Virus record (IMG/VR): IMGVR_UViG_3300034111_000497
Span: 1-54,162 of that record
Length of the DNA stretch: 54,162 nt
Source: a virus
Strand: one strand, 5' to 3'
Shown: one piece after another, positions 1-54,162 of the stretch
Numbering within the stretch: the stretch's first letter is position 1
Layout: each line of letters begins with the position of its first letter
Notes under the pieces: model-generated
What the model was told of the DNA's origin: nothing
Database searches by the model: none
The model's input: the letters and a program-made list of their open reading frames with translations, nothing else
Translations under genes and position numbers: made by a program

Positions 1-2
1 AT

Positions 3-185
3 TTTAAGTTTCCACCTATCGTTACAGCCACAGCAAGAAACATAGGAAATACTGAGGCTGGTCAAAACGTAACAGTTGTATTACAAACAGTAACAACATC
101 AAAGGTAGATGGGTTTGTAAGGTTTGGAGCATCTGGCAACTTATCTCTGGCTGTTAACTTAATTGCCGTTGGCATACCAAACTAA
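3..185 (+). CDS. C-terminal fragment of a probable tail/fibre protein
   Basis: The reading frame is open from the window edge to a TAA at 183-185, giving 60 residues of a protein that begins upstream. The fragment is beta-rich (FPPIVTATARNIGNTEAGQN, then VVLQTVTTSKVDGFV), which resembles the H-type-lectin-like domains that end some phage tail fibres. Fibre identity is inferred from this pattern only. It is the only possible virion component besides the terminase in the window. Confidence 0.5.
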   Translation, partial: FKFPPIVTATARNIGNTEAGQNVTVVLQTVTTSKVDGFVRFGASGNLSLAVNLIAVGIPN

Positions 186-199
186 AAGATAGCAGCATA

Positions 200-391
200 A
201 TGATTTTTTGTAATAAATGTAATGGTCGTTTGTTTATTGATAGACAATATACAAGCGTACAGCATATGGAAACGTATTGTATTCGGTGTGGATCAAGAAG
301 ATTTTATCATCCACCAACTGAAAGCGGAGAGGGCAGATGGTTACTGGCAAAGGAATTATCGAGAGCCAAACTTACAATAACGAATCTATAA
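200..391 (+). CDS. Small zinc-ribbon protein
   Basis: This 63-residue protein has two Cys pairs (CNKC near residue 4 and CIRC near residue 27), the usual layout of a small zinc ribbon. No Shine-Dalgarno sequence is obvious. It overlaps the next gene by 55 bp. The function is unknown. Confidence 0.5.
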   Translation: MIFCNKCNGRLFIDRQYTSVQHMETYCIRCGSRRFYHPPTESGEGRWLLAKELSRAKLTITNL

Positions 392-879
392 TAAAGGGAA
401 GTAAGAAAATTTGGTTTCTTAATGGAGACCTTGTAAGGCTTTACCATAGTTCAAGATCTACTGGTTTGGTGTCTGTATACAACATTAATAAAGATAGAGT
501 TGAAACTTGCCTAAGAACTGATTTTAGAAAAAATAGAGAAAAGGCTTATACGGTTGCTGAGACTGCTAGATTAATTAATCGTCATAGAAAGTATATGCCA
601 ACATTAATTAAAAAAGGAGTTATTCCGCCACCAGTAGGATCTACCATTAATGGAAGGACTGGATGGCAAATAAGATCATACTATTCAGAAAGCGCAGTTA
701 AGGTGATTCGTGATATACTGGCATCTATACATATGGGGCAACCAAGAAAAGATGGGTTAATAACAAATAATATGACGCCTACGAACCAAGAGTTGACACG
801 ACGAATGGGAAAAGGTATACTTACATATACAAAGACAGATGACGGAAGGTATATTCCAATCTGGTCTGAAAACATTTAA
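337..879 (+). CDS. Helix-turn-helix DNA-binding protein
   Basis: A 180-residue protein with a MerR/excisionase-like segment at about residues 70-130: AYTVAETARLINRHRKYMP, then a wing-like GWQIRSYYSESAVK stretch. The start follows a purine-rich GGAGAGGGCAG. It heads the replication operon, so a regulatory or initiation role is plausible, but no family is firmly recognised. Confidence 0.6.
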   Translation: MVTGKGIIESQTYNNESIIKGSKKIWFLNGDLVRLYHSSRSTGLVSVYNINKDRVETCLRTDFRKNREKAYTVAETARLINRHRKYMPTLIKKGVIPPPVGSTINGRTGWQIRSYYSESAVKVIRDILASIHMGQPRKDGLITNNMTPTNQELTRRMGKGILTYTKTDDGRYIPIWSENI

Positions 880-898
880 AATAGAGAAAAGGTGGGGT

Positions 899-1111
899 AT
901 GGAAAACGATAATACAAAAGTATCAGTAACTCTAGGATATACACTTAATCTGGGCAATTTCCAGTCTTTAAGAATTGATTTAGGTGTTGTTGATTCTAAG
1001 CGTGATGGTGAAAACTCAGATCAGGCTTTTAATAGAGTTTATAAGTTTGTTGAAGACAAACTAACTGAAAAAATTCAAGAGGCACAATTAGAGGCTGACA
1101 GCAAAGACTAA
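899..1111 (+). CDS. Conserved small phage protein
   Basis: A 70-residue protein. The ATG at 899 is chosen over an upstream in-frame one at 839 because AAAAGGTGGGG lies just before it and the upstream start would run into the previous gene. The N-terminal half (KVSVTLGYTLNLGNFQSLRI) is beta-rich and the C-terminal half is a charged helix. The stop overlaps the next ATG by one base. Function unknown. Confidence 0.65.
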   Translation: MENDNTKVSVTLGYTLNLGNFQSLRIDLGVVDSKRDGENSDQAFNRVYKFVEDKLTEKIQEAQLEADSKD

Positions 1112-1419
1112 TGGCTGAACGCAAAGACCGCATGGCTTTGCTTAGTAGGTACAGCAAGTTACATACAGCAAAGTATGAGCAAAAGCCATCTTTAAATTTA
1201 AACGTAGAGCAATGGTCTGCTGATGCTTTAGTAGAGTCCTATGGTATTTCTGCTTGTTATGATTTGCTTGAATATTATTTTAGTATTGCACAAGAACCAA
1301 ATTGGAACTACTTTGCATATAATGCAGAAAAGATTATTAACGGTAAACTAGATTTTGAAAAAGATACATTAGAACGAATAGAGCGAAGAAAGTTAGCAAG
1401 GAGGTGGCTCAGTGAATAA
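1111..1419 (+). CDS. Helical protein upstream of the helicase, possible helicase loader
   Basis: A 102-residue, mostly helical protein (LLEYYFSIAQEPNWNYFAYN). Its 3' end overlaps the DnaB helicase start by 8 bp, so the two are translationally coupled. Phages often place a helicase loader here, and the length suits one, but no loader motif or Walker site is visible. The loader role is inferred only from position. Confidence 0.55.
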   Translation: MAERKDRMALLSRYSKLHTAKYEQKPSLNLNVEQWSADALVESYGISACYDLLEYYFSIAQEPNWNYFAYNAEKIINGKLDFEKDTLERIERRKLARRWLSE

Positions 1420-2635
1420 TACAGAAGCAAGAGTTATCTCAGCATTATTACAAGACAAACAAATGCACGTGCTTCTACAGGCTAATGTTGAAAATCTTCT
1501 TAGGACACACAATGATGTTTGGAATTTTATAAGATTATATTTTGAAAATAACAGTACCGTTCCACCAACCTCTTTAGTTGTAGAAAAATTTAGAGACTTT
1601 CAGCCAGTAGAAAATGTTGGTGCAACCAAACACCATCTTGAAGAATTACAGACTGAATATTTAAACGATAGCCTAAAAGATATTTTAAGATCTGCAGCAG
1701 GAGAAGTTCAAACTGGCAATGGAACAGAAGCCCTTAATGGTCTTATTACAAAAACATCTGAACTAAAAAAGAATACATCTGCTATACGTGATATTGATGC
1801 AACAGATTTAGAATCTGCCGTTGCATATTTTGAAAAGATTAAAGAGCAAAAAGAAACTGGTCAGATTGGAATTAAAACAGGTTTGCCAGGATTTGATAAC
1901 TACCTACCTTCTGGAATTATGCCAGGACAACTTGGTGTGTTTTTGGCTTATCCAGGAATTGGCAAATCATGGTTAGCACTTTATTTTGCAGTGCAAGCAT
2001 GGAAACAGGGAAAGTCTCCTTTGGTTATTTCTTTAGAAATGTCTGAAACAGAAGTTCGTAATCGTGTGTTTGCTATTATGGGGGAAGGTCTTTGGTCTCA
2101 CCGTAAACTTAGCAATGGCGAAATTGAAATTGATATGTTAAAAAATTGGCACAAAAATAAAGTAGAGGGCAAACCAGAGTTTCACATCATATCAAATGAT
2201 AATGGTGGAGAAGTAAACCCATCCGTTGTGCGTGGAAAAATTGATCAATACAAGCCAGACTTTGTTATTGTAGATTATTTACAACTTATGTCACCTAATC
2301 AAAAGTCTGAAAATGAGACGGTACGTATGAAAAACCTTTCAAGAGAACTTAAACTTATGGCTATTAGCGAAGAGGTTCCTATTATTGCTATTTCATCTGC
2401 CACCCCTGATGATGTAAAAGATTTAAGCAGTGCACCAACACTTGGTCAAACTGCATGGTCTAGACAAATTGCTTATGATGCTGACTGGGTTATGGCATTA
2501 GGTCGTGCTACAAATAGTGATATTATTGAATGTGTATTTAGAAAAAATCGTAACGGTTTTATGGGAGACTTTTTAGTACAAGTAGATTTTGACAAAGGTT
2601 ATTACAGATATAAGGATTACGAAGATGGTAAATAA
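1412..2635 (+). CDS. dnaB: DnaB-like replicative helicase
   Basis: A RecA-fold SF4 helicase of 407 residues that would unwind DNA at the phage fork. A helical N-terminal domain (about 1-125) is followed by the ATPase core: Walker A AYPGIGKSW near residue 183 and Walker B DFVIVDYLQLM near 288. It is somewhat shorter than the usual 450-residue bacterial DnaB. The GTG start at 1412 has a strong AAGGAGGTGG before it. Its stop overlaps the primase start. Confidence 0.93.
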   Translation: MNNTEARVISALLQDKQMHVLLQANVENLLRTHNDVWNFIRLYFENNSTVPPTSLVVEKFRDFQPVENVGATKHHLEELQTEYLNDSLKDILRSAAGEVQTGNGTEALNGLITKTSELKKNTSAIRDIDATDLESAVAYFEKIKEQKETGQIGIKTGLPGFDNYLPSGIMPGQLGVFLAYPGIGKSWLALYFAVQAWKQGKSPLVISLEMSETEVRNRVFAIMGEGLWSHRKLSNGEIEIDMLKNWHKNKVEGKPEFHIISNDNGGEVNPSVVRGKIDQYKPDFVIVDYLQLMSPNQKSENETVRMKNLSRELKLMAISEEVPIIAISSATPDDVKDLSSAPTLGQTAWSRQIAYDADWVMALGRATNSDIIECVFRKNRNGFMGDFLVQVDFDKGYYRYKDYEDGK

Positions 2636-3548
2636 TATTTACAGTAAAGAACAAATAAAAAGAGTGCTTAATGGCGCAGGTATTGACGTTGAAGCAGAGT
2701 TTGGTAATGACTACATAATCTATTGCCCATATCATAATAACACTAGGACTCCCGCTGCTGAAATTGCAAAAGATAGTGGATTGTTTTTTTGTTTTGGATG
2801 TCAAACCACAAAAAACCTTGAAGAATTTGTAATGTTTGTAACTGGTAGAACTTATTTTGAAGCAGCAAGGTATATAAAAAGCAAACAAACAGAGACTAAC
2901 ATTGAGAGTGTAATTAATAAGGCTATGTATGCTCCACCAGACTTTGTTCAATATGACGAAGTATTAATTAAACGATTAAACAATCAAGCCCTTGAGTCAC
3001 CAAGAGCAATGAGATATTATGCTGGAAGATATATAACAGAAGATTCAATTAAAAAATTTGGACTTGGCTATTCAGAAAAACAAGATATGTTAACAATACC
3101 AGTTCACTCTCCAGATGGGTTAACACTTGGCTTTGTTGGTAGATCTGTAGAAGGTAAAGAGTTTAAGAATACTCCAGGACTTCCAAAAGGTAAAATATTA
3201 TTTAACCTACACAGAATTAAAGCATCTAGCACTGTGTATGTAGTTGAATCATCTTTTGATGCTATAAGATTAGACCAAGTAGGATTCCCAGCAGTGGCAA
3301 CTCTGGGGGCTAACGTATCTGCATCACAGATTAAACTGTTAGCAAAATACTTCAACAATGTTGTTCTTGTTGCAGACAATGATGAGGCTGGCTCAATAAT
3401 GAGAGATAAGTTAATTGAAAAACTTGGCTCATTAGTGACCGTAATAAAAATAGATAAAAAATATAAAGACATAGGAGATATGGATGATGAGGCAATTCGA
3501 AGCATAGAGTTTCAATTTGACAAATCTATATCAACTATGTTAAACTAA
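2625..3548 (+). CDS. dnaG: DnaG-like primase
   Basis: A 307-residue primase that would make RNA primers for the fork. It has an N-terminal zinc-binding domain (CPYH near residue 31, CFGC near 53) and a TOPRIM domain with VVESSFDAIRL and the acidic ADNDEAG motif. The short length means it lacks most of the C-terminal helicase-interaction domain of bacterial DnaG. The ATG at 2625 is chosen because it overlaps the helicase stop by 11 bp; the upstream in-frame start lies inside the helicase. Confidence 0.92.
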   Translation: MVNNIYSKEQIKRVLNGAGIDVEAEFGNDYIIYCPYHNNTRTPAAEIAKDSGLFFCFGCQTTKNLEEFVMFVTGRTYFEAARYIKSKQTETNIESVINKAMYAPPDFVQYDEVLIKRLNNQALESPRAMRYYAGRYITEDSIKKFGLGYSEKQDMLTIPVHSPDGLTLGFVGRSVEGKEFKNTPGLPKGKILFNLHRIKASSTVYVVESSFDAIRLDQVGFPAVATLGANVSASQIKLLAKYFNNVVLVADNDEAGSIMRDKLIEKLGSLVTVIKIDKKYKDIGDMDDEAIRSIEFQFDKSISTMLN

Positions 3549-3570
3549 TATAACAAACAAAGGAGAATAT

Positions 3571-4227
3571 ATGAGCGTAGTAAAGGGACTCAAAAATATA
3601 AATGCCCTGCTCGACAAGCCAAAATATGATGAAAACTCTCCAAAGGTAAGATGGTTAAAAATTGCCGATGGACAAGCAGTAAAAATTCGTTTCGTTGAAG
3701 AACTAGATGAAGACTCTGCAAACTACAATGCAGAACGTGGTCTTGCTCTAGTTGTTAAAGAACATACAAATCCAAAAGACTACAAGCGTAAGGCTGTAGA
3801 TACAATGGAATCAGAAGGTCGTGACTGGGCAGAAGAAATGCACCGTAAAGATCCAAAGGCTGGCTGGAGAGCACGTCTTCGTTTCTATTGCAATGTTTTA
3901 GTCGACGATGGCATTGAAGCACCGTATGTGGCTATTTGGTCAATGGGTGTTAGCAAGCAATCAGCATTTAATACAATTCGTGAGTATGCACTTGAAACAG
4001 GTAGCATCTCAAACGTAGTCTGGAAAGTAAAACGAAATGGTCAGGGTACTGAAACAAGTTACACAACCATTCCAGGTGCACCAGATACAGAACCATTTGA
4101 CTGGTCAGCATTTAAGCCTTATCCTCTTGAGTTAGCATTAAAGAAAATTCCTTATGCTGAACAAGAAGCATTCTACTTAGGCTTTGACGGTCCAACAACT
4201 TCATCTGCTACCAACGTAGACTGGTAA
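3571..4227 (+). CDS. Probable single-stranded DNA-binding protein
   Basis: A 218-residue protein between primase and polymerase, preceded by AAAGGAG. It has the N-terminal lysine-rich segment, the central Cys/aromatic-rich core (WRARLRFYCNVLVDDG) and the acidic or aromatic end (ATNVDW) typical of gp32-like SSBs of large phages. The role is inferred from these features and from position, as no classical OB-fold SSB motif is seen. Confidence 0.65.
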   Translation: MSVVKGLKNINALLDKPKYDENSPKVRWLKIADGQAVKIRFVEELDEDSANYNAERGLALVVKEHTNPKDYKRKAVDTMESEGRDWAEEMHRKDPKAGWRARLRFYCNVLVDDGIEAPYVAIWSMGVSKQSAFNTIREYALETGSISNVVWKVKRNGQGTETSYTTIPGAPDTEPFDWSAFKPYPLELALKKIPYAEQEAFYLGFDGPTTSSATNVDW

Positions 4228-4230
4228 TAG

Positions 4231-7200
4231 ATGAACTATGTAGGCTTACATGTTCATACTCACTACTCCCTATTTGACGGCATAGCAACTCCACAAGAGT
4301 ATGTAGACCGTGCTAGCAAGTTGGGTATGAACGCTCTTGCAATTACAGATCACGGTACACTTTCTGGTCACAGAGAGTTGTATCGTGCTGCAAAAGAAAA
4401 GGGTATTAAGCCAATCCTTGGTTTAGAAGGATACATGTGTGCAGATATATCTGATAAAAGGGATAAGTCTGAAAGGGAAGGTCAACAAGATCTTGTCTAT
4501 AACCACATTGTCCTTCTAGCCAAGAACCAAAAGGGTTTGGAAAACCTTAACAAAATTAGTGAAATTGCATGGACAGATGGGTTTTTTAAGAAACCAAGGT
4601 TTGACTTTGAGATTCTTAAAAAGTATAAAGAAGGAATTATCGTAACGTCTGCTTGTCCTAGTAGCGTTATTGTTAAAGCATTAGAAGAGCAAGAGTTTGC
4701 AATTGCTAAAAAGAATATTAATTGGTTTAAAGATAATTTTGGTAGCGATTATTACATTGAGGTTATGCCACACAATACACCAGAAATAAATAAATATCTT
4801 ATTGAACTTGCTGATGAGTTTGATATAAAGGTTGTTGTTACACCAGACTGTCATCATTCAGATACATTGCAAAAAGAAATACAAGAATTTAAATTAATTT
4901 TAAATACACATGGGAAAGTAAACAAAGAAGCAACGTATGAAAAATCTAAAAAGAAAACAGACATGATGGAAAGACTTGACTATCTATACGGACAAGACCG
5001 CCAGATAACATTTAATAAGTTTGATATCCACCTATTGTCTTATGAAGAAATTAAAGCAGCAATGGAGTTGCAGGGTATTGATCGACCAGACATCTATTCA
5101 AACACATTGTTATTGGCAGATACAGTAGAAGACTATGACATTAAAGATGGACTAAACCTGCTTCCAGTTCAGTATAAGAATCCAGATAAACAATTAAGAG
5201 ATTTGGCATGGCAAGCACTAGAAAATAAAAGACTAACATCTTCTTGGGTAGGAAATGATTCCTATGAGTTAAGATTAGACGAAGAACTTGAAATTATTAA
5301 AGATAAAAAATTTGCTCCATACTTTCTTGTAGTTCAAAGTATGATTAATTGGGCTAAGAAAGAAGGAATCTTAGTTGGTCCTGGTCGTGGATCTTCTGCT
5401 GGCTCTTTGGTTTGCTATATGCTTGGCATTACAGATATAGATCCATTAGAGCATGGACTTTTGTTTTTTCGTTTTATTAATCCAGAGCGTAATGACTTTC
5501 CTGATATTGATACAGATATTCAAGATACTCGTCGTGATGAAGTAAAAGATTATTTAGTTAGACAATATAGACACGTAGCGTCTATTGCCACATTCCTTGA
5601 GTTTAAAGATAAAGGCGTTGTGCGAGATGTTGCAAGAGTTTTAGATATACCATTAACAGATGTGAACAAGGTATTAAAGTTAGTAGATACTTGGGATGAA
5701 TATTGCACCTCTAAAACTACACTATGGTTTAGAGAAAAATATCCAGAAGTGGAGATTTATGGAGAACAATTACGTGGTCGTATTAGGGGTACTGGCATTC
5801 ATGCTGCTGGTGTGGTTACTAGTAAGGATCCAATATTTAGGTATGCGCCATTGGAAACTCGCTCTTCTCCTGGATCCGATGATCGCATTCCTGTGGTTGG
5901 TGTTGATATGGAAGAGGCTGAAAAGATTGGTCTTATTAAAATTGATGCATTAGGTCTTAAAACTTTAAGCGTAGTAAAAGATGCTATTAGCATGATTAAG
6001 CAAAATCACTACAAAGACATTGATCTTTTATCAATTGATATGGCAGATCCAAAAGTATATGAGATGCTTTCAGACGGGTATACAAAAGGTGTATTCCAGT
6101 GTGAAGCAACACCATATACAAACCTCCTAGTAAAAATGGGAGTAAAGAACTTTAATGAGTTAGCAGCATCAAATGCTTTAGTTCGTCCAGGTGCTATGAA
6201 TACCATTGGTAAAGACTATATTGCTCGTAAGCATGGTAAGCAAAATGTTTCCTATACCCACCAAATTATGAAAGAATTTACAGATGATACATATGGGTGT
6301 ATCCTGTATCAAGAGCAGGTTATGCAGGCTTGTGTTCACTTAGGTGGAATGTCAATGTCTGATGCTGACAAGGTACGTAAAATTATTGGAAAGAAGAAAG
6401 ATGCAAAAGAGTTCGATATTTATAAAGAACGTTTTATTGCTGGCGCTTCTGCCTATATTGCTCCCAATCAGGCTCGTGATCTATGGCATGACTTTGAGGC
6501 GCATGCGGGATACTCGTTCAACAAATCTCATGCGGTTGCTTATTCTACGCTCTCGTATTGGACGGCGTGGCTAAAGTATTATTATCCACTTGAGTTTATG
6601 TTTGCCCTTCTTAAAAATGAGAAGGATAAAGACGGTAGAACAGAATATCTTATTGAAGCAAAACGTATGGGAATATCTATTAAACTTCCACACATCAATG
6701 ACTCTGATCTTGACTTTAAAATTGAAGGTAAAGGTATAAGGTTTGGTTTAACAGGAATTAAATTTATCTCTAATAATATCGCTGCTAAATATATTGCTGC
6801 TCGTCCATTTAAATCATACAAAGAACTTGAAGAGTTTACTTTTACAAAAGGTAATGGCGTAAACAGTAGAGCGCTTAATGCTCTTAGAGTTATTGGTGCA
6901 GCAACCTTTTCAGATAATCCTAGAAATGATAGTGAGATTAAAGAAAATATTTATGAATATTTAAACCTTCCAGAGTTTAACATAACAATTCCTTCGCACT
7001 ATTATGCATTTATTCAAGACATTGATTTATTTGAAGAAAAAGGATCATACATTTTAATGGGTATGGTTAAAACAATTAAACGAGGAAAGGGATGGTCACG
7101 AGTTGAAATTTTGGACAAAACTGGGAGTGTTGGTATATTTGATGAAGAGGGAACGACTATTGAGACGGGTCGCACTTACTTGGTTCTTGCTAATGACAAT

Positions 7201-7518
7201 AGGATTGTATCTGCAATTCCTGTTGATGAAATAAAAGAATCTTCAAATGCACTTGTTAAGTTTTTAGGTTACAAACAATTACCATATAGCGAAGAAGAAA
7301 TGTTTGTTGTTTCTTTTAAACCAAGAGTTACAAAGGCTGGGAAAAAAATGGCTTCTTTAACTTTGGCAGATACGGCTAGAGATTTACACTCTGTTACAGT
7401 ATTTCCTACTGCATTTCCTAAAGCATATATGCATATTGAAGAAGGTAAATCGTATAAATTTAGTTTTGGTAAAACCAAAGATGGAACCGTTATAATGGAG
7501 GATGTAAATGTCAGTTAG
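4231..7518 (+). CDS. dnaE: DNA polymerase III alpha subunit, DnaE type, with intact PHP domain
   Basis: A family C replicative polymerase of 1095 residues. The N-terminal PHP domain keeps the metal ligands seen in self-proofreading enzymes: H7, H9, D16, H41, E66, H92, C142, D206 and H208. The palm has the catalytic carboxylates D425 and D427 (PDIDTD) and D572 (IDALGL). A helix-hairpin region and an OB-fold (residues about 945-985) follow. It starts 3 bp after the SSB-like gene and overlaps recA by 11 bp. No DnaQ-like exonuclease, sliding clamp or loader is seen in the window, so the clamp probably comes from the host. Confidence 0.96.
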   Translation: MNYVGLHVHTHYSLFDGIATPQEYVDRASKLGMNALAITDHGTLSGHRELYRAAKEKGIKPILGLEGYMCADISDKRDKSEREGQQDLVYNHIVLLAKNQKGLENLNKISEIAWTDGFFKKPRFDFEILKKYKEGIIVTSACPSSVIVKALEEQEFAIAKKNINWFKDNFGSDYYIEVMPHNTPEINKYLIELADEFDIKVVVTPDCHHSDTLQKEIQEFKLILNTHGKVNKEATYEKSKKKTDMMERLDYLYGQDRQITFNKFDIHLLSYEEIKAAMELQGIDRPDIYSNTLLLADTVEDYDIKDGLNLLPVQYKNPDKQLRDLAWQALENKRLTSSWVGNDSYELRLDEELEIIKDKKFAPYFLVVQSMINWAKKEGILVGPGRGSSAGSLVCYMLGITDIDPLEHGLLFFRFINPERNDFPDIDTDIQDTRRDEVKDYLVRQYRHVASIATFLEFKDKGVVRDVARVLDIPLTDVNKVLKLVDTWDEYCTSKTTLWFREKYPEVEIYGEQLRGRIRGTGIHAAGVVTSKDPIFRYAPLETRSSPGSDDRIPVVGVDMEEAEKIGLIKIDALGLKTLSVVKDAISMIKQNHYKDIDLLSIDMADPKVYEMLSDGYTKGVFQCEATPYTNLLVKMGVKNFNELAASNALVRPGAMNTIGKDYIARKHGKQNVSYTHQIMKEFTDDTYGCILYQEQVMQACVHLGGMSMSDADKVRKIIGKKKDAKEFDIYKERFIAGASAYIAPNQARDLWHDFEAHAGYSFNKSHAVAYSTLSYWTAWLKYYYPLEFMFALLKNEKDKDGRTEYLIEAKRMGISIKLPHINDSDLDFKIEGKGIRFGLTGIKFISNNIAAKYIAARPFKSYKELEEFTFTKGNGVNSRALNALRVIGAATFSDNPRNDSEIKENIYEYLNLPEFNITIPSHYYAFIQDIDLFEEKGSYILMGMVKTIKRGKGWSRVEILDKTGSVGIFDEEGTTIETGRTYLVLANDNRIVSAIPVDEIKESSNALVKFLGYKQLPYSEEEMFVVSFKPRVTKAGKKMASLTLADTARDLHSVTVFPTAFPKAYMHIEEGKSYKFSFGKTKDGTVIMEDVNVS

Positions 7519-8521
7519 TATAGAAGATGTATTATCTCAGTTAGATCCAAGACTTAGAAAACGACTTGGAACTGGCGAAGGTATTAGTTTTGAGTATCAG
7601 CCAACACCAAGTTTTGGATTAAACCGTGCCCTAGGCGGTGGACTACCATACGGTAGACAGGTGCTTATATGGGGAAGCAAGTCATCTGCTAAGTCCTCTA
7701 TGTGTTTACAAATGATTGCTTTAGCACAAGCAGAAGGTAAGGTTTGTGCATGGATTGATTCTGAGATGTCTTACTCTGAAGATTGGGCACGACAACTGGG
7801 GGTAGACCCAACAAAGTTAATTTATTCTCAAGCAAGAACTATTAGCGACATGGTAGATGTTGGCGTTGGGCTTATAAATGCTGGAGTTGACTTAATAGTC
7901 ATTGACTCTATTACTTCTATGCTTCCTGCTATATATTTTGAAAAAGATACAGATGAAATGAAAGCACTTGAGAATACAAAACAAATTGGTGCAGAGTCTA
8001 GAGACTTTAGTAATGCTTGGAAAATGCTTAACTATGCTAATAACAAGGTAAAGCCAACACTTCTTGTTCTTATTTCTCAATCAAGAAACAACATTAGCGC
8101 TATGTATACAAGCCAGCAACCTTCTGGTGGACAGGCTACCAAGTTTTATTCATCTTGTGTTATAAAGTTGTTTTCTTCTGAGTCTGACAATCAGGCTATC
8201 AAAGGTAAAATTAAAGTTGGAGATAAACTGATTGAAGAAAAAATTGGAAGAAAGATTAGATGGGAATTACAATTTTCTAAAACATCCCCAGGTTTTCAGT
8301 CTGGTGAGTATGATTTTTATTTCCGTGGAAACAACATTGGTATTGATGCTGTTGGTGATCTTGTTGATACTGCAGAATCTATTGGTTTATTAAACAGAAC
8401 TGGCGCATGGTATCAGTTAGAAGATGGCACAAAAGTACAAGGAAGAGATGGAATTATTAATAGGATAAAAGAAGATTTAAATTTACAACAACAACTAAAA
8501 GATAAGTTGAGTAATGTCTAA
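7508..8521 (+). CDS. recA: RecA-like recombinase
   Basis: A 337-residue RecA/UvsX-type strand-exchange ATPase. The P-loop reads GSKSSAKSS near residue 56, with alanine where RecA has glycine before the lysine; T4 UvsX also departs from consensus there. Walker B is DLIVIDSIT, and the TLLVLISQSRNN stretch matches the RecA L2 entry. The ATG overlaps the polymerase end. It would serve recombination-dependent replication and repair. Confidence 0.9.
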   Translation: MSVSIEDVLSQLDPRLRKRLGTGEGISFEYQPTPSFGLNRALGGGLPYGRQVLIWGSKSSAKSSMCLQMIALAQAEGKVCAWIDSEMSYSEDWARQLGVDPTKLIYSQARTISDMVDVGVGLINAGVDLIVIDSITSMLPAIYFEKDTDEMKALENTKQIGAESRDFSNAWKMLNYANNKVKPTLLVLISQSRNNISAMYTSQQPSGGQATKFYSSCVIKLFSSESDNQAIKGKIKVGDKLIEEKIGRKIRWELQFSKTSPGFQSGEYDFYFRGNNIGIDAVGDLVDTAESIGLLNRTGAWYQLEDGTKVQGRDGIINRIKEDLNLQQQLKDKLSNV

Positions 8522-8696
8522 AGAGTTTACAGTATATCCAGGCAAATTTCCTTGTAAAACTTGCCAAGAAATTGTTGGTTCTTTAAGGTATTGGAAAGAA
8601 ACAGGTGATGCAACTTGGATGTGTTCTCAAAAACACATATCTACAGTTGGATTAATTCCACCAAAAAGAAAGAAAAGAGACTTTACAAATGAGTGA
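8514..8696 (+). CDS. Small zinc-finger protein
   Basis: A 60-residue protein with CKTC near residue 13 and a later Cys/His set (CSQKH), suggesting a single zinc site, and a basic tail (PPKRKKR). It overlaps genes on both sides by 8 bp within the recombination operon. Function unknown. Confidence 0.6.
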   Translation: MSKEFTVYPGKFPCKTCQEIVGSLRYWKETGDATWMCSQKHISTVGLIPPKRKKRDFTNE

Positions 8697-8979
8697 GAGA
8701 AGCGAGTCCAAAAGAATTGGGGCTAAGCAACACAAAAATTCTGGTCGTAATAATAAAAAAGGAGATGCAACTTGGAGAAATTTTATAGTTGACTTTAAAG
8801 AAGTTGGAAAATCTTTTACATTAAACAAAGATGTATGGGCTAAGGCTGTTACTGATTCCATAAAATCAGGAATTGATAAATCTCCAGCAATTGTAGTAGT
8901 GCTTGGAGAAGGAAATACAAAGGTAAGACTTGCTATAATTGAAATGGATCTTTTAGAACAACTAACGGAGGATAAATAA
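8689..8979 (+). CDS. Putative PD-(D/E)XK nuclease / Holliday-junction-resolvase-like
   Basis: A 96-residue protein. The pattern KKGDATWRNFIVDFKEVGKS followed by a tryptophan-containing helix and a hydrophobic strand (SPAIVVVLG) resembles small phage resolvases of the PD-(D/E)XK fold, with D in GDA and D-x-K in DFK as candidate metal and catalytic residues. It sits between RecA and a Cas4-like nuclease. The assignment is by pattern and context only. Confidence 0.55.
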   Translation: MSERSESKRIGAKQHKNSGRNNKKGDATWRNFIVDFKEVGKSFTLNKDVWAKAVTDSIKSGIDKSPAIVVVLGEGNTKVRLAIIEMDLLEQLTEDK

Positions 8980-8980
8980 A

Positions 8981-9298
8981 GTGATAGAGCAAATTAAACA
9001 AACAGGAACAACCATAGATATGGTCAATGGTTTGACTGAAATTGCTGACTATATGAATGACGAAGAGTTAACAACTGCTTTAACAATGATTGCTAAGTTA
9101 ATCATTAAACCAGATGTTCCATTTAATGTTGCTACTGTTGAAATTGTAAGACTTCAAGCCATTGCAGCAAAAATGTCATTTAAAGCAACATGGATGGCTA
9201 ATGTAGATAAAAGTGATAGAGCAAAGAAAAACATATATTTCACGGCAGCAGAATCAATCAACAATTTAGTGTCAGCACTCAAATACATAATACGATAA
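8981..9298 (+). CDS. Helical protein of unknown function
   Basis: A 105-residue, helix-rich protein with a GTG start preceded by GGAGGATAAATAAA. No motif is recognised. It closes a tight run of genes after recA, before an extended -10 sequence at 9302. Confidence 0.55.
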   Translation: MIEQIKQTGTTIDMVNGLTEIADYMNDEELTTALTMIAKLIIKPDVPFNVATVEIVRLQAIAAKMSFKATWMANVDKSDRAKKNIYFTAAESINNLVSALKYIIR

Positions 9299-9301
9299 CC
9301 T

Positions 9302-9309
9302 GCTATACT
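9302..9309 (+). promoter_or_regulatory. Extended -10 promoter for the Cas4-like gene
   Basis: TGCTATACT is an extended -10 element 22 bp before the ATG at 9331, with an AAAGGA ribosome site between. No good -35 is seen. Confidence 0.4.
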
Positions 9310-9330
9310 TATATAAACAAAGGATAAAAA

Positions 9331-10176
9331 ATGAGCAAAAACTTACTAAAACAGATTATGATTAGAACAGATGAACCAAAACATAATGAAGATATTGGCT
9401 ATACAGAAGGATTAGTTAATGCTATTCAACAAGGATATGTAGCAGATATTAAACCAAAATTTACTAAAAAATATTCTTTTTCTCCATCAACACTTACTTA
9501 TGGTGCTGGAGAGTGTGCAAGGTTTTGGTATCTTGCTTTTGATGGCGCAGTATTTTATGATAACGCTGACCCATATGGTGTAGCAAATAGAACAAGCGGT
9601 ACGTTAAGCCATGATCGAATTCAAGATGCAATGATTAAAGCAGACATCTTAGATAAAAACATGGAGTTTGAAACAGATCGTAAATATGGCAAACAAAAAC
9701 ATCCAGCATTAGAGTTTACAGTTAAGGTAGATGATCCTCCTATCTTTGGCTATGGAGATGTAATGCTTGACTATAAGGGTGAATCAATTCTTGGCGAAAT
9801 TAAAACAATGCCAAACGATGGATTTGAATATAAAAAAGCAAATAGAAAAGCAAAAGGCAAACACCTTATGCAATTACTAATGTATATGAAAGTATTAAAA
9901 AAAGATAAAGGTGTTTTAATTTATGAAAATAAAAACAATCATGAATTATTAACCTTACCAGTGCTAGTTAATGATGAGTATCGTAACTGGACCAACTATG
10001 CATTTGACTGGATGAAACAAGTTCGTAAGGCTTGGACAGATAGAGACATTCCAGTAAAAACATATAGAGCAAACTCAAAAATCTGTAAGGTTTGCCCTAT
10101 CCAAAAAGCCTGTGCAGAGGCAGAAGTAGGGGTTTTAAAAATTAAACCTCTTGAGGAATTAAGTGAAACTATGTGA
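9331..10176 (+). CDS. Cas4/RecB-like PD-(D/E)XK exonuclease with Cys cluster
   Basis: A 281-residue nuclease. The core reads GYGDVMLDYKGESILGEIKT, with the D...ExK catalytic set, followed by the helix QLLMYMKV with the QxxxY motif. One Cys lies near residue 56 (GECARFWY) and a C-terminal group (CKVCPIQKAC, about 251-260) completes a four-Cys set as in iron-sulfur Cas4/AddB nucleases. It probably processes DNA ends for RecA. It has no Cas neighbours, so it is a replication nuclease rather than a CRISPR part. Confidence 0.85.
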   Translation: MSKNLLKQIMIRTDEPKHNEDIGYTEGLVNAIQQGYVADIKPKFTKKYSFSPSTLTYGAGECARFWYLAFDGAVFYDNADPYGVANRTSGTLSHDRIQDAMIKADILDKNMEFETDRKYGKQKHPALEFTVKVDDPPIFGYGDVMLDYKGESILGEIKTMPNDGFEYKKANRKAKGKHLMQLLMYMKVLKKDKGVLIYENKNNHELLTLPVLVNDEYRNWTNYAFDWMKQVRKAWTDRDIPVKTYRANSKICKVCPIQKACAEAEVGVLKIKPLEELSETM

Positions 10177-10453
10177 TCGATGCGATAAAGCATTTAATCC
10201 CAAAGTAAGTTATCAAATTTACTGCGGGATTGAGTGTAGAGACATTGCAACAAAAGATAAAATTGTGCAACGCTACCACATAACTCGTAGACAAAAAAGA
10301 ATTGGCAAAGTAAGAAAATGCCATGGTGGTTGTAACGTAGACCTATCAATCTACAATGACTCTGGATTTTGTTCAAATTGTAATGTAAGTAAAAAAAGTG
10401 TTGACAAGATGTTAAAAGAAATAAAAGGATTTTTTGATTATGAACAAGACTAA
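10163..10453 (+). CDS. Cys-rich zinc-finger protein
   Basis: A 96-residue protein with a GTG start after TTGAGGAA. It has several Cys pairs (CDRC, then CGIEC, then C-x-G-G-C and CSNC), consistent with two zinc sites, and a basic middle. It overlaps the nuclease and the RuvC-like gene on either side, so it is co-translated with them. Function unknown. Confidence 0.65.
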   Translation: MKLCDRCDKAFNPKVSYQIYCGIECRDIATKDKIVQRYHITRRQKRIGKVRKCHGGCNVDLSIYNDSGFCSNCNVSKKSVDKMLKEIKGFFDYEQD

Positions 10454-11030
10454 GTGGGGTGCAATAGTGGAGCCAAATAAAATATGTGCCATTGATGCTA
10501 GCACTAACAGTCTTGCTTTTGCATTATTTGAAAATAAAAAACTTGGCACTATTGGAAAAATAAAATTTGAAGGTAATACTAATTATGAAAAAGTAATGGA
10601 TGCCTGTGCTAAAACAAAAGCATTTTTTGAGTACTATGGTGGATTTGAAGCAATAGTAATTGAACACACAGTCTTTATGAATAGTCCTAAAACTGCTGCA
10701 GATCTTGCATTGGTTCAAGGTGCACTGCTTGGTGCGGCAGGATTGACTGGAACAAAACAAATAGGAACCGTAGCCCCAATTACTTGGCAAAACTATTTAG
10801 GAAATAAAAAATTAACTAAAGAAGAACAATTAGAGATTAAATTAAAAAATCCTGGAAAATCAATATCTTGGTATAAAACATTTGAACGGCAGATAAGAAA
10901 AGAAAGGACAATAAAATTAATTGAAATCAACTATGATAAAAGTATTGACGATAATGACGTTGCTGACGCTTGTGGTATCGGCCATTGGGCTATTAATAAT
11001 TGGAATAAAGCAATAGGGGTAACAGAATAA
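10440..11030 (+). CDS. ruvC: RuvC-like Holliday junction resolvase
   Basis: A 196-residue RNase-H-fold protein. Acidic catalytic residues appear in order: CAIDASTNSLAFALF at the first strand, VIEHTVF in the middle, and DDNDVADACGIGHW near the C terminus. This matches RuvC-type resolvases. The ATG at 10440 is chosen over a TTG two codons upstream because AAAAGGA is well spaced. It would resolve recombination or branched replication products before packaging. Confidence 0.85.
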   Translation: MNKTKWGAIVEPNKICAIDASTNSLAFALFENKKLGTIGKIKFEGNTNYEKVMDACAKTKAFFEYYGGFEAIVIEHTVFMNSPKTAADLALVQGALLGAAGLTGTKQIGTVAPITWQNYLGNKKLTKEEQLEIKLKNPGKSISWYKTFERQIRKERTIKLIEINYDKSIDDNDVADACGIGHWAINNWNKAIGVTE

Positions 11031-11674
11031 TGCCAGAATTAAATGCTAATATCCCGCCAATTGAATGCTATGTTCGTGGAAACTACTTAAGGAATCAATT
11101 AGATAGTCATGACAAATATTTTCCATGCGTTATATTTGGTGTTGCTAGTATAAAAAGTAGAAGTCCTTTATTTCATATAATGATGGAGGATGGCGGATTA
11201 TGGTGGAGATTACCAATTAGTGCATTTTGTACAAAGCCTGGAGTTCCTGAAGTAGACTTGCATAATTTAGTTTTATGGAACGCCTTTAGTCATCACATAT
11301 CTGTAACTAAATTTGAAAACTTAACAAACCTTAGAATGTCATATATTGATAGAACAAAAACAAGACATGATGGAACTTATTTATTTACTCTTGACTGGCA
11401 CAATCCAGATACAAATGTTATAGATGACGGGTATTCAGAAAGTCCTTCTGAGCACAAATGTGGACACGTCATACAGCGAGATGATGGCAACTTTGCTGTT
11501 CAGCCCAATAATAGAGTTCGTATTTATGAACCTTCCTTTACCCTAAAAAAAGATTATGTTATTGAAAGAATAATTAATGATTACAAGTGGGATGTTGAAA
11601 ATCAAAATAAATGGATATTAGAAGATTCTGATAAATTTTATTATGATATTAATACAAAAGAGGTTGACAAATAA
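11030..11674 (+). CDS. Unrecognised 214-residue protein
   Basis: The ATG overlaps the ruvC-like stop by one base. The sequence is rich in aromatic, His and Asp residues (GGLWWRLPISAFC, FTLDWHNPD) and looks like a folded beta-rich domain. It has no signal peptide or membrane segment. Position suggests a DNA-metabolism role, but no family is recognised. Confidence 0.6.
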   Translation: MPELNANIPPIECYVRGNYLRNQLDSHDKYFPCVIFGVASIKSRSPLFHIMMEDGGLWWRLPISAFCTKPGVPEVDLHNLVLWNAFSHHISVTKFENLTNLRMSYIDRTKTRHDGTYLFTLDWHNPDTNVIDDGYSESPSEHKCGHVIQRDDGNFAVQPNNRVRIYEPSFTLKKDYVIERIINDYKWDVENQNKWILEDSDKFYYDINTKEVDK

Positions 11675-11678
11675 TACT

Positions 11679-11834
11679 ATGACTGGTAAACTGTATACAA
11701 GTGAAACTTGGCTTCGTAAGAGGTATCTTATGGATAAAAAGTCTCCACAAGACATTGCCAAAGAATGCGGCGCAAGCGTAGAAACAGTCTACGTATACCT
11801 TGCAAAATTTGGATTAAGGAAATCAAAGCGATGA
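11679..11834 (+). CDS. Small helix-turn-helix protein
   Basis: A 51-residue protein (WLRKRYLMDKKSPQDIAKEC, then GASVETVYVYLAKFGL) that is almost entirely one HTH of the kind found in phage regulators and endonuclease accessory domains. The ATG at 11679 is 4 bp after the previous stop. It overlaps the next gene through ATGA. Confidence 0.7.
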   Translation: MTGKLYTSETWLRKRYLMDKKSPQDIAKECGASVETVYVYLAKFGLRKSKR

Positions 11835-12454
11835 ATAATTTTGATAATTTAAAAAATGATTTTATAAAAAAGTGGAAACAAGATGGATCATATCTTGCAA
11901 AAAATTTATATGGCAATTTGTTGGATTGGGAAGATATTTTAAATATTCTTAATAAAGAAATACGAGTTAAAAAACCTTTAAATATTTTAAGTAATAATAA
12001 AAATAATTTTGAAATTGTTTACAAAGATTTAATTGCTGTTAAACAAATTGCCGATTGGAATGGGCCTTTAATAGAATCTGATGCAACATTTTTTTTCTCA
12101 TTATTTTTTGATACAACTGGTAAAAAAGAATTAATTCCAGAATCAATAAGTAATAAAATTTATACAATGAATAAAATAATTGACATTAAAATAAAATTTA
12201 CGTCTTTAAAAATTGCGTTGGCAGATAAATTTGTTCCCTATGAATATCATGATAAAAATACAATTGTTATACAGTTACAAGGTACAAATAACTGGAGTTT
12301 AAGAGATAGGATAACTCAAAATGTTTCTTCATATTTTCTTGAGCCAGGCGACTGCCTTTTATTTAAATCAAATATGGATCATTCACTAACAAACGAAAGT
12401 CCTAGATCTTCAATAGTAGGAACCTTTATATTAGGAGATAGCCATGAGCAATAA
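11831..12454 (+). CDS. Cupin/JmjC-like oxygenase-fold protein
   Basis: A 207-residue protein. The segment PYEYHDKNTIVIQLQGTNNW followed by LEPGDCLLFKSNMDHSL is the double-stranded beta-helix pattern of cupin-8/JmjC 2-oxoglutarate oxygenases. The usual HxD is changed: the aligned positions read E and H. The distal His is kept. It may be a divergent oxygenase or a non-catalytic cupin. The ATG overlaps the upstream stop. Codon use is notably AT-rich. Confidence 0.6.
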   Translation: MNNFDNLKNDFIKKWKQDGSYLAKNLYGNLLDWEDILNILNKEIRVKKPLNILSNNKNNFEIVYKDLIAVKQIADWNGPLIESDATFFFSLFFDTTGKKELIPESISNKIYTMNKIIDIKIKFTSLKIALADKFVPYEYHDKNTIVIQLQGTNNWSLRDRITQNVSSYFLEPGDCLLFKSNMDHSLTNESPRSSIVGTFILGDSHEQ

Positions 12455-12689
12455 TTTAAATATTACGGTTGATCAAGTTAATCATCCGTTACACTATACA
12501 ACCGATCCTAGTGGAGTTGAGTGTATACAGATTACACGTCATCGCAATTTTAATATTGGAAATGCTTTTAAATATTTGTGGAGAGCGGGACTTAAAGATG
12601 AACAAAAAACAATCCAAGATTTAGAAAAAGCAATTTTTTATATTAAAGATGAAATTAATCGTTTAGAAGGGAAATACAATGTCAACTGA
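12444..12689 (+). CDS. DUF3310 family protein
   Basis: An 81-residue protein with the DUF3310 pattern: VNHPLHYT, GVECIQI, FNIGNAFKYLWRAGLKDE and a final helix of the LEKAIFYIKDEI type. The family is widespread in phages, is sometimes annotated as a nucleotide-kinase-like protein, and its biochemical role is not settled. It overlaps genes on both sides. Confidence 0.85.
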   Translation: MSNNLNITVDQVNHPLHYTTDPSGVECIQITRHRNFNIGNAFKYLWRAGLKDEQKTIQDLEKAIFYIKDEINRLEGKYNVN

Positions 12690-13212
12690 AATAGAATTAG
12701 TTCAACATTTAGATGAAGTAAACAAAGTAGTTACAGAATACTTAAAGGGGCAGGACCCAACAAAAATATCTAAAGAACTAGACATGCCTAGAACTCGTGT
12801 TGTTGCATTAATTAATGAGTGGAAAGTCATGGCATCTGCTAATGATGCAATTCGTGCACGGGCTAAAGAAGCACTTGCTGGAGCAGACACACACTATAGC
12901 AAACTTATTACAAAGGCTTATGAAGTTATTGATGAATCAAGTATGACAAATAACCTTAGTGCAAAGACTCAGGCTATTAAACTTGTTATGGATATTGAAA
13001 AATCTAGAATTGAAATGCTTCAAAAGGCTGGTTTGTTAGAAAATAAAGAACTTGCCGAAGAAATGGTTCAAATTGAAAGAAGACAAGAAGTCCTTGTTGA
13101 AATACTTAGAGAAATTGCTTCTACGCATCCAGAAGTTCGTGATTTAATTATGCATAGGCTTTCACAAATTGCAAAAGAAGGCGAAGTGATTACAATTGTC
13201 CAAGATGTTTAA
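12679..13212 (+). CDS. terS: Probable terminase small subunit
   Basis: A 177-residue helical protein with an N-terminal HTH (DPTKISKELDMPRTRVVALI) followed by long helices suited to ring assembly. It immediately precedes and overlaps the large terminase, which is the main evidence for the call. It would recognise phage DNA for packaging. Confidence 0.7.
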   Translation: MSTEIELVQHLDEVNKVVTEYLKGQDPTKISKELDMPRTRVVALINEWKVMASANDAIRARAKEALAGADTHYSKLITKAYEVIDESSMTNNLSAKTQAIKLVMDIEKSRIEMLQKAGLLENKELAEEMVQIERRQEVLVEILREIASTHPEVRDLIMHRLSQIAKEGEVITIVQDV

Positions 13213-14980
13213 TGATTTTTTAGATGTATTAAAAGAGAATCAGTTTGATGAAAAACCAGTAGATGTTAAAACATTTGTTGAGTCATCTGATTATCTTGGT
13301 CAGCCAACTCTGTCAGCAGTCCAGTATGACATAGTAGAAGCAATGAGTCAGATATACAAGAGAGAAGATTTACAAGAACTTTATGGATTAGTAGAAGGGG
13401 CTAGATACTATGACAAATATACAAAAAACGAAATCATCTTACAGTTGGGGAAAGGTAGCGGTAAAGATTTTACTTCCACTGTTGCTTGTGCTTACATTGT
13501 TTATAAGTTACTTTGTCTCAAAGACCCCGCAAGATACTTCGGAAAACCAAGCGGGGATGCGATAGATTTAATTAACGTTGCCATTAACGCACAACAGGCT
13601 AAAAACGTTTTCTTTAAAGGTTTTAAAACAAAAATTGAAAAATCTCCTTGGTTTGCAGGTAAGTATAATGCTAAGGCTGATAGCGTTGAGTTTGATAAAT
13701 CAATTACTGTTTACTCAGGACATTCAGAAAGAGAATCTCATGAGGGTTTAAACTTGTTGCTTGCAGTACTTGATGAAATTTCTGGATTTGCTTCTGAGGT
13801 TGGAACTGGTAATGAACAAGGTAAAACTGCAGAGAATATTTATAAAGCATTTCGTGGATCGGTAGACTCTCGTTTTCCAGATCTTGGTAAGGTTGTTCTT
13901 CTTTCATTCCCTCGTTATCAGGGTGACTTTATTTCAAAACGGTATGAAGATGTAATTATGGAAAAAGAATCAATAGAAAAGAAACATACTTTTATTATGA
14001 ATGAAGACTTACCACATAATGATCCAAACAATCAGTTTGAAATTACATGGGAAGAAGATCAAATTATTTCTTATAAAGTTCCAAAAATATTAGCATTAAA
14101 AAGACCAACATGGGAAGTAAATCCAACAAGAAAAATAGATGACTTTAAACTAGCATTTTATACAGATCTTGGCGATGCCATGATGCGTTTTGCTTGTGTT
14201 CCAACATATGCCTCAGATGCTTTCTTTAAACAAAAAGAAAAGTTAGAAAAATGTATGAACACAAGAAATCCAATAGACTCTTTTAAAAGGTTTGAAGAAA
14301 CTTTTAAACCAAATCCAGAAAAAATGTATTATGTCCATGCTGACCTTGCACAAAAACATGACAAGTGTGCTGTTGCTATTGCACATGTTGACAAATGGGT
14401 TAACATTCAAGTTATTAAAGACTATGAACAAGTAGCCCCCATAGTTGTTGTTGATGCTGTTGTATGGTGGGAACCAAAAGCAGAAGGTCCAGTTAACTTA
14501 TCTGAAGTAAAACAATGGATAGTTAATTTACGTAGAGAAGGTTTTAATCTTGGAATGGTTTCTTTTGACCGTTGGCAATCTTTTGATATTCAAAATGAAT
14601 TACAGGCTGTTGGCATTAGAACAGAAACTGTTTCAGTTGCCAAAAAACATTACGAAGATTTAGCAATGATGATTTATGAAGAGCGAGTGGCAATTCCTAT
14701 GATTCCATTATTGTTAGAAGAAATGTCAGAATTAAAAATTATGAGGGGTAACAGGGTAGATCACCCTCGTAAAAAATCCAAAGACTTAGCAGATGCTGTC
14801 TGTGGAGCAGTGTTTGGGGCAATATCTCATACCCCCAAAAATAATAATACAGAAATTGAGGTCCATACATGGAGTTCTGCAACTCGACTTGCGGAGAAAC
14901 AGCAACATATGGTAGAATTAGATAATCGAGAAATGCCTAACGATGTTAAGGACTTTCTTGATAAATTAAACTTAATATAA
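13205..14980 (+). CDS. terL: Terminase large subunit
   Basis: A packaging motor ATPase plus nuclease of about 591 residues. The Walker A-like loop is LGKGSGKDF, Walker B is LLLAVLDEISGF, and the RNase-H-fold nuclease has acidic residues in YVHADLAQKHDK, VSFDRWQSFD and DLADAVCGA. A TTG at 13196 could also start it; neither start has a clear ribosome site, and the gene is probably coupled to the small subunit. Confidence 0.93.
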   Translation: MFNDFLDVLKENQFDEKPVDVKTFVESSDYLGQPTLSAVQYDIVEAMSQIYKREDLQELYGLVEGARYYDKYTKNEIILQLGKGSGKDFTSTVACAYIVYKLLCLKDPARYFGKPSGDAIDLINVAINAQQAKNVFFKGFKTKIEKSPWFAGKYNAKADSVEFDKSITVYSGHSERESHEGLNLLLAVLDEISGFASEVGTGNEQGKTAENIYKAFRGSVDSRFPDLGKVVLLSFPRYQGDFISKRYEDVIMEKESIEKKHTFIMNEDLPHNDPNNQFEITWEEDQIISYKVPKILALKRPTWEVNPTRKIDDFKLAFYTDLGDAMMRFACVPTYASDAFFKQKEKLEKCMNTRNPIDSFKRFEETFKPNPEKMYYVHADLAQKHDKCAVAIAHVDKWVNIQVIKDYEQVAPIVVVDAVVWWEPKAEGPVNLSEVKQWIVNLRREGFNLGMVSFDRWQSFDIQNELQAVGIRTETVSVAKKHYEDLAMMIYEERVAIPMIPLLLEEMSELKIMRGNRVDHPRKKSKDLADAVCGAVFGAISHTPKNNNTEIEVHTWSSATRLAEKQQHMVELDNREMPNDVKDFLDKLNLI

Positions 14981-14996
14981 ACTAACAAGGAGAAAA

Positions 14997-16595
14997 ATGA
15001 ATTCATTTAAGAAACTTGCCACAGTCTTGGCTGCAGCCTTGACGCTTGGCGTGATGTCGGCACTTCCGACACAGGCTACAGTCTATGCTGACGTTGTCAC
15101 CATTGATGCAGTAGCAGATACAATTAATCCTGGTGAGACTGCAACAGCAGTAGTATCAGTATCGTTTTTGGGAACAAGTATTGGAGATACCGTTTCGGTA
15201 ATATCTGCAGTATTGTCTGCCCCATCTACTGCTAGCGTTCCACGATTTGCTGTTACAGAAACATCTAGCGCAACAGTGGCACTATCAGCAGACACAACAA
15301 CAGCAGCAATTTCGCCAGCGACAAATACAACTGGCTATGTTACTGCAAAATTAACATCATCACTTTATGTACCTAGCGTTGCTGGAACATATGTGATTAG
15401 ATTTATTCCTACATTAACAAGCGCTTCTGGATCAGTAACATCTCCAGCATTGACTTGGACAGTTACTGTAACTGCACCAGATCTTAAGGCATCAACTGCA
15501 CATACAACATCTATTCTTAATGCTGGAGAAACAATTTCAGCAACAACAGATGCTACTGTATATGCTTCAAAGACAGTCTCATCTGATGCTGCAGCAGTTA
15601 TTGTTTTAACTCAAAAGAACGCTGCTAATGGTTCTGCTTCAGAATCTGTTACAGCAACCATCTCAGGTGCTGGTATGTTGGGACATGGTACAAACCATGC
15701 AACAATTACTGGTTTAGGTAGATCATTGGTTATTCCTGCAGGTAGTTACATTGGAGTATTTTCTGATGGAACATCTGGTGTAGGAACAATCACACTTACT
15801 TCACAATCTGGAGTATTATTGGCAACAGAAACTGTAACATTTTATGGCGATATTGCTAAAGTTGTTACAACTGTAAAGAAGCCAACTATTGCAGTAGGTT
15901 CAAATGCAGATGCAATTTCTGCAGTAGCATATGATGCTGCTGGTGTAATTGTTGGTGCAGGAACATTAACTGCTACCTCAAGTGATTTAACAATAATTAG
16001 CAACTCAGCAACAACTGCTTCCATTGTAAATGGTGCAGCACTATTTTCGCTAACTGGTGTAAAAACTGGTTCAGCAGGTGTAGTTGTAAAGAGTGGCACA
16101 ATTTCTGCAGATACAGCAACAGTTCGTGTTGAGGCTGCCGTCGCTACAATTAAGTTGGCTTTTGATAAAGCAAACTATGTAGCAGGAGAGCAAGCAACAA
16201 TTACCTTGTCAGCAGTTGATGCTACAGGTGCTGTACTATCTGGAAAGACATATGCTAACTTACTTGCTGCTGGTGGAATTACTACAAGTTATTCCTTTGG
16301 TGGATCAAGTGATACTATTACTGCAACAGCAGTTACAACAGATGCAAATGGTGTAAAAACTTATAAGGTTTTCATGCCACTAAGCGCTGGCACTGTAACT
16401 GTTTCTGCAACTGGTGGATCTGATCTTCCAACAGCAGGACAAGTTAAAGTTACTACAATTGCAACAGTTACTGATTCAGCCTCACAAGCACTTGCTGCAG
16501 TGGCTGCATTAGCGGTAACAGTAGCACAATTAAGAACCTTAATTACAACTCTTACGAATTTAGTTCTTAAGATTCAAAAGAAAGTAAAAGCATAA
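14997..16595 (+). CDS. Large secreted Ig-like surface protein
   Basis: A 532-residue protein with a clear Sec signal peptide (KK, a hydrophobic stretch to about residue 21, then LPTQATVYA). The mature part is Thr/Ala/Ser-rich and beta-structured, with several Ig-like modules of about 90-100 residues. The C terminus is a helical segment (LRTLITTLTNLVLKIQKKVK), leucine-rich then basic, which could act as a cell-envelope retention signal. AAGGAG precedes the ATG and a strong terminator follows. Phages rarely carry such proteins, so a role on the host surface, such as blocking other phages, is inferred. Confidence 0.8.
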   Translation: MNSFKKLATVLAAALTLGVMSALPTQATVYADVVTIDAVADTINPGETATAVVSVSFLGTSIGDTVSVISAVLSAPSTASVPRFAVTETSSATVALSADTTTAAISPATNTTGYVTAKLTSSLYVPSVAGTYVIRFIPTLTSASGSVTSPALTWTVTVTAPDLKASTAHTTSILNAGETISATTDATVYASKTVSSDAAAVIVLTQKNAANGSASESVTATISGAGMLGHGTNHATITGLGRSLVIPAGSYIGVFSDGTSGVGTITLTSQSGVLLATETVTFYGDIAKVVTTVKKPTIAVGSNADAISAVAYDAAGVIVGAGTLTATSSDLTIISNSATTASIVNGAALFSLTGVKTGSAGVVVKSGTISADTATVRVEAAVATIKLAFDKANYVAGEQATITLSAVDATGAVLSGKTYANLLAAGGITTSYSFGGSSDTITATAVTTDANGVKTYKVFMPLSAGTVTVSATGGSDLPTAGQVKVTTIATVTDSASQALAAVAALAVTVAQLRTLITTLTNLVLKIQKKVKA

Positions 16596-16613
16596 CAAAC
16601 TCCTTGTAAAATT

Positions 16614-16643
16614 GAGGGTAGATTAATTTCTACCCTCTTTTTT
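16614..16643 (+). terminator. Rho-independent terminator
   Basis: A perfect 9-bp stem GAGGGTAGA / TCTACCCTC with a 6-base loop is followed by six T residues. It ends the transcript of the 532-residue secreted protein. Confidence 0.9.
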
Positions 16644-16654
16644 ATTGTAAAAAA

Positions 16655-16663
16655 TGGTATAAT
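16655..16663 (+). promoter_or_regulatory. Extended -10 promoter for the 868-residue secreted protein
   Basis: TGGTATAAT is a consensus extended -10, just after the terminator and 36 bp before the TTG start. A second TATAAT follows at 16670-16675. Together with the terminator it separates the two secreted-protein genes into distinct transcripts. Confidence 0.65.
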
Positions 16664-16699
16664 TGCTAATATAATTACACATTGGAGACTACCACTTAA

Positions 16700-19306
16700 T
16701 TGAATAATCTCAAACGAAGACTAATATTAGCCTTTGGGGTGGGACTGTGCTTAACAATTTTTGGAATAATGGCTCCTGATCGTGCTCACGCTACAGAAAA
16801 TCAAGAACAAGTCGTTGTTAGCCCTGCTCAACAGGCAGTCAATACAGCCCTTGCAACAGCCACTACAGAGGTTCAGCAGGCTATTGCAGCCACGGATACT
16901 GCCACAGCCACTATAGCAGTAGCAGTTGCTGAAAGGGTAGAGGCTCAGGCAGCGGTAGAAACATTAACCGCAACAGTCTCAATAGCACAATCAAATGTAG
17001 CCTTAGTAGACACAGCCACTGCATCAATTAATGCTATAAATTTATCTGCTACACCAATAGATCAAAGTTCGCAAGTAGTTCAGGATGCTAAAGATACTGT
17101 TGTCACAGCCCAAACCTCTATAAATAATATTGATACAGCCACCGCACAGGTTGAAGTATCTGAAGCCGTTGCAGCAAAAACAGCAGCAGCAACCGCACAA
17201 ACAATAGCACAAAATGAACTAACTCAAGCAAACCTTGCCATTGATGCTGCCCAAACAGCAGTAAATAATTTACAGGCAACTATTGGTACCACAACAAATG
17301 TTCTTGCTGGAGTAGATGATGCTGGGGTTCAAATGAATCTTCCGTTCGGAATGCAAATGGGTGGAACTGTTTATAATAATGTATTTGTTGGATCAAATGC
17401 AACGATAACATTTGGAACAAATGAAGGATGGGTTTATCATACAACTCCAGGAGCACCTTCTGTATCTATTGCTGGATGGGACTGGACAACCTGGAGTACA
17501 GGAACAGGAATTACATATTCAACTACTGGAACAAGTCTAGATATTGCTTGGGACTTAAGGCCATTTCCTCAACAAGATGCCTCTACACAGATGGTACAGG
17601 TAAGATTTAATGCTGATGTTAATCCAAACGATGGAGCATGGATTGCAGATGTTACTGCAACAGGACCTATACCAGATCAAGCAAGATTTAATGTGAGAGA
17701 AACAACCAACGGTGCACTTATTCCAATTATAGATACTAATGTTGGAGCAGGTTTTGCTGGACAAATAAGTCAAGGTGCAGCATTTACTCCGTATGTAGAT
17801 CCAAATACAGAAACAGTTCAAGCAGCAGTTGACGCAGCAAATGCAACTATTGTCCAATTAAATTCAAGTCTTACCCCAGTAGTTTCTCAAAATACTATAA
17901 ACACATCAGCAATAAATGCTATTAACACTACATCTTTAAGTAATACCGTAAACTCAGCGGTATCTACAAAAAATACTCTTCAAACCACATTGACAACCAA
18001 TGCAACTGAATTAATCACTGCTATTAATAATAATATTCCTACTCCAGCACCAACATTATTAGAGCCAGTAATTGAAGGAACAACAGTTGTTATTGCACCA
18101 GAGTTACCAGAAGGATACACAGCAAACACTTGGTTCTATCAAGTAATAACAGATGACCCAGATGCAGAAAATCCATATGAGGGTGGCACTTATAATACAG
18201 ACGGCGCTCCAGAATCTATAGAACTAACTGGTTTGACAGAAGGTGCTACCTATACTGTTAGAGTTGCTAACTGGTCTGGACCTGTAAGTGAATATACAGA
18301 GGTTGTTATTTCTATACCCGCACCAGAAGAAGAAATTATTGAGGCTCCCTCACAACCATCTTTTATTTATGCGCCTGAACAAACTTTACCAGATTTGACC
18401 ACTCCGACTGAAGAGGAGAGTACAGAGATAGAAGAAACTCCTGCAGAGGAAACTCCAGTGGAAGAAACTCCTGCTGAAGAAGTGCCTTCCGAAGAAACTG
18501 AATCTCCTGAAACGGATACACCTGAATCTGATGAATCTTCATCCAACGATGAACTAGAAAATATTCTTGAAGAAAGTCAGGATTCTTTTGAAGAAATTGC
18601 ACAAGATAATGATACCTTATCCGTAGAAGAAGTACAAGATATAGTTAGTAATTTAGTTTCAGATAGTGGTTTAGATGCTTCTGAGGTTACAGAAGTTTTA
18701 GAGGCAATTGCTAATGGTGGAGAAGTATCTGAAGAAATTGCTGCAGAAGTTTCATCAACATTATCAGAGGGTGGTTTGACAGAGGCGGAGGCAGAATTTA
18801 TTACAGAAATGTTATCAGCAGACGGAGAAATAACAACTGCAGAAGTTGTAAACTTATCAGAAGCGTTAAATGAAGACGGCAAATTTACTTTAGCAGAAAA
18901 AGATTTAGTTGCAGATGTTTTAGTAACATCGGCAGAAGGTGCTCCAGTTGAAACAGGAGCCATAGAAGCGGCGGGACTTGAATATCGTGATCTTCCACCA
19001 TTAATACCAGTAGAGGTAAGAGAAGATGCTAACGGTAATCCTGTGGTTATTACTGCAGAAGTGGCTTCGGCATTGCTTGTACTAGAAAGTCCAGCAGCAT
19101 TATTAGATGCAGTTGCCACTTGTTTTAATCCAGATGAAGCAATTGAGGGTTTGACAGAAGAGCAAAAATGTGAGTTAGGCAAAGCCTTGCTTAGCATGGG
19201 TGCTGATATGTCTATTCCAGAACGTGAAAAAGCAGAAGATATTGTAGTTGTAACAATTATTGCTGGTCAATTAGTTGTTGCTACTGCACCTAGAAGAAGG
19301 AGATAA
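16700..19306 (+). CDS. Giant secreted, membrane-anchored surface protein
   Basis: An 868-residue protein with a TTG start after GGAG. Order of parts: signal peptide (to about residue 31); Ala/Thr-rich coiled coil (about 35-195); a beta domain resembling NIDO modules (GSNATITFGTNEGWVYH, about 200-370); a second helical stretch; a fibronectin-III-like domain (about 450-540); a Glu/Pro-rich stalk of TPAEE repeats; helical repeats with EF-hand-like loops (ADGEITTAE, EDGKFTLAE); and a hydrophobic C-terminal segment ending in RRRR, which could anchor it in the membrane. The role is unknown; a surface receptor mask or adhesin is possible. Confidence 0.8.
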   Translation: MNNLKRRLILAFGVGLCLTIFGIMAPDRAHATENQEQVVVSPAQQAVNTALATATTEVQQAIAATDTATATIAVAVAERVEAQAAVETLTATVSIAQSNVALVDTATASINAINLSATPIDQSSQVVQDAKDTVVTAQTSINNIDTATAQVEVSEAVAAKTAAATAQTIAQNELTQANLAIDAAQTAVNNLQATIGTTTNVLAGVDDAGVQMNLPFGMQMGGTVYNNVFVGSNATITFGTNEGWVYHTTPGAPSVSIAGWDWTTWSTGTGITYSTTGTSLDIAWDLRPFPQQDASTQMVQVRFNADVNPNDGAWIADVTATGPIPDQARFNVRETTNGALIPIIDTNVGAGFAGQISQGAAFTPYVDPNTETVQAAVDAANATIVQLNSSLTPVVSQNTINTSAINAINTTSLSNTVNSAVSTKNTLQTTLTTNATELITAINNNIPTPAPTLLEPVIEGTTVVIAPELPEGYTANTWFYQVITDDPDAENPYEGGTYNTDGAPESIELTGLTEGATYTVRVANWSGPVSEYTEVVISIPAPEEEIIEAPSQPSFIYAPEQTLPDLTTPTEEESTEIEETPAEETPVEETPAEEVPSEETESPETDTPESDESSSNDELENILEESQDSFEEIAQDNDTLSVEEVQDIVSNLVSDSGLDASEVTEVLEAIANGGEVSEEIAAEVSSTLSEGGLTEAEAEFITEMLSADGEITTAEVVNLSEALNEDGKFTLAEKDLVADVLVTSAEGAPVETGAIEAAGLEYRDLPPLIPVEVREDANGNPVVITAEVASALLVLESPAALLDAVATCFNPDEAIEGLTEEQKCELGKALLSMGADMSIPEREKAEDIVVVTIIAGQLVVATAPRRRR

Positions 19307-19307
19307 A

Positions 19308-19484
19308 ATGAAAAAGTTAAAACAATGGGGTATGGCAGCCCTAAATGAAAACTTTACATTCCTTGGCTTCTTTGTAGCATGGGTGGTTTTAGAGGGTAGC
19401 GCAAAGACGGTGGTTGGGTATGTAACCCTAGCATCAGTAGCCATATGGTTTGCAACCATAGGAATCCGTAAAGAAGACGAATAA
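19308..19484 (+). CDS. Small membrane protein
   Basis: A 58-residue protein starting after AAGAAGGAGATAAA, with two likely transmembrane helices (FTFLGFFVAWVVL and VVGYVTLASVAIWFATIG) and a charged tail. It is next to holin-like genes and could help in lysis. Confidence 0.65.
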   Translation: MKKLKQWGMAALNENFTFLGFFVAWVVLEGSAKTVVGYVTLASVAIWFATIGIRKEDE

Positions 19485-19487
19485 GTT

Positions 19488-19496
19488 TGGTATAAT
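19488..19496 (+). promoter_or_regulatory. Extended -10, leaderless promoter
   Basis: TGGTATAAT ends exactly six bases before the ATG at 19503, so the transcript should start at the A of the ATG, with no ribosome site. Confidence 0.7.
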
Positions 19497-19502
19497 GGGA
19501 GT

Positions 19503-19709
19503 ATGTCAAAACTACGCATACTCCTACTATCAAGCATCCTAGCACTAGGATTGTCTGGTTGTGGATATGATGGTCACTATAGATATCCATGCCAAGACCC
19601 AAAAAATTGGGAATCAACAGAATGCAAACCACCAATTTGTGTTGCTAATGGGGCATGTCCAGAAGATTTAGCAGAACAACCAAAGGTGGAGGGAACACAA
19701 AATGGCTAA
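19503..19709 (+). CDS. Lipoprotein
   Basis: A 68-residue protein with an N-terminal signal and lipobox LSGC (Cys near residue 20), so it is probably lipidated and held on the outer face of the membrane. The mature part has four more Cys residues, which could form disulfides. It is expressed from a leaderless promoter and overlaps the next gene. A superinfection-exclusion lipoprotein is a possible role, not shown. Confidence 0.8.
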   Translation: MSKLRILLLSSILALGLSGCGYDGHYRYPCQDPKNWESTECKPPICVANGACPEDLAEQPKVEGTQNG

Positions 19710-20109
19710 ACAAAGACTAACTCCTCAAGAGTTAGATGCAAGACTTAAGTTTATCTTAGGTATCACACTAGGATCAATTTTATTTATAACTGCAACAGGC
19801 ATCATGTATGCCCTTATATTTGTTACACAACCAATTACAGGACAATCAGAAAACGATAAAATGTTTTTTAATGTTCTTGGTAGCGTAGCAACATTTATTA
19901 CAGGAACACTTGCTGGTCTTCTTATTGGATCATCTGGTGCTAAAGATGTTATGGCAGCACAGATTGCAAACAAAGAAGTTGATGCCAAAAATACAATGGC
20001 AGATAAAAAATTAGAATCAGAAATTGATGAAGCAAAAGCACGTAGACTTTCTAAGCCAGACGGAGCAATGCCAGAAGAACAACCAGTAGATACGGACTGG
20101 AATAAATAA
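19702..20109 (+). CDS. Holin-like membrane protein
   Basis: A 135-residue protein with two transmembrane helices (ILGITLGSILFITATGIMYA and FITGTLAGLLIG) joined by a short loop, and a charged, helical cytoplasmic tail. This layout and its position two genes before the endolysin fit a holin. It overlaps the lipoprotein and shares one base with the following gene. Confidence 0.65.
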   Translation: MAKQRLTPQELDARLKFILGITLGSILFITATGIMYALIFVTQPITGQSENDKMFFNVLGSVATFITGTLAGLLIGSSGAKDVMAAQIANKEVDAKNTMADKKLESEIDEAKARRLSKPDGAMPEEQPVDTDWNK

Positions 20110-20315
20110 TGGCTAAAGATTCTACAAAAAAAACTTTACTAAAAACAGCAAGTTGGGAAACTTTTCATCTTGTAGGTGTGGCTGGAGTTATTTATTTATT
20201 TACTCGTGAGTGGGAATATGCAAGTCTTGGTGCCCTAATTTATATTGGATGGGAAGCACTTGGATACTTTTTACATGAAAGAGTTTGGGCTAAATTTGGA
20301 AGCAAGGTAAAGTAA
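20109..20315 (+). CDS. DUF2061 membrane protein (first copy)
   Basis: A 68-residue protein with the DUF2061 pattern: LLKTASWETFHLVGVAGVIY, then ALIYIGWEALGYFLHERVW, with two membrane helices. The ends ASWE and YFLHER are the family signature. A second copy is at 29001-29204. Between holin-like and endolysin genes, it may belong to the lysis cassette. Confidence 0.8.
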   Translation: MAKDSTKKTLLKTASWETFHLVGVAGVIYLFTREWEYASLGALIYIGWEALGYFLHERVWAKFGSKVK

Positions 20316-20905
20316 TGGCAGAACAAGGAACAGCAGCACGTCTTATTGAAGTCGCTGAAGCAGAAATAGGAACTATTGAAGGTCCTAAAGATAATGAAAC
20401 TAAGTATGGCAAATTTACTAAGGCAGACTTTCAACCATGGTGCGGTTCTTTTGTAAACTGGTGCGGTAATGAAGCAGGAGTAAAGATTCCTAATACTGTT
20501 TACACTCCAGGTGGAGCACAAGCATTTAAAAAAGCAGGATCATGGATTGATGGAGACTTAGCAGATCCAGAGCCAGGAGACATCGCCTATTTTGATTTCC
20601 CATCTGACGGGGTAGACAGAATATCTCACGTAGCCATTGTCGTTAAAGACAACGAAGACGGAACAGTTTGGTGCATTGAAGGTAATACGTCTGGAGATCC
20701 TAAAGGTAGCCAGCGTAATGGTGGAGAGGTTTGCAAAAAACTTCGTGCCTTTAAGAAAAATAAAAAAGGTATTATGGTTTCTATTGTAGGGTTTGGTAGA
20801 CCTAAGTTTGGCTCTACTCCTGCCAGTACTGCTAAAAATGCTCCTGCTAAAAAGGCTCCTGCCAAGCCTAAAACGTGCTCAGCATGTGGTCAAAATATTA
20901 AATAA
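20315..20905 (+). CDS. CHAP-domain endolysin
   Basis: A 196-residue cell-wall hydrolase. The CHAP active site is visible: Cys43 (PWCGSFVNW), His105 (ISHVAIVV) and an acidic/Asn site in CIEGNTSG. A Lys/Ala/Pro linker leads to a short C-terminal CSACG motif that could bind zinc or wall. No signal peptide is present, so export would need the holin. Confidence 0.88.
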   Translation: MAEQGTAARLIEVAEAEIGTIEGPKDNETKYGKFTKADFQPWCGSFVNWCGNEAGVKIPNTVYTPGGAQAFKKAGSWIDGDLADPEPGDIAYFDFPSDGVDRISHVAIVVKDNEDGTVWCIEGNTSGDPKGSQRNGGEVCKKLRAFKKNKKGIMVSIVGFGRPKFGSTPASTAKNAPAKKAPAKPKTCSACGQNIK

Positions 20906-20911
20906 AGGTGT

Positions 20912-20940
20912 TTGACTAAGCAATAATCATTTGCTATACT
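20912..20940 (+). promoter_or_regulatory. Sigma-70-type promoter for the Ntn hydrolase
   Basis: TTGACT at 20912-20917 and TATACT at 20935-20940 are separated by 17 bp, near-ideal spacing. A GAGGGGATT ribosome site precedes the ATG at 20970. Confidence 0.85.
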
Positions 20941-20969
20941 TAAAGGGTAAACTCTGAGGGGATTTCTGT

Positions 20970-21494
20970 ATGACTGTTCTTGCTGTAGTCCGTCATGAAA
21001 ATAAAATTTATATGGCTGGTGATCGTGGTGCCTCAGACGATAATACCATTCTTTCATTAACTTCTCCAAAGGTTTGGAAACTTGGTCCATATTTAATTGG
21101 GTATGCTGGAGCGCTAGACGGTGAACGTATTCGTTATAATTTTAATCCATATGTTCCAGATATAAAAGATTTAGATAAGTTTATGCAAACTAAATTTATT
21201 AAACAACTCAGAGATTTTTATAATAACTGGTGGGTAGATACTACCAAAGAAGGTGATTTAGGTCTTATTATTTGTGTTAAAGGTCAAATATATGAGCATA
21301 ATGCTATTGATATGTCTTTATCTAAATATAATTTAGACTATTTAGCAATGGGTTCAGGTGCAGAATACGCTTACGGATATTTAAATGCTACAGAAAAATC
21401 TAAGGATCCCCGTAAAAGAGTTGTTGGAGCGGTAGGTGCAGCAATAAAATTTAGTCCATCATGTATGGGTCCAGTTGACGTAGTAAACATTTAA
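20970..21494 (+). CDS. Proteasome-beta/HslV-like Ntn hydrolase
   Basis: A 174-residue protein whose second residue is Thr. After Met removal the numbering matches proteasome beta subunits: T1, D17 (MAGDRG) and K33 (SPKVWKLG), with the MGSGAEYAYGYL motif holding the serine near S129. This is the N-terminal-nucleophile catalytic set. Length is near that of HslV. It has its own strong promoter just after the endolysin. No ATPase partner is seen in the window. Substrate unknown. Confidence 0.85.
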   Translation: MTVLAVVRHENKIYMAGDRGASDDNTILSLTSPKVWKLGPYLIGYAGALDGERIRYNFNPYVPDIKDLDKFMQTKFIKQLRDFYNNWWVDTTKEGDLGLIICVKGQIYEHNAIDMSLSKYNLDYLAMGSGAEYAYGYLNATEKSKDPRKRVVGAVGAAIKFSPSCMGPVDVVNI

Positions 21495-21503
21495 GAGTAT
21501 AAT
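21475..21503 (+). promoter_or_regulatory. Strong leaderless promoter
   Basis: TTGACG, 17 bp, TATAAT, then six bases to the ATG at 21510. The -35 lies in the 3' end of the Ntn hydrolase gene. Confidence 0.85.
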
Positions 21504-21509
21504 TTATAT

Positions 21510-21728
21510 ATGACAAACTTTGACGATATATTAAAAGATCTACAAGACGAGTCATCAAATCTTGATGAGTTTGAGATTTGGCTAAGTAATGGAATTGAGC
21601 GGGGATGGGTAACAGAACCGTTCTGCAATACTCATGAAGGAGATCCTTACATGAGTGATGAAGAAGCACAAGAGTGGGAAAAGGGCGGAGACCCTTGCCA
21701 GGTAGTAATTAAAATAAAAAACAACTAA
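21510..21728 (+). CDS. Small acidic conserved phage protein
   Basis: A 72-residue acidic protein (RGWVTEPFCNTHEGDPYMSD, then EEAQEWEKGGDPCQVV). The pattern is typical of small actinophage proteins of unknown function. It is transcribed without a leader. Confidence 0.75.
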   Translation: MTNFDDILKDLQDESSNLDEFEIWLSNGIERGWVTEPFCNTHEGDPYMSDEEAQEWEKGGDPCQVVIKIKNN

Positions 21729-21740
21729 TAAAGGGGTAAA

Positions 21741-22532
21741 ATGAAAAAAATAACAGTGGGGCTTGTAGCAATAATTGGTTTAGTTTTAGTTCAACCAACG
21801 TTTGCTTCAGAACAAAAATCTTTAGTAATTATTGATTCATATTTTGATTCAAGAGTGGTTGGTGGAAATGTATCTTGTGTAACACCTCAAGATACTGCTT
21901 GCTCTTATACAGCAAAACTTCCACTTCCTGCTTCATTATTAAGTCCAGTCAATCATGGAAATGCAATGGTAGAGGTTGCTAAAAAACAAAATTCAAATAT
22001 TAAAATTATTGGATTGTATAGTGCTGGACCAAACTCTCCTGTAAATGCTGGAAACTTTATTGATGCTTTACGTTGGGTAGACAAAAATTCTACAAAGGTT
22101 TCTGCAGTATCTTTTTCAGGATTTTTTAATGGTAACAGGGAGTGTTCTGTAGCGCCTACAAATACTGCTTCTTATGGTGGAGTCAGAGGTGCTGATGCAA
22201 CCATACGTACATTAATTGTAAGTTTAAAATCTAAAAATATTCCAGTATTTATTGCAACTGGTAATAAAATGGGAACAAAAATTGATTATCCAGCCTGTAT
22301 TGTTGACACGGTTTCAGTAAGCACTGGAGAAAAAAATAATTCTGGTCAAATTGTAAGCGTTAATGCTTTAGATGCAAATACAGACTATGTTGCATCTTCA
22401 AGTATATTTAATTATACTTCTTCTGTTTTTGGTTTAATACCACAAACAACATCTTCTGCTGCAGTTGCAGTTGCTACTACATGGACTACAAAAGGAACTT
22501 TAACTGATAAGGTTGTTCAAGTTCTTCCATAA
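21741..22532 (+). CDS. Secreted subtilisin-like protease
   Basis: A 263-residue protein with a signal peptide cleaved near residue 22. It has the S8 subtilase order: Asp32 (VIIDSYFDS), His72 (VNHGNAMVEVA), an oxyanion Asn in VFIATGNK and Ser238 in TTSSAAVAVA, which replaces the usual GTSMAAP. Two Cys pairs may form disulfides. A GGGGTAAA ribosome site precedes the ATG. A secreted protease is unusual in a phage; it may act on surface proteins. Confidence 0.82.
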   Translation: MKKITVGLVAIIGLVLVQPTFASEQKSLVIIDSYFDSRVVGGNVSCVTPQDTACSYTAKLPLPASLLSPVNHGNAMVEVAKKQNSNIKIIGLYSAGPNSPVNAGNFIDALRWVDKNSTKVSAVSFSGFFNGNRECSVAPTNTASYGGVRGADATIRTLIVSLKSKNIPVFIATGNKMGTKIDYPACIVDTVSVSTGEKNNSGQIVSVNALDANTDYVASSSIFNYTSSVFGLIPQTTSSAAVAVATTWTTKGTLTDKVVQVLP

Positions 22533-22539
22533 TAGTGTT

Positions 22540-22610
22540 GCGAATATTGCATAGTGGTAGTGCGTAACCTTGCCAAGGTTAATGTGCGAGTTCGATTCTC
22601 GCTATTCGCT
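22540..22610 (+). tRNA. tRNA-Gly (GCC)
   Basis: The acceptor stem GCGAATA pairs with TATTCGC. The anticodon arm is TAACC-TTGCCAA-GGTTA with anticodon GCC, and the T-arm contains GTTCGATTC. CCA is not encoded. Confidence 0.93.
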
Positions 22611-22614
22611 CTCA

Positions 22615-22689
22615 GCCCTCATCGTCTAGTGGTTAGGACATCACCCTTTCACGGTGGTAACAGGGGTTCAATTCCCCTTGGGGGTACCA
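22615..22689 (+). tRNA. tRNA-Glu (TTC)
   Basis: The acceptor stem GCCCTCA pairs with TGGGGGT. The anticodon loop CTTTCAC has anticodon TTC on a TCACC/GGTGG stem, and the T-loop is TTCAATT. The sequence ends ACCA, so CCA is encoded, unlike the tRNA-Gly 5 bp upstream. Confidence 0.93.
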
Positions 22690-22695
22690 AAAATT

Positions 22696-22704
22696 TGGTA
22701 TAAT
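22696..22704 (+). promoter_or_regulatory. Extended -10 promoter for hsp20
   Basis: TGGTATAAT lies directly after the tRNA-Glu, 57 bp before the hsp20 ATG, leaving a leader of about 50 bases with AAAAGGAG. Confidence 0.65.
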
Positions 22705-22761
22705 AGGATTGTATCTGCCTACGGGGGATACATAAAACTAACTCGCTGAAAAGGAGAAAAA

Positions 22762-23181
22762 ATGGTAAGTTCGTTTACATTGGATCTTTTTAAGGATCCA
22801 TTTTTTATTGGTTTCAATCGTGAATTGGACCGTTTAAGTACAGTACATAATCTAGCAACTCGTCAGGCATATCCGCCATACGATATTTTAAAACTAGACG
22901 AAGATACATATAAATTATCTTTGGCTGTTGCTGGATTTTCAAAAACAGATATTGATGTTTCAGTAGATAATGGAACATTAATAATTAAAGGTGAAATAGC
23001 AGAAATAACAGATGCTGAAATTGTTTATAAAGGAATTGCTGCTCGTAAATTTACTCGCACATTTGCCCTTGGTGAATACATGGAAGTATCTAGTGCTGAA
23101 CTCAAGGATGGCATGCTTACAATTAATATTGTTCGTGTTGTTCCTGAAGATAAAAAGCCTAAAGTAATTAAAGTTAAATAA
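22762..23181 (+). CDS. hsp20: Hsp20/alpha-crystallin small heat-shock protein
   Basis: A 139-residue chaperone with the alpha-crystallin domain (YPPYDILKLDEDTYKLSLAV to the DGMLTINIVRVVPE strand). The A-x-x-x-n-G-x-L motif reads AELKDGMLTINI. Unlike most genes around it, it has a leader and a strong ribosome site. It would hold unfolded proteins during infection, as in some marine and freshwater phages. Confidence 0.92.
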   Translation: MVSSFTLDLFKDPFFIGFNRELDRLSTVHNLATRQAYPPYDILKLDEDTYKLSLAVAGFSKTDIDVSVDNGTLIIKGEIAEITDAEIVYKGIAARKFTRTFALGEYMEVSSAELKDGMLTINIVRVVPEDKKPKVIKVK

Positions 23182-23199
23182 AAAAACAACCTGGGCATG

Positions 23200-23228
23200 T
23201 TGTAAAACTGCCTATTATTTGATATACT
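23200..23228 (+). promoter_or_regulatory. Promoter for the FmdB-like gene
   Basis: TTGTAA at 23200-23205 and TATACT at 23223-23228 are 17 bp apart, followed by a TAGGAG ribosome site and the ATG at 23252. Confidence 0.65.
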
Positions 23229-23251
23229 TAAAGATAACTATAGGAGAATTA

Positions 23252-23428
23252 ATGCCAAGATATGATTACAAGTGCTCTATCTGTTCTTCACAAATTGAGT
23301 TTGAAAAAAAATTTGATGAAGAAGGATATCCAGTATGCTGTAATCAATCTATGCAAAGACTTTGGAGTTCCCCTGCTGCAATTTTCAACGGTAGTGGATT
23401 TTACTCAACCGACAATAGAAAGAAGTAA
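23252..23428 (+). CDS. FmdB-like zinc-ribbon protein
   Basis: A 58-residue protein starting MPRYDYKCSICSSQIEFEKK, with a second Cys pair (CC) and SSPAAIFNGSGFYSTD. This matches the FmdB/CxxC_CxxC_SSSS regulatory family. The ATG follows TAGGAG. Its target is unknown. Confidence 0.85.
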   Translation: MPRYDYKCSICSSQIEFEKKFDEEGYPVCCNQSMQRLWSSPAAIFNGSGFYSTDNRKK

Positions 23429-23435
23429 CTGGATG

Positions 23436-23441
23436 TATAAT
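23436..23441 (+). promoter_or_regulatory. Leaderless -10 element
   Basis: TATAAT is followed by six bases and the ATG at 23448. No good -35 is seen. Confidence 0.6.
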
Positions 23442-23447
23442 AGAACT

Positions 23448-23705
23448 ATGAACAACATTACAAAAGATCATCCAAGCGTAAAACCCAAGCAATGGGTTTT
23501 AAATGCAAAAGATCGTTGTGATAAATGTTTAGCCCAAGCGTTAGTTAAAGTAAAAGGCGCCTCTGGAGAGTTGATGTTTTGTAGCCATCATTATGACAAA
23601 ATAATGAATAAACCAGAATCATATAAAAAAATGATGGCTTTTATGCTAGAAGTTATTGATGAGCGTGAAAAGTTAGTAGAGAATAGAGCGATTGGGGCAA
23701 TATAA
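23448..23705 (+). CDS. Small Cys/His protein
   Basis: An 85-residue protein with CDKC near residue 24 and CSHH near 42, a likely zinc site, then a helical tail. The ATG at 23448 is favoured because TATAAT ends six bases earlier; an in-frame ATG at 23433 overlaps that -10. It overlaps the nuclease gene by one base. Confidence 0.65.
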   Translation: MNNITKDHPSVKPKQWVLNAKDRCDKCLAQALVKVKGASGELMFCSHHYDKIMNKPESYKKMMAFMLEVIDEREKLVENRAIGAI

Positions 23706-24112
23706 TGTATGAGTATTTTGTAAAAGAAGTAAAGAATGTTGTTGATGGAGATACTATTGATGTAATTATTGATTTAGGGTTTGATATTTTATTTTCATCT
23801 CGTGTACGTCTGGCTGGTATTGATACTCCAGAATCACGCACAACAGATAAGGCTGAAAAGGCTCTTGGACTTGAATCTAAGGAGTACTTAAAAAAGCATT
23901 TAAAGGATGCCAAATCTATTGTAATTAAAACTGAAAAAATGAACTCATCTGAAAAGTTTGGTCGTATTCTAGGTTGGCTTTATATTAATAAAGATACAGT
24001 CTCTGTTAATGATAAGATGATTAACGATGGATATGCTTGGGGATACATGGGAGATGCCAAAGTAAAAGATTTTGAGGCATTAAAAAAGGCTAGAGCAAAG
24101 TCTGGCAAATGA
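23705..24112 (+). CDS. Thermonuclease (staphylococcal-nuclease fold)
   Basis: A 135-residue SNase-like nuclease: VVDGDTIDVII (metal Asp), RVRLAGIDTPESR (active-site Arg and Glu) and KFGRILGWLY (second Arg). All catalytic positions look intact. No signal peptide is present, so it acts in the cell, perhaps on host nucleic acid. Confidence 0.9.
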   Translation: MYEYFVKEVKNVVDGDTIDVIIDLGFDILFSSRVRLAGIDTPESRTTDKAEKALGLESKEYLKKHLKDAKSIVIKTEKMNSSEKFGRILGWLYINKDTVSVNDKMINDGYAWGYMGDAKVKDFEALKKARAKSGK

Positions 24113-24360
24113 AAACAATTTTTTATTTTACAGCAGATTGGTGCGGTCCTTGTAAAAAAACACGACCAATTGTTGAAGAATTAAAAAAAGAAGGTTATCA
24201 ATTTCAAATAATTGATGCTGATTATGAACAACTACTTGTTAAAAGGTTTGAAATAAAGTCAGTTCCTACTTTTATATTATTTAAAAATGAAAAAGAAATT
24301 AAGCGCATGGTTGGTGCACAAACTCAACAGTCTTTGTTGGAGTTTATAAATAATGAGTAA
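24109..24360 (+). CDS. trx: Thioredoxin
   Basis: An 83-residue minimal thioredoxin with the active site WCGPC at about residues 12-16 and the cis-Pro motif SVPTFILF. It lacks the first helix of longer thioredoxins. It overlaps genes at both ends. It may reduce a phage or host enzyme. Confidence 0.92.
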   Translation: MKTIFYFTADWCGPCKKTRPIVEELKKEGYQFQIIDADYEQLLVKRFEIKSVPTFILFKNEKEIKRMVGAQTQQSLLEFINNE

Positions 24361-24688
24361 CGAAGAACAAGAAATAATTGAAAAACTCATCCTTGATGGA
24401 GGGCTAGAAACTGTAGGCGTTGACGAAGAAACTGGTGAATTGCTGTATTCCTTTACCCCTAAAATTAAAAACCTTATGCCAGACTTATATAATGAGCATA
24501 TAACAGACGTAAATACTTGTGTTATGGCATTATGGGAAAAAGGATTTTTAGAAATAGATTTTTTTGCCGAAGAGCCTATTATTACTTTATCAGAAAAGGC
24601 ACTAAATAAAGCAGAGATAGAGGCTTTATCCAAAAAAGATAGGTGGAACCTTTTTGAAATCATACGACTTTTGCACCCCAAAGCCTGA
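24353..24688 (+). CDS. Conserved acidic phage protein
   Basis: A 111-residue protein (VGVDEETGELLYSFTPKIKN, MALWEKGFLEIDFF). The helical arrangement with a beta hairpin could be a winged helix. No motif is decisive. It overlaps the thioredoxin gene by 8 bp. Confidence 0.6.
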   Translation: MSNEEQEIIEKLILDGGLETVGVDEETGELLYSFTPKIKNLMPDLYNEHITDVNTCVMALWEKGFLEIDFFAEEPIITLSEKALNKAEIEALSKKDRWNLFEIIRLLHPKA

Positions 24689-24694
24689 TATAAT
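24686..24694 (+). promoter_or_regulatory. Extended -10 promoter, near-leaderless
   Basis: TGATATAAT, then seven bases to the ATG at 24702. It lies over the stop codon of the preceding gene. Confidence 0.6.
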
Positions 24695-24701
24695 AGATAA
24701 T

Positions 24702-25112
24702 ATGACATACTACTCAGATAACGAAGAAGAAGATAAATGGGACAACATAACAAAAGCATGTTGGTCTGGATATGAACAACGTGGCATGAAAGATAAAGGT
24801 GGGCGGATGGTTCCTAATTGCGTTCCAGTTGGTAAACTAGAAGAAATGGAAAATGAAATGGCAAAAGCAAAACCTAATTATGAAGATTTTATTAAACCAC
24901 GTAGGGGTGGATCAACACCATCAGACCCTAAACTATATGCAAGAGTTGTACAAGCAGCAAAAGATAAATTTGATGTTTATCCATCTGCGGTTGCTAATTC
25001 TTGGGTAGTACAAGAGTATAAACGTCGTGGTGGTACATACAAAGCAGAATCACAATCTACAACAAAAAGTATTTGGGATGGATCTTTTAATCCTTTAAGG
25101 TTTAAAAAATAA
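24702..25112 (+). CDS. Two-part basic phage protein (DUF5872-like C-terminal)
   Basis: A 136-residue protein. Residues about 15-45 carry GYEQRGMKDKGGRMVPNCVP, a motif shared by small phage and virus proteins. The second half (TPSDPKLYARVVQAAK, EYKRRGGTYK) resembles DUF5872. The ATG follows a TATAAT by seven bases. It may bind nucleic acid. Confidence 0.6.
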   Translation: MTYYSDNEEEDKWDNITKACWSGYEQRGMKDKGGRMVPNCVPVGKLEEMENEMAKAKPNYEDFIKPRRGGSTPSDPKLYARVVQAAKDKFDVYPSAVANSWVVQEYKRRGGTYKAESQSTTKSIWDGSFNPLRFKK

Positions 25113-25270
25113 TGGCTAACAGATCTTCAGGTTCTTATTTTAAAAATTACGGATTTAATTCTTTACAAATTAAAAATGGCAGAATTGTTCGTTTAAGAAA
25201 AGACGGTACTGTAAAAGCAGATCTTGGTCCGTATCCAAAAACAAAGGCAGGGGTAAGTCATGGCAAATAA
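25112..25270 (+). CDS. Tiny basic protein
   Basis: A 52-residue protein (MANRSSGSYFKNYGFNS, then LQIKNGRIVRLRKDGTVKAD). Its ATG overlaps the previous stop by one base. It lies in a run of basic small proteins, possibly DNA-associated. Function unknown. Confidence 0.55.
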   Translation: MANRSSGSYFKNYGFNSLQIKNGRIVRLRKDGTVKADLGPYPKTKAGVSHGK

Positions 25271-25370
25271 AGAACAAAAGGGTAATGTTAATACAAAAAA
25301 AGAGCCTAAGATGACTCTTAAAGAAAAACGTGTTGCTAAACAACAAAAGCGGGATAAAAAGAATGGCTGA
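25260..25370 (+). CDS. Tiny lysine-rich peptide
   Basis: A 36-residue peptide with about one third Lys/Arg (KKEPKMTLKEKRVAKQQKRD). It overlaps both neighbours by 8-11 bp, which is the main support for its being real. It would bind nucleic acid if made. Confidence 0.45.
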   Translation: MANKEQKGNVNTKKEPKMTLKEKRVAKQQKRDKKNG

Positions 25371-25734
25371 TACATATACTCCTACTTCTGGCATGAAGGC
25401 TGCTGCTAGACGTGCATTAAAGTGGAAAGAAGATGGCAAAGCAACTGGTGCAGGAACTCCCGTAGGTTGGGGTCGTGCAACAGATATAGTTGCTGGTAGG
25501 GCAATGTCTTTAAGTACTGTTAAACGTATGTTTTCTTTTTTCTCCCGTCATGAAGTAGATAAAAAAGGAAAAGGTTTTTACGATGGTCCAGAGTTTCCAT
25601 CTAACGGAAGAATTATGTGGGACGCATGGGGTGGAGATGCAGGTTTTACATGGAGTCGTGCCATTGTTGAAAGAGAAAAAAAACAAGTAGAAAAGGTTTG
25701 GGCAAATAGCCCATTTAGTTTTAGAAAGGGGTAA
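25363..25734 (+). CDS. Conserved phage protein with WGGDAG motif
   Basis: A 123-residue protein. The order TPTSGMKAAARRALKWKEDG, VGWGRATDIVAGRAMSLS, FSRHEVDK and WDAWGGDAGFTWSRAIV matches a small domain found alone or fused to prohead-protease or capsid proteins in other phages. It may be linked to head assembly. The ATG at 25363 overlaps the upstream gene. Confidence 0.65.
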   Translation: MADTYTPTSGMKAAARRALKWKEDGKATGAGTPVGWGRATDIVAGRAMSLSTVKRMFSFFSRHEVDKKGKGFYDGPEFPSNGRIMWDAWGGDAGFTWSRAIVEREKKQVEKVWANSPFSFRKG

Positions 25735-25736
25735 AA

Positions 25737-25895
25737 GTGGAGGACTTAAATATTGAAGAAATAAAACAGTTAGTTTTATTTTATAAGCAAAAATCTTCAG
25801 ATCTTGAGTTTAATTTACTGCAACTGCAAATAAAGTTAAATAGGACTATCTCTGTTGAAAATTCAATAGAATCAAAGCCAGTAGTTAAAAAGTAG
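25737..25895 (+). CDS. Small coiled-coil protein
   Basis: A 52-residue protein with a GTG start just after the previous stop, mostly one amphipathic helix with heptad leucines (LEFNLLQLQIKLNRT). Function unknown. Confidence 0.5.
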   Translation: MEDLNIEEIKQLVLFYKQKSSDLEFNLLQLQIKLNRTISVENSIESKPVVKK

Positions 25896-25908
25896 ATAGG
25901 TTTGAATA

Positions 25909-26328
25909 ATGCAAGAGTTAATAGTCTTAGGCTTGACATTGTCTCTTGCTTGGTTTATACTTAAAGTAGGTAAAAGTAATAAAAAAAAACCTTATTCAAA
26001 AACTTTGCATAAACAAAGTGATACGCACAAGTTATTGAAATTATTTTTTTCTATGCCTTTATCAAACAACCAACAAAATTTTTCTCAATTGACAAAGCAT
26101 AAAGAAAAAGGTATAATTAAGGTTATTGTTTTAGGCAACGAAGCATATTGGATATCTAATAATATTTTTTATGTTGCAGAGGCTATAAACGGTGAGGTAC
26201 AACGCCACACTGCTAAACCAATTGATACTAACACTTTATCAAAAAGTGATTTAGATAAAATGCTTTTTATATTAGATAGTTTAAAGGATGGAAAAAAAGA
26301 TGATCGTGGCAGTTCAGGGCACAAGTGA
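25909..26328 (+). CDS. Membrane-tethered protein
   Basis: A 139-residue protein with one N-terminal membrane helix (LIVLGLTLSLAWFILKVG), a basic linker and a soluble domain. Its C-terminal stretch (LSKSDLDKMLFILDSLKDGK) is helical. It overlaps the next gene. Function unknown. Confidence 0.6.
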   Translation: MQELIVLGLTLSLAWFILKVGKSNKKKPYSKTLHKQSDTHKLLKLFFSMPLSNNQQNFSQLTKHKEKGIIKVIVLGNEAYWISNNIFYVAEAINGEVQRHTAKPIDTNTLSKSDLDKMLFILDSLKDGKKDDRGSSGHK

Positions 26329-26650
26329 GTTTAATGACTACAATGTGTTTATTCGTTCTATGGGGGTTGCTATGTCAAATATGCATAAAGACGACACAGA
26401 ATTTGTAATTTACTCTGCTGGTCCTGCTAAAATTAATTCTTTTGTTTCCGAATTCTCTAATTTATCTGAAAGAGGAATGAAGGCAAGAGGTAAAAAGATT
26501 AAATTTTATAAAGTTGCTCCAGTTTGGATGCAAGAAAATTTAGATCAAATCAACTATTTTGCTTTCTTAAGTAAGCCTAATGAAAAAACTTCAAGGTTAG
26601 TTTCAGAAGCACAATTAAAAAATGTAGAAGTTGGTATATTTAAATACTAG
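26300..26650 (+). CDS. Rossmann-like (SLOG-type) small protein
   Basis: A 116-residue protein: IVAVQGTSEFNDYNVFIRSM, then TEFVIYSAGPAKINSFVSEF. Strand-loop-helix repeats recall the SLOG/DUF2493 nucleotide-binding fold, but key glycines are weak. An ATG at 26288 is also in frame; 26300 is preferred because AAAGGA lies 12 bases upstream. Confidence 0.5.
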   Translation: MIVAVQGTSEFNDYNVFIRSMGVAMSNMHKDDTEFVIYSAGPAKINSFVSEFSNLSERGMKARGKKIKFYKVAPVWMQENLDQINYFAFLSKPNEKTSRLVSEAQLKNVEVGIFKY

Positions 26651-26659
26651 GGGGTATTT

Positions 26660-26869
26660 ATGTTTATTAGAAGTTTAAACACTATGGAAAAAATTGTTTC
26701 CAAAAATAGTAATTTACTTTGGAATGGCTGGGATGTTATTGATTTAAAAGAATCTGACATTGCCAAAACATCTCCAAAAGGTATTAAAGTTAAAGATAAA
26801 TGGTACATTCATAAAATTTATTCTCCTGGTCGTAATGGGTGGGATATACCAAACAAGTATCGAGAATAA
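26660..26869 (+). CDS. Small conserved phage protein
   Basis: A 69-residue protein (NLLWNGWDVIDLK, KVKDKWYIHKIYSPGRNGWD). GGGGGTATTT precedes the ATG. The aromatic, beta-rich pattern recurs in actinophage small proteins. Function unknown. Confidence 0.65.
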   Translation: MFIRSLNTMEKIVSKNSNLLWNGWDVIDLKESDIAKTSPKGIKVKDKWYIHKIYSPGRNGWDIPNKYRE

Positions 26870-26871
26870 TT

Positions 26872-27165
26872 ATGAAACAGCATTTATGGAAAGATAACGC
26901 AATTTGTCTAGGTCTTGATACAAATATTTACTTTGATAAATATGAAGATAATGAATCTGGCAGGGCAATTGTTGATTCAATGTGTCAGCAATGTCCAGTA
27001 GCAAAGACATGTTTTGCAGTAGGCATTTCAGGTAAAGAATGGGGTGTTTGGGGCGGAGTATATTTAGAAGGCGGAGAAGTATCTAAAGAGTTTAATAAAC
27101 ATAAAACTAAACAAGATTGGTCTAATACTTGGCAATCTTTAACTATGGAAAATAATAATATATGA
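26872..27165 (+). CDS. whiB: WhiB-like iron-sulfur transcription factor
   Basis: A 97-residue Wbl protein. Four Cys residues are in the family layout (one near residue 12, then CxxC and C at about 41, 44 and 50), binding a 4Fe-4S cluster, followed by GVWGGV, the G[VI]WGG turn that defines the family. Wbl proteins are confined to Actinobacteria and their phages, which gives the host phylum. It may redirect host sigma factor. Confidence 0.93.
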   Translation: MKQHLWKDNAICLGLDTNIYFDKYEDNESGRAIVDSMCQQCPVAKTCFAVGISGKEWGVWGGVYLEGGEVSKEFNKHKTKQDWSNTWQSLTMENNNI

Positions 27166-27971
27166 AAAAAAATTATTATTTTTTAGCAGGATTTCATCGT
27201 TCTGGAAATACATTGTTATCAAGTATTTTAAATCAAAATGAACAAATATATTGCAGTCCTCTTAGTCCAGTTTCAACAATGCTTAAAATTTTTGATCAAA
27301 ACATACCTCAAAATGAAGATACCGTAAGACTAGATAATCAAATTCCAGTAGAAAATGTTAGTAAAAATATAATTGAAAATTATTATTCACAAGTGACAAA
27401 GTCAATAATTATTGATAGAGAAAAATTGTGGGCAAATGCTGAAAATTTAAAAATAATAAAAAAATATATTAACCCTAATCCTAAAATAATATTTACAGTT
27501 AGGCCAATAATAGAAGTACTGTCATCCTTTATTAATATATTGCCAGAACATTCTTATTTAGACGTAGCAATGAAGCAAACTAATTGGTGGTATAAGGATT
27601 ATTTAAGTAAAAATGACAATAGGTGCGATTTTTTAATGAGAGCGGGAGGACCAATTGATAATGTTTTATTGTCTATTAATGAAATAATTAAACCTGAAAA
27701 TAAAAATATGTTTTGTATTGTTTGGTATGATGATCTTGTTAATAATCCACAAAAAACAATGAATGGAATATATAATTTTTTAGAATTACCAAATTATAAC
27801 CATAATTTTAATCAAATTATAAAGTTAGAAAAAGATAATGATGAGAAAATTGGACATCCTAAAAATATGCACGACATAAGATTAAAATTAAATAAAACAA
27901 GTAAAAATCCTAAAGAAATATTGTCAGAATATATAATTAATAAGTACTCAAATATGGGTTGGAGAATATGA
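27162..27971 (+). CDS. Sulfotransferase
   Basis: A 269-residue PAPS-dependent sulfotransferase. The 5'-phosphosulfate loop reads GFHRSGNTLLSSIL near residue 10 and the 3'-phosphate site NPKIIFTVRPIIEVLSSFI near residue 105. It overlaps the next gene, which begins with a kinase domain of the APS-kinase type, so donor synthesis and transfer may be coupled. The acceptor is unknown; glycans made by the neighbouring cassette are candidates. Confidence 0.82.
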   Translation: MKKNYYFLAGFHRSGNTLLSSILNQNEQIYCSPLSPVSTMLKIFDQNIPQNEDTVRLDNQIPVENVSKNIIENYYSQVTKSIIIDREKLWANAENLKIIKKYINPNPKIIFTVRPIIEVLSSFINILPEHSYLDVAMKQTNWWYKDYLSKNDNRCDFLMRAGGPIDNVLLSINEIIKPENKNMFCIVWYDDLVNNPQKTMNGIYNFLELPNYNHNFNQIIKLEKDNDEKIGHPKNMHDIRLKLNKTSKNPKEILSEYIINKYSNMGWRI

Positions 27972-28732
27972 TGATTATACAAATAATCGGACTGCCAGGT
28001 TCTGGAAAAACAGAATTAGCCAAGGCACTCAAAGAAAGAATTAACGCTATTCATCTTAATGCAGATGAGGTTCGTGCAACAGTAAATTCTGATCTTGGAT
28101 TTACCGCCGAAGATCGTATAGAGCAAGCACGACGCATGGGGGAGATGGCAAGACTTATTGCAAAACAAGGTGTTGCTCCAGTCATCGTAGATTTTGTATG
28201 CCCAACAGAATTAACTCGTAAAACATTTGGAAAGCCAGATATTTTTATTTTTATGGACACAATTGCTGAGGGCCGTTTTGAAGATACAAATAAAATGTTT
28301 GAGCGTCCAAAAGAAGCCGATTTTTATTTTACTAATCACGAACGAAATGCTGAAGAAAAAGCATCTAGTATTATTGAAAAGTTTGGCCTACATGACTGGT
28401 CTGCACCTACAACCCTTATGCTAGGTAGGTATCAGCCTTGGCACGAAGGCCACCACGCCCTTTACAAAGAAGCGGGGAAGAGAACAGACCAAGTGCTGCT
28501 GGGAGTTCGTAATACCTACAACACAAGCGAGAAAGATCCACTTAAGTTTGACCAGGTAAAAGAGTATATTGCCAAGGATGAATTTATGGATGGCGCATTA
28601 GTATTAAGACTACCCAACATTACCAACATTGTTTATGGTCGTGATGTAGGCTACAAGATTGAGCAGGTAGATTTAGGGGCAGACATTCACGCTATTTCTG
28701 CTACGCAAAAGCGTAAGGAGATGGGCATATGA
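27971..28732 (+). CDS. P-loop kinase fused to HxGH nucleotidylyltransferase
   Basis: A 253-residue fusion. Residues 1-135 form a kinase with Walker A GLPGSGKT (7-14) and ADEVR, as in adenylylsulfate (APS) kinase. Residues about 145-253 are a nucleotidylyltransferase (LGRYQPWHEGHHALYK with the HxGH motif and ISATQKRKE like ISSTxxR). Behind a sulfotransferase, PAPS supply is attractive, but a NadR-like NAD salvage enzyme is the main alternative. The ATG at 27971 fits the GGAG at 27961. Confidence 0.82.
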   Translation: MIIQIIGLPGSGKTELAKALKERINAIHLNADEVRATVNSDLGFTAEDRIEQARRMGEMARLIAKQGVAPVIVDFVCPTELTRKTFGKPDIFIFMDTIAEGRFEDTNKMFERPKEADFYFTNHERNAEEKASSIIEKFGLHDWSAPTTLMLGRYQPWHEGHHALYKEAGKRTDQVLLGVRNTYNTSEKDPLKFDQVKEYIAKDEFMDGALVLRLPNITNIVYGRDVGYKIEQVDLGADIHAISATQKRKEMGI

Positions 28733-29004
28733 TAGACAAGTTTAAGCAATGGTTTTTTAAACCAACACAGCACTTTCAGGTAAGATACAATACAAAAAAT
28801 AATGGCGGGCCTTTGAAGTGGAGAATTATTGCTGATGGTGAAGAGATGCTTGCTAGTCATATTGAAATACGAGGCTATATCTATGGAGAAGCAAGTGTTG
28901 TAGATGATGATCAAAAAATGAATATGGCCTGCGATGGAAAAATTTATTGGCACGGAACTCGTGCTGAAATCATTACCTCAAAGGCACCAGACCTACTACT
29001 ATGA
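28729..29004 (+). CDS. Small conserved protein
   Basis: A 91-residue protein with a compact alpha-beta pattern (PLKWRIIADGEEMLASHIEI, DGKIYWHGTRAEI). It overlaps genes on both sides by 4 bp. Function unknown. Confidence 0.65.
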   Translation: MIDKFKQWFFKPTQHFQVRYNTKNNGGPLKWRIIADGEEMLASHIEIRGYIYGEASVVDDDQKMNMACDGKIYWHGTRAEIITSKAPDLLL

Positions 29005-29204
29005 TAGTTTCTAAATCAAGATCATTAATTAAGTCTTTAACTTGGAGAGTAGTTGCACTACTTACAACTTTCGTGTCTGCTTATTGGATTACTGGTGAAG
29101 AGGTTGAGGCGCTGCAAGTCACGGTATTGACAAATACAATTAACTTTATTCTATACTACGCACATGAGCGTGGATGGAACTACATACAATGGGGGAGAAA
29201 ATAA
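29001..29204 (+). CDS. DUF2061 membrane protein (second copy)
   Basis: A 67-residue protein: SLIKSLTWRVVALLTTFVSA, then VLTNTINFILYYAHERGWN. It is closer to the DUF2061 consensus than the copy at 20109. Two membrane helices are expected. Function unknown. Confidence 0.85.
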   Translation: MIVSKSRSLIKSLTWRVVALLTTFVSAYWITGEEVEALQVTVLTNTINFILYYAHERGWNYIQWGRK

Positions 29205-29434
29205 TGTATACAGATAAAATGAAAATGGCATTTCATTCTATTCCAGCACCTAAAAATTTTAAGGTAGACATTATTGACAACGATCATTTTATAACCATTA
29301 AGGCTAATGAGGCTATGTTTATGCGTTTATTTGACACAGAGAAGCGACATGCTGTAGAATATATGGTAAGAGTAAAAAAGGCTTTAGAAAGCAATGGAGC
29401 AATCGTAATGATTACTAGGGAGGCTATTAAATAA
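29204..29434 (+). CDS. Small conserved protein
   Basis: A 76-residue alpha-beta protein (NFKVDIIDNDHFITIKANEA) with a good GGGGGAG site. It shares one base with the genes on each side. Function unknown. Confidence 0.6.
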   Translation: MYTDKMKMAFHSIPAPKNFKVDIIDNDHFITIKANEAMFMRLFDTEKRHAVEYMVRVKKALESNGAIVMITREAIK

Positions 29435-29862
29435 TGAAAGATGTTATTTTAATATTTTTTATAGTTTTGTCTGTTTCTTTTGCCATATCGTATTTAACAA
29501 TGTTATCCAAATTAAACAAACTTAGTTTAACTTCTGCTCAATTATTTTTAGAAAATTTTAAACTTAATCAACATGCTGAATCTATTAAAGCAAACCAAGA
29601 ATTAACTAACAACGACATACATAGAGAAAATTTTATAAAATTTTTATCAGATTCTCGTGACTGGGCTTTTACATACATTGAAGATGTTCAAAACGGTTTA
29701 ACCAAGTTTGTTAAAGAAGTTGATCCAAGTATTAATTATTTTTCAGAATTTAGCACTTTATCTGAAGGTCATCCACTACATGATAGTATGAAAAAAATAT
29801 CTATTGCATATCAAGATTTAAAAAAGTTTTTACCAAATGAATCAGAAATAAATAATACATAA
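29434..29862 (+). CDS. Single-pass membrane coiled-coil protein
   Basis: A 142-residue protein with an N-terminal membrane helix (VILIFFIVLSVSFAISYL) and a long helical soluble part. It abuts the SsuD-like gene. Function unknown. Confidence 0.6.
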   Translation: MKDVILIFFIVLSVSFAISYLTMLSKLNKLSLTSAQLFLENFKLNQHAESIKANQELTNNDIHRENFIKFLSDSRDWAFTYIEDVQNGLTKFVKEVDPSINYFSEFSTLSEGHPLHDSMKKISIAYQDLKKFLPNESEINNT

Positions 29863-30758
29863 TGGAATTTTATTATTTTGGTGGAAATTTTTTTCCAGGA
29901 ATTTTAGATGAAATAAAAAATTCAAATTTTGATGGTGTAATGTTTACATATGATGCGACACAGGGAGATATATTTACAAGAATAGTACAACAATTAAGCA
30001 CTGATGAAAAAATTAAATATTTAGTTGCGATTAGGCCCTATACTATTTCTCCTCAATATCTTTGTATGATTAATCAAAGTATGAATTTAATTATGGGGAA
30101 TAGGATACAAATAAATCTTATTTCTGGATATGTAAAAGATCATGAAAAAAATTTTGGTGGAATTATAGGAGAAATTTATGATCTTTCAAATAAAGTAGAT
30201 AGATCTAAATATCTTATTAAATATGTAGATGTTTTAAATACAATGCCAGGAAATCAAAATAATTCACACCCATTAGACTTTTATGTATCAACAACAAATA
30301 AATATATTGAAGAAACAGTAAATAAATATAACAATAAAATAATTTTACCCTATAAAGATTATAAAAATGGATATTGGACAATAGATCCTACAATTTGTAA
30401 TTGTTGTGGTATGAAAATTAGTAACCGAAATAAAATATTAAAAGAAAATTTAAAATTAGATTATAGTAAAGTTATGTTAGCAATAACTCCAATTCTTAGA
30501 AAAAATAGAAAACAGTTAGAAGAGTTGCCAGATTATTATGGAGAGCGTCCAGTTTGGCGTGAAGGAGAAAAAACAAAGGTAGCAGTTTCAGATGTTGAAT
30601 TTTTTACATATGAGGAATTTAATATTTTTATAAAAAATCTTGAAGAAAAAGGTATAAAACAATTACTTATAAATTCTTGGCCTGCTAGAGAATATACAGT
30701 AATTATGGATTATGTAAAAAATTATTCACAATTAAAACAAGTAAAAACAAATACATGA
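29862..30758 (+). CDS. SsuD-like luciferase-family oxidoreductase (first copy)
   Basis: A 298-residue TIM-barrel protein related to alkanesulfonate monooxygenase. The shared motif KYLVAIRPYTISPQYL, followed by NRIQINLISG, closely matches SsuD (KFLVALRP..TSP, GRALFNLVTG). A CNCC group near residue 185 suggests a metal-binding insert not typical of the family. A paralogue is at 38280-38984. It may use FMNH2 or F420; the substrate is unknown. Very AT-rich. Confidence 0.75.
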   Translation: MEFYYFGGNFFPGILDEIKNSNFDGVMFTYDATQGDIFTRIVQQLSTDEKIKYLVAIRPYTISPQYLCMINQSMNLIMGNRIQINLISGYVKDHEKNFGGIIGEIYDLSNKVDRSKYLIKYVDVLNTMPGNQNNSHPLDFYVSTTNKYIEETVNKYNNKIILPYKDYKNGYWTIDPTICNCCGMKISNRNKILKENLKLDYSKVMLAITPILRKNRKQLEELPDYYGERPVWREGEKTKVAVSDVEFFTYEEFNIFIKNLEEKGIKQLLINSWPAREYTVIMDYVKNYSQLKQVKTNT

Positions 30759-30913
30759 AAGAGATTTTACTTTCAACAATAACAGGTTTTGGATGCGGTG
30801 TCGTGTTTGCTGCATTCAAATTGCCAGTACCAGCACCACCAGTTTTTGCGGGAGTCGCAGGAATTATTGGTTTATGGATTGGCTTCACAACACTAACACG
30901 AATTATATCCTAG
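30755..30913 (+). CDS. XapX-like membrane protein
   Basis: A 52-residue protein with two membrane helices around FKLPVPAPPVFAGVAGIIG, the XapX signature. It overlaps the SsuD-like stop. XapX proteins are of unknown function. Confidence 0.75.
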   Translation: MKEILLSTITGFGCGVVFAAFKLPVPAPPVFAGVAGIIGLWIGFTTLTRIIS

Positions 30914-30921
30914 GAGGAATA

Positions 30922-31212
30922 ATGAATAACTTACTAAATGATAAGACAAAAGCAATGCTAGCATCATATGGACGATCTGTTCTTGGTGCAACAATTGCAC
31001 TTTACATGGCTGGCGTAACAGATCCAAAAGATCTATGGGCTGCATTAGTTGCTGCCATTGCACCAGTTGCATTAAGAGCACTCAATCCTGCAGATAAGGC
31101 GTTTGGCATTTTGCCTGATACTGCCGAAGTGGCAAAGGCTCTTAAATCTGCAAAAGCACCAGCAAAGAAAACTGCAAAAAAGGGTGGCGGAGGTCGCTTC
31201 GCTGTAAAGTAG
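30922..31212 (+). CDS. Holin-like membrane protein
   Basis: A 96-residue protein with TAGGAGGAATA before its ATG. It has two membrane segments (SVLGATIALYMAG and WAALVAAIAPVALRALN) and a Lys/Ala/Gly-rich cytoplasmic tail. The RALNPADKAFG motif recurs in actinophage proteins annotated as holins. It is the last gene of the 31-kb rightward block. Confidence 0.65.
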   Translation: MNNLLNDKTKAMLASYGRSVLGATIALYMAGVTDPKDLWAALVAAIAPVALRALNPADKAFGILPDTAEVAKALKSAKAPAKKTAKKGGGGRFAVK

Positions 31213-31229
31213 TTTATCTTTTATCAGAT

Positions 31230-31256
31230 AGCCAGTCTAGAAATAGGCTGGCTTTT
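31230..31256 (+). terminator. Terminator of the rightward block
   Basis: A 10-bp hairpin AGCCAGTCTA / TAGGCTGGCT (one G-T pair) with a GAAA loop is followed by TTTTCTG. It separates the rightward genes from the leftward glycan cassette. Confidence 0.85.
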
Positions 31257-31260
31257 CTGT

Positions 31261-32298
31261 TTATTCATTTATAACTTTTAACCATTTATCTTTTAATACT
31301 TCAACTGAAAAATTATTAAATCCAATTTCTATAGCCTTCTGTTTGCTATCATATATATTTATATTATTAAAATAATTATCAATAGATTTTGCTAATTCTT
31401 CTTGGTTAGCCTCATATACATCTACCATTGATTTAGTCTTAAACTCACCAATTTTATTTGAACTTACTAACCAGTTGTGTGGAAGTATTTGATTATTAGG
31501 TAATATGTCTGTCATAAAAACGGGTAGACCAGAAATTAAAGCCTCATTCATAGGTAAACAAAGACCAGCATAACGCCTAGGAAGAACCATAGCATCATAG
31601 TCATTATACAGATCTTCTCTATTTCTAATATTATCTTTGTTTATTTTTAAACGGCTATCTTTAGTTATAAAGTCTAGAGGGGTTTGTGTTGCTATTACAA
31701 GTTCATAATCTGCACTAGAATGTTTAAGCATTTCTACTACGGTGTTAGTTCCATTTCTATCTTTGGCTGCTTTTTTACCAGCAACATGAAGTATTCGTTT
31801 ATGGGTTTTTGATAGGTTATTTTCTCTTGCAGCATTAAACAATGATGTATCTGTTGGTGGTGGTATATGATATACCTTGCATTTTGATCCAAACTTTTCT
31901 TTAACAACATCTATATTCCAACTGCTTGGTGATAATAATACATCTGGTAACGGCCACTCTGGATGAACTAAATTTCCAAATAGTTCATAGTTATATTGCA
32001 ATATTGTTTTTATATTTCTTTTTCTTGCTATATCCACAAAGTCTAAATGGTAAAATGTTTCACAACTTATAACAACATCTATATTTTCTAAAAATGCTAA
32101 AATTTCTTTTGTCCTAGGCATACCCTTAATTGTTTTTATTACATCATATTGTTTATACCAGTCTGGATGTTGCCTGTTATTATTAAAAGATGTAGAGTCA
32201 ACTAAAAGAATCTTGTCTGGATTTAACATTTTTACAAGTTCCTTGGTTTGATTACCAAGTCCAGTATTATCAGATCTTGCAATAACTCCTAATCTCAT
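31261..32298 (-). CDS. Glycosyltransferase, GT4-like
   Basis: A 345-residue GT-B enzyme. The N-terminal half starts LGVIARSDNTGLGNQTKELV, and the C-terminal donor site includes DAMVLPRRYAGLCLPMNEAL, the E-x7-E-like region of GT4. It is the last gene of a five-gene leftward cassette and overlaps its neighbour by 4 bp. Donor sugar and acceptor are unknown. Confidence 0.82.
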   Translation of the reverse strand: MRLGVIARSDNTGLGNQTKELVKMLNPDKILLVDSTSFNNNRQHPDWYKQYDVIKTIKGMPRTKEILAFLENIDVVISCETFYHLDFVDIARKRNIKTILQYNYELFGNLVHPEWPLPDVLLSPSSWNIDVVKEKFGSKCKVYHIPPPTDTSLFNAARENNLSKTHKRILHVAGKKAAKDRNGTNTVVEMLKHSSADYELVIATQTPLDFITKDSRLKINKDNIRNREDLYNDYDAMVLPRRYAGLCLPMNEALISGLPVFMTDILPNNQILPHNWLVSSNKIGEFKTKSMVDVYEANQEELAKSIDNYFNNINIYDSKQKAIEIGFNNFSVEVLKDKWLKVINE

Positions 32299-33056
32299 TC
32301 TTTATATCCCCAAACATCATCATCCTTTGTAAATTTTTTAGTACCATCACGACCATCTAAATGATAAGATCTTTTAATGTTTCCTTCTGGATGATAAATC
32401 CAAAGTTTGTGTTGGTCCCAACCCTCTTGATCAAAACTATCATATGGTAAAACATCATCTTGAATTTTACCATGAAACCTATCTTCAATAAAAGTTTGTT
32501 CATTAGAAAATGGTAAAACAATATCTCTATAATATTTAACTGTACTCAAATGTGGTCTTTGACTCCATTGTGCAGTTTTCATAAAACCATTTTCTATTCC
32601 AAACATTAAATGTTGGTGTGGCTCTGGAATCTCTGCTTCAAAATGAAAACGTATTGTATTAGCCTTGTTGTATTCTAACATATCTAAACACTTTTGCCAA
32701 TCAATCTCGTAATCTACAGTTAATGGTGCATCTCCTTCAACATAAAGTAAAACAGAGGTGTCTATAAGGTTAATTGTTTCTTTCATCATTGTAGTTTGAT
32801 GACTATGTTTATCAAAAATTATTGGTAAAACATTTTTCCATTTATGCATAGACTTCCACAAAACCCTGTTTTTATATTCATCATAGTCTGATTTACGATT
32901 TATTCTTTCTTCACGCAAGCCATCTATCTGTAAAATAATTTCATTATTTGGAAAGTGGTAGCGTATAGATTTGATTGTTTCATCAATTATTGATGTGCTT
33001 GGATGACTTGGAAGAATCGAAGTTGGAATTATAATTGTTACATCTCTACTATGCAT
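32295..33056 (-). CDS. GT-A-type glycosyltransferase
   Basis: A 253-residue protein starting VTIIIPTS, with SIRYHFPNNEIILQIDG and a DxD-like VEGDAPL, as in GT2-related enzymes. The C terminus is rich in His and Trp. A GAGG precedes the ATG. It overlaps genes on both sides. Confidence 0.75.
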   Translation of the reverse strand: MHSRDVTIIIPTSILPSHPSTSIIDETIKSIRYHFPNNEIILQIDGLREERINRKSDYDEYKNRVLWKSMHKWKNVLPIIFDKHSHQTTMMKETINLIDTSVLLYVEGDAPLTVDYEIDWQKCLDMLEYNKANTIRFHFEAEIPEPHQHLMFGIENGFMKTAQWSQRPHLSTVKYYRDIVLPFSNEQTFIEDRFHGKIQDDVLPYDSFDQEGWDQHKLWIYHPEGNIKRSYHLDGRDGTKKFTKDDDVWGYKE

Positions 33057-33897
33057 TGACTTGCCTCATAATCTTAATTCCTAAATCTCTTTTATATTTA
33101 ATCCACCAACAAACAACCTTATGCATATTATTAGGATAGTTGTCTAATATTTGTGGGATTAAGTTTTTTAATAAAAACCAATTGTCTACCGTTTTTATTG
33201 GAGTTATATCATCATAAATAAAATCATAGTATTTTATAGAATTACCTTTTGGATCAAGGGAATCCGCTACTGGAAAGCATAACATTTCTATTGCTTCATA
33301 AAATCTAAAAGAATCTATTACAACCGCACCAGATGGTGCTGGAGCAATCTTTGTACTGGCTAGGTTACTATAGTAGTCTTTTGGATGATCACCTTGTGCA
33401 AACCCTTCTGTTGGCTTAAACAGGGCATTGGGTATTGTTTGCATAGCCTTAGCCAATTCCTTTCTTCTTGAATGCGTAATTTGTCCACCAAAATATACAT
33501 TATATTTTTTAGGTCCGTACTCTGGTAAAAATTTTTTAAAATGTTGTGGAACTCCAAGTGGCAATTTGTTATAATTTTGATGTTGTTTGTGTGGAGTCTG
33601 AAGCCATATCTCTATGTTAGGATGATTAATTTTATCTAATTTAAATCTAACTTCTTCATCCCCTGTAAAAAATAAAACTACTCTTTTTATTTTTTGTAAT
33701 TCTTTATTAATGTGTTCTTCATAACCAAGATTTTGAGGTCCAGGAATTACGACAAATGCTCTATCAGTATTAGGTAATGAGTTTACTTTTATTTGTTCAA
33801 TTTCGTATTTATCAAATATTTCTTTTAATAAGCCGTAGTCCCATTTATCCGCAGCACAATCTTCTTCATTAAAAGAATACAAGTATGCCTTTATCAT
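33049..33897 (-). CDS. Exostosin-like (GT47) glycosyltransferase
   Basis: A 282-residue protein with the exostosin order: LPLGVPQHF, GGQITHSRRKEL, then KIAPAPSGAVVIDSFRFYEA and a following hydrophobic strand. Only the catalytic half of the family is present. It probably adds a sugar to the same glycan as its neighbours. Confidence 0.75.
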   Translation of the reverse strand: MIKAYLYSFNEEDCAADKWDYGLLKEIFDKYEIEQIKVNSLPNTDRAFVVIPGPQNLGYEEHINKELQKIKRVVLFFTGDEEVRFKLDKINHPNIEIWLQTPHKQHQNYNKLPLGVPQHFKKFLPEYGPKKYNVYFGGQITHSRRKELAKAMQTIPNALFKPTEGFAQGDHPKDYYSNLASTKIAPAPSGAVVIDSFRFYEAIEMLCFPVADSLDPKGNSIKYYDFIYDDITPIKTVDNWFLLKNLIPQILDNYPNNMHKVVCWWIKYKRDLGIKIMRQVNA

Positions 33898-33900
33898 TTA

Positions 33901-34653
33901 TTACTTTTTCTCAAAATACCAATGTGCTTCATGATTTTTTGCTAAAAACTCTCCAACATAACCAAAAGATTGTAAATATGAAATAGTATCTTCTGGAGTT
34001 GTGTCATAGTCACGAATACCTAAATCATCATGAATTGATACAAATATTTTTAAATTATTATCTCGTAATGTTTTTTCTGCACCTTTGAATACAAGAAGTT
34101 CTGCACCCTCTACATCAATATTTAAGACATTTGGAATAATGCCAACTTCAGAAACATAGTCATCTACTTTAATCATTGGTATGCTTTCTGTGTTGTCATG
34201 AATATATACATATTTATTTCTATCAATAATCGGTCCAAGATGTTTTTCTCCCCAAGCATTTAAATTACTACCTTTGCGAGTGTCTGTTGTTTCATCACTC
34301 ATTAGTCCAGCATAACAACCTAAAGGATCTACTGAATAATTTTTATACCATAGGGCATGAATGTTTGCCCAAAACTCAGGAGTTGGCTCAATTAGTACCA
34401 TGTTTTCTGGTCCAACAATGTCAGCATAAACTAAGTTGCACCATCCAGCCTCTGTTCCAATATCAAAAAATACATCACCCTTTTTAAGGTGTTGCTGCAT
34501 GCTATAAATTCTTTCACTTTCCCAATAATCCCAAACATCCCAATTAGCCAATGGCTCATTTAGTTTTAGTCTGTAATCATAGTTTCTTGTTTGTCCTTGA
34601 CGCAAATATGGTACTGTCTTCCATTTAATATCTGATCTTTCTATAAAATTCAT
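33901..34653 (-). CDS. FkbM-family methyltransferase
   Basis: A 250-residue SAM-dependent O-methyltransferase: KKGDVFFDIGTEAGWCNLVY (SAM motif I), MVLIEPTPEFW and the FkbM signature VLNIDVEGAELLVFKGAEKT. The ATG at 34653 has AAAGGAG and overlaps the upstream stop through ATGA; an earlier in-frame start would add 10 residues. It would methylate a sugar in the phage-made glycan. Confidence 0.88.
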   Translation of the reverse strand: MNFIERSDIKWKTVPYLRQGQTRNYDYRLKLNEPLANWDVWDYWESERIYSMQQHLKKGDVFFDIGTEAGWCNLVYADIVGPENMVLIEPTPEFWANIHALWYKNYSVDPLGCYAGLMSDETTDTRKGSNLNAWGEKHLGPIIDRNKYVYIHDNTESIPMIKVDDYVSEVGIIPNVLNIDVEGAELLVFKGAEKTLRDNNLKIFVSIHDDLGIRDYDTTPEDTISYLQSFGYVGEFLAKNHEAHWYFEKK

Positions 34654-35615
34654 AGACCTAACTCCTTTATGATAGTTGCCCAACGATGGACATATGTGTG
34701 TTCTTTTTTAGTTCGTTCATGACCAGCAAACCTTATCTCTTCTCTAGTTAATCCATCTAAGATGTAGTAATCTATTTTTTGTTTAAGGTCTTCAAGATTA
34801 CCATGTTCATAAAATATAATTTCTTTACCATCTTCAAAATATTCATCAAGACCTTTAATGCGGGGATAAATAGTAAAACCACCACGACCAGTGCTTTCAA
34901 ACAATCTATCACTTGTGTAGTATGGATAGTTAAAATTTATGTTAAGACTATCACCTATTGCTACCTTGCTTTTTGCATAAATACGATTAAGAGCATCTCC
35001 ACGAACTGTGCCAGTGTCTCCATCGCCACCAACATGTAAAAATCTTTTACCGTATGTTTTTCGTAAAAAATCTATTAATTGTGGACGATATTTATGTTCA
35101 GGATGATATCCTCTGCTACCAACAAAAATTATGTCATGTTCAAAGTTATGTGGATCGTAATCTTGATGTACATAACACTCTTTATCATATACGCCAGCAG
35201 GCAAGAAATGTCCTTTAACCTGTGTGTTTTCATTAAACCAATCACACATTAACTTATCTGTAGCAAAAAAATGACCTATGCTTGTATAAAAATCATCATT
35301 CTTTAAATCTTTTTCACGCTCAATGCCAAACCACAAATCCAAGTGATAAGTCATAGTTGGTATGCCAGCAGCCTTTAATTGTTTTAATACATCTGTCATA
35401 GATCTAGATCCTGGAGTTTGCCATCTATGTGTGTGTACCCAAATGAATAGATTAGATTTTAGTGCTGCATTTAATATCTCAGAACTACCCGCTTTTTTTT
35501 CTTGCAATTTTTGCACGGTATGTCCAAGAGACTCTAAAGAATTAGCATGATGATTCTCACTACTATAAGGCACTTCAAAGTTACCAAGAAATACTATATT
35601 AGCCAAGGAGTCCAC
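34650..35615 (-). CDS. CgeB-like glycosyltransferase
   Basis: A 321-residue GT-B protein of the CgeB/GT1 type: TYHLDLWFGIEREKDL, FLPAGVYDKECY, DIIFVGSRGYHPEHKYRP and RLFESTGRGGFTIYPRIKGL. It heads the leftward cassette. The annotated start is GTG; a TTG three codons later has a better AGGTGG site. Confidence 0.8.
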   Translation of the reverse strand: MDSLANIVFLGNFEVPYSSENHHANSLESLGHTVQKLQEKKAGSSEILNAALKSNLFIWVHTHRWQTPGSRSMTDVLKQLKAAGIPTMTYHLDLWFGIEREKDLKNDDFYTSIGHFFATDKLMCDWFNENTQVKGHFLPAGVYDKECYVHQDYDPHNFEHDIIFVGSRGYHPEHKYRPQLIDFLRKTYGKRFLHVGGDGDTGTVRGDALNRIYAKSKVAIGDSLNINFNYPYYTSDRLFESTGRGGFTIYPRIKGLDEYFEDGKEIIFYEHGNLEDLKQKIDYYILDGLTREEIRFAGHERTKKEHTYVHRWATIIKELGL

Positions 35616-35630
35616 CTATTCTGTCTTTAT

Positions 35631-35660
35631 ATTAGTATACCAGATTCTGATATACTTATA
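35631..35660. promoter_or_regulatory. Divergent extended -10 promoter pair
   Basis: On the minus strand TGGTATACT (-10 at 35634-35639) drives the glycan cassette. On the plus strand TGATATACT (-10 at 35651-35656, with TATAAT at 35657-35662 as an alternative) drives the Stealth-like gene. The two lie back to back. Confidence 0.65.
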
Positions 35661-35677
35661 ATAAAGCGGGGTATTTA

Positions 35678-36367
35678 ATGGATTTTGTTTACATTTGTCG
35701 TGACGGAGATAATGAAGAGTTAAGGTACTCTATTAGATCTGTCATAAATAGTTTTCCAGATGCAAAGGTTTGGCTGGTAGGTGGAAAGCCAAAATGGTAT
35801 TCTGGATACCATATACCAGTAGAACAAAATCATAATAAATATACTAATGCTTTAAATAATTTACAGGCTCTGTGTAACTCTGACGAAATACCAAACGACT
35901 TTATATTAATGAATGATGATTTTTTTATAATTAAAAAAATAGATAAGATTGAGCATTTTCATGGAGGTTTATTGTTAGATAAGATAGATAGATATGTTAA
36001 GATAACTGGATCATCACTATACATTAAAAAATTAATATTAACAAACTCTAGACTAATTCAAAACGGAATAGAACTACCATATGACTATGAGTTGCATACC
36101 CCAATGCCCATGGAAAAAGATAAACTTCGTTTAATACTTAAAAAATATCCAAGTTGTTTATGGAGATCTATTTATGGAAATATATATAGTGTTGGTGGTA
36201 CAAAAACAAATGACGTAAAGGTTTATACAAATCGAAGACATTTGGCTAGATCTAATGAAATCACAGAAAAATCTATATACCTATCAACGGAAGATCAAGC
36301 CTTTAAAGGTATACTTGATAAAGTTTTAAGTAATATGTTTCAAAATAAAACTATCTATGAAAATTAA
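35678..36367 (+). CDS. Stealth-like/GT-A sugar-phosphate transferase
   Basis: A 229-residue protein: DFVYICRDGDNEELRYSIRS, then IPNDFILMNDDFFIIKKID. This matches Stealth conserved regions 1 and 2, with the NDD motif as metal or catalytic site. It resembles capsule sugar-phosphate transferases but is shorter. It is divergent from the other glycan genes. Confidence 0.7.
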   Translation: MDFVYICRDGDNEELRYSIRSVINSFPDAKVWLVGGKPKWYSGYHIPVEQNHNKYTNALNNLQALCNSDEIPNDFILMNDDFFIIKKIDKIEHFHGGLLLDKIDRYVKITGSSLYIKKLILTNSRLIQNGIELPYDYELHTPMPMEKDKLRLILKKYPSCLWRSIYGNIYSVGGTKTNDVKVYTNRRHLARSNEITEKSIYLSTEDQAFKGILDKVLSNMFQNKTIYEN

Positions 36368-36370
36368 TAC

Positions 36371-37153
36371 TTATTCCCAATCGGCTATTTGATTATATGT
36401 AACAGAATATTCTCCAGAGTATATTTCTGCATATGAGATCATATCTTTGTTATATCGTGTCACAGTATTCCTATCTACTAAACCTGTTTTATATTTTTTA
36501 CCATGCATAATTGGCAAATGTTTTATTTTTTCTGACTCTAATGAATTATTTAATGCTTGTATATACCTAGTTTTGCCAAATTGTTTTGAAAGAAATGATT
36601 GTTTTGGATATGTTTTTTCTATCCATAGTCTTTCGTTGTGATCAGAAGGCTTTGGATTTAACACTCTTTCTACTTCATTGTGATATATTCTTGTAGACCA
36701 ACTCTTCATATTTCTTTCATAATTTATTAAATTCTTGTATGTGGAATCTGCGTAAGCCATAAAATTTTTATCAAGATCAGATGTAGATACACCAGTCGCA
36801 AATGTTATTAAAAAACAAGTAGCATAAGGAAATTTATCTGTATATTTTGTTACTTCAAAATGTAAATTTGGATTAAAAGAATTAATAGAAATGTTGTCAG
36901 AAAGCAATCGCATATGATTGCCAATAGAAACAAACTCTGGCGTATTCATATCACAATCTACAAAAAGACAGTCTTCTGGATTAATTCCATTAGCAATAGT
37001 TAAAATGTTTTTATCGTATGCCCCAACAACAACTGATCCATTGTATCGATTGATTAACTTAGCGGTCATAAATCCATCGATGTCAGGAGAAATAATTAAT
37101 TTTTTAGAATACTCTAATGTATCTAATATGCTGGTTTTTAAATTAAATTCCAT
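36371..37153 (-). CDS. Degenerate DHH-phosphoesterase-like protein
   Basis: A 260-residue protein. The start LIISPDIDGFMTAKLI and the following LFVDCDMNTPEF and SIGNHM resemble DHH motifs I, II and III, but the DHH triad reads GNH. It may be a divergent RecJ/NrnA-like phosphoesterase or an inactive relative. It overlaps the upstream gene by 11 bp. Confidence 0.45.
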   Translation of the reverse strand: MEFNLKTSILDTLEYSKKLIISPDIDGFMTAKLINRYNGSVVVGAYDKNILTIANGINPEDCLFVDCDMNTPEFVSIGNHMRLLSDNISINSFNPNLHFEVTKYTDKFPYATCFLITFATGVSTSDLDKNFMAYADSTYKNLINYERNMKSWSTRIYHNEVERVLNPKPSDHNERLWIEKTYPKQSFLSKQFGKTRYIQALNNSLESEKIKHLPIMHGKKYKTGLVDRNTVTRYNKDMISYAEIYSGEYSVTYNQIADWE

Positions 37154-37412
37154 TATCCTCCATATATTTTAAGCGTTCCATCAATGCATGGTGCTCTGGA
37201 TCATTAAGCATTTCTTCAATAGATTCTTTTACATTTGGTCTTAACTTACTTAATGGTTCAACATACCTTGGATCTTTTGTGACGGTATAAAGAAGTGATC
37301 GTAATGCTTCACACCCTTCATGCTTCCACCAAGTATAACAAACATCTTCATCTATGTTAGGACAAAGGTAATACTGATCTTTTATGGTTTGGATTATTTC
37401 TTCTGCATTCAT
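37143..37412 (-). CDS. Small helical protein
   Basis: An 89-residue acidic, helical protein with three Cys residues (CPNIDEDVCYTWWKHEGC) that could bind a metal. It follows a tiny membrane protein and overlaps the DHH-like gene. Function unknown. Confidence 0.6.
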   Translation of the reverse strand: MNAEEIIQTIKDQYYLCPNIDEDVCYTWWKHEGCEALRSLLYTVTKDPRYVEPLSKLRPNVKESIEEMLNDPEHHALMERLKYMEDNGI

Positions 37413-37414
37413 AA

Positions 37415-37501
37415 TTAATCCTTAGTGCTAAAAAATATTGCTGCAATAAAAATTATAACAACAGAAATTAAAATATTCTTAATAAAATCACTAAATTTCA
37501 T
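37415..37501 (-). CDS. Tiny membrane protein
   Basis: A 28-residue peptide of one membrane helix (FIKNILISVVIIFIAAIFF). Its ATG overlaps the upstream stop by 11 bp and it ends 3 bp before the next gene, which supports it. Confidence 0.5.
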   Translation of the reverse strand: MKFSDFIKNILISVVIIFIAAIFFSTKD

Positions 37502-37703
37502 TTTGTCCCCTTGCTATGGCTGCAGATATTTGAAATGCTTTAGAAGTGCGACGAGACTTGTTAAGACCCTTAGCCTTCCATAGGTCATTGGTACCTTCAA
37601 TGTCCTGAGCAATTTGTTCACGAATTTCTTTAACAGTTTCTACAATAAAATGCCAAATTTGTTCTTTATGTTCATCTGATAATTCTTCAGTCCAATTACT
37701 CAT
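37491..37703 (-). CDS. Small helical protein
   Basis: A 70-residue protein (WHFIVETVKEIREQIAQDIE, LNKSRRTSKAFQISAAIARG). The ATG at 37703 overlaps the zinc-ribbon gene upstream. Function unknown. Confidence 0.6.
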   Translation of the reverse strand: MSNWTEELSDEHKEQIWHFIVETVKEIREQIAQDIEGTNDLWKAKGLNKSRRTSKAFQISAAIARGQNEI

Positions 37704-37830
37704 CTTCTTCCTCAAATTCTTTTAATGCATTTGAATTATTATTTTTTATATATTTTAAATATGTGCTATAACAAAATGTACATTCTCCACTATTTAATTT
37801 AGTTCCACATTCTTCACAATGTATTGTCAT
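37696..37830 (-). CDS. Tiny zinc-ribbon protein
   Basis: A 44-residue protein with CEEC and CTFC pairs, a complete zinc ribbon, and an acidic tail. It overlaps the next gene by 8 bp. One of several tiny zinc ribbons in the window. Confidence 0.6.
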   Translation of the reverse strand: MTIHCEECGTKLNSGECTFCYSTYLKYIKNNNSNALKEFEEEDE

Positions 37831-37834
37831 AATT

Positions 37835-37921
37835 TTACTTTACATCCATTATTTTTATTAATATATAATATAAGCCAGAAGCAATAGCAAAGCCAAGCAA
37901 AATAGTCTGTATTGTGTTCAT
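37835..37921 (-). CDS. Tiny membrane protein with leaderless promoter
   Basis: A 28-residue peptide of one membrane helix (TILLGFAIASGLYYILIKI). A TGATATACT promoter ends six bases before its ATG, which is the main evidence that it is real. Confidence 0.55.
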   Translation of the reverse strand: MNTIQTILLGFAIASGLYYILIKIMDVK

Positions 37922-37927
37922 TTTATT

Positions 37928-37936
37928 AGTATATCA
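37928..37936 (-). promoter_or_regulatory. Leaderless extended -10 promoter
   Basis: On the minus strand TGATATACT lies six bases before the ATG at 37921. Confidence 0.65.
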
Positions 37937-37943
37937 GATCATT

Positions 37944-38150
37944 TCAAATATAGTAAGTAGCCCATTTGTTTTGTGCTTTGCCAAAAGGATTACATACTTT
38001 AGCAAACATTTTTGCTCTTATAATATGATTTTTATTCTCAGCCTTAATCTCCCTAATAAGAAAAAAAGTAAATATTGATCCACAAACATTTCCTATAAAT
38101 CTTAATATTAGGTTATTAGTTTTTTCTTTTTTAATAAAATTCTTATTCAT
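37944..38150 (-). CDS. Small basic protein
   Basis: A 68-residue protein with a hydrophobic central segment (FIGNVCGSIFTFFLI), possibly a membrane helix, and basic ends. The ATG overlaps the upstream stop and GAGGGA precedes it. Function unknown. Confidence 0.55.
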   Translation of the reverse strand: MNKNFIKKEKTNNLILRFIGNVCGSIFTFFLIREIKAENKNHIIRAKMFAKVCNPFGKAQNKWATYYI

Positions 38151-38248
38151 TTATGCTCCCTCATGTGGTTTATTAAAGTTTGTGATGACATGCTAGACCT
38201 AGACTCTATCTCCTTTTTACATATTGGACAGACTATTATATGAGCCAT
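38147..38248 (-). CDS. Tiny zinc-finger protein with strong leaderless promoter
   Basis: A 33-residue protein (MAHIIVCPICKKEIESR with a distal H...H) resembling a single zinc finger. A textbook promoter (TTGACT, 17 bp, TATACT) ends six bases before the ATG. It overlaps the next gene through ATGA. Confidence 0.65.
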   Translation of the reverse strand: MAHIIVCPICKKEIESRSSMSSQTLINHMREHK

Positions 38249-38254
38249 ATATTT

Positions 38255-38283
38255 AGTATAGCAAAAATCTTGATAAAAGTCAA
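38255..38283 (-). promoter_or_regulatory. Strong leaderless promoter
   Basis: On the minus strand, TTGACT, 17 bp, TATACT, then six bases to the ATG at 38248. Confidence 0.9.
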
Positions 38284-38984
38284 GACAGTGTTTGATTTTT
38301 TAATTTTTTAACTTCTTTAAATATTTCTAATGCTAAATCAAAATCTTCATCCCCATTAGTGTGAGTCATTATATTGTTATAACCTTTTTCTTTTATTTCT
38401 GCCACCCTTTCTTTAAAGTTAGAAACTGACACAGCAGGAAAAAATATTACCTTATTTTTATCAAGATCATTAAGTTTTCCTTCAACTAATCTACCATAAG
38501 AAACTATATTACAATCTCCAAATTTTTCTATGTTTGGGCATATATCGTCTGATAACCCAGAAGTGTAAATATAAGGTTTTTCTACTTTTAAATTGCTAAA
38601 TTCTTCAATATAAGAGCAAAAATATTTTTTTCTATCAACAAAACTACTAGCATCGTTAACTTCTGATAATATACCGCCAAACGACTCTTCTTCTTTGTTT
38701 AAAATAAGTCCAGGAACAAAATTAATTCTAACTCTATCTTTTTGAATTAAATCTAATGATTTTGCAATAGATAATAAATATTGAGGAGACATAGTGTAAG
38801 GTCGAACGGCAACAAGGTATTTTAATTTTTGATTTGTTTTTAGTGATCTTGCTACTCTCGTAAAAGGATCTGGCACCCCTACAGCATATGGAAGTAACCA
38901 ACCATAAAATCTAGAATCTTCTAATAAATCTGAAACATAGTTTAAATTTTTATCTAAATGACGACCAAACCAATAAAAATTCAT
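38280..38984 (-). CDS. SsuD-like luciferase-family oxidoreductase (second copy)
   Basis: A 234-residue protein with KYLVAVRPYTMSPQYLL and DRVRINFVPG, the same SsuD-like motifs as the copy at 29862. It is about 60 residues shorter and lacks the CNCC insert, so the C-terminal barrel part is reduced. It lies behind the DUF6065 gene. Confidence 0.72.
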   Translation of the reverse strand: MNFYWFGRHLDKNLNYVSDLLEDSRFYGWLLPYAVGVPDPFTRVARSLKTNQKLKYLVAVRPYTMSPQYLLSIAKSLDLIQKDRVRINFVPGLILNKEEESFGGILSEVNDASSFVDRKKYFCSYIEEFSNLKVEKPYIYTSGLSDDICPNIEKFGDCNIVSYGRLVEGKLNDLDKNKVIFFPAVSVSNFKERVAEIKEKGYNNIMTHTNGDEDFDLALEIFKEVKKLKNQTLS

Positions 38985-38996
38985 TTTATATATTCT

Positions 38997-39692
38997 CTAT
39001 TCATATTGTTTTTTAATCCAATATTCTTTTTTATACCAATTAAAAAAAACTAAATTAGATTTTTTGTTATTTAATTTTCCTTTATAAGTTAAACCTTTAG
39101 TTTTTTTTAATTTATAAGATTCTTGTTGAAAAGGAATGAGTTGCATAATTGGAGTTCCCTGTAAAATCATTCCTTCAAACCCAGTTTTAATATAAAAAGG
39201 AAAATTTCCATGTGGTGCATTAATAAAAGGACCATCAATTATTCCAGATAAAGTGTAAAATGGTAAATCATTTCTGTTAAGCGGATGAGTTATCAATATA
39301 CTATATCCTTTAGGAACAGAAAATGACACGTTTGGATCCCACGTATACTCTAATGGATAAAATCCAGTAGGCACTAAATTTTTATCTGCCACCTGTTCTC
39401 TAGTTCTCATAACGTGATCTTTATTTACAAAAATAATATTTGGTATGCCATTGTTATTTTTAACATATATATCAAATGGTAATGTAATCATGTAGCCAAT
39501 AGAAAGAGATTCTAAAAATGGCATACATTTTTTAACTGTTGCATTAATTGAATTGTCATTTAAATTAATCATTTCATTGTTGGTGTATGGTAATATTTTT
39601 TTATACCAATCTGGTATTTTTGTTTTAGCGGGTACTAAAATATCAGGATACTCTTCAAGAGAACTTTCGTGCTTAATGATATTTTTTTTCAT
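38997..39692 (-). CDS. DUF6065-like protein
   Basis: A 231-residue protein: TKIPDWYKKILPY, ATVKKCMPFLESLSIGYMIT, KGYSILITHPLNRNDLPF and GTPIMQLIPFQ. This order is that of DUF6065, a phage-enriched beta-rich family of unknown function. A consensus leaderless promoter drives it. Confidence 0.75.
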   Translation of the reverse strand: MKKNIIKHESSLEEYPDILVPAKTKIPDWYKKILPYTNNEMINLNDNSINATVKKCMPFLESLSIGYMITLPFDIYVKNNNGIPNIIFVNKDHVMRTREQVADKNLVPTGFYPLEYTWDPNVSFSVPKGYSILITHPLNRNDLPFYTLSGIIDGPFINAPHGNFPFYIKTGFEGMILQGTPIMQLIPFQQESYKLKKTKGLTYKGKLNNKKSNLVFFNWYKKEYWIKKQYE

Positions 39693-39698
39693 TAGATC

Positions 39699-39727
39699 AG
39701 TATAACAGTAATTAAATAATTTGTCAA
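39699..39727 (-). promoter_or_regulatory. Consensus leaderless promoter
   Basis: On the minus strand, TTGACA, 17 bp, TATACT, then six bases to the ATG at 39692. The match to the -35 consensus is perfect. Confidence 0.92.
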
Positions 39728-39745
39728 TTTTAGTATGCTAAATAC

Positions 39746-39754
39746 TGATATAAT
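39746..39754 (+). promoter_or_regulatory. Extended -10 promoter
   Basis: TGATATAAT precedes the ATG at 39778 with an AGAGGGA ribosome site between. It is divergent from the DUF6065 promoter. Confidence 0.65.
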
Positions 39755-39777
39755 TTAATAAAGAACAGAGGGAAAAA

Positions 39778-40110
39778 ATGGATATAACTTTAAAATGTAT
39801 GAGATGTGGTGATCACATAACCATTGAGTCTAATCCAACAGATGGATATTGCTATAAGTGTGAAAGCAAAACAATATTTGCTGTTGTTACAGAAGAAAAT
39901 AAAGACTCTCTGCCATTTCCAACTAATCCGATAGGAATGAAAAATATAGATTTTAATGATCCTGGTAAAAATTGCCAATGTCGTGCAGGCACATGTCCTT
40001 GTGGCAAATTTGTTGCTCATGCTATTTCTGATCCTTGTAATGCAAATGATTTTAATACAAAAGAGGCTAAAGAAAAAGAACTTATCGAACAACTTAAAGC
40101 AAAAAAATGA
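39778..40110 (+). CDS. Zinc-finger protein
   Basis: A 110-residue protein with CMRC and CYKC pairs in the first 30 residues and CQCRAGTCPCG near residue 67, so probably two zinc sites. Function unknown; it precedes two oxygenase genes. Confidence 0.65.
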   Translation: MDITLKCMRCGDHITIESNPTDGYCYKCESKTIFAVVTEENKDSLPFPTNPIGMKNIDFNDPGKNCQCRAGTCPCGKFVAHAISDPCNANDFNTKEAKEKELIEQLKAKK

Positions 40111-40117
40111 ACAGAGA

Positions 40118-40126
40118 TGGTACAAT
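40118..40126 (+). promoter_or_regulatory. Leaderless extended -10 promoter
   Basis: TGGTACAAT lies six bases before the ATG at 40133. No good -35 is seen. Confidence 0.55.
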
Positions 40127-40132
40127 TTTAAT

Positions 40133-40882
40133 ATGAAAATAAATGAATTAAAGGGTGGAGTTTTATATATAGAAAATGCAATTCCATTATCTAAAGAATT
40201 TATTAAGGCTATTGAAGAAAATAATGAAAATAAAAAAATTAATAAAATTATACCACCTTGGGAAAAATGGCTAACTGGATACCACGTAGATGGTGTTTGG
40301 ACTCCAATTAATCAAAAAGGATTTACTAAAGATATAGATTGGGATCATACTATTAATCATAAAAATACAAAATGGCCTAAAATTAATATAGGTCCACTTT
40401 ATAGTCAAGAACATTCTCAAGCATATAATATTTTAAAAATGATAGATGAACCATATCAAAAGGCTTTAGAAATTTGGTCTGAAAAAACAGGAAATCCAAG
40501 GGTAAACTTAATAACTAAAAATTATGCAATTAAAAAATACAATACTTTAGAAATGCTAGGATCTCATACGGATAGAGATCATGATCATGAGTTTAACACG
40601 TTTGATTGGACTGCACTAATATATCTAAATGACGATTATGAAGGTGGAGAACTAGAATTTAATAAACTTGGTTATGAAATTAAGCCAAGTGCTGGAAGTA
40701 TAATTTTTTTCTCAAGTGATGAGGTTCATTCAGCAAAAACAGTTTTATCTGGTAACAAATATTTTATATTTTTTTACATACAAAGTCAACTTGGATATAC
40801 ACATTCAATTAATGAAAATTTTTCTGAAATTGTAAAAAATATTAAATTAGACATAAAAAGAAAGCAAGGGAAAAATGATTAA
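40133..40882 (+). CDS. Prolyl-4-hydroxylase-like 2OG-Fe(II) oxygenase
   Basis: A 249-residue oxygenase: MLGSHTDRDHD (HxD iron ligands), TALIYLNDDYEGGELEFN, GSIIFFSSDEVHSAKTV (distal His) and a basic residue for 2-oxoglutarate. The annotated start is supported by a -10 six bases upstream; an earlier in-frame start lies inside the zinc-finger gene. It overlaps the next gene. Substrate unknown. Confidence 0.85.
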   Translation: MKINELKGGVLYIENAIPLSKEFIKAIEENNENKKINKIIPPWEKWLTGYHVDGVWTPINQKGFTKDIDWDHTINHKNTKWPKINIGPLYSQEHSQAYNILKMIDEPYQKALEIWSEKTGNPRVNLITKNYAIKKYNTLEMLGSHTDRDHDHEFNTFDWTALIYLNDDYEGGELEFNKLGYEIKPSAGSIIFFSSDEVHSAKTVLSGNKYFIFFYIQSQLGYTHSINENFSEIVKNIKLDIKRKQGKND

Positions 40883-41687
40883 TGTAATACCTGTAGAATT
40901 TCCTGGTATTGAAAACGTATTAAAAAATTCAGACTACTACAAAGACAAATTAATATCTGACTCCGTAATATGTTTTAGAAATGCCAACTTAACACAAGAA
41001 GAGCAATTTGATTTTGCCAAAAAACTAGGCAATCTTATAGGGTGGTCACTTCTTAATGATACAAGCGAATACATAGAAAACCATGTTCGTAAGTCAGACT
41101 TTAAGCATGGTCCAGACGATATTATTGTAGAGTGGCATGTTGAGCATACATATTACACAAATCCAATAGTGGCTTCAACTTGGAATATGTATAATTTTAA
41201 AACAAATCCAGAAAATGGAAAAACATATTTTGTAGATACAAATGTGGTATTTAATATGCTTTCAAAAGAAGAACAAGAGTTCCTTACTAGTTGTATTATT
41301 GTTGAGCCAGATAGCGTAAGAAATTCACAACTAAAAACTGGTTTTGTATCTGGGCAAACTCATTTAGCAGACAATTACCCAATTATTGTTAAACATTGGC
41401 TAACAAGTAAGCCAATAATTAGATTTACAATTTTGCCAGAACCAATGATAATGAAGTTAGTTTCTTATAAAAATCAAGATCCAAATAAAGATACTTTAAA
41501 ATACTTTAAATCGTTAATTAGAAAAATAGAAGATATAATCTGGAACAATGAAGATATAAGAATAGTTCATAGATGGCAACAAGGTGACTTAGTAATTCCA
41601 GATTTGTTTAAATTGGCCCACGCTGTTACTGGCGGATTTCGTCCTGAAGATAGAGAATTTAGAGGTATCTGGGGATATAAGGATTAA
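40875..41687 (+). CDS. TauD/TfdA-like oxygenase
   Basis: A 270-residue protein: VICFRNANLTQEEQFDFAKK, EWHVEHTYYTNP and FKLAHAVTGGF, with a final arginine in FRGIWGYKD. The iron site reads HxE instead of the usual HxD, as in clavaminate-synthase relatives. AAGGGA precedes the ATG. TauD proteins release sulfite from taurine, but the substrate here is not known. Confidence 0.78.
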   Translation: MINVIPVEFPGIENVLKNSDYYKDKLISDSVICFRNANLTQEEQFDFAKKLGNLIGWSLLNDTSEYIENHVRKSDFKHGPDDIIVEWHVEHTYYTNPIVASTWNMYNFKTNPENGKTYFVDTNVVFNMLSKEEQEFLTSCIIVEPDSVRNSQLKTGFVSGQTHLADNYPIIVKHWLTSKPIIRFTILPEPMIMKLVSYKNQDPNKDTLKYFKSLIRKIEDIIWNNEDIRIVHRWQQGDLVIPDLFKLAHAVTGGFRPEDREFRGIWGYKD

Positions 41688-41732
41688 TTCGCTTTAAGTT
41701 CGGCGGCAAATAGGAGGTAACAAACCTTCCCC

Positions 41733-41747
41733 TGCCCTAAGAGGGCA
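41733..41747. terminator. Weak hairpin between convergent genes
   Basis: TGCCCT / AGGGCA with a 3-base loop lies between the convergent TauD-like gene and the leftward 41765 gene. No T-run follows, so terminator activity is uncertain. Confidence 0.35.
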
Positions 41748-41764
41748 ATAGCGGTTAATATTTC

Positions 41765-41950
41765 TTACTCCGCCTGCCTCAAAAATGGCTGTGACCAAAG
41801 TTCTGTTAAAGACTCATCGCCTATGTCATCAAAGTAGTAACGGTTTTTGGTTTGGCTATATGTCCAGCCTTTCCACATACCCTCGTCATCCCAAGTAAGG
41901 TTTGTATGTATTTCATTCATGGTTTCTTCAATTATATCATTTAGATTCAT
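41765..41950 (-). CDS. Small acidic protein
   Basis: A 61-residue protein (LTWDDEGMWKGWTYSQTK, YYFDDIGDESLTELW). An extended -10 (TGGTATGCT) ends six bases before the ATG. Function unknown. Confidence 0.6.
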   Translation of the reverse strand: MNLNDIIEETMNEIHTNLTWDDEGMWKGWTYSQTKNRYYFDDIGDESLTELWSQPFLRQAE

Positions 41951-41956
41951 TTATTA

Positions 41957-41965
41957 AGCATACCA
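41957..41965 (-). promoter_or_regulatory. Leaderless extended -10 promoter
   Basis: On the minus strand TGGTATGCT lies six bases before the ATG at 41950. Confidence 0.5.
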
Positions 41966-42027
41966 GAATTCGGCGGGTATAGAAAGAGTATCGTAATCCC
42001 CAATGTAATAACAAACCTTGTATGCAA

Positions 42028-42249
42028 TTAAACTTCAAACATTCCTTCAGGAACTGGTTTTCTAACCAACATAAGAGAATTAATCTCATCTGTGTATTGA
42101 GGATATTGCCGTCTAAGGTTTTTTAATATTTTATTGTATGCCCTTATACGATTCTGATTTCTACATCTTTCAAGTTCCTTGGCTATATGCAAACCATCTC
42201 TAACTAAAATATCTTTAATGCTTGTTGGCTCTGCTTTCCATGATTTCAT
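42028..42249 (-). CDS. Small basic protein
   Basis: A 73-residue helical protein (HIAKELERCRNQNRIRAYNK, LRRQYPQYTDEINSL). A consensus promoter drives it without a leader. Function unknown. Confidence 0.7.
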   Translation of the reverse strand: MKSWKAEPTSIKDILVRDGLHIAKELERCRNQNRIRAYNKILKNLRRQYPQYTDEINSLMLVRKPVPEGMFEV

Positions 42250-42255
42250 ATATCA

Positions 42256-42283
42256 ATTATATCTAGTCTGAATGGTTTGTCAA
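42256..42283 (-). promoter_or_regulatory. Consensus leaderless promoter
   Basis: On the minus strand, TTGACA, 16 bp, TATAAT, then six bases to the ATG at 42249. Confidence 0.9.
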
Positions 42284-42741
42284 GTCTTGCCAGATATGTC
42301 CAATTACACTGGTTTGATATGGACAATATGGAGCCAGAAGGATGGTTTGATACCGTCGCAAATAGGGCTTAGAAGGCTTTTAAATGGGTGGTTTGGAGGT
42401 TTGGTATGAAAGATAATCCTTACTGATATTTTTTGGATTGGGTTAGAATGGAGGAAAGTGGAGCAAAGTGGGGGATTGAGCGTTTTTATAGAGGGCGTCG
42501 TAATGTCCTGGCGGCCAAACCTCCCTATCCCAAACCTTCATATCTGCCAAACCTTCATATTGGGGCTGCATTATATACCAGATATAGAGGTTTGTCAACT
42601 ATAATATGCCTATAAAAACATAACAAAAAAGTTATAAAACTATTGGAAAACCAGGAAAAAAGTATAAAAAGGTTTGGTAATTATGGGAAAAGTTTGTATA
42701 ATTCAGGGATTTTTTTTCCCGCTTCGTAATGTCTATTAGTA

Positions 42742-42924
42742 CTATGATTTATTGCGGGGCGGGAATTTAAAGAGAGATCGTAATACCCTTATAGGTATAG
42801 TAACAAACCATTTTAACTTCTTCTCTAGATTATTTTGTATCTTTAACTCTGGAGACTCATTCTTATAATGCTCTGATTGAAAGTAAGGGCTAAACATTAC
42901 ATTAGAAAAATGTCTTGGACTCAT
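42742..42924 (-). CDS. Small protein inside the repeat region
   Basis: A 60-residue basic protein (MSPRHFSNVMFSPYFQSEHY). It is supported by TGTTATAAT ending six bases before the ATG. No homologue is recognised. Confidence 0.55.
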   Translation of the reverse strand: MSPRHFSNVMFSPYFQSEHYKNESPELKIQNNLEKKLKWFVTIPIRVLRSLFKFPPRNKS

Positions 42925-42930
42925 AGGATT

Positions 42931-42939
42931 ATTATAACA
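42931..42939 (-). promoter_or_regulatory. Leaderless extended -10 promoter
   Basis: On the minus strand TGTTATAAT lies six bases before the ATG at 42924. Confidence 0.6.
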
Positions 42940-43094
42940 TTGTTTGTAGATAGAAAGGTTTGAAAGGTTTGGGAAAATAAGGTTTGGGATCGTAATAACT
43001 TTCTGGGATTTTTTGAATTGGGTTCTTAATGTCTTTTTCGTAAATGAGGTTTGGAGGTTTGGGAATATGTACCCAGGATACTACGCCTCAGACT

Positions 43095-43379
43095 TTACTC
43101 AGTTCCATTAGTATTCTCCTCTGCGCTTTCAAATACCTCGTCCAAATCAGACCAGCCAGTATCCTCTAGGTTTAACCCTGCTAAGAATAGCGACCATGTT
43201 TCTGTTATATACCTTGCCCCATCGTCTGACACCTCACAAAGGTTCTCAGCAACAAAGTAGGCAAGCGGTAGCCCTAAGTCATTAAACTCTATAAAGTCTT
43301 TAAACTCTTCATCTTCTTTATATACAGAATAAAGTTTACCTAAGATATTGCATATATTACGGAAGTCTGTCACTATCAT
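43095..43379 (-). CDS. Small acidic protein
   Basis: A 94-residue acidic helical protein (LAYFVAENLCEVSDDGARYI). It overlaps the upstream gene by 23 bp. Function unknown. Confidence 0.65.
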   Translation of the reverse strand: MIVTDFRNICNILGKLYSVYKEDEEFKDFIEFNDLGLPLAYFVAENLCEVSDDGARYITETWSLFLAGLNLEDTGWSDLDEVFESAEENTNGTE

Positions 43380-43590
43380 ACCCCAATCTATTTTGCTCTA
43401 CCTTGTCCTCTTGGAACTGTGCGCTTTCTAATACTTCTAATGACCTGCGATAAATCAAATAGGGAGTTGCTCTAGCCAAGTAGTAGCCAACCTTTTCTAA
43501 GTCAAGATAAAAGTCGGACAAGAGTTTGCCAATGGATACGGCAACCTTTTCCTCTTTGCTCTGTCGCTGTAATCTACTAATACGATACAT
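43357..43590 (-). CDS. Small helical protein
   Basis: A 77-residue protein (KLLSDFYLDLEKVGYYLARA). A TGATATAAT lies 15 bases upstream and GGGGTC precedes the ATG. Function unknown. Confidence 0.65.
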   Translation of the reverse strand: MYRISRLQRQSKEEKVAVSIGKLLSDFYLDLEKVGYYLARATPYLIYRRSLEVLESAQFQEDKVEQNRLGYDSDRLP

Positions 43591-43605
43591 AAGACCCCAA
43601 TCTAT

Positions 43606-43614
43606 ATTATATCA
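43606..43614 (-). promoter_or_regulatory. Extended -10 promoter
   Basis: On the minus strand TGATATAAT lies 15 bases before the ATG at 43590, with a GGGGTC ribosome site between. Confidence 0.6.
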
Positions 43615-43620
43615 AAGGAA

Positions 43621-43657
43621 GGGGGAGAGCGCAACCCACCACAGTTCACGCCCTCCC
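43621..43657 (-). terminator. GC-rich hairpin between operons
   Basis: On the minus strand GGGAGGGCG pairs with CGCTCTCCC around a 19-base loop, just after the 43665 gene and before the next promoter. No T-run follows, so it may be a weak terminator. Confidence 0.4.
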
Positions 43658-43664
43658 GTATTGG

Positions 43665-44063
43665 CTAGCGAGAGGTGACCCCAACCCCCGCTGATGAAGC
43701 CCCCACACTGGAGAGATCAGTGCTGGGCAAATTATAATTAATAAAACTATCAATGTCTTTGTGGTCTACTCCATCATGACTGATAGTATTATCTGTTAGG
43801 TCAATTAATATTGGATGGTCCATAAACCCTAAGTCATTAGGATCGCATGCATAGATACCAAACCCTGTCTCATCCAAGATAGAGTCTTGCAATAGATAAC
43901 TAATAGCCATACGTGTGTAGTATTCTGTATCACCTTTACGTGGAGCAGAATGCTGCAGGGCCTGAGCAAGATCTTGATACATACTGTCTTCTCCCCAGTG
44001 GCTGTACAGCGCTACCGCTAGGTCCTCTGATTGTTTAAATACAAATGTACAACGTGCTCCCAT
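43665..44063 (-). CDS. Conserved actinophage protein
   Basis: A 132-residue protein beginning GARCTFVFKQSEDLAVALYS, a motif I recall in other actinophage genomes. It shares one base with the upstream gene. Function unknown. Confidence 0.7.
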   Translation of the reverse strand: MGARCTFVFKQSEDLAVALYSHWGEDSMYQDLAQALQHSAPRKGDTEYYTRMAISYLLQDSILDETGFGIYACDPNDLGFMDHPILIDLTDNTISHDGVDHKDIDSFINYNLPSTDLSSVGASSAGVGVTSR

Positions 44064-44392
44064 TAGTCATTCTCCTTATTTAGGTCACCCATAAAATCAA
44101 TAACTATTTTAGATACCCGCTCATCTTGCATAATTGCGTAGACGGGATACAAACCATCACCATATCCAGTATTAAATACTACTGCCTTAGCATGGCCTAA
44201 CTCACCATAGGTTTTATTAATTGTGGTAGCGCTAGCGCCATGATAAGAGTAATCTCCACCCTTACCTTCAAGATTCCACTCATCATGTTTGTTAGTATCC
44301 CAATCATCTAAATAGCATGGGTCGCCTACCATGGCCTGACCGCTATCAACTGAAAAGTATCCTATTTCTATTAAGTCATTTGTATTTATCAC
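44063..44392 (-). CDS. DUF4241-like protein
   Basis: A 109-residue protein (SVDSGQAMVGDPCYLDDW, then AVVFNTGYGDGLYPVYAIM), with the D-x-C and GYGDG pattern that recalls DUF4241. Family placement is tentative. Function unknown. Confidence 0.6.
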   Translation of the reverse strand: MINTNDLIEIGYFSVDSGQAMVGDPCYLDDWDTNKHDEWNLEGKGGDYSYHGASATTINKTYGELGHAKAVVFNTGYGDGLYPVYAIMQDERVSKIVIDFMGDLNKEND

Positions 44393-44401
44393 GGGTTCTC
44401 C

Positions 44402-44959
44402 TTAGAAATGAAAGTCGACTGGTACTAGATATTGTCTCACGGCTTGTTCAGGTTTGTCAAGTCGCTCTTTAAGATAGGTTACTTCAGCAATATTCTCATC
44501 AAGGTCATAAAGCCCACTATCGGGTGTCCAACCCCCCATTAGCATTGTTGCTGTTTCTTTCATAGTATAAGCAGACATCATGGTGTCACCGTTATACTCT
44601 GACCGACCACCCTCTGAGGCATAGTCAACCATATCACTAATAAACTTATCAGGCTTGAACTGTTTGATTGCTCTGTTCATAGCCTCTGATTTCCATTTAC
44701 CTACACTGATTAATGCTTCCTGGAATTTTTCCTTATCTTCAGAAAAGCCCAACACATCAGTAGGGTCATCGTTGTAACCTGCCATAATGTTGTTTTCTTT
44801 ATTTGCATTACTGCTCCACCTTCCTCCACCTACGACGTGCCAATCTGACCAGTCTGCTAGGCGATATCCGTCTTCGTTTGGTTGTAGGCTTACAACAACT
44901 TTGTCAAAAGCCTCTTGCTTGCTATCTGCTTCAACTGCTATATAGTGTAGAGTATGCAC
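44402..44959 (-). CDS. Unrecognised phage protein
   Basis: A 185-residue protein starting HTLHYIAVEADSKQEAFDKV, with a ferredoxin-like N-terminal pattern and a helical middle. It shares one base with its upstream neighbour in a five-gene leftward operon. Function unknown. Confidence 0.65.
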   Translation of the reverse strand: MHTLHYIAVEADSKQEAFDKVVVSLQPNEDGYRLADWSDWHVVGGGRWSSNANKENNIMAGYNDDPTDVLGFSEDKEKFQEALISVGKWKSEAMNRAIKQFKPDKFISDMVDYASEGGRSEYNGDTMMSAYTMKETATMLMGGWTPDSGLYDLDENIAEVTYLKERLDKPEQAVRQYLVPVDFHF

Positions 44960-45273
44960 TATTCGTCCCTTCCCTCGATTAGTTGTATCTGATAGTACTG
45001 GCTGTCATCATAGGGAACGGTAGTTACAAAATACCCAATCCTATTAACTACATGATAGCCGTCACAGATATAGGTCCCACCGTCATCTCCGTCACTATAA
45101 GTCCATATCCTATTACTGTCTTGGGCTTTGACAAACTCTAACTCATCACCATATGTCTCAAACATATAGCCATGCTCACCGTCATGGAATGAGGCATTGT
45201 CGTCTAGGTAGTTAGGTATAGGCTTGAACTGTTCAAACCATTCATCCTCTGTAAGTTGTATGAGGTTTGGCAT
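44959..45273 (-). CDS. Unrecognised acidic protein
   Basis: A 104-residue acidic, aromatic-rich protein (YSDGDDGGTYICDGYHVVNR). It shares one base with genes on both sides. Function unknown. Confidence 0.65.
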   Translation of the reverse strand: MPNLIQLTEDEWFEQFKPIPNYLDDNASFHDGEHGYMFETYGDELEFVKAQDSNRIWTYSDGDDGGTYICDGYHVVNRIGYFVTTVPYDDSQYYQIQLIEGRDE

Positions 45274-45428
45274 TACTTAACTTTATCTGTAACTACTGAC
45301 AAACCATTGATTATTTCTAATACAACGCTGTCCTCGTCCTCAGTATCAGTTTCGTATGTGAAGTTCATATAATCACCTGTTGGCTCAAATATGATTTCTA
45401 CTTGCCATTCGTTTGAGTATTCGTCCAT
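45273..45428 (-). CDS. Small acidic protein
   Basis: A 51-residue protein (MDEYSNEWQVEIIFEPTGDY). The ATG at 45428 is preferred over an in-frame start 20 codons upstream because AAGGGAG lies just before it and the -35/-10 lies within the longer form. First gene of the leftward operon. Confidence 0.6.
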   Translation of the reverse strand: MDEYSNEWQVEIIFEPTGDYMNFTYETDTEDEDSVVLEIINGLSVVTDKVK

Positions 45429-45459
45429 TGTGGGTCTCCCTTGTTGGTTTCTTAATATA

Positions 45460-45488
45460 ATTTTACTATGCCCTGCGAATTTTTGCAA
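45460..45488 (-). promoter_or_regulatory. Promoter of the 45.4-43.7 kb operon
   Basis: On the minus strand, TTGCAA, 17 bp, TAAAAT. A Crp/GlxR-like palindrome begins 10 bp upstream of the -35. Confidence 0.75.
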
Positions 45489-45498
45489 GGTATCGTAA

Positions 45499-45514
45499 GG
45501 TGATTTACATCACA
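45499..45514. promoter_or_regulatory. Crp/GlxR-like palindrome 1
   Basis: GGTGATTTACATCACA contains GTGAT / ATCAC around four bases. It sits just upstream of the promoter at 45460-45488. Confidence 0.7.
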
Positions 45515-45666
45515 CCTTCATCTATATAGCCTTCTGCTAATAGCCCCTCAAAGAAATCCCATATGGTTAATAGGCCTTGCTTTATTTTTGGGTCGGTAGC
45601 GGTATCAATAGCAACAGTTAAACTATCACCAAATGCTTGTATATCTTTATATGTATAACCTAACAT
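45505..45666 (-). CDS. Tiny protein
   Basis: A 53-residue protein (MLGYTYKDIQAFGDSLTVAI) with a GGAGG ribosome site. It shares one base with the upstream gene. Its 3' end runs through the palindrome at 45499. Function unknown. Confidence 0.6.
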   Translation of the reverse strand: MLGYTYKDIQAFGDSLTVAIDTATDPKIKQGLLTIWDFFEGLLAEGYIDEGVM

Positions 45667-45809
45667 TATTCCTCCCCATACTTGACAATGGTATTTAATG
45701 TGGTATGTATATTACAATCACAATCTCCACTAGCCATGCTATCCATAAAGTCTAAGTGTTCTGAGTTATCCTGATAGATGGTTTGTATTAGTTGGTTAAT
45801 TGTGGTCAT
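45666..45809 (-). CDS. Tiny protein with strong leaderless promoter
   Basis: A 47-residue protein (MTTINQLIQTIYQDNSEH) with a CDC motif. TTGACT, 17 bp, TAAAAT and six bases precede the ATG. Function unknown. Confidence 0.65.
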   Translation of the reverse strand: MTTINQLIQTIYQDNSEHLDFMDSMASGDCDCNIHTTLNTIVKYGEE

Positions 45810-45815
45810 ATTAAT

Positions 45816-45844
45816 ATTTTACAGGAAACTGGGAAAAAAGTCAA
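45816..45844 (-). promoter_or_regulatory. Strong leaderless promoter
   Basis: On the minus strand, TTGACT, 17 bp, TAAAAT, then six bases to the ATG at 45809. Confidence 0.85.
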
Positions 45845-45902
45845 TCTTTCTTAATGAAACAATTATGTGTTATTATTTAAATAGACAAAACCCAGGGCGG
45901 GG

Positions 45903-45976
45903 CGATCCCAACGGGACTTGAACCCGTAGCCTTTACCGTGACAGGGTAACGATCTAACCAATTGATCTATGGGACC
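45903..45976 (-). tRNA. tRNA-Asp (GTC)
   Basis: The acceptor stem GGTCCCA pairs with TGGGATC (one G-T). The anticodon loop CTGTCAC carries GTC on a TTACC/GGTAA stem, and the T-arm has GTTCAAGTC. CCA is not encoded. It lies just downstream of the DUF932 gene. Confidence 0.93.
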
Positions 45977-45980
45977 AGCG

Positions 45981-46011
45981 GAGCAGTTTTAAATCATGCT
46001 CAGGATTTTTT
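45981..46011. repeat. GAGCA-TGCTC hairpin, copy 1
   Basis: GAGCAGTTTTAAATCATGCTC forms a hairpin with a T-run on the plus strand. It lies between the DUF932 stop and tRNA-Asp. Copies 2 and 3 are at 47822 and 48634. Confidence 0.65.
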
Positions 46012-46012
46012 A

Positions 46013-47029
46013 CTAAACTATTTGCAAAGTTTTTTGCACAACAGTTAGCAAACGATTTTTCTCTGCGTTAGTTGCAGGGTCAAATCCAGAAGCAGCAGCA
46101 AACATACTTTCGCCATTTGCACTACGAGATGAACGATACCAGTCTAAACGCTCAGTTAGTGCATTGAACGCACCCCAAGCATTACCAGCAATCATGCCAT
46201 TGAAATCACCAGTATAAATATCGTTAATCATATTTACCTTGTTTTCCCATTTCTTGATTGCACCCTTAGTGTCTAATTCTGGCTTAGGGTAAGCAGCAAG
46301 AATAATATCATTGAAGTCTTTCGCTGATATTTCTTTTTGTATCATAGCATGAGCCATCTTGTCGAATTCGTCCATGTATGAGTTAGCCATACCTAGTGCT
46401 TGACGAGCAACAGCAACCTTACCATTAGCGGTTTGAGTATGACGGATTTTGAAAGATTGCTTTACGCCATCTTTTTTCTTAGTACGATTGAGTGCAACAT
46501 TGAGAGTGTTAGCGCACACAACACGAACAGGTGTGATACTTGCTTGAATAGCGATTGAGCCATCATGGCTAGTATTGATAAGCAAATAAGTCTTTACCTT
46601 ATCTGCAACACCATTAGGGTCTAAGATTGTTTCACGCTCTAAAGCAAGAGAGCCAAACACTACACGACCACCCTTAAGAGAGCCAGCGGTTTCCCAACGA
46701 CCCCCACCATCAAGAATGTTATCGCCAAATGCAAACAGTTCTTCATTTTGTAGTGGTGTATATCGCTCACCAACAATTCCCAAAACATCAGTTTGAGATT
46801 TATCAGTAGGGTTTGTGCGAACAACATATTGATATTGTTTGTCAGATATTAAACTAGATGGGATTTCTAAATCCTCTAGTCTAACGTTCCAACCATTAAG
46901 ATTGGCAGCAGCAAGCATTTCACTTGTATTTTTCTCAGTATCAAATACAGTACCAAGATTGTGCCATGCAGGTTCACGGAATGATGCAAAACTTGCAACA
47001 CCGTTTTGAGTTTCTAACTCATGAGCCAT
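46013..47029 (-). CDS. DUF932 (phage/plasmid-like) protein
   Basis: A 338-residue DUF932 protein: MAHELETQNG, AWHNLGTVFD, GIVGERYTPLQNEELFAFGD, RVVCANTLNVAL and a C-terminal AWGAFNALTERLDWYR. The family is common on phages and plasmids and its role is not established. The ATG at 47029 follows AAAGGA and is 12 codons after a longer in-frame start. Confidence 0.9.
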   Translation of the reverse strand: MAHELETQNGVASFASFREPAWHNLGTVFDTEKNTSEMLAAANLNGWNVRLEDLEIPSSLISDKQYQYVVRTNPTDKSQTDVLGIVGERYTPLQNEELFAFGDNILDGGGRWETAGSLKGGRVVFGSLALERETILDPNGVADKVKTYLLINTSHDGSIAIQASITPVRVVCANTLNVALNRTKKKDGVKQSFKIRHTQTANGKVAVARQALGMANSYMDEFDKMAHAMIQKEISAKDFNDIILAAYPKPELDTKGAIKKWENKVNMINDIYTGDFNGMIAGNAWGAFNALTERLDWYRSSRSANGESMFAAASGFDPATNAEKNRLLTVVQKTLQIV

Positions 47030-47055
47030 TTTTGTCCTTTCGATTGTTTTAATTA

Positions 47056-47084
47056 ATTTTATCACTCATGGCTGACAATGTCAA
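47056..47084 (-). promoter_or_regulatory. Consensus promoter for DUF932
   Basis: On the minus strand, TTGACA, 17 bp, TAAAAT, followed by a leader with AAAGGA. Confidence 0.88.
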
Positions 47085-47124
47085 ATAGGATTGGGGAAAA
47101 TGGTTTAATCTTCTTAAATGGTAT

Positions 47125-47150
47125 AAAACGGACATTTCGGGCGCCCTGGG
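47125..47150. repeat. Intergenic element with AAAACGGACATTTCGG and GCCCTGGG
   Basis: The 16-mer AAAACGGACATTTCGG occurs here and at 48959. GCCCTGGG follows at 47143 and recurs at 47802, with variants at 45891 (complement), 49854, 50915, 52328 and 53198. Confidence 0.65.
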
Positions 47151-47208
47151 TTTTTGTTAGGGCCAGTTTTACGTCTTGGCCCACGACGTTGATAGCCCCC
47201 TATCAAAT

Positions 47209-47697
47209 TTAGTAGTGGTCCTCCAAAGATACTTCGTCCACATTAAGATCTGCGTCATACTCATATGAATTTAAATCAACATCAATTGTTACATTGCTTA
47301 AGTCAAAGTCATCCAACTCAGACACTGGAACATTAATAGTTCCGCTGAACGAGACGGTACCTTGAACTTCAATTTGCTTAGTTGGATTAAACCCAAAGTG
47401 TTCTATGATTGCTTGTAACACTTCTTCTTTAGTATAGTTAGGGTCATACCATTCTACAATTTGTTCCTCTAACCAATTTATATCTAAGCGCTTTGCTGCT
47501 AATTGATCAGCATACGATCTTGATTTATGTAGTTGCCACTCAATGTCAGTAACCTTATCGGTCATGAATGTTGCTGCTGGCTCTTCACCTAGTTGCACAC
47601 CATGTGAAGGTGTCAGTTCAGGTATATACTTGTAGGTCACAAGTAGGTTAGGATTATAAGAAACAGTTAACTGATCTTGTAACATTACTTCGCTCAT
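47209..47697 (-). CDS. Unrecognised acidic phage protein
   Basis: A 162-residue protein with helices in the N-terminal two thirds and a beta-rich end (VQGTVSFSGTINVPVSELDD). AAAAGGAACCCCT precedes the ATG at 47697. Function unknown. Confidence 0.65.
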   Translation of the reverse strand: MSEVMLQDQLTVSYNPNLLVTYKYIPELTPSHGVQLGEEPAATFMTDKVTDIEWQLHKSRSYADQLAAKRLDINWLEEQIVEWYDPNYTKEEVLQAIIEHFGFNPTKQIEVQGTVSFSGTINVPVSELDDFDLSNVTIDVDLNSYEYDADLNVDEVSLEDHY

Positions 47698-47722
47698 TAG
47701 GGGTTCCTTTTCTGTTAATACA

Positions 47723-47751
47723 ATAATATCACCAAGATTGTGGAAATGCAA
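47723..47751 (-). promoter_or_regulatory. Promoter of the 47697 gene
   Basis: On the minus strand, TTGCAT, 17 bp, TATTAT with a TGA extension. Confidence 0.65.
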
Positions 47752-47783
47752 ATGCCGTTCTTAATTAGTCTCACATAATGAGA

Positions 47784-47799
47784 TGTGATTTAGATCACT
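47784..47799. promoter_or_regulatory. Crp/GlxR-like palindrome 2
   Basis: TGTGATTTAGATCACT matches TGTGANNTANNTCACA at all but the last base. It is preceded by TCTCACATAATGAGA, an inverted repeat also found before palindrome 3. Confidence 0.75.
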
Positions 47800-47821
47800 G
47801 CGCCCTGGGCGGCGGGGCATT

Positions 47822-47851
47822 AAAAAATGAGCAGTTTAGAACTCATGCTCA
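47822..47851 (-). terminator. GAGCA-TGCTC hairpin, copy 2 (terminator)
   Basis: On the minus strand TGAGCA / TGCTCA is followed by TTTTTT, an intrinsic terminator for the leftward gene ending at 47908. Confidence 0.75.
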
Positions 47852-47907
47852 GGAGTCTTATCTCAGGAATAACTTAGCAATTAAGCCAAGTGCTTATCAG
47901 AGATAAA

Positions 47908-48078
47908 TTATTTAGTTGTGCTTACCATAGCAAGACGACGAGAGCCGTTTGCTAACTGTAAGGATACTCTAGTAAGTTTAGAGTTAATAGGTGCGAACTT
48001 TACAATTCTACCTGTAACGCCTGTTTTACTGGTGGTGAATAAATCACCTAGTTGGTATGTGTATCCGCCTAGTGTCAT
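47908..48078 (-). CDS. Small SH3/KOW-like protein (paralogue A)
   Basis: A 56-residue beta protein (GYTYQLGDLFTTSKTGVTGR, then IVKFAPINSKLTRVSLQLAN). It parallels the protein at 48680-48844 in length and motif spacing. A strong promoter precedes it and a terminator hairpin follows. Function unknown. Confidence 0.7.
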   Translation of the reverse strand: MTLGGYTYQLGDLFTTSKTGVTGRIVKFAPINSKLTRVSLQLANGSRRLAMVSTTK

Positions 48079-48114
48079 GATTTTCCTTTTCTGTTGTGGT
48101 GGTTTGTTATATTA

Positions 48115-48143
48115 AGTATAACATTTTTGGGGGGGCAAGTCAA
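48115..48143 (-). promoter_or_regulatory. Strong promoter of paralogue A
   Basis: On the minus strand, TTGACT, 17 bp, TATACT, with a leader containing AAAAGGA. Confidence 0.9.
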
Positions 48144-48160
48144 GAACCCCCCCAATACTA

Positions 48161-48586
48161 TTAGAGATAACGAGCAATAGCGTTATATGTGCTAGTGCTA
48201 ACTGTTTCCTCGTCGGTCATTTTAAGGATACGGATAGCGTTTTCCATTTCCTCTTTCTGCTCACGATAGGTATGAACATGAAGTTGCTCAAACTTACGCT
48301 CAGGCTCAGCAGGGAACTGACCTTCCTTAACTGTTAGGTCAAAATCTACATTAAGATTTCCTGTCCATGTGCGGAAGTTAGTTCTAAGGTTTTCTGCCTT
48401 ATCAACATTAGCGATAGCAAAAGCAAACATTTCTTTTTTCCAAGCGTCTAGTGAGGCTTGATACTTTGCTTCGTTTTCGTCTTGTGTTTTATAGTTAGCC
48501 TCTAACTCTACTAATCTATTTTCTAAGGCTGTAATAACCTTAGATGTGGCGATTTTTACATTTATTGCTTTACCTCTTGTTGCCAT
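48161..48586 (-). CDS. Conserved helical phage protein
   Basis: A 141-residue helical protein (KVITALENRLVELEANYKTQ; KQEEMEN-type C-terminal helix). I recall similar small proteins in actinophages. Function unknown. Confidence 0.65.
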   Translation of the reverse strand: MATRGKAINVKIATSKVITALENRLVELEANYKTQDENEAKYQASLDAWKKEMFAFAIANVDKAENLRTNFRTWTGNLNVDFDLTVKEGQFPAEPERKFEQLHVHTYREQKEEMENAIRILKMTDEETVSTSTYNAIARYL

Positions 48587-48633
48587 TTGGTTTGTTTCCG
48601 TTCTTGTTGGTGGGTTTGATGGGGGTATTAAGT

Positions 48634-48656
48634 TGAGCAGTTTCTCGTCATGCTCA
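48634..48656 (-). repeat. GAGCA-TGCTC hairpin, copy 3
   Basis: TGAGCA / TGCTCA around a short loop lies between paralogue B's stop and the 48586 gene. No T-run follows, so processing or attenuation is possible. Confidence 0.6.
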
Positions 48657-48679
48657 GGACTTTAGCCACTAGGCTAATT

Positions 48680-48844
48680 TTACTTTGCTGTCCAAGTTGT
48701 CCAGCGAGTTGCGCCATTAACATCTAACTTAACACGAACTGTGTTTTTATCTGTTGGCACGATTTCCTTGATTACACCTGTAATCTTAGATTTTTGTGAT
48801 GTGTAGGTGTCGCCTACCTTGTATGTTGCGTTTGCTACGGACAT
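48680..48844 (-). CDS. Small SH3/KOW-like protein (paralogue B)
   Basis: A 54-residue protein (TYKVGDTYTSQKSKITGVIK, then TVRVKLDVNGATRWTTW). The YxvGDxyt..ks..tG.I pattern is shared with paralogue A. AAGGAG precedes the ATG, and it has its own strong promoter. Function unknown. Confidence 0.7.
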   Translation of the reverse strand: MSVANATYKVGDTYTSQKSKITGVIKEIVPTDKNTVRVKLDVNGATRWTTWTAK

Positions 48845-48870
48845 GGTTCTCCTTCTTGTTGGTTTTACTT

Positions 48871-48899
48871 ACTATATTAGTTTAACATTTTTTAGTCAA
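48871..48899 (-). promoter_or_regulatory. Strong promoter of paralogue B
   Basis: On the minus strand, TTGACT, 17 bp, TATAGT. Confidence 0.85.
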
Positions 48900-48938
48900 A
48901 AATACAAATTATCTCATGGATAATCTCACATTTTGAGA

Positions 48939-48954
48939 TGTGATATACCTCACA
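48939..48954. promoter_or_regulatory. Crp/GlxR-like palindrome 3
   Basis: TGTGATATACCTCACA matches TGTGANNTANNTCACA fully. It shares the preceding TCTCACATnnTGAGA inverted repeat with palindrome 2. Confidence 0.8.
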
Positions 48955-48958
48955 AGAC

Positions 48959-48974
48959 AAAACGGACATTTCGG
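48959..48974. repeat. AAAACGGACATTTCGG element, second copy
   Basis: Exact repeat of the 16-mer at 47125-47140, placed 4 bp after palindrome 3. A shorter match AAAACGGACATT is at 53088. Confidence 0.65.
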
Positions 48975-49052
48975 ACATTAGTGTCCCATACCCGCAAATA
49001 TTAAATAAAGTGATATGAAAAATACTATTAGCAATATATCCAAAACTACCCC

Positions 49053-49781
49053 TTATTTTTTAGATGATGAGAATACTATATCGCTCTTAGAGTATACACA
49101 CAAACCGCATGAAACGCAAGCCGAGCCATTGGCAGATATAAGTGGAATGGCTTTTAGATTCTCAGGACACTTTGCTGCGGGTCTATTGAATAACTCTTTC
49201 ATATCTGCTTGACCTACCGCAAAATTTTGTGCAAGGTATGCAAGACGTATTCCATGATCTTTCTTAAGACTAACACCTATCTGCTTATTCTCACTATCTG
49301 TTGAATAGTATAAGGATAGATTAGGGATATCTTTAAGTATTACCGCTGCGGACTGTACTCTAGTGTATACCCAAAACTTTATATCGCTATGATATTCTAT
49401 AATTTCTTTCCATGCTTTGGTATAGGTGTCATTAAAAAAATCACCGTCCCAGTGAATGCGAAATAGTAGTGGCGCATTTTTCTTTTCACAATCTTTTCTA
49501 AAGTCAGCAATCATTGCATATAATAAACTAAGCATAGTCTCATGATCAGCGTCTTTTAATAATTCCCAATTGTGTAGGAGATTAGCCTTTACTGCTTTGT
49601 AAAGTTTTTCAAGTTTTCCTGCGTAGCAAACGCTCTCACAAACACTAGTGGCATTAGGGCATGAATATGCCTTTCCAGCAGGTAATCCAAAGGTGTTAGC
49701 AATACTTGCCTTGTCGCCTTTTTTATTAACGGCATTAGCAACCTTTCTGTCAAACGATCTTTTTAATTGTGGTGGTGTCAT
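49053..49781 (-). CDS. Gp88-family protein
   Basis: A 242-residue protein with the pattern of the phage Gp88 family: FGLPAGKAYSCPNATSVCES, VCYAGK, LLFRIHWDGDFFNDTYTKAW, KFWVYTRV and a C-terminal Cys pair (CVSCGLC). The Cys clusters suggest iron-sulfur or zinc binding. The role of the family is not known to me. It is transcribed without a leader. Confidence 0.8.
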   Translation of the reverse strand: MTPPQLKRSFDRKVANAVNKKGDKASIANTFGLPAGKAYSCPNATSVCESVCYAGKLEKLYKAVKANLLHNWELLKDADHETMLSLLYAMIADFRKDCEKKNAPLLFRIHWDGDFFNDTYTKAWKEIIEYHSDIKFWVYTRVQSAAVILKDIPNLSLYYSTDSENKQIGVSLKKDHGIRLAYLAQNFAVGQADMKELFNRPAAKCPENLKAIPLISANGSACVSCGLCVYSKSDIVFSSSKK

Positions 49782-49787
49782 ATAAAT

Positions 49788-49816
49788 ATTCTAGCATTTT
49801 ATGGAGAAAATATCAA
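49788..49816 (-). promoter_or_regulatory. Leaderless promoter of the Gp88-like gene
   Basis: On the minus strand, TTGATA, 17 bp, TAGAAT, then six bases to the ATG at 49781. Confidence 0.85.
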
Positions 49817-49868
49817 GTGAACGTAAAGTGCAAATGGGATAAATCGGACATTCGCCCTGGCTGCGCTT

Positions 49869-50108
49869 TTACTGCAACATCATTAAATCAAATTGGTCGT
49901 ATTCGCCAACTTCAATTATTTCTCTTTCACCAAAATCATTTACAACTTCTAAAGTATAACCATCAGGTAATGAAATTATGCTTACAATAGACACAACCTC
50001 ATCGCCAATTAAAATACAATCATCAACCATTAACTGACCTGCAGTTAAGACATCAATCTTTACATAGTCCACAATCTGAATAGTATCATCATTTTCTAAG
50101 TCAATCAT
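49869..50108 (-). CDS. Small beta-rich protein
   Basis: A 79-residue protein (LMVDDCILIGDEVVSIVSII) with an SH3-like look. GAGGAA precedes the ATG at 50108, and it overlaps the stop of the gene upstream closely. Function unknown. Confidence 0.6.
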   Translation of the reverse strand: MIDLENDDTIQIVDYVKIDVLTAGQLMVDDCILIGDEVVSIVSIISLPDGYTLEVVNDFGEREIIEVGEYDQFDLMMLQ

Positions 50109-50109
50109 A

Positions 50110-50397
50110 TTATTCCTCATCTACTGGGTTAATAAACCACTCTAAGTGTGCGTGTGATACCAATGCGCTGGCGGTAGTCCAAGTGTTGCCCTTCCAACTA
50201 ATTTGAAAGCCATCAACAACTGGTAGTTCTATTCTGCGAGAGTAATCCTCCTCATAGTATGCGTCAATAGCCTCAATGCAAGGTTGTACCATTACTGTTG
50301 GTATTGGTGGATAATGATTACCTTGCAAGTGATACTTTAATTGTGTTTCTAGGTCTAGCGTTGTGTCTGCTAAACCTATTGCTGTTACTGATCCCAT
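50110..50397 (-). CDS. Unrecognised small protein
   Basis: A 95-residue protein (YHLQGNHYPPIPTVMVQPCI, then EAIDAYYEEDYSRRIELP). It resembles small phage proteins of this size but has no known motif. It shares one base with the upstream gene. Confidence 0.65.
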   Translation of the reverse strand: MGSVTAIGLADTTLDLETQLKYHLQGNHYPPIPTVMVQPCIEAIDAYYEEDYSRRIELPVVDGFQISWKGNTWTTASALVSHAHLEWFINPVDEE

Positions 50398-50612
50398 TAT
50401 TTAATTACGACCTCTCCGTTAGTGTAGAAGGTTTTAGTATACATCTTACCTGTCGGGTCTGACAAGTTATAGGTTGCGTATTCTTTAGCAAAGCCATAGT
50501 CTACGCATTTATCCCAAGCGTCTACTGCTGTTAGCATATCGCTAACTCGCAGGGTATTTATTAACTCTCCATCATACGAAGTAGTAAGTGAATAAGTATA
50601 TTCTTTATCCAT
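50397..50612 (-). CDS. Small protein
   Basis: A 71-residue beta-alpha protein (YSLTTSYDGELINTLRVSDM). It shares one base with genes on both sides in a leftward operon. Function unknown. Confidence 0.6.
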   Translation of the reverse strand: MDKEYTYSLTTSYDGELINTLRVSDMLTAVDAWDKCVDYGFAKEYATYNLSDPTGKMYTKTFYTNGEVVIK

Positions 50613-50776
50613 TATAGTCCTTTCAATTCCATTATTTCATCAGCAGATATAGCGTAAGGATTACACTCGCAAGCCTCACTATCAAAGTCTATACCATTTC
50701 CTGAATATAACCAACCATAGCCATAGCATAGTTCATGCTCTAGTATATCCATTACTGCTTCTTTTACTTTACCCAT
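50612..50776 (-). CDS. Small acidic protein
   Basis: A 54-residue protein (MGKVKEAVMDILEHELCYGY) with two clustered Cys (CEC). AAGGA precedes the ATG. It heads the 50.8-49.9 kb operon. Function unknown. Confidence 0.6.
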   Translation of the reverse strand: MGKVKEAVMDILEHELCYGYGWLYSGNGIDFDSEACECNPYAISADEIMELKGL

Positions 50777-50861
50777 TTGTTCCTTCTTTCTTTATGTCTT
50801 TATCCTATCAGATTAGACTGACAAAATCCAATTAGACACCATAATTTGGGAGGATCTGGGG

Positions 50862-50877
50862 TGTGATCTTAAACACA
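50862..50877. promoter_or_regulatory. Crp/GlxR-like site 4
   Basis: TGTGATCTTAAACACA keeps the left half TGTGA and a weak right half (ACACA). The identical 16-mer is at 52270. Confidence 0.5.
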
Positions 50878-50922
50878 CGTAAAGGTTATGTATAGATTGC
50901 GACACGCCGTCTGCGCCTGGGT

Positions 50923-50952
50923 GCCCTCGAACATTTGTTCTAAGGGCTTTTT
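50923..50952 (+). terminator. Hairpin with T-run (rightward terminator)
   Basis: GCCCTCGAAC pairs with GTTCTAAGGGC around ATTT and is followed by TTTTT. It is oriented opposite to the genes here, so it may block rightward transcription. Its core GAACATTTGTTC also fits a LexA box. Confidence 0.7.
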
Positions 50953-50954
50953 AT

Positions 50955-51221
50955 TTATAAGTTAACGTTATATTTTGTTGAACTTTGTAAATTAGCAAAT
51001 TGTTTGTGATGTTTATCTTTTCTGCTAATTTCATTATGAATTAAACCAATCTCATCAATTCCGCAAGCCTTTTCAAATCTTGCAAAATCAAAATTTTCAT
51101 TATCTGATTTAAACCACTCAGCAAATTCTTCTACTAAATCCTCATAGGTGGTTTGTGGAATTTCATCTACAAAGCCAGCCAAAATGTTTGCAGTTTTTAC
51201 ATAGTCTTTTCTAGTCATCAT
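50955..51221 (-). CDS. Small acidic helical protein
   Basis: An 88-residue protein (YEDLVEEFAEWFKSDNENFD) with ATGATG at its start. It shares one base with the upstream gene. Function unknown. Confidence 0.6.
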   Translation of the reverse strand: MMTRKDYVKTANILAGFVDEIPQTTYEDLVEEFAEWFKSDNENFDFARFEKACGIDEIGLIHNEISRKDKHHKQFANLQSSTKYNVNL

Positions 51222-51430
51222 TATTTAACCAACTTTAAGACAGCAAAAGAATTGTTTTTATTTAACTTTATTAACTCTTTTTCTATTGTTTCAGATAAAG
51301 CAATATAGGCTAATTCAGTTAGTCTAATTTGTTGTGTTTCTTTAGGTAAAGATAAAAGAGCCTTAGCAGTTATATCGTTTTCGTTAAAAATTTCAGTTTC
51401 TAGTGTTATGTAGTGTTTAATTGTTTTCAT
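51221..51430 (-). CDS. Small helical protein
   Basis: A 69-residue protein (ITLETEIFNENDITAKALLS). It shares one base with the upstream gene. Function unknown. Confidence 0.6.
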   Translation of the reverse strand: MKTIKHYITLETEIFNENDITAKALLSLPKETQQIRLTELAYIALSETIEKELIKLNKNNSFAVLKLVK

Positions 51431-51579
51431 TAGTCAGCCTCCCCGCTAGTAAATAAAGTTCCAAGAGCAAAATTTTCGCACTCGCATTTTTCTATGGAAT
51501 AGTCAAGGTTATCTCCCCAAAAGAGTAACCCTACACCACCACACTCATTACAGTCAAAACGCATTACATCATTTATCAT
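51430..51579 (-). CDS. Tiny Cys-pair protein
   Basis: A 49-residue protein with CNEC and CEC motifs, suggesting a zinc ribbon. It shares one base with each neighbour, which supports the call. Confidence 0.55.
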   Translation of the reverse strand: MINDVMRFDCNECGGVGLLFWGDNLDYSIEKCECENFALGTLFTSGEAD

Positions 51580-51764
51580 TATGCTAACGCCTTTCCTCTA
51601 AGAGTGCCACGAATACCAAGCACATCACAAGCAACTTTTACAGATACGCCAACAGGTAAAGTGTTAGGGTAAGTGTTTATGAAATCAGCAACTTGACCTT
51701 TAGTAGATAAGTTTATTTTTTTAGTAGCACCATTATAGGTTTCTAGATTTATAGTGTAAGTCAT
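51579..51764 (-). CDS. Small basic protein
   Basis: A 61-residue protein (NLETYNGATKKINLSTKGQV). AAAGGTGG precedes its ATG. It heads the operon running to 50955. Function unknown. Confidence 0.6.
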   Translation of the reverse strand: MTYTINLETYNGATKKINLSTKGQVADFINTYPNTLPVGVSVKVACDVLGIRGTLRGKALA

Positions 51765-51847
51765 TTCTGACCACCTTTCTTTATTGTTTGAATTGTAATT
51801 CTATCAGTTATCGCTGACATTTTCCACTTTAGGGGGGTGTGTTGGAG

Positions 51848-51863
51848 TGTGAGTTGCCTCACA
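51848..51863. promoter_or_regulatory. Crp/GlxR-like palindrome 5
   Basis: TGTGAGTTGCCTCACA is a perfect six-base palindrome (TGTGAG / CTCACA) around four bases, with GGAG and CTCC further out. Confidence 0.7.
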
Positions 51864-51966
51864 TCTCCGACTTATTAGCCTCATGGTAGGCAAGGTTTAT
51901 GCCCTCACCATACTCGGACACTAGGTCATTATAGACCTCATCTAGATAGTTAAGGTAATCAGACAT
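51859..51966 (-). CDS. Tiny acidic protein
   Basis: A 35-residue protein (MSDYLNYLDEVYNDLVSEYG). It shares one base with the upstream gene, and its stop lies in palindrome 5. Function unknown. Confidence 0.5.
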   Translation of the reverse strand: MSDYLNYLDEVYNDLVSEYGEGINLAYHEANKSEM

Positions 51967-52163
51967 TACTCACCAGCCTTAACCGCAATTATGCGATAGT
52001 GGTCTTTGTAAGAGTGTGGCGTTCTAACCAAAACTCTATACGCTTGTTTATCTGAGCCAAACCAATGGTCGGTTTTTTCACCGTTAATAATTTCTCCATT
52101 AAGAGAATTAGATCGATATTGTTTACCTTGTAAAAGGTTTTCTATTGTGTATAAGTTAGCCAT
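51966..52163 (-). CDS. Small protein
   Basis: A 65-residue beta-rich basic protein (YTIENLLQGKQYRSNSLNGE). AAAGGAAG precedes the ATG. Function unknown. Confidence 0.6.
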   Translation of the reverse strand: MANLYTIENLLQGKQYRSNSLNGEIINGEKTDHWFGSDKQAYRVLVRTPHSYKDHYRIIAVKAGE

Positions 52164-52269
52164 AATTAGCCACTTCCTTTCGTTATTTTCTTACTAGGTA
52201 AGTTTACCAAAAAAATCCCAAGAAAGCAAATCGCCACGCCGTAAATCTCAGAATATGGACAAAATTTTG

Positions 52270-52285
52270 TGTGATCTTAAACACA
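52270..52285. promoter_or_regulatory. Crp/GlxR-like site 6
   Basis: TGTGATCTTAAACACA, identical to site 4. It is 9 bp from a DnaA box. Confidence 0.5.
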
Positions 52286-52294
52286 TCTCGTAAG

Positions 52295-52303
52295 TTATCC
52301 ACA
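52295..52303. promoter_or_regulatory. DnaA box 1
   Basis: TTATCCACA is an exact DnaA box. It forms an inverted repeat with the following TGTGGA. Confidence 0.65.
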
Positions 52304-52337
52304 GGCTGTGGACGACACGCCATGGGAGCCTGGGTTT

Positions 52338-52472
52338 TTAGAACGTTTGTTCTAATTTATTTTTATGTTTTATTTTTCTAGAATATTTTTTTTTATTTGG
52401 AATTGGAGTTGCCGCATTACTACGGCGCAACTCTTGAATTCTAATTACTTTATTTTTTATTTTGTTAAACAT
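52338..52472 (-). CDS. Small basic protein
   Basis: A 44-residue peptide with many Lys/Arg (NKIKNKVIRIQELRRSN, NKKKYSRKIKHKNK). It could bind nucleic acid. GGGAG precedes the ATG. Its end overlaps the GAACGTTTGTTC dyad. Confidence 0.5.
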   Translation of the reverse strand: MFNKIKNKVIRIQELRRSNAATPIPNKKKYSRKIKHKNKLEQTF

Positions 52473-52473
52473 T

Positions 52474-52575
52474 TTACTCCCAACAATTAGAGCAAGTGAT
52501 TATATCTTGCTCATCAAATAAATCGCTAGAGATTTTATTATCGCATAAGCGACAATTAAGTGTTATGATATTCAT
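52474..52575 (-). CDS. Tiny zinc-ribbon protein
   Basis: A 33-residue protein with C-x-x-C (CRLC) and C-x-x-C (CSNC) pairs. It shares one base with the upstream gene. Second in a run of four tiny Cys-pair proteins. Confidence 0.55.
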   Translation of the reverse strand: MNIITLNCRLCDNKISSDLFDEQDIITCSNCWE

Positions 52576-52682
52576 TAAGACACCTTCCAATTCTTAGCGA
52601 TACAATTATCGCAAATAGCAGGGATAGAAACTTTAGATACCATAGCGGTATCATTACATGATATACATTTTTTAGTTATCAT
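52575..52682 (-). CDS. Tiny zinc-ribbon protein
   Basis: A 35-residue protein with CISC and CDNC pairs. GGAG precedes the ATG. Function unknown. Confidence 0.55.
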   Translation of the reverse strand: MITKKCISCNDTAMVSKVSIPAICDNCIAKNWKVS

Positions 52683-52686
52683 TTAT

Positions 52687-52815
52687 TTATCTCCTTCCGT
52701 AGATATTATCAAATTTAGATATTGGCATCAAGCCTTTATATTCATTACATGAGAAACAAAATTTTGCTTCACTAGATGAAACACTTTCACAAAAACAGCA
52801 AATAAGTTTTTCCAT
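52687..52815 (-). CDS. Tiny zinc-ribbon protein
   Basis: A 42-residue protein with CCFC and CFSC pairs. It ends just upstream of the next gene's ribosome site. Function unknown. Confidence 0.55.
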   Translation of the reverse strand: MEKLICCFCESVSSSEAKFCFSCNEYKGLMPISKFDNIYGRR

Positions 52816-52816
52816 A

Positions 52817-52990
52817 TTACTTACCTACCTTCCATGAAGTCCAATAAGACATGAAGTCATTATCCTCACGATAGTGAGAAGTTATATTCTGCTCACAATT
52901 CTCGCAGAAGGTAAATCTTTCGTCATTGACGATAGAGATAGCATTTTTATTAGGTGTATGCTTACACACTTTATTTAGTAGTGAATTCAT
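52817..52990 (-). CDS. Small protein with Cys pair
   Basis: A 57-residue protein (CENC near residue 29, Cys9 and His11 earlier), so one zinc site is possible. AAAGGAATT precedes the ATG. It is the first gene leftward from the non-coding hub. Confidence 0.6.
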   Translation of the reverse strand: MNSLLNKVCKHTPNKNAISIVNDERFTFCENCEQNITSHYREDNDFMSYWTSWKVGK

Positions 52991-53105
52991 TTTGAATTCC
53001 TTTCGTTAAGAGATTTACTTATTGTTCAATCTTTATACTTAGTATTCTAACAGACACCACTGACATTTACTGACCAGTAGGTAGGACAAAACGGACATTG
53101 TGTCT

Positions 53106-53171
53106 TGTGATGTAGGTCATGTGGATAACTTGAGCGTGAAATGGTAGTGTGATCTACGTCATGTGGATAAC
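53106..53171. repeat. 42-bp direct repeat joining Crp-like half-site and DnaA box
   Basis: Two 24-base units at 53106-53129 and 53148-53171 differ at two positions. Each starts TGTGATnTAnGTCA and ends TGTGGATAAC. The period of 42 bp is four helical turns. Confidence 0.8.
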
Positions 53172-53229
53172 GGATCACGAGGTCGGGCGTGTCGAAACCC
53201 TGGGCTATGTCCGATATGTCCGATTTTGA

Positions 53230-53245
53230 TGTGGTATAAATCACT
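53230..53245. promoter_or_regulatory. Crp/GlxR-like site 9
   Basis: TGTGGTATAAATCACT keeps the central TA and right half. It also contains an extended -10-like TGGTATAAA, so it could be a promoter or an operator. Confidence 0.45.
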
Positions 53246-53337
53246 AATTACAAGCATGTTATTCACGGCGTGTCGTGTTGACTTTTTGACTTTTATCTGA
53301 TAGTATTCTACTATAAATAAATATAGAAAACAAGGCT

Positions 53338-53387
53338 TGAGCCTAGCAAATAAGTGTGATACAAATCACAATGAGCCTAGCAAATAA
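53338..53387. repeat. Direct repeat flanking Crp/GlxR-like palindrome 10
   Basis: TGAGCCTAGCAAATAA occurs at 53338-53353 and 53372-53387, exactly 34 bp apart. Between them is TGTGATACAAATCACA (53355-53370), a perfect TGTGAT/ATCACA palindrome. They precede the rightward small genes. Confidence 0.8.
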
Positions 53388-53462
53388 AGCCCTCAAATTG
53401 TCAGACCCCCCTGCTAGAATAGCGGGTATAAAGAAAGTTATCTAACGAAAGGATAAACTAAA

Positions 53463-53618
53463 ATGATAAAGAATAACCCTAACAATAACCTTATTGCGGA
53501 TATCAGAAAAGCCCAACAGGCTCGCTATGATAGAGAGGATAAGTCCCTGCTTGACGCACTAAGTCAGGCTAACGCTTACCTTTCTGCTCAATACAATTTA
53601 GATGAGGAGGTTAAATAG
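53463..53618 (+). CDS. Small helical protein
   Basis: A 51-residue protein (IADIRKAQQARYDREDKSLL). AAAGGA precedes the ATG. It is the first gene rightward from the hub. Function unknown. Confidence 0.6.
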   Translation: MIKNNPNNNLIADIRKAQQARYDREDKSLLDALSQANAYLSAQYNLDEEVK

Positions 53619-53620
53619 TT

Positions 53621-53758
53621 ATGGAACTATACCTAGATTTAAATTCATTCGGTCTATATGCTGACAGCATAGGTTTGCAGATCAATATACCTACATGGTT
53701 ATTGGTTGGCACTATTGCATTTATCTATTCAGTTAAATTAATTAGGAGAGATAGATAA
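53621..53758 (+). CDS. Tiny membrane protein
   Basis: A 45-residue protein with one membrane helix (PTWLLVGTIAFIYSVKLI) and a basic end. GAGGAGG lies upstream, in the preceding gene. Confidence 0.6.
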   Translation: MELYLDLNSFGLYADSIGLQINIPTWLLVGTIAFIYSVKLIRRDR

Positions 53759-53854
53759 GTGGCTGAGTATTCTGCTGAGCAACTAAGACGCAAGGCGCAC
53801 CTAGACAATGGTGGCAGCCTTGCAGACTATGACAGGGCGCACTACCAAGAGTAG
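53759..53854 (+). CDS. Tiny helical protein
   Basis: A 31-residue protein with a GTG start after AGGAGAG, starting directly after the previous stop. The sequence LRRKAHLDNGGSLADYDRAH is amphipathic. Function unknown. Confidence 0.5.
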   Translation: MAEYSAEQLRRKAHLDNGGSLADYDRAHYQE

Positions 53855-53873
53855 TGTGCTCACTAATTTTTTT
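53837..53873 (+). terminator. Rho-independent terminator
   Basis: GCGCACTAC / GTAGTGTGC (one G-T pair) overlaps the end of the 31-residue gene and is followed by seven T residues. Confidence 0.8.
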
Positions 53874-53965
53874 ATTATATTATTTTTAAACATGTATCGT
53901 ACATCTAAGAAAAATATTCAGATTTTGTCAAAATGAAAATTTTTTCAGATTTCCAGGGTATGGGG

Positions 53966-53971
53966 TATAAT
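53966..53971 (+). promoter_or_regulatory. Leaderless -10
   Basis: TATAAT lies six bases before the ATG at 53978. Confidence 0.65.
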
Positions 53972-53977
53972 CAATAT

Positions 53978-54136
53978 ATGTGCCAACACGTATATAAATA
54001 CACAAGTCCTGGTTTGTGCGGGTATTGTGGTTTGGATACCAATGACCCTAATTGGGATAATATAAACAAGGGCTACTTTCAGTATAGACAAAAGGTTGGC
54101 TTCTTCTATAACACCAACCTCTGGTGGACAATCTAG
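53978..54136 (+). CDS. Small zinc-ribbon protein
   Basis: A 52-residue protein (CQHVYKYTSPGLCGYCGLDT). The Cys/His pattern suggests one zinc site. The ATG at 53978 is chosen because TATAAT ends six bases before it, while the upstream in-frame ATG at 53933 overlaps the promoter. Confidence 0.65.
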   Translation: MCQHVYKYTSPGLCGYCGLDTNDPNWDNINKGYFQYRQKVGFFYNTNLWWTI

Positions 54137-54153
54137 CCACTATATGATAGAAT
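54125..54153 (+). promoter_or_regulatory. Leaderless promoter at the window edge
   Basis: TGGACA, 17 bp, TAGAAT, then six bases to an ATG that occupies the last three bases of the window (54160-54162). A gene probably continues beyond the window. Confidence 0.7.
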
Positions 54154-54162
54154 ATATGAATG

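Follow-up and report, generated by a model that had tools for sequence, protein, structure and literature searches.

How might a phage use a proteasome-like protein that it encodes without a recognizable unfoldase? The question is posed by a single-copy gene at positions 20970..21494 (+ strand) of a viral sequence of 54,162 nucleotides from IMG/VR, the whole of which is called the window here. Its product of 174 amino acids is assigned to the proteasome-like (HslV/BPH-type) threonine peptidases by phrog_1040, an AlphaFold2 model and Foldseek. We consider it likely that this is a homo-oligomeric enzyme of an actinophage, an active threonine peptidase like HslV and BPH that works without an unfoldase of its own. 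Phage homologs of proteasomes are widespread, and the papers we found describe no substrate, phenotype or role for them. A 174-residue protein with no partner gene offers an easy test of a proteasome-like protease run by a phage.

The window encodes DnaB, DNA polymerase III alpha, RecA and terminase. The DNA polymerase is nearest (53-55%) to those of BillNye-type Streptomyces phages, and a WhiB gene lies at 26887-27060 of the window, with 11 of 12 relatives also having one; among 14 control genomes, only Corynebacterium was positive for WhiB. WhiB and the Streptomyces-phage-like polymerase, both recognized from sequence, make actinobacteria very probably the hosts. Relatives of the peptidase occur in at least 545 stretches of IMG/VR, in which the lineage is abundant, and their contigs are, to go by the names, presumably of freshwater origin. 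The window also carries a sulfotransferase gene, an APS-kinase-like gene and several glycosyltransferase/FkbM genes (27162-28732 and 31261-37153); all of these possibly serve glycan or DNA decoration.

An earlier note, made from the letters of this DNA, had described the product as a proteasome-beta-like hydrolase. It is indeed a hydrolase of the proteasome-type Ntn class, but lies nearer to HslV and BPH (group I) than to 20S beta proper. By sequence it is a member of a phage group already catalogued (phrog_1040; PMC8665760): the PHROGs family phrog_1040, annotated as 'peptidase HslV family', matches residues 1-174 with an E value of 6.7e-18. Pfam PF00227 (Proteasome) remains sub-threshold (20.2 bits vs a cut-off of 22.4), and the scores fall short of the cut-offs of the curated HslV model TIGR03692 (21.1 vs 157.75 bits) and of the 20S beta models TIGR03690 (13.4 vs 191.9 bits) and TIGR03634 (20.5 vs 224 bits). 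A profile built from 36 relatives has solved HslV (1.3e-10) and BPH (9e-10) as top matches over nearly the full length, and its alignment reveals a C-terminal P-[IV]-D-V motif common to the phage family and BPH. PADLOC gives no defence-system match.

The AlphaFold2 monomer model is a confident prediction of an Ntn-hydrolase fold (pLDDT 91.9, pTM 0.88), with four helices (51-57, 68-86, 131-140, and 147-161) and a final strand at 169-173. When the model is compared with the PDB by Foldseek, BPH and HslV are the best matches (E about 1e-11, TM 0.7-0.8), with 20S beta behind; predicted phage proteins match it better than any PDB entry (E to 3e-17, TM to 0.89). The modelled fold is compact and proteasome-like and has no S12/H5 extension, as is characteristic of group I (HslV/BPH type). 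The N-terminal Thr, Asp17 and Lys33 are likewise those of group I of the proteasome-like (T1) Ntn hydrolases. Identity with PPH, a homolog described by Fuchs et al. (2021), was excluded on length and on the presence of helix H2, PPH having about 140 residues and no H2.

The catalytic residues are those expected of an active enzyme. The open reading frame begins with Met-Thr and, with the Met discounted, T1, D17, and K33 fall in register with the catalytic triad of 20S beta, HslV and BPH, as the earlier note had proposed; alignment with the known families is far above chance. The codon of Thr1, the predicted nucleophile once the Met is gone (20973..20975, + strand), specifies Thr in 84/84 distinct proteins of the clade, and that of Lys33 (21069..21071, + strand) specifies Lys in all 84. 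Position 17 (21021..21023, + strand) is Asp in 76 of the 84 and Glu in eight. The triad is followed by G46 and, at residues 127-129 in the same numbering, by the expected GSG motif (21351..21359, + strand), whose S128 is equivalent to Ser129 of the proteasome and is Ser in 82/84 and Thr in 2/84 clade proteins. The median dN/dS of the gene against the window copy is 0.057, indicating purifying selection. Peptidase activity, predicted from the modelled fold and these conserved residues, is very probable.

One element of the active site has changed. The position equivalent to Asp166, as assigned by family-profile alignment to BPH rather than by a measured superposition, is Ser (21453..21455, + strand; S 77/84, N 7/84), whereas BPH has Asp at the aligned place. 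Either Asp or Glu at position 17 is normal in active proteasome subunits, and in 20S beta, Asp166 and Ser129 form a second relay that tunes the Thr1 amine (Huber et al., PMC4792962). The clade thus keeps the first triad and alters the second relay, and with Asp166 replaced by Ser or Asn its activity could be low or altered.

How the protein relates to known systems can be judged from structure and phylogeny. BPH of Cupriavidus and Thiobacillus, a 14-subunit double ring that binds epoxomicin and for which no unfoldase is known (PMC5777263), resembles it in fold (TM 0.73-0.79), triad, C-terminal motif and want of an unfoldase. The two differ in that identity by structural alignment is 16-20%, the window peptidase is phage-borne, and its Lys is K33, in the 20S register, rather than K37. 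HslV is similar in fold (TM about 0.7), size and triad register, but is about 20% identical, and no HslU was found for the window peptidase. Despite the profile match and the shared motif with BPH, the tree groups the peptidase with phage homologs. In that tree, whose root is arbitrary and whose HslV and BPH branches are long, the window clade pairs with a sister type, L089 (support 100/99), and the two nest among phage and plasmid homologs in a supported group (99/97) that is separate from HslV and BPH. Plasmid homologs are only 24-28% identical, one from Streptomyces being at 27.6% (E 8e-8), and two pattern scans of GTDB genome contigs found no cellular relatives.

Among phages, phrog_1040 homologs are known from T5-like, Vibrio, Psychrobacter, Tenacibaculum, and Moorella phages. 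They share the length class and T1/D17/K33/GSG with the window peptidase, and in most regions examined are likewise encoded by a single gene with no unfoldase found beside it. The window peptidase differs in being at most about 32% identical to those of isolated phages and in forming, with the L089 type, a separate clade that has full support. Aeromonas phage 4L372D (L219, 2459-3912) has a tandem pair of 'peptidase HslV family' genes, of which the second is extended at the C-terminal end; the pair possibly encodes a two-subunit phage protease. Fuchs, Alva and Lupas (2021, PMC8665760) described three group I proteasome homologs borne by phages, AAH, CPH, and PPH, and found no co-occurring AAA+ partner for them. 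The window peptidase is like AAH in belonging to group I and in the occurrence of AAH in phages and actinobacteria. These authors found no Actinobacteria-specific phage with AAH (PMC8665760), and the peptidase now places a group I homolog in phages that very probably infect actinobacteria. Further homologs are on record in the actinophages Arthrobacter Hum25 and Microbacterium Pumpernickel, and the HslV-like protein of Actinomycetia phage DSL-LC01 also keeps the triad, but is below 30% identical, belongs to a different clade, and is encoded next to WhiB. What the window represents is a new, abundant actinophage clade within a known kind of enzyme.

The gene appears to have its own means of expression. 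A sigma-70-type promoter, TTGACT-N17-TATACT with a TG before the -10 box, lies at 20912..20940 (+ strand) and agrees with the consensus at 10/12 positions. The earlier note's strong promoter is real as a pattern and is conserved: it is kept in 67/76 relatives, in 22 distinct versions with drifting spacers. A Shine-Dalgarno-like GAGGGG follows (20956..20961, + strand), with the ATG 8 bases on, and relatives keep the G-rich run. Ten sites of the form TTGAC-N16/18-TATA-like are found in the window and resemble a shared phage promoter set; they lie at 793, 20912, 21475, 25933, and 26089 on the + strand and at 38283, 39727, 42283, 42598, and 48143 on the - strand.

The absence of an ATPase or alpha-like partner, remarked on from the window, holds in the relatives searched, which reach 110-114 kb and may all be incomplete, so that an unfoldase could lie outside them. 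In 13 relatives of up to 110 kb no AAA_2 domain of an HslU-type unfoldase was found, and no AAA match exceeded the cut-off in the window or in those relatives; the sole AAA signal in the window is the P-loop of the APS-kinase-like gene at 27983. ClpP, searched for as a partner, is absent, and nine contigs contain no Pup. The same number of contigs have one peptidase homolog each (9/9, three of them chosen by their Hsp20 gene and not by the peptidase) and hence no second subunit or alpha-like partner. The gene itself is present in every long contig of this lineage that was checked. Hsp20, encoded near the peptidase in 72/90 relatives, was rejected as an operon partner because a variable region separates the two and because it is absent from other phages with peptidase homologs. 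A small open reading frame at 21510-21728 was also rejected, its distant homolog being about 4 kb away in L089.

These properties suggest how the peptidase may work. Expressed from its own conserved promoter, it would have Thr1 exposed by Met aminopeptidase; it has no propeptide. Asp17 would orient Lys33, which would activate the Thr1 hydroxyl for the cutting of peptide bonds. By analogy with BPH, the subunits would assemble into a homo-oligomeric ring that encloses the active sites. With neither an alpha-like partner nor a phage-encoded unfoldase found, the ring may degrade unfolded or short substrates in the infected cell, or borrow an unfoldase of the host. More tentatively, the clade may represent a subfamily, large and specific to actinophages, of proteasome homologs that are self-sufficient, work without an unfoldase and have an altered relay to the Thr1 amine (Asp166 to Ser/Asn). 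The gene would then belong to the core of an aquatic actinophage lineage, and its product would act during infection on proteins of the host or of the phage.

A different use of the same fold is conceivable. The proteasome-like family includes the monomeric connectase (PMC8665760), and a monomer or small oligomer carrying out a specific, non-degradative reaction, for instance that of an amidase or of a protein ligase resembling connectase, would accord with the altered Asp166 position and with the failure to find an unfoldase or partner. We regard this as unlikely, as the nearest folds and profiles are those of the ring-forming HslV and BPH, and the model has no two-helix S3/S4 insertion, the hallmark of connectase (PMC8665760). 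Even less probable is a protein that enters the proteasome ring of the host as a subunit, or poisons it, and so redirects host proteolysis: sequence and fold are nearer to HslV and BPH than to bacterial 20S beta, and strong selection maintains the catalytic residues. The attraction of such a role is that many actinobacteria carry a 20S proteasome.

The position of the gene raises the further prospect of a protease that times lysis together with the adjoining CHAP endolysin, a role the earlier note had left open. In the window and in 76/94 relatives with enough upstream sequence, the endolysin gene immediately precedes the peptidase gene, but this adjacency is limited to one sub-lineage. In 11 of the remaining 18/94 relatives the endolysin is found on the downstream side, and the peptidase has the same neighbors. 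Since sister phages carry the endolysin elsewhere while the peptidase stays in place, the link to lysis is weak. Homologs in other phages adjoin genes for ribonucleotide reductase, thymidylate synthase, PhoH or DNA ligase, and this proximity to nucleotide and DNA metabolism argues against a dedicated lysis role. The peptidase also has its own promoter and, in its sequence, no apparent signal peptide. A lysis role is thus unsupported, and we think it very improbable beside the unfoldase-free peptidase preferred here.

The region downstream is more changeable. At 21741-22532 (+ strand) is a subtilase-like gene whose product has an apparent signal peptide; Pfam S8 is not matched by the window copy, but homologs that occupy the same position hit Peptidase_S8 (E to 3.5e-17). 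The gene is accessory and highly divergent, with 22-86% identity among relatives, near-identical copies aside, and this suggests that these phages have a hot spot for exported subtilases. Between it and Hsp20, in a region that varies among relatives, are tRNA-Gly and tRNA-Glu (22540-22689).
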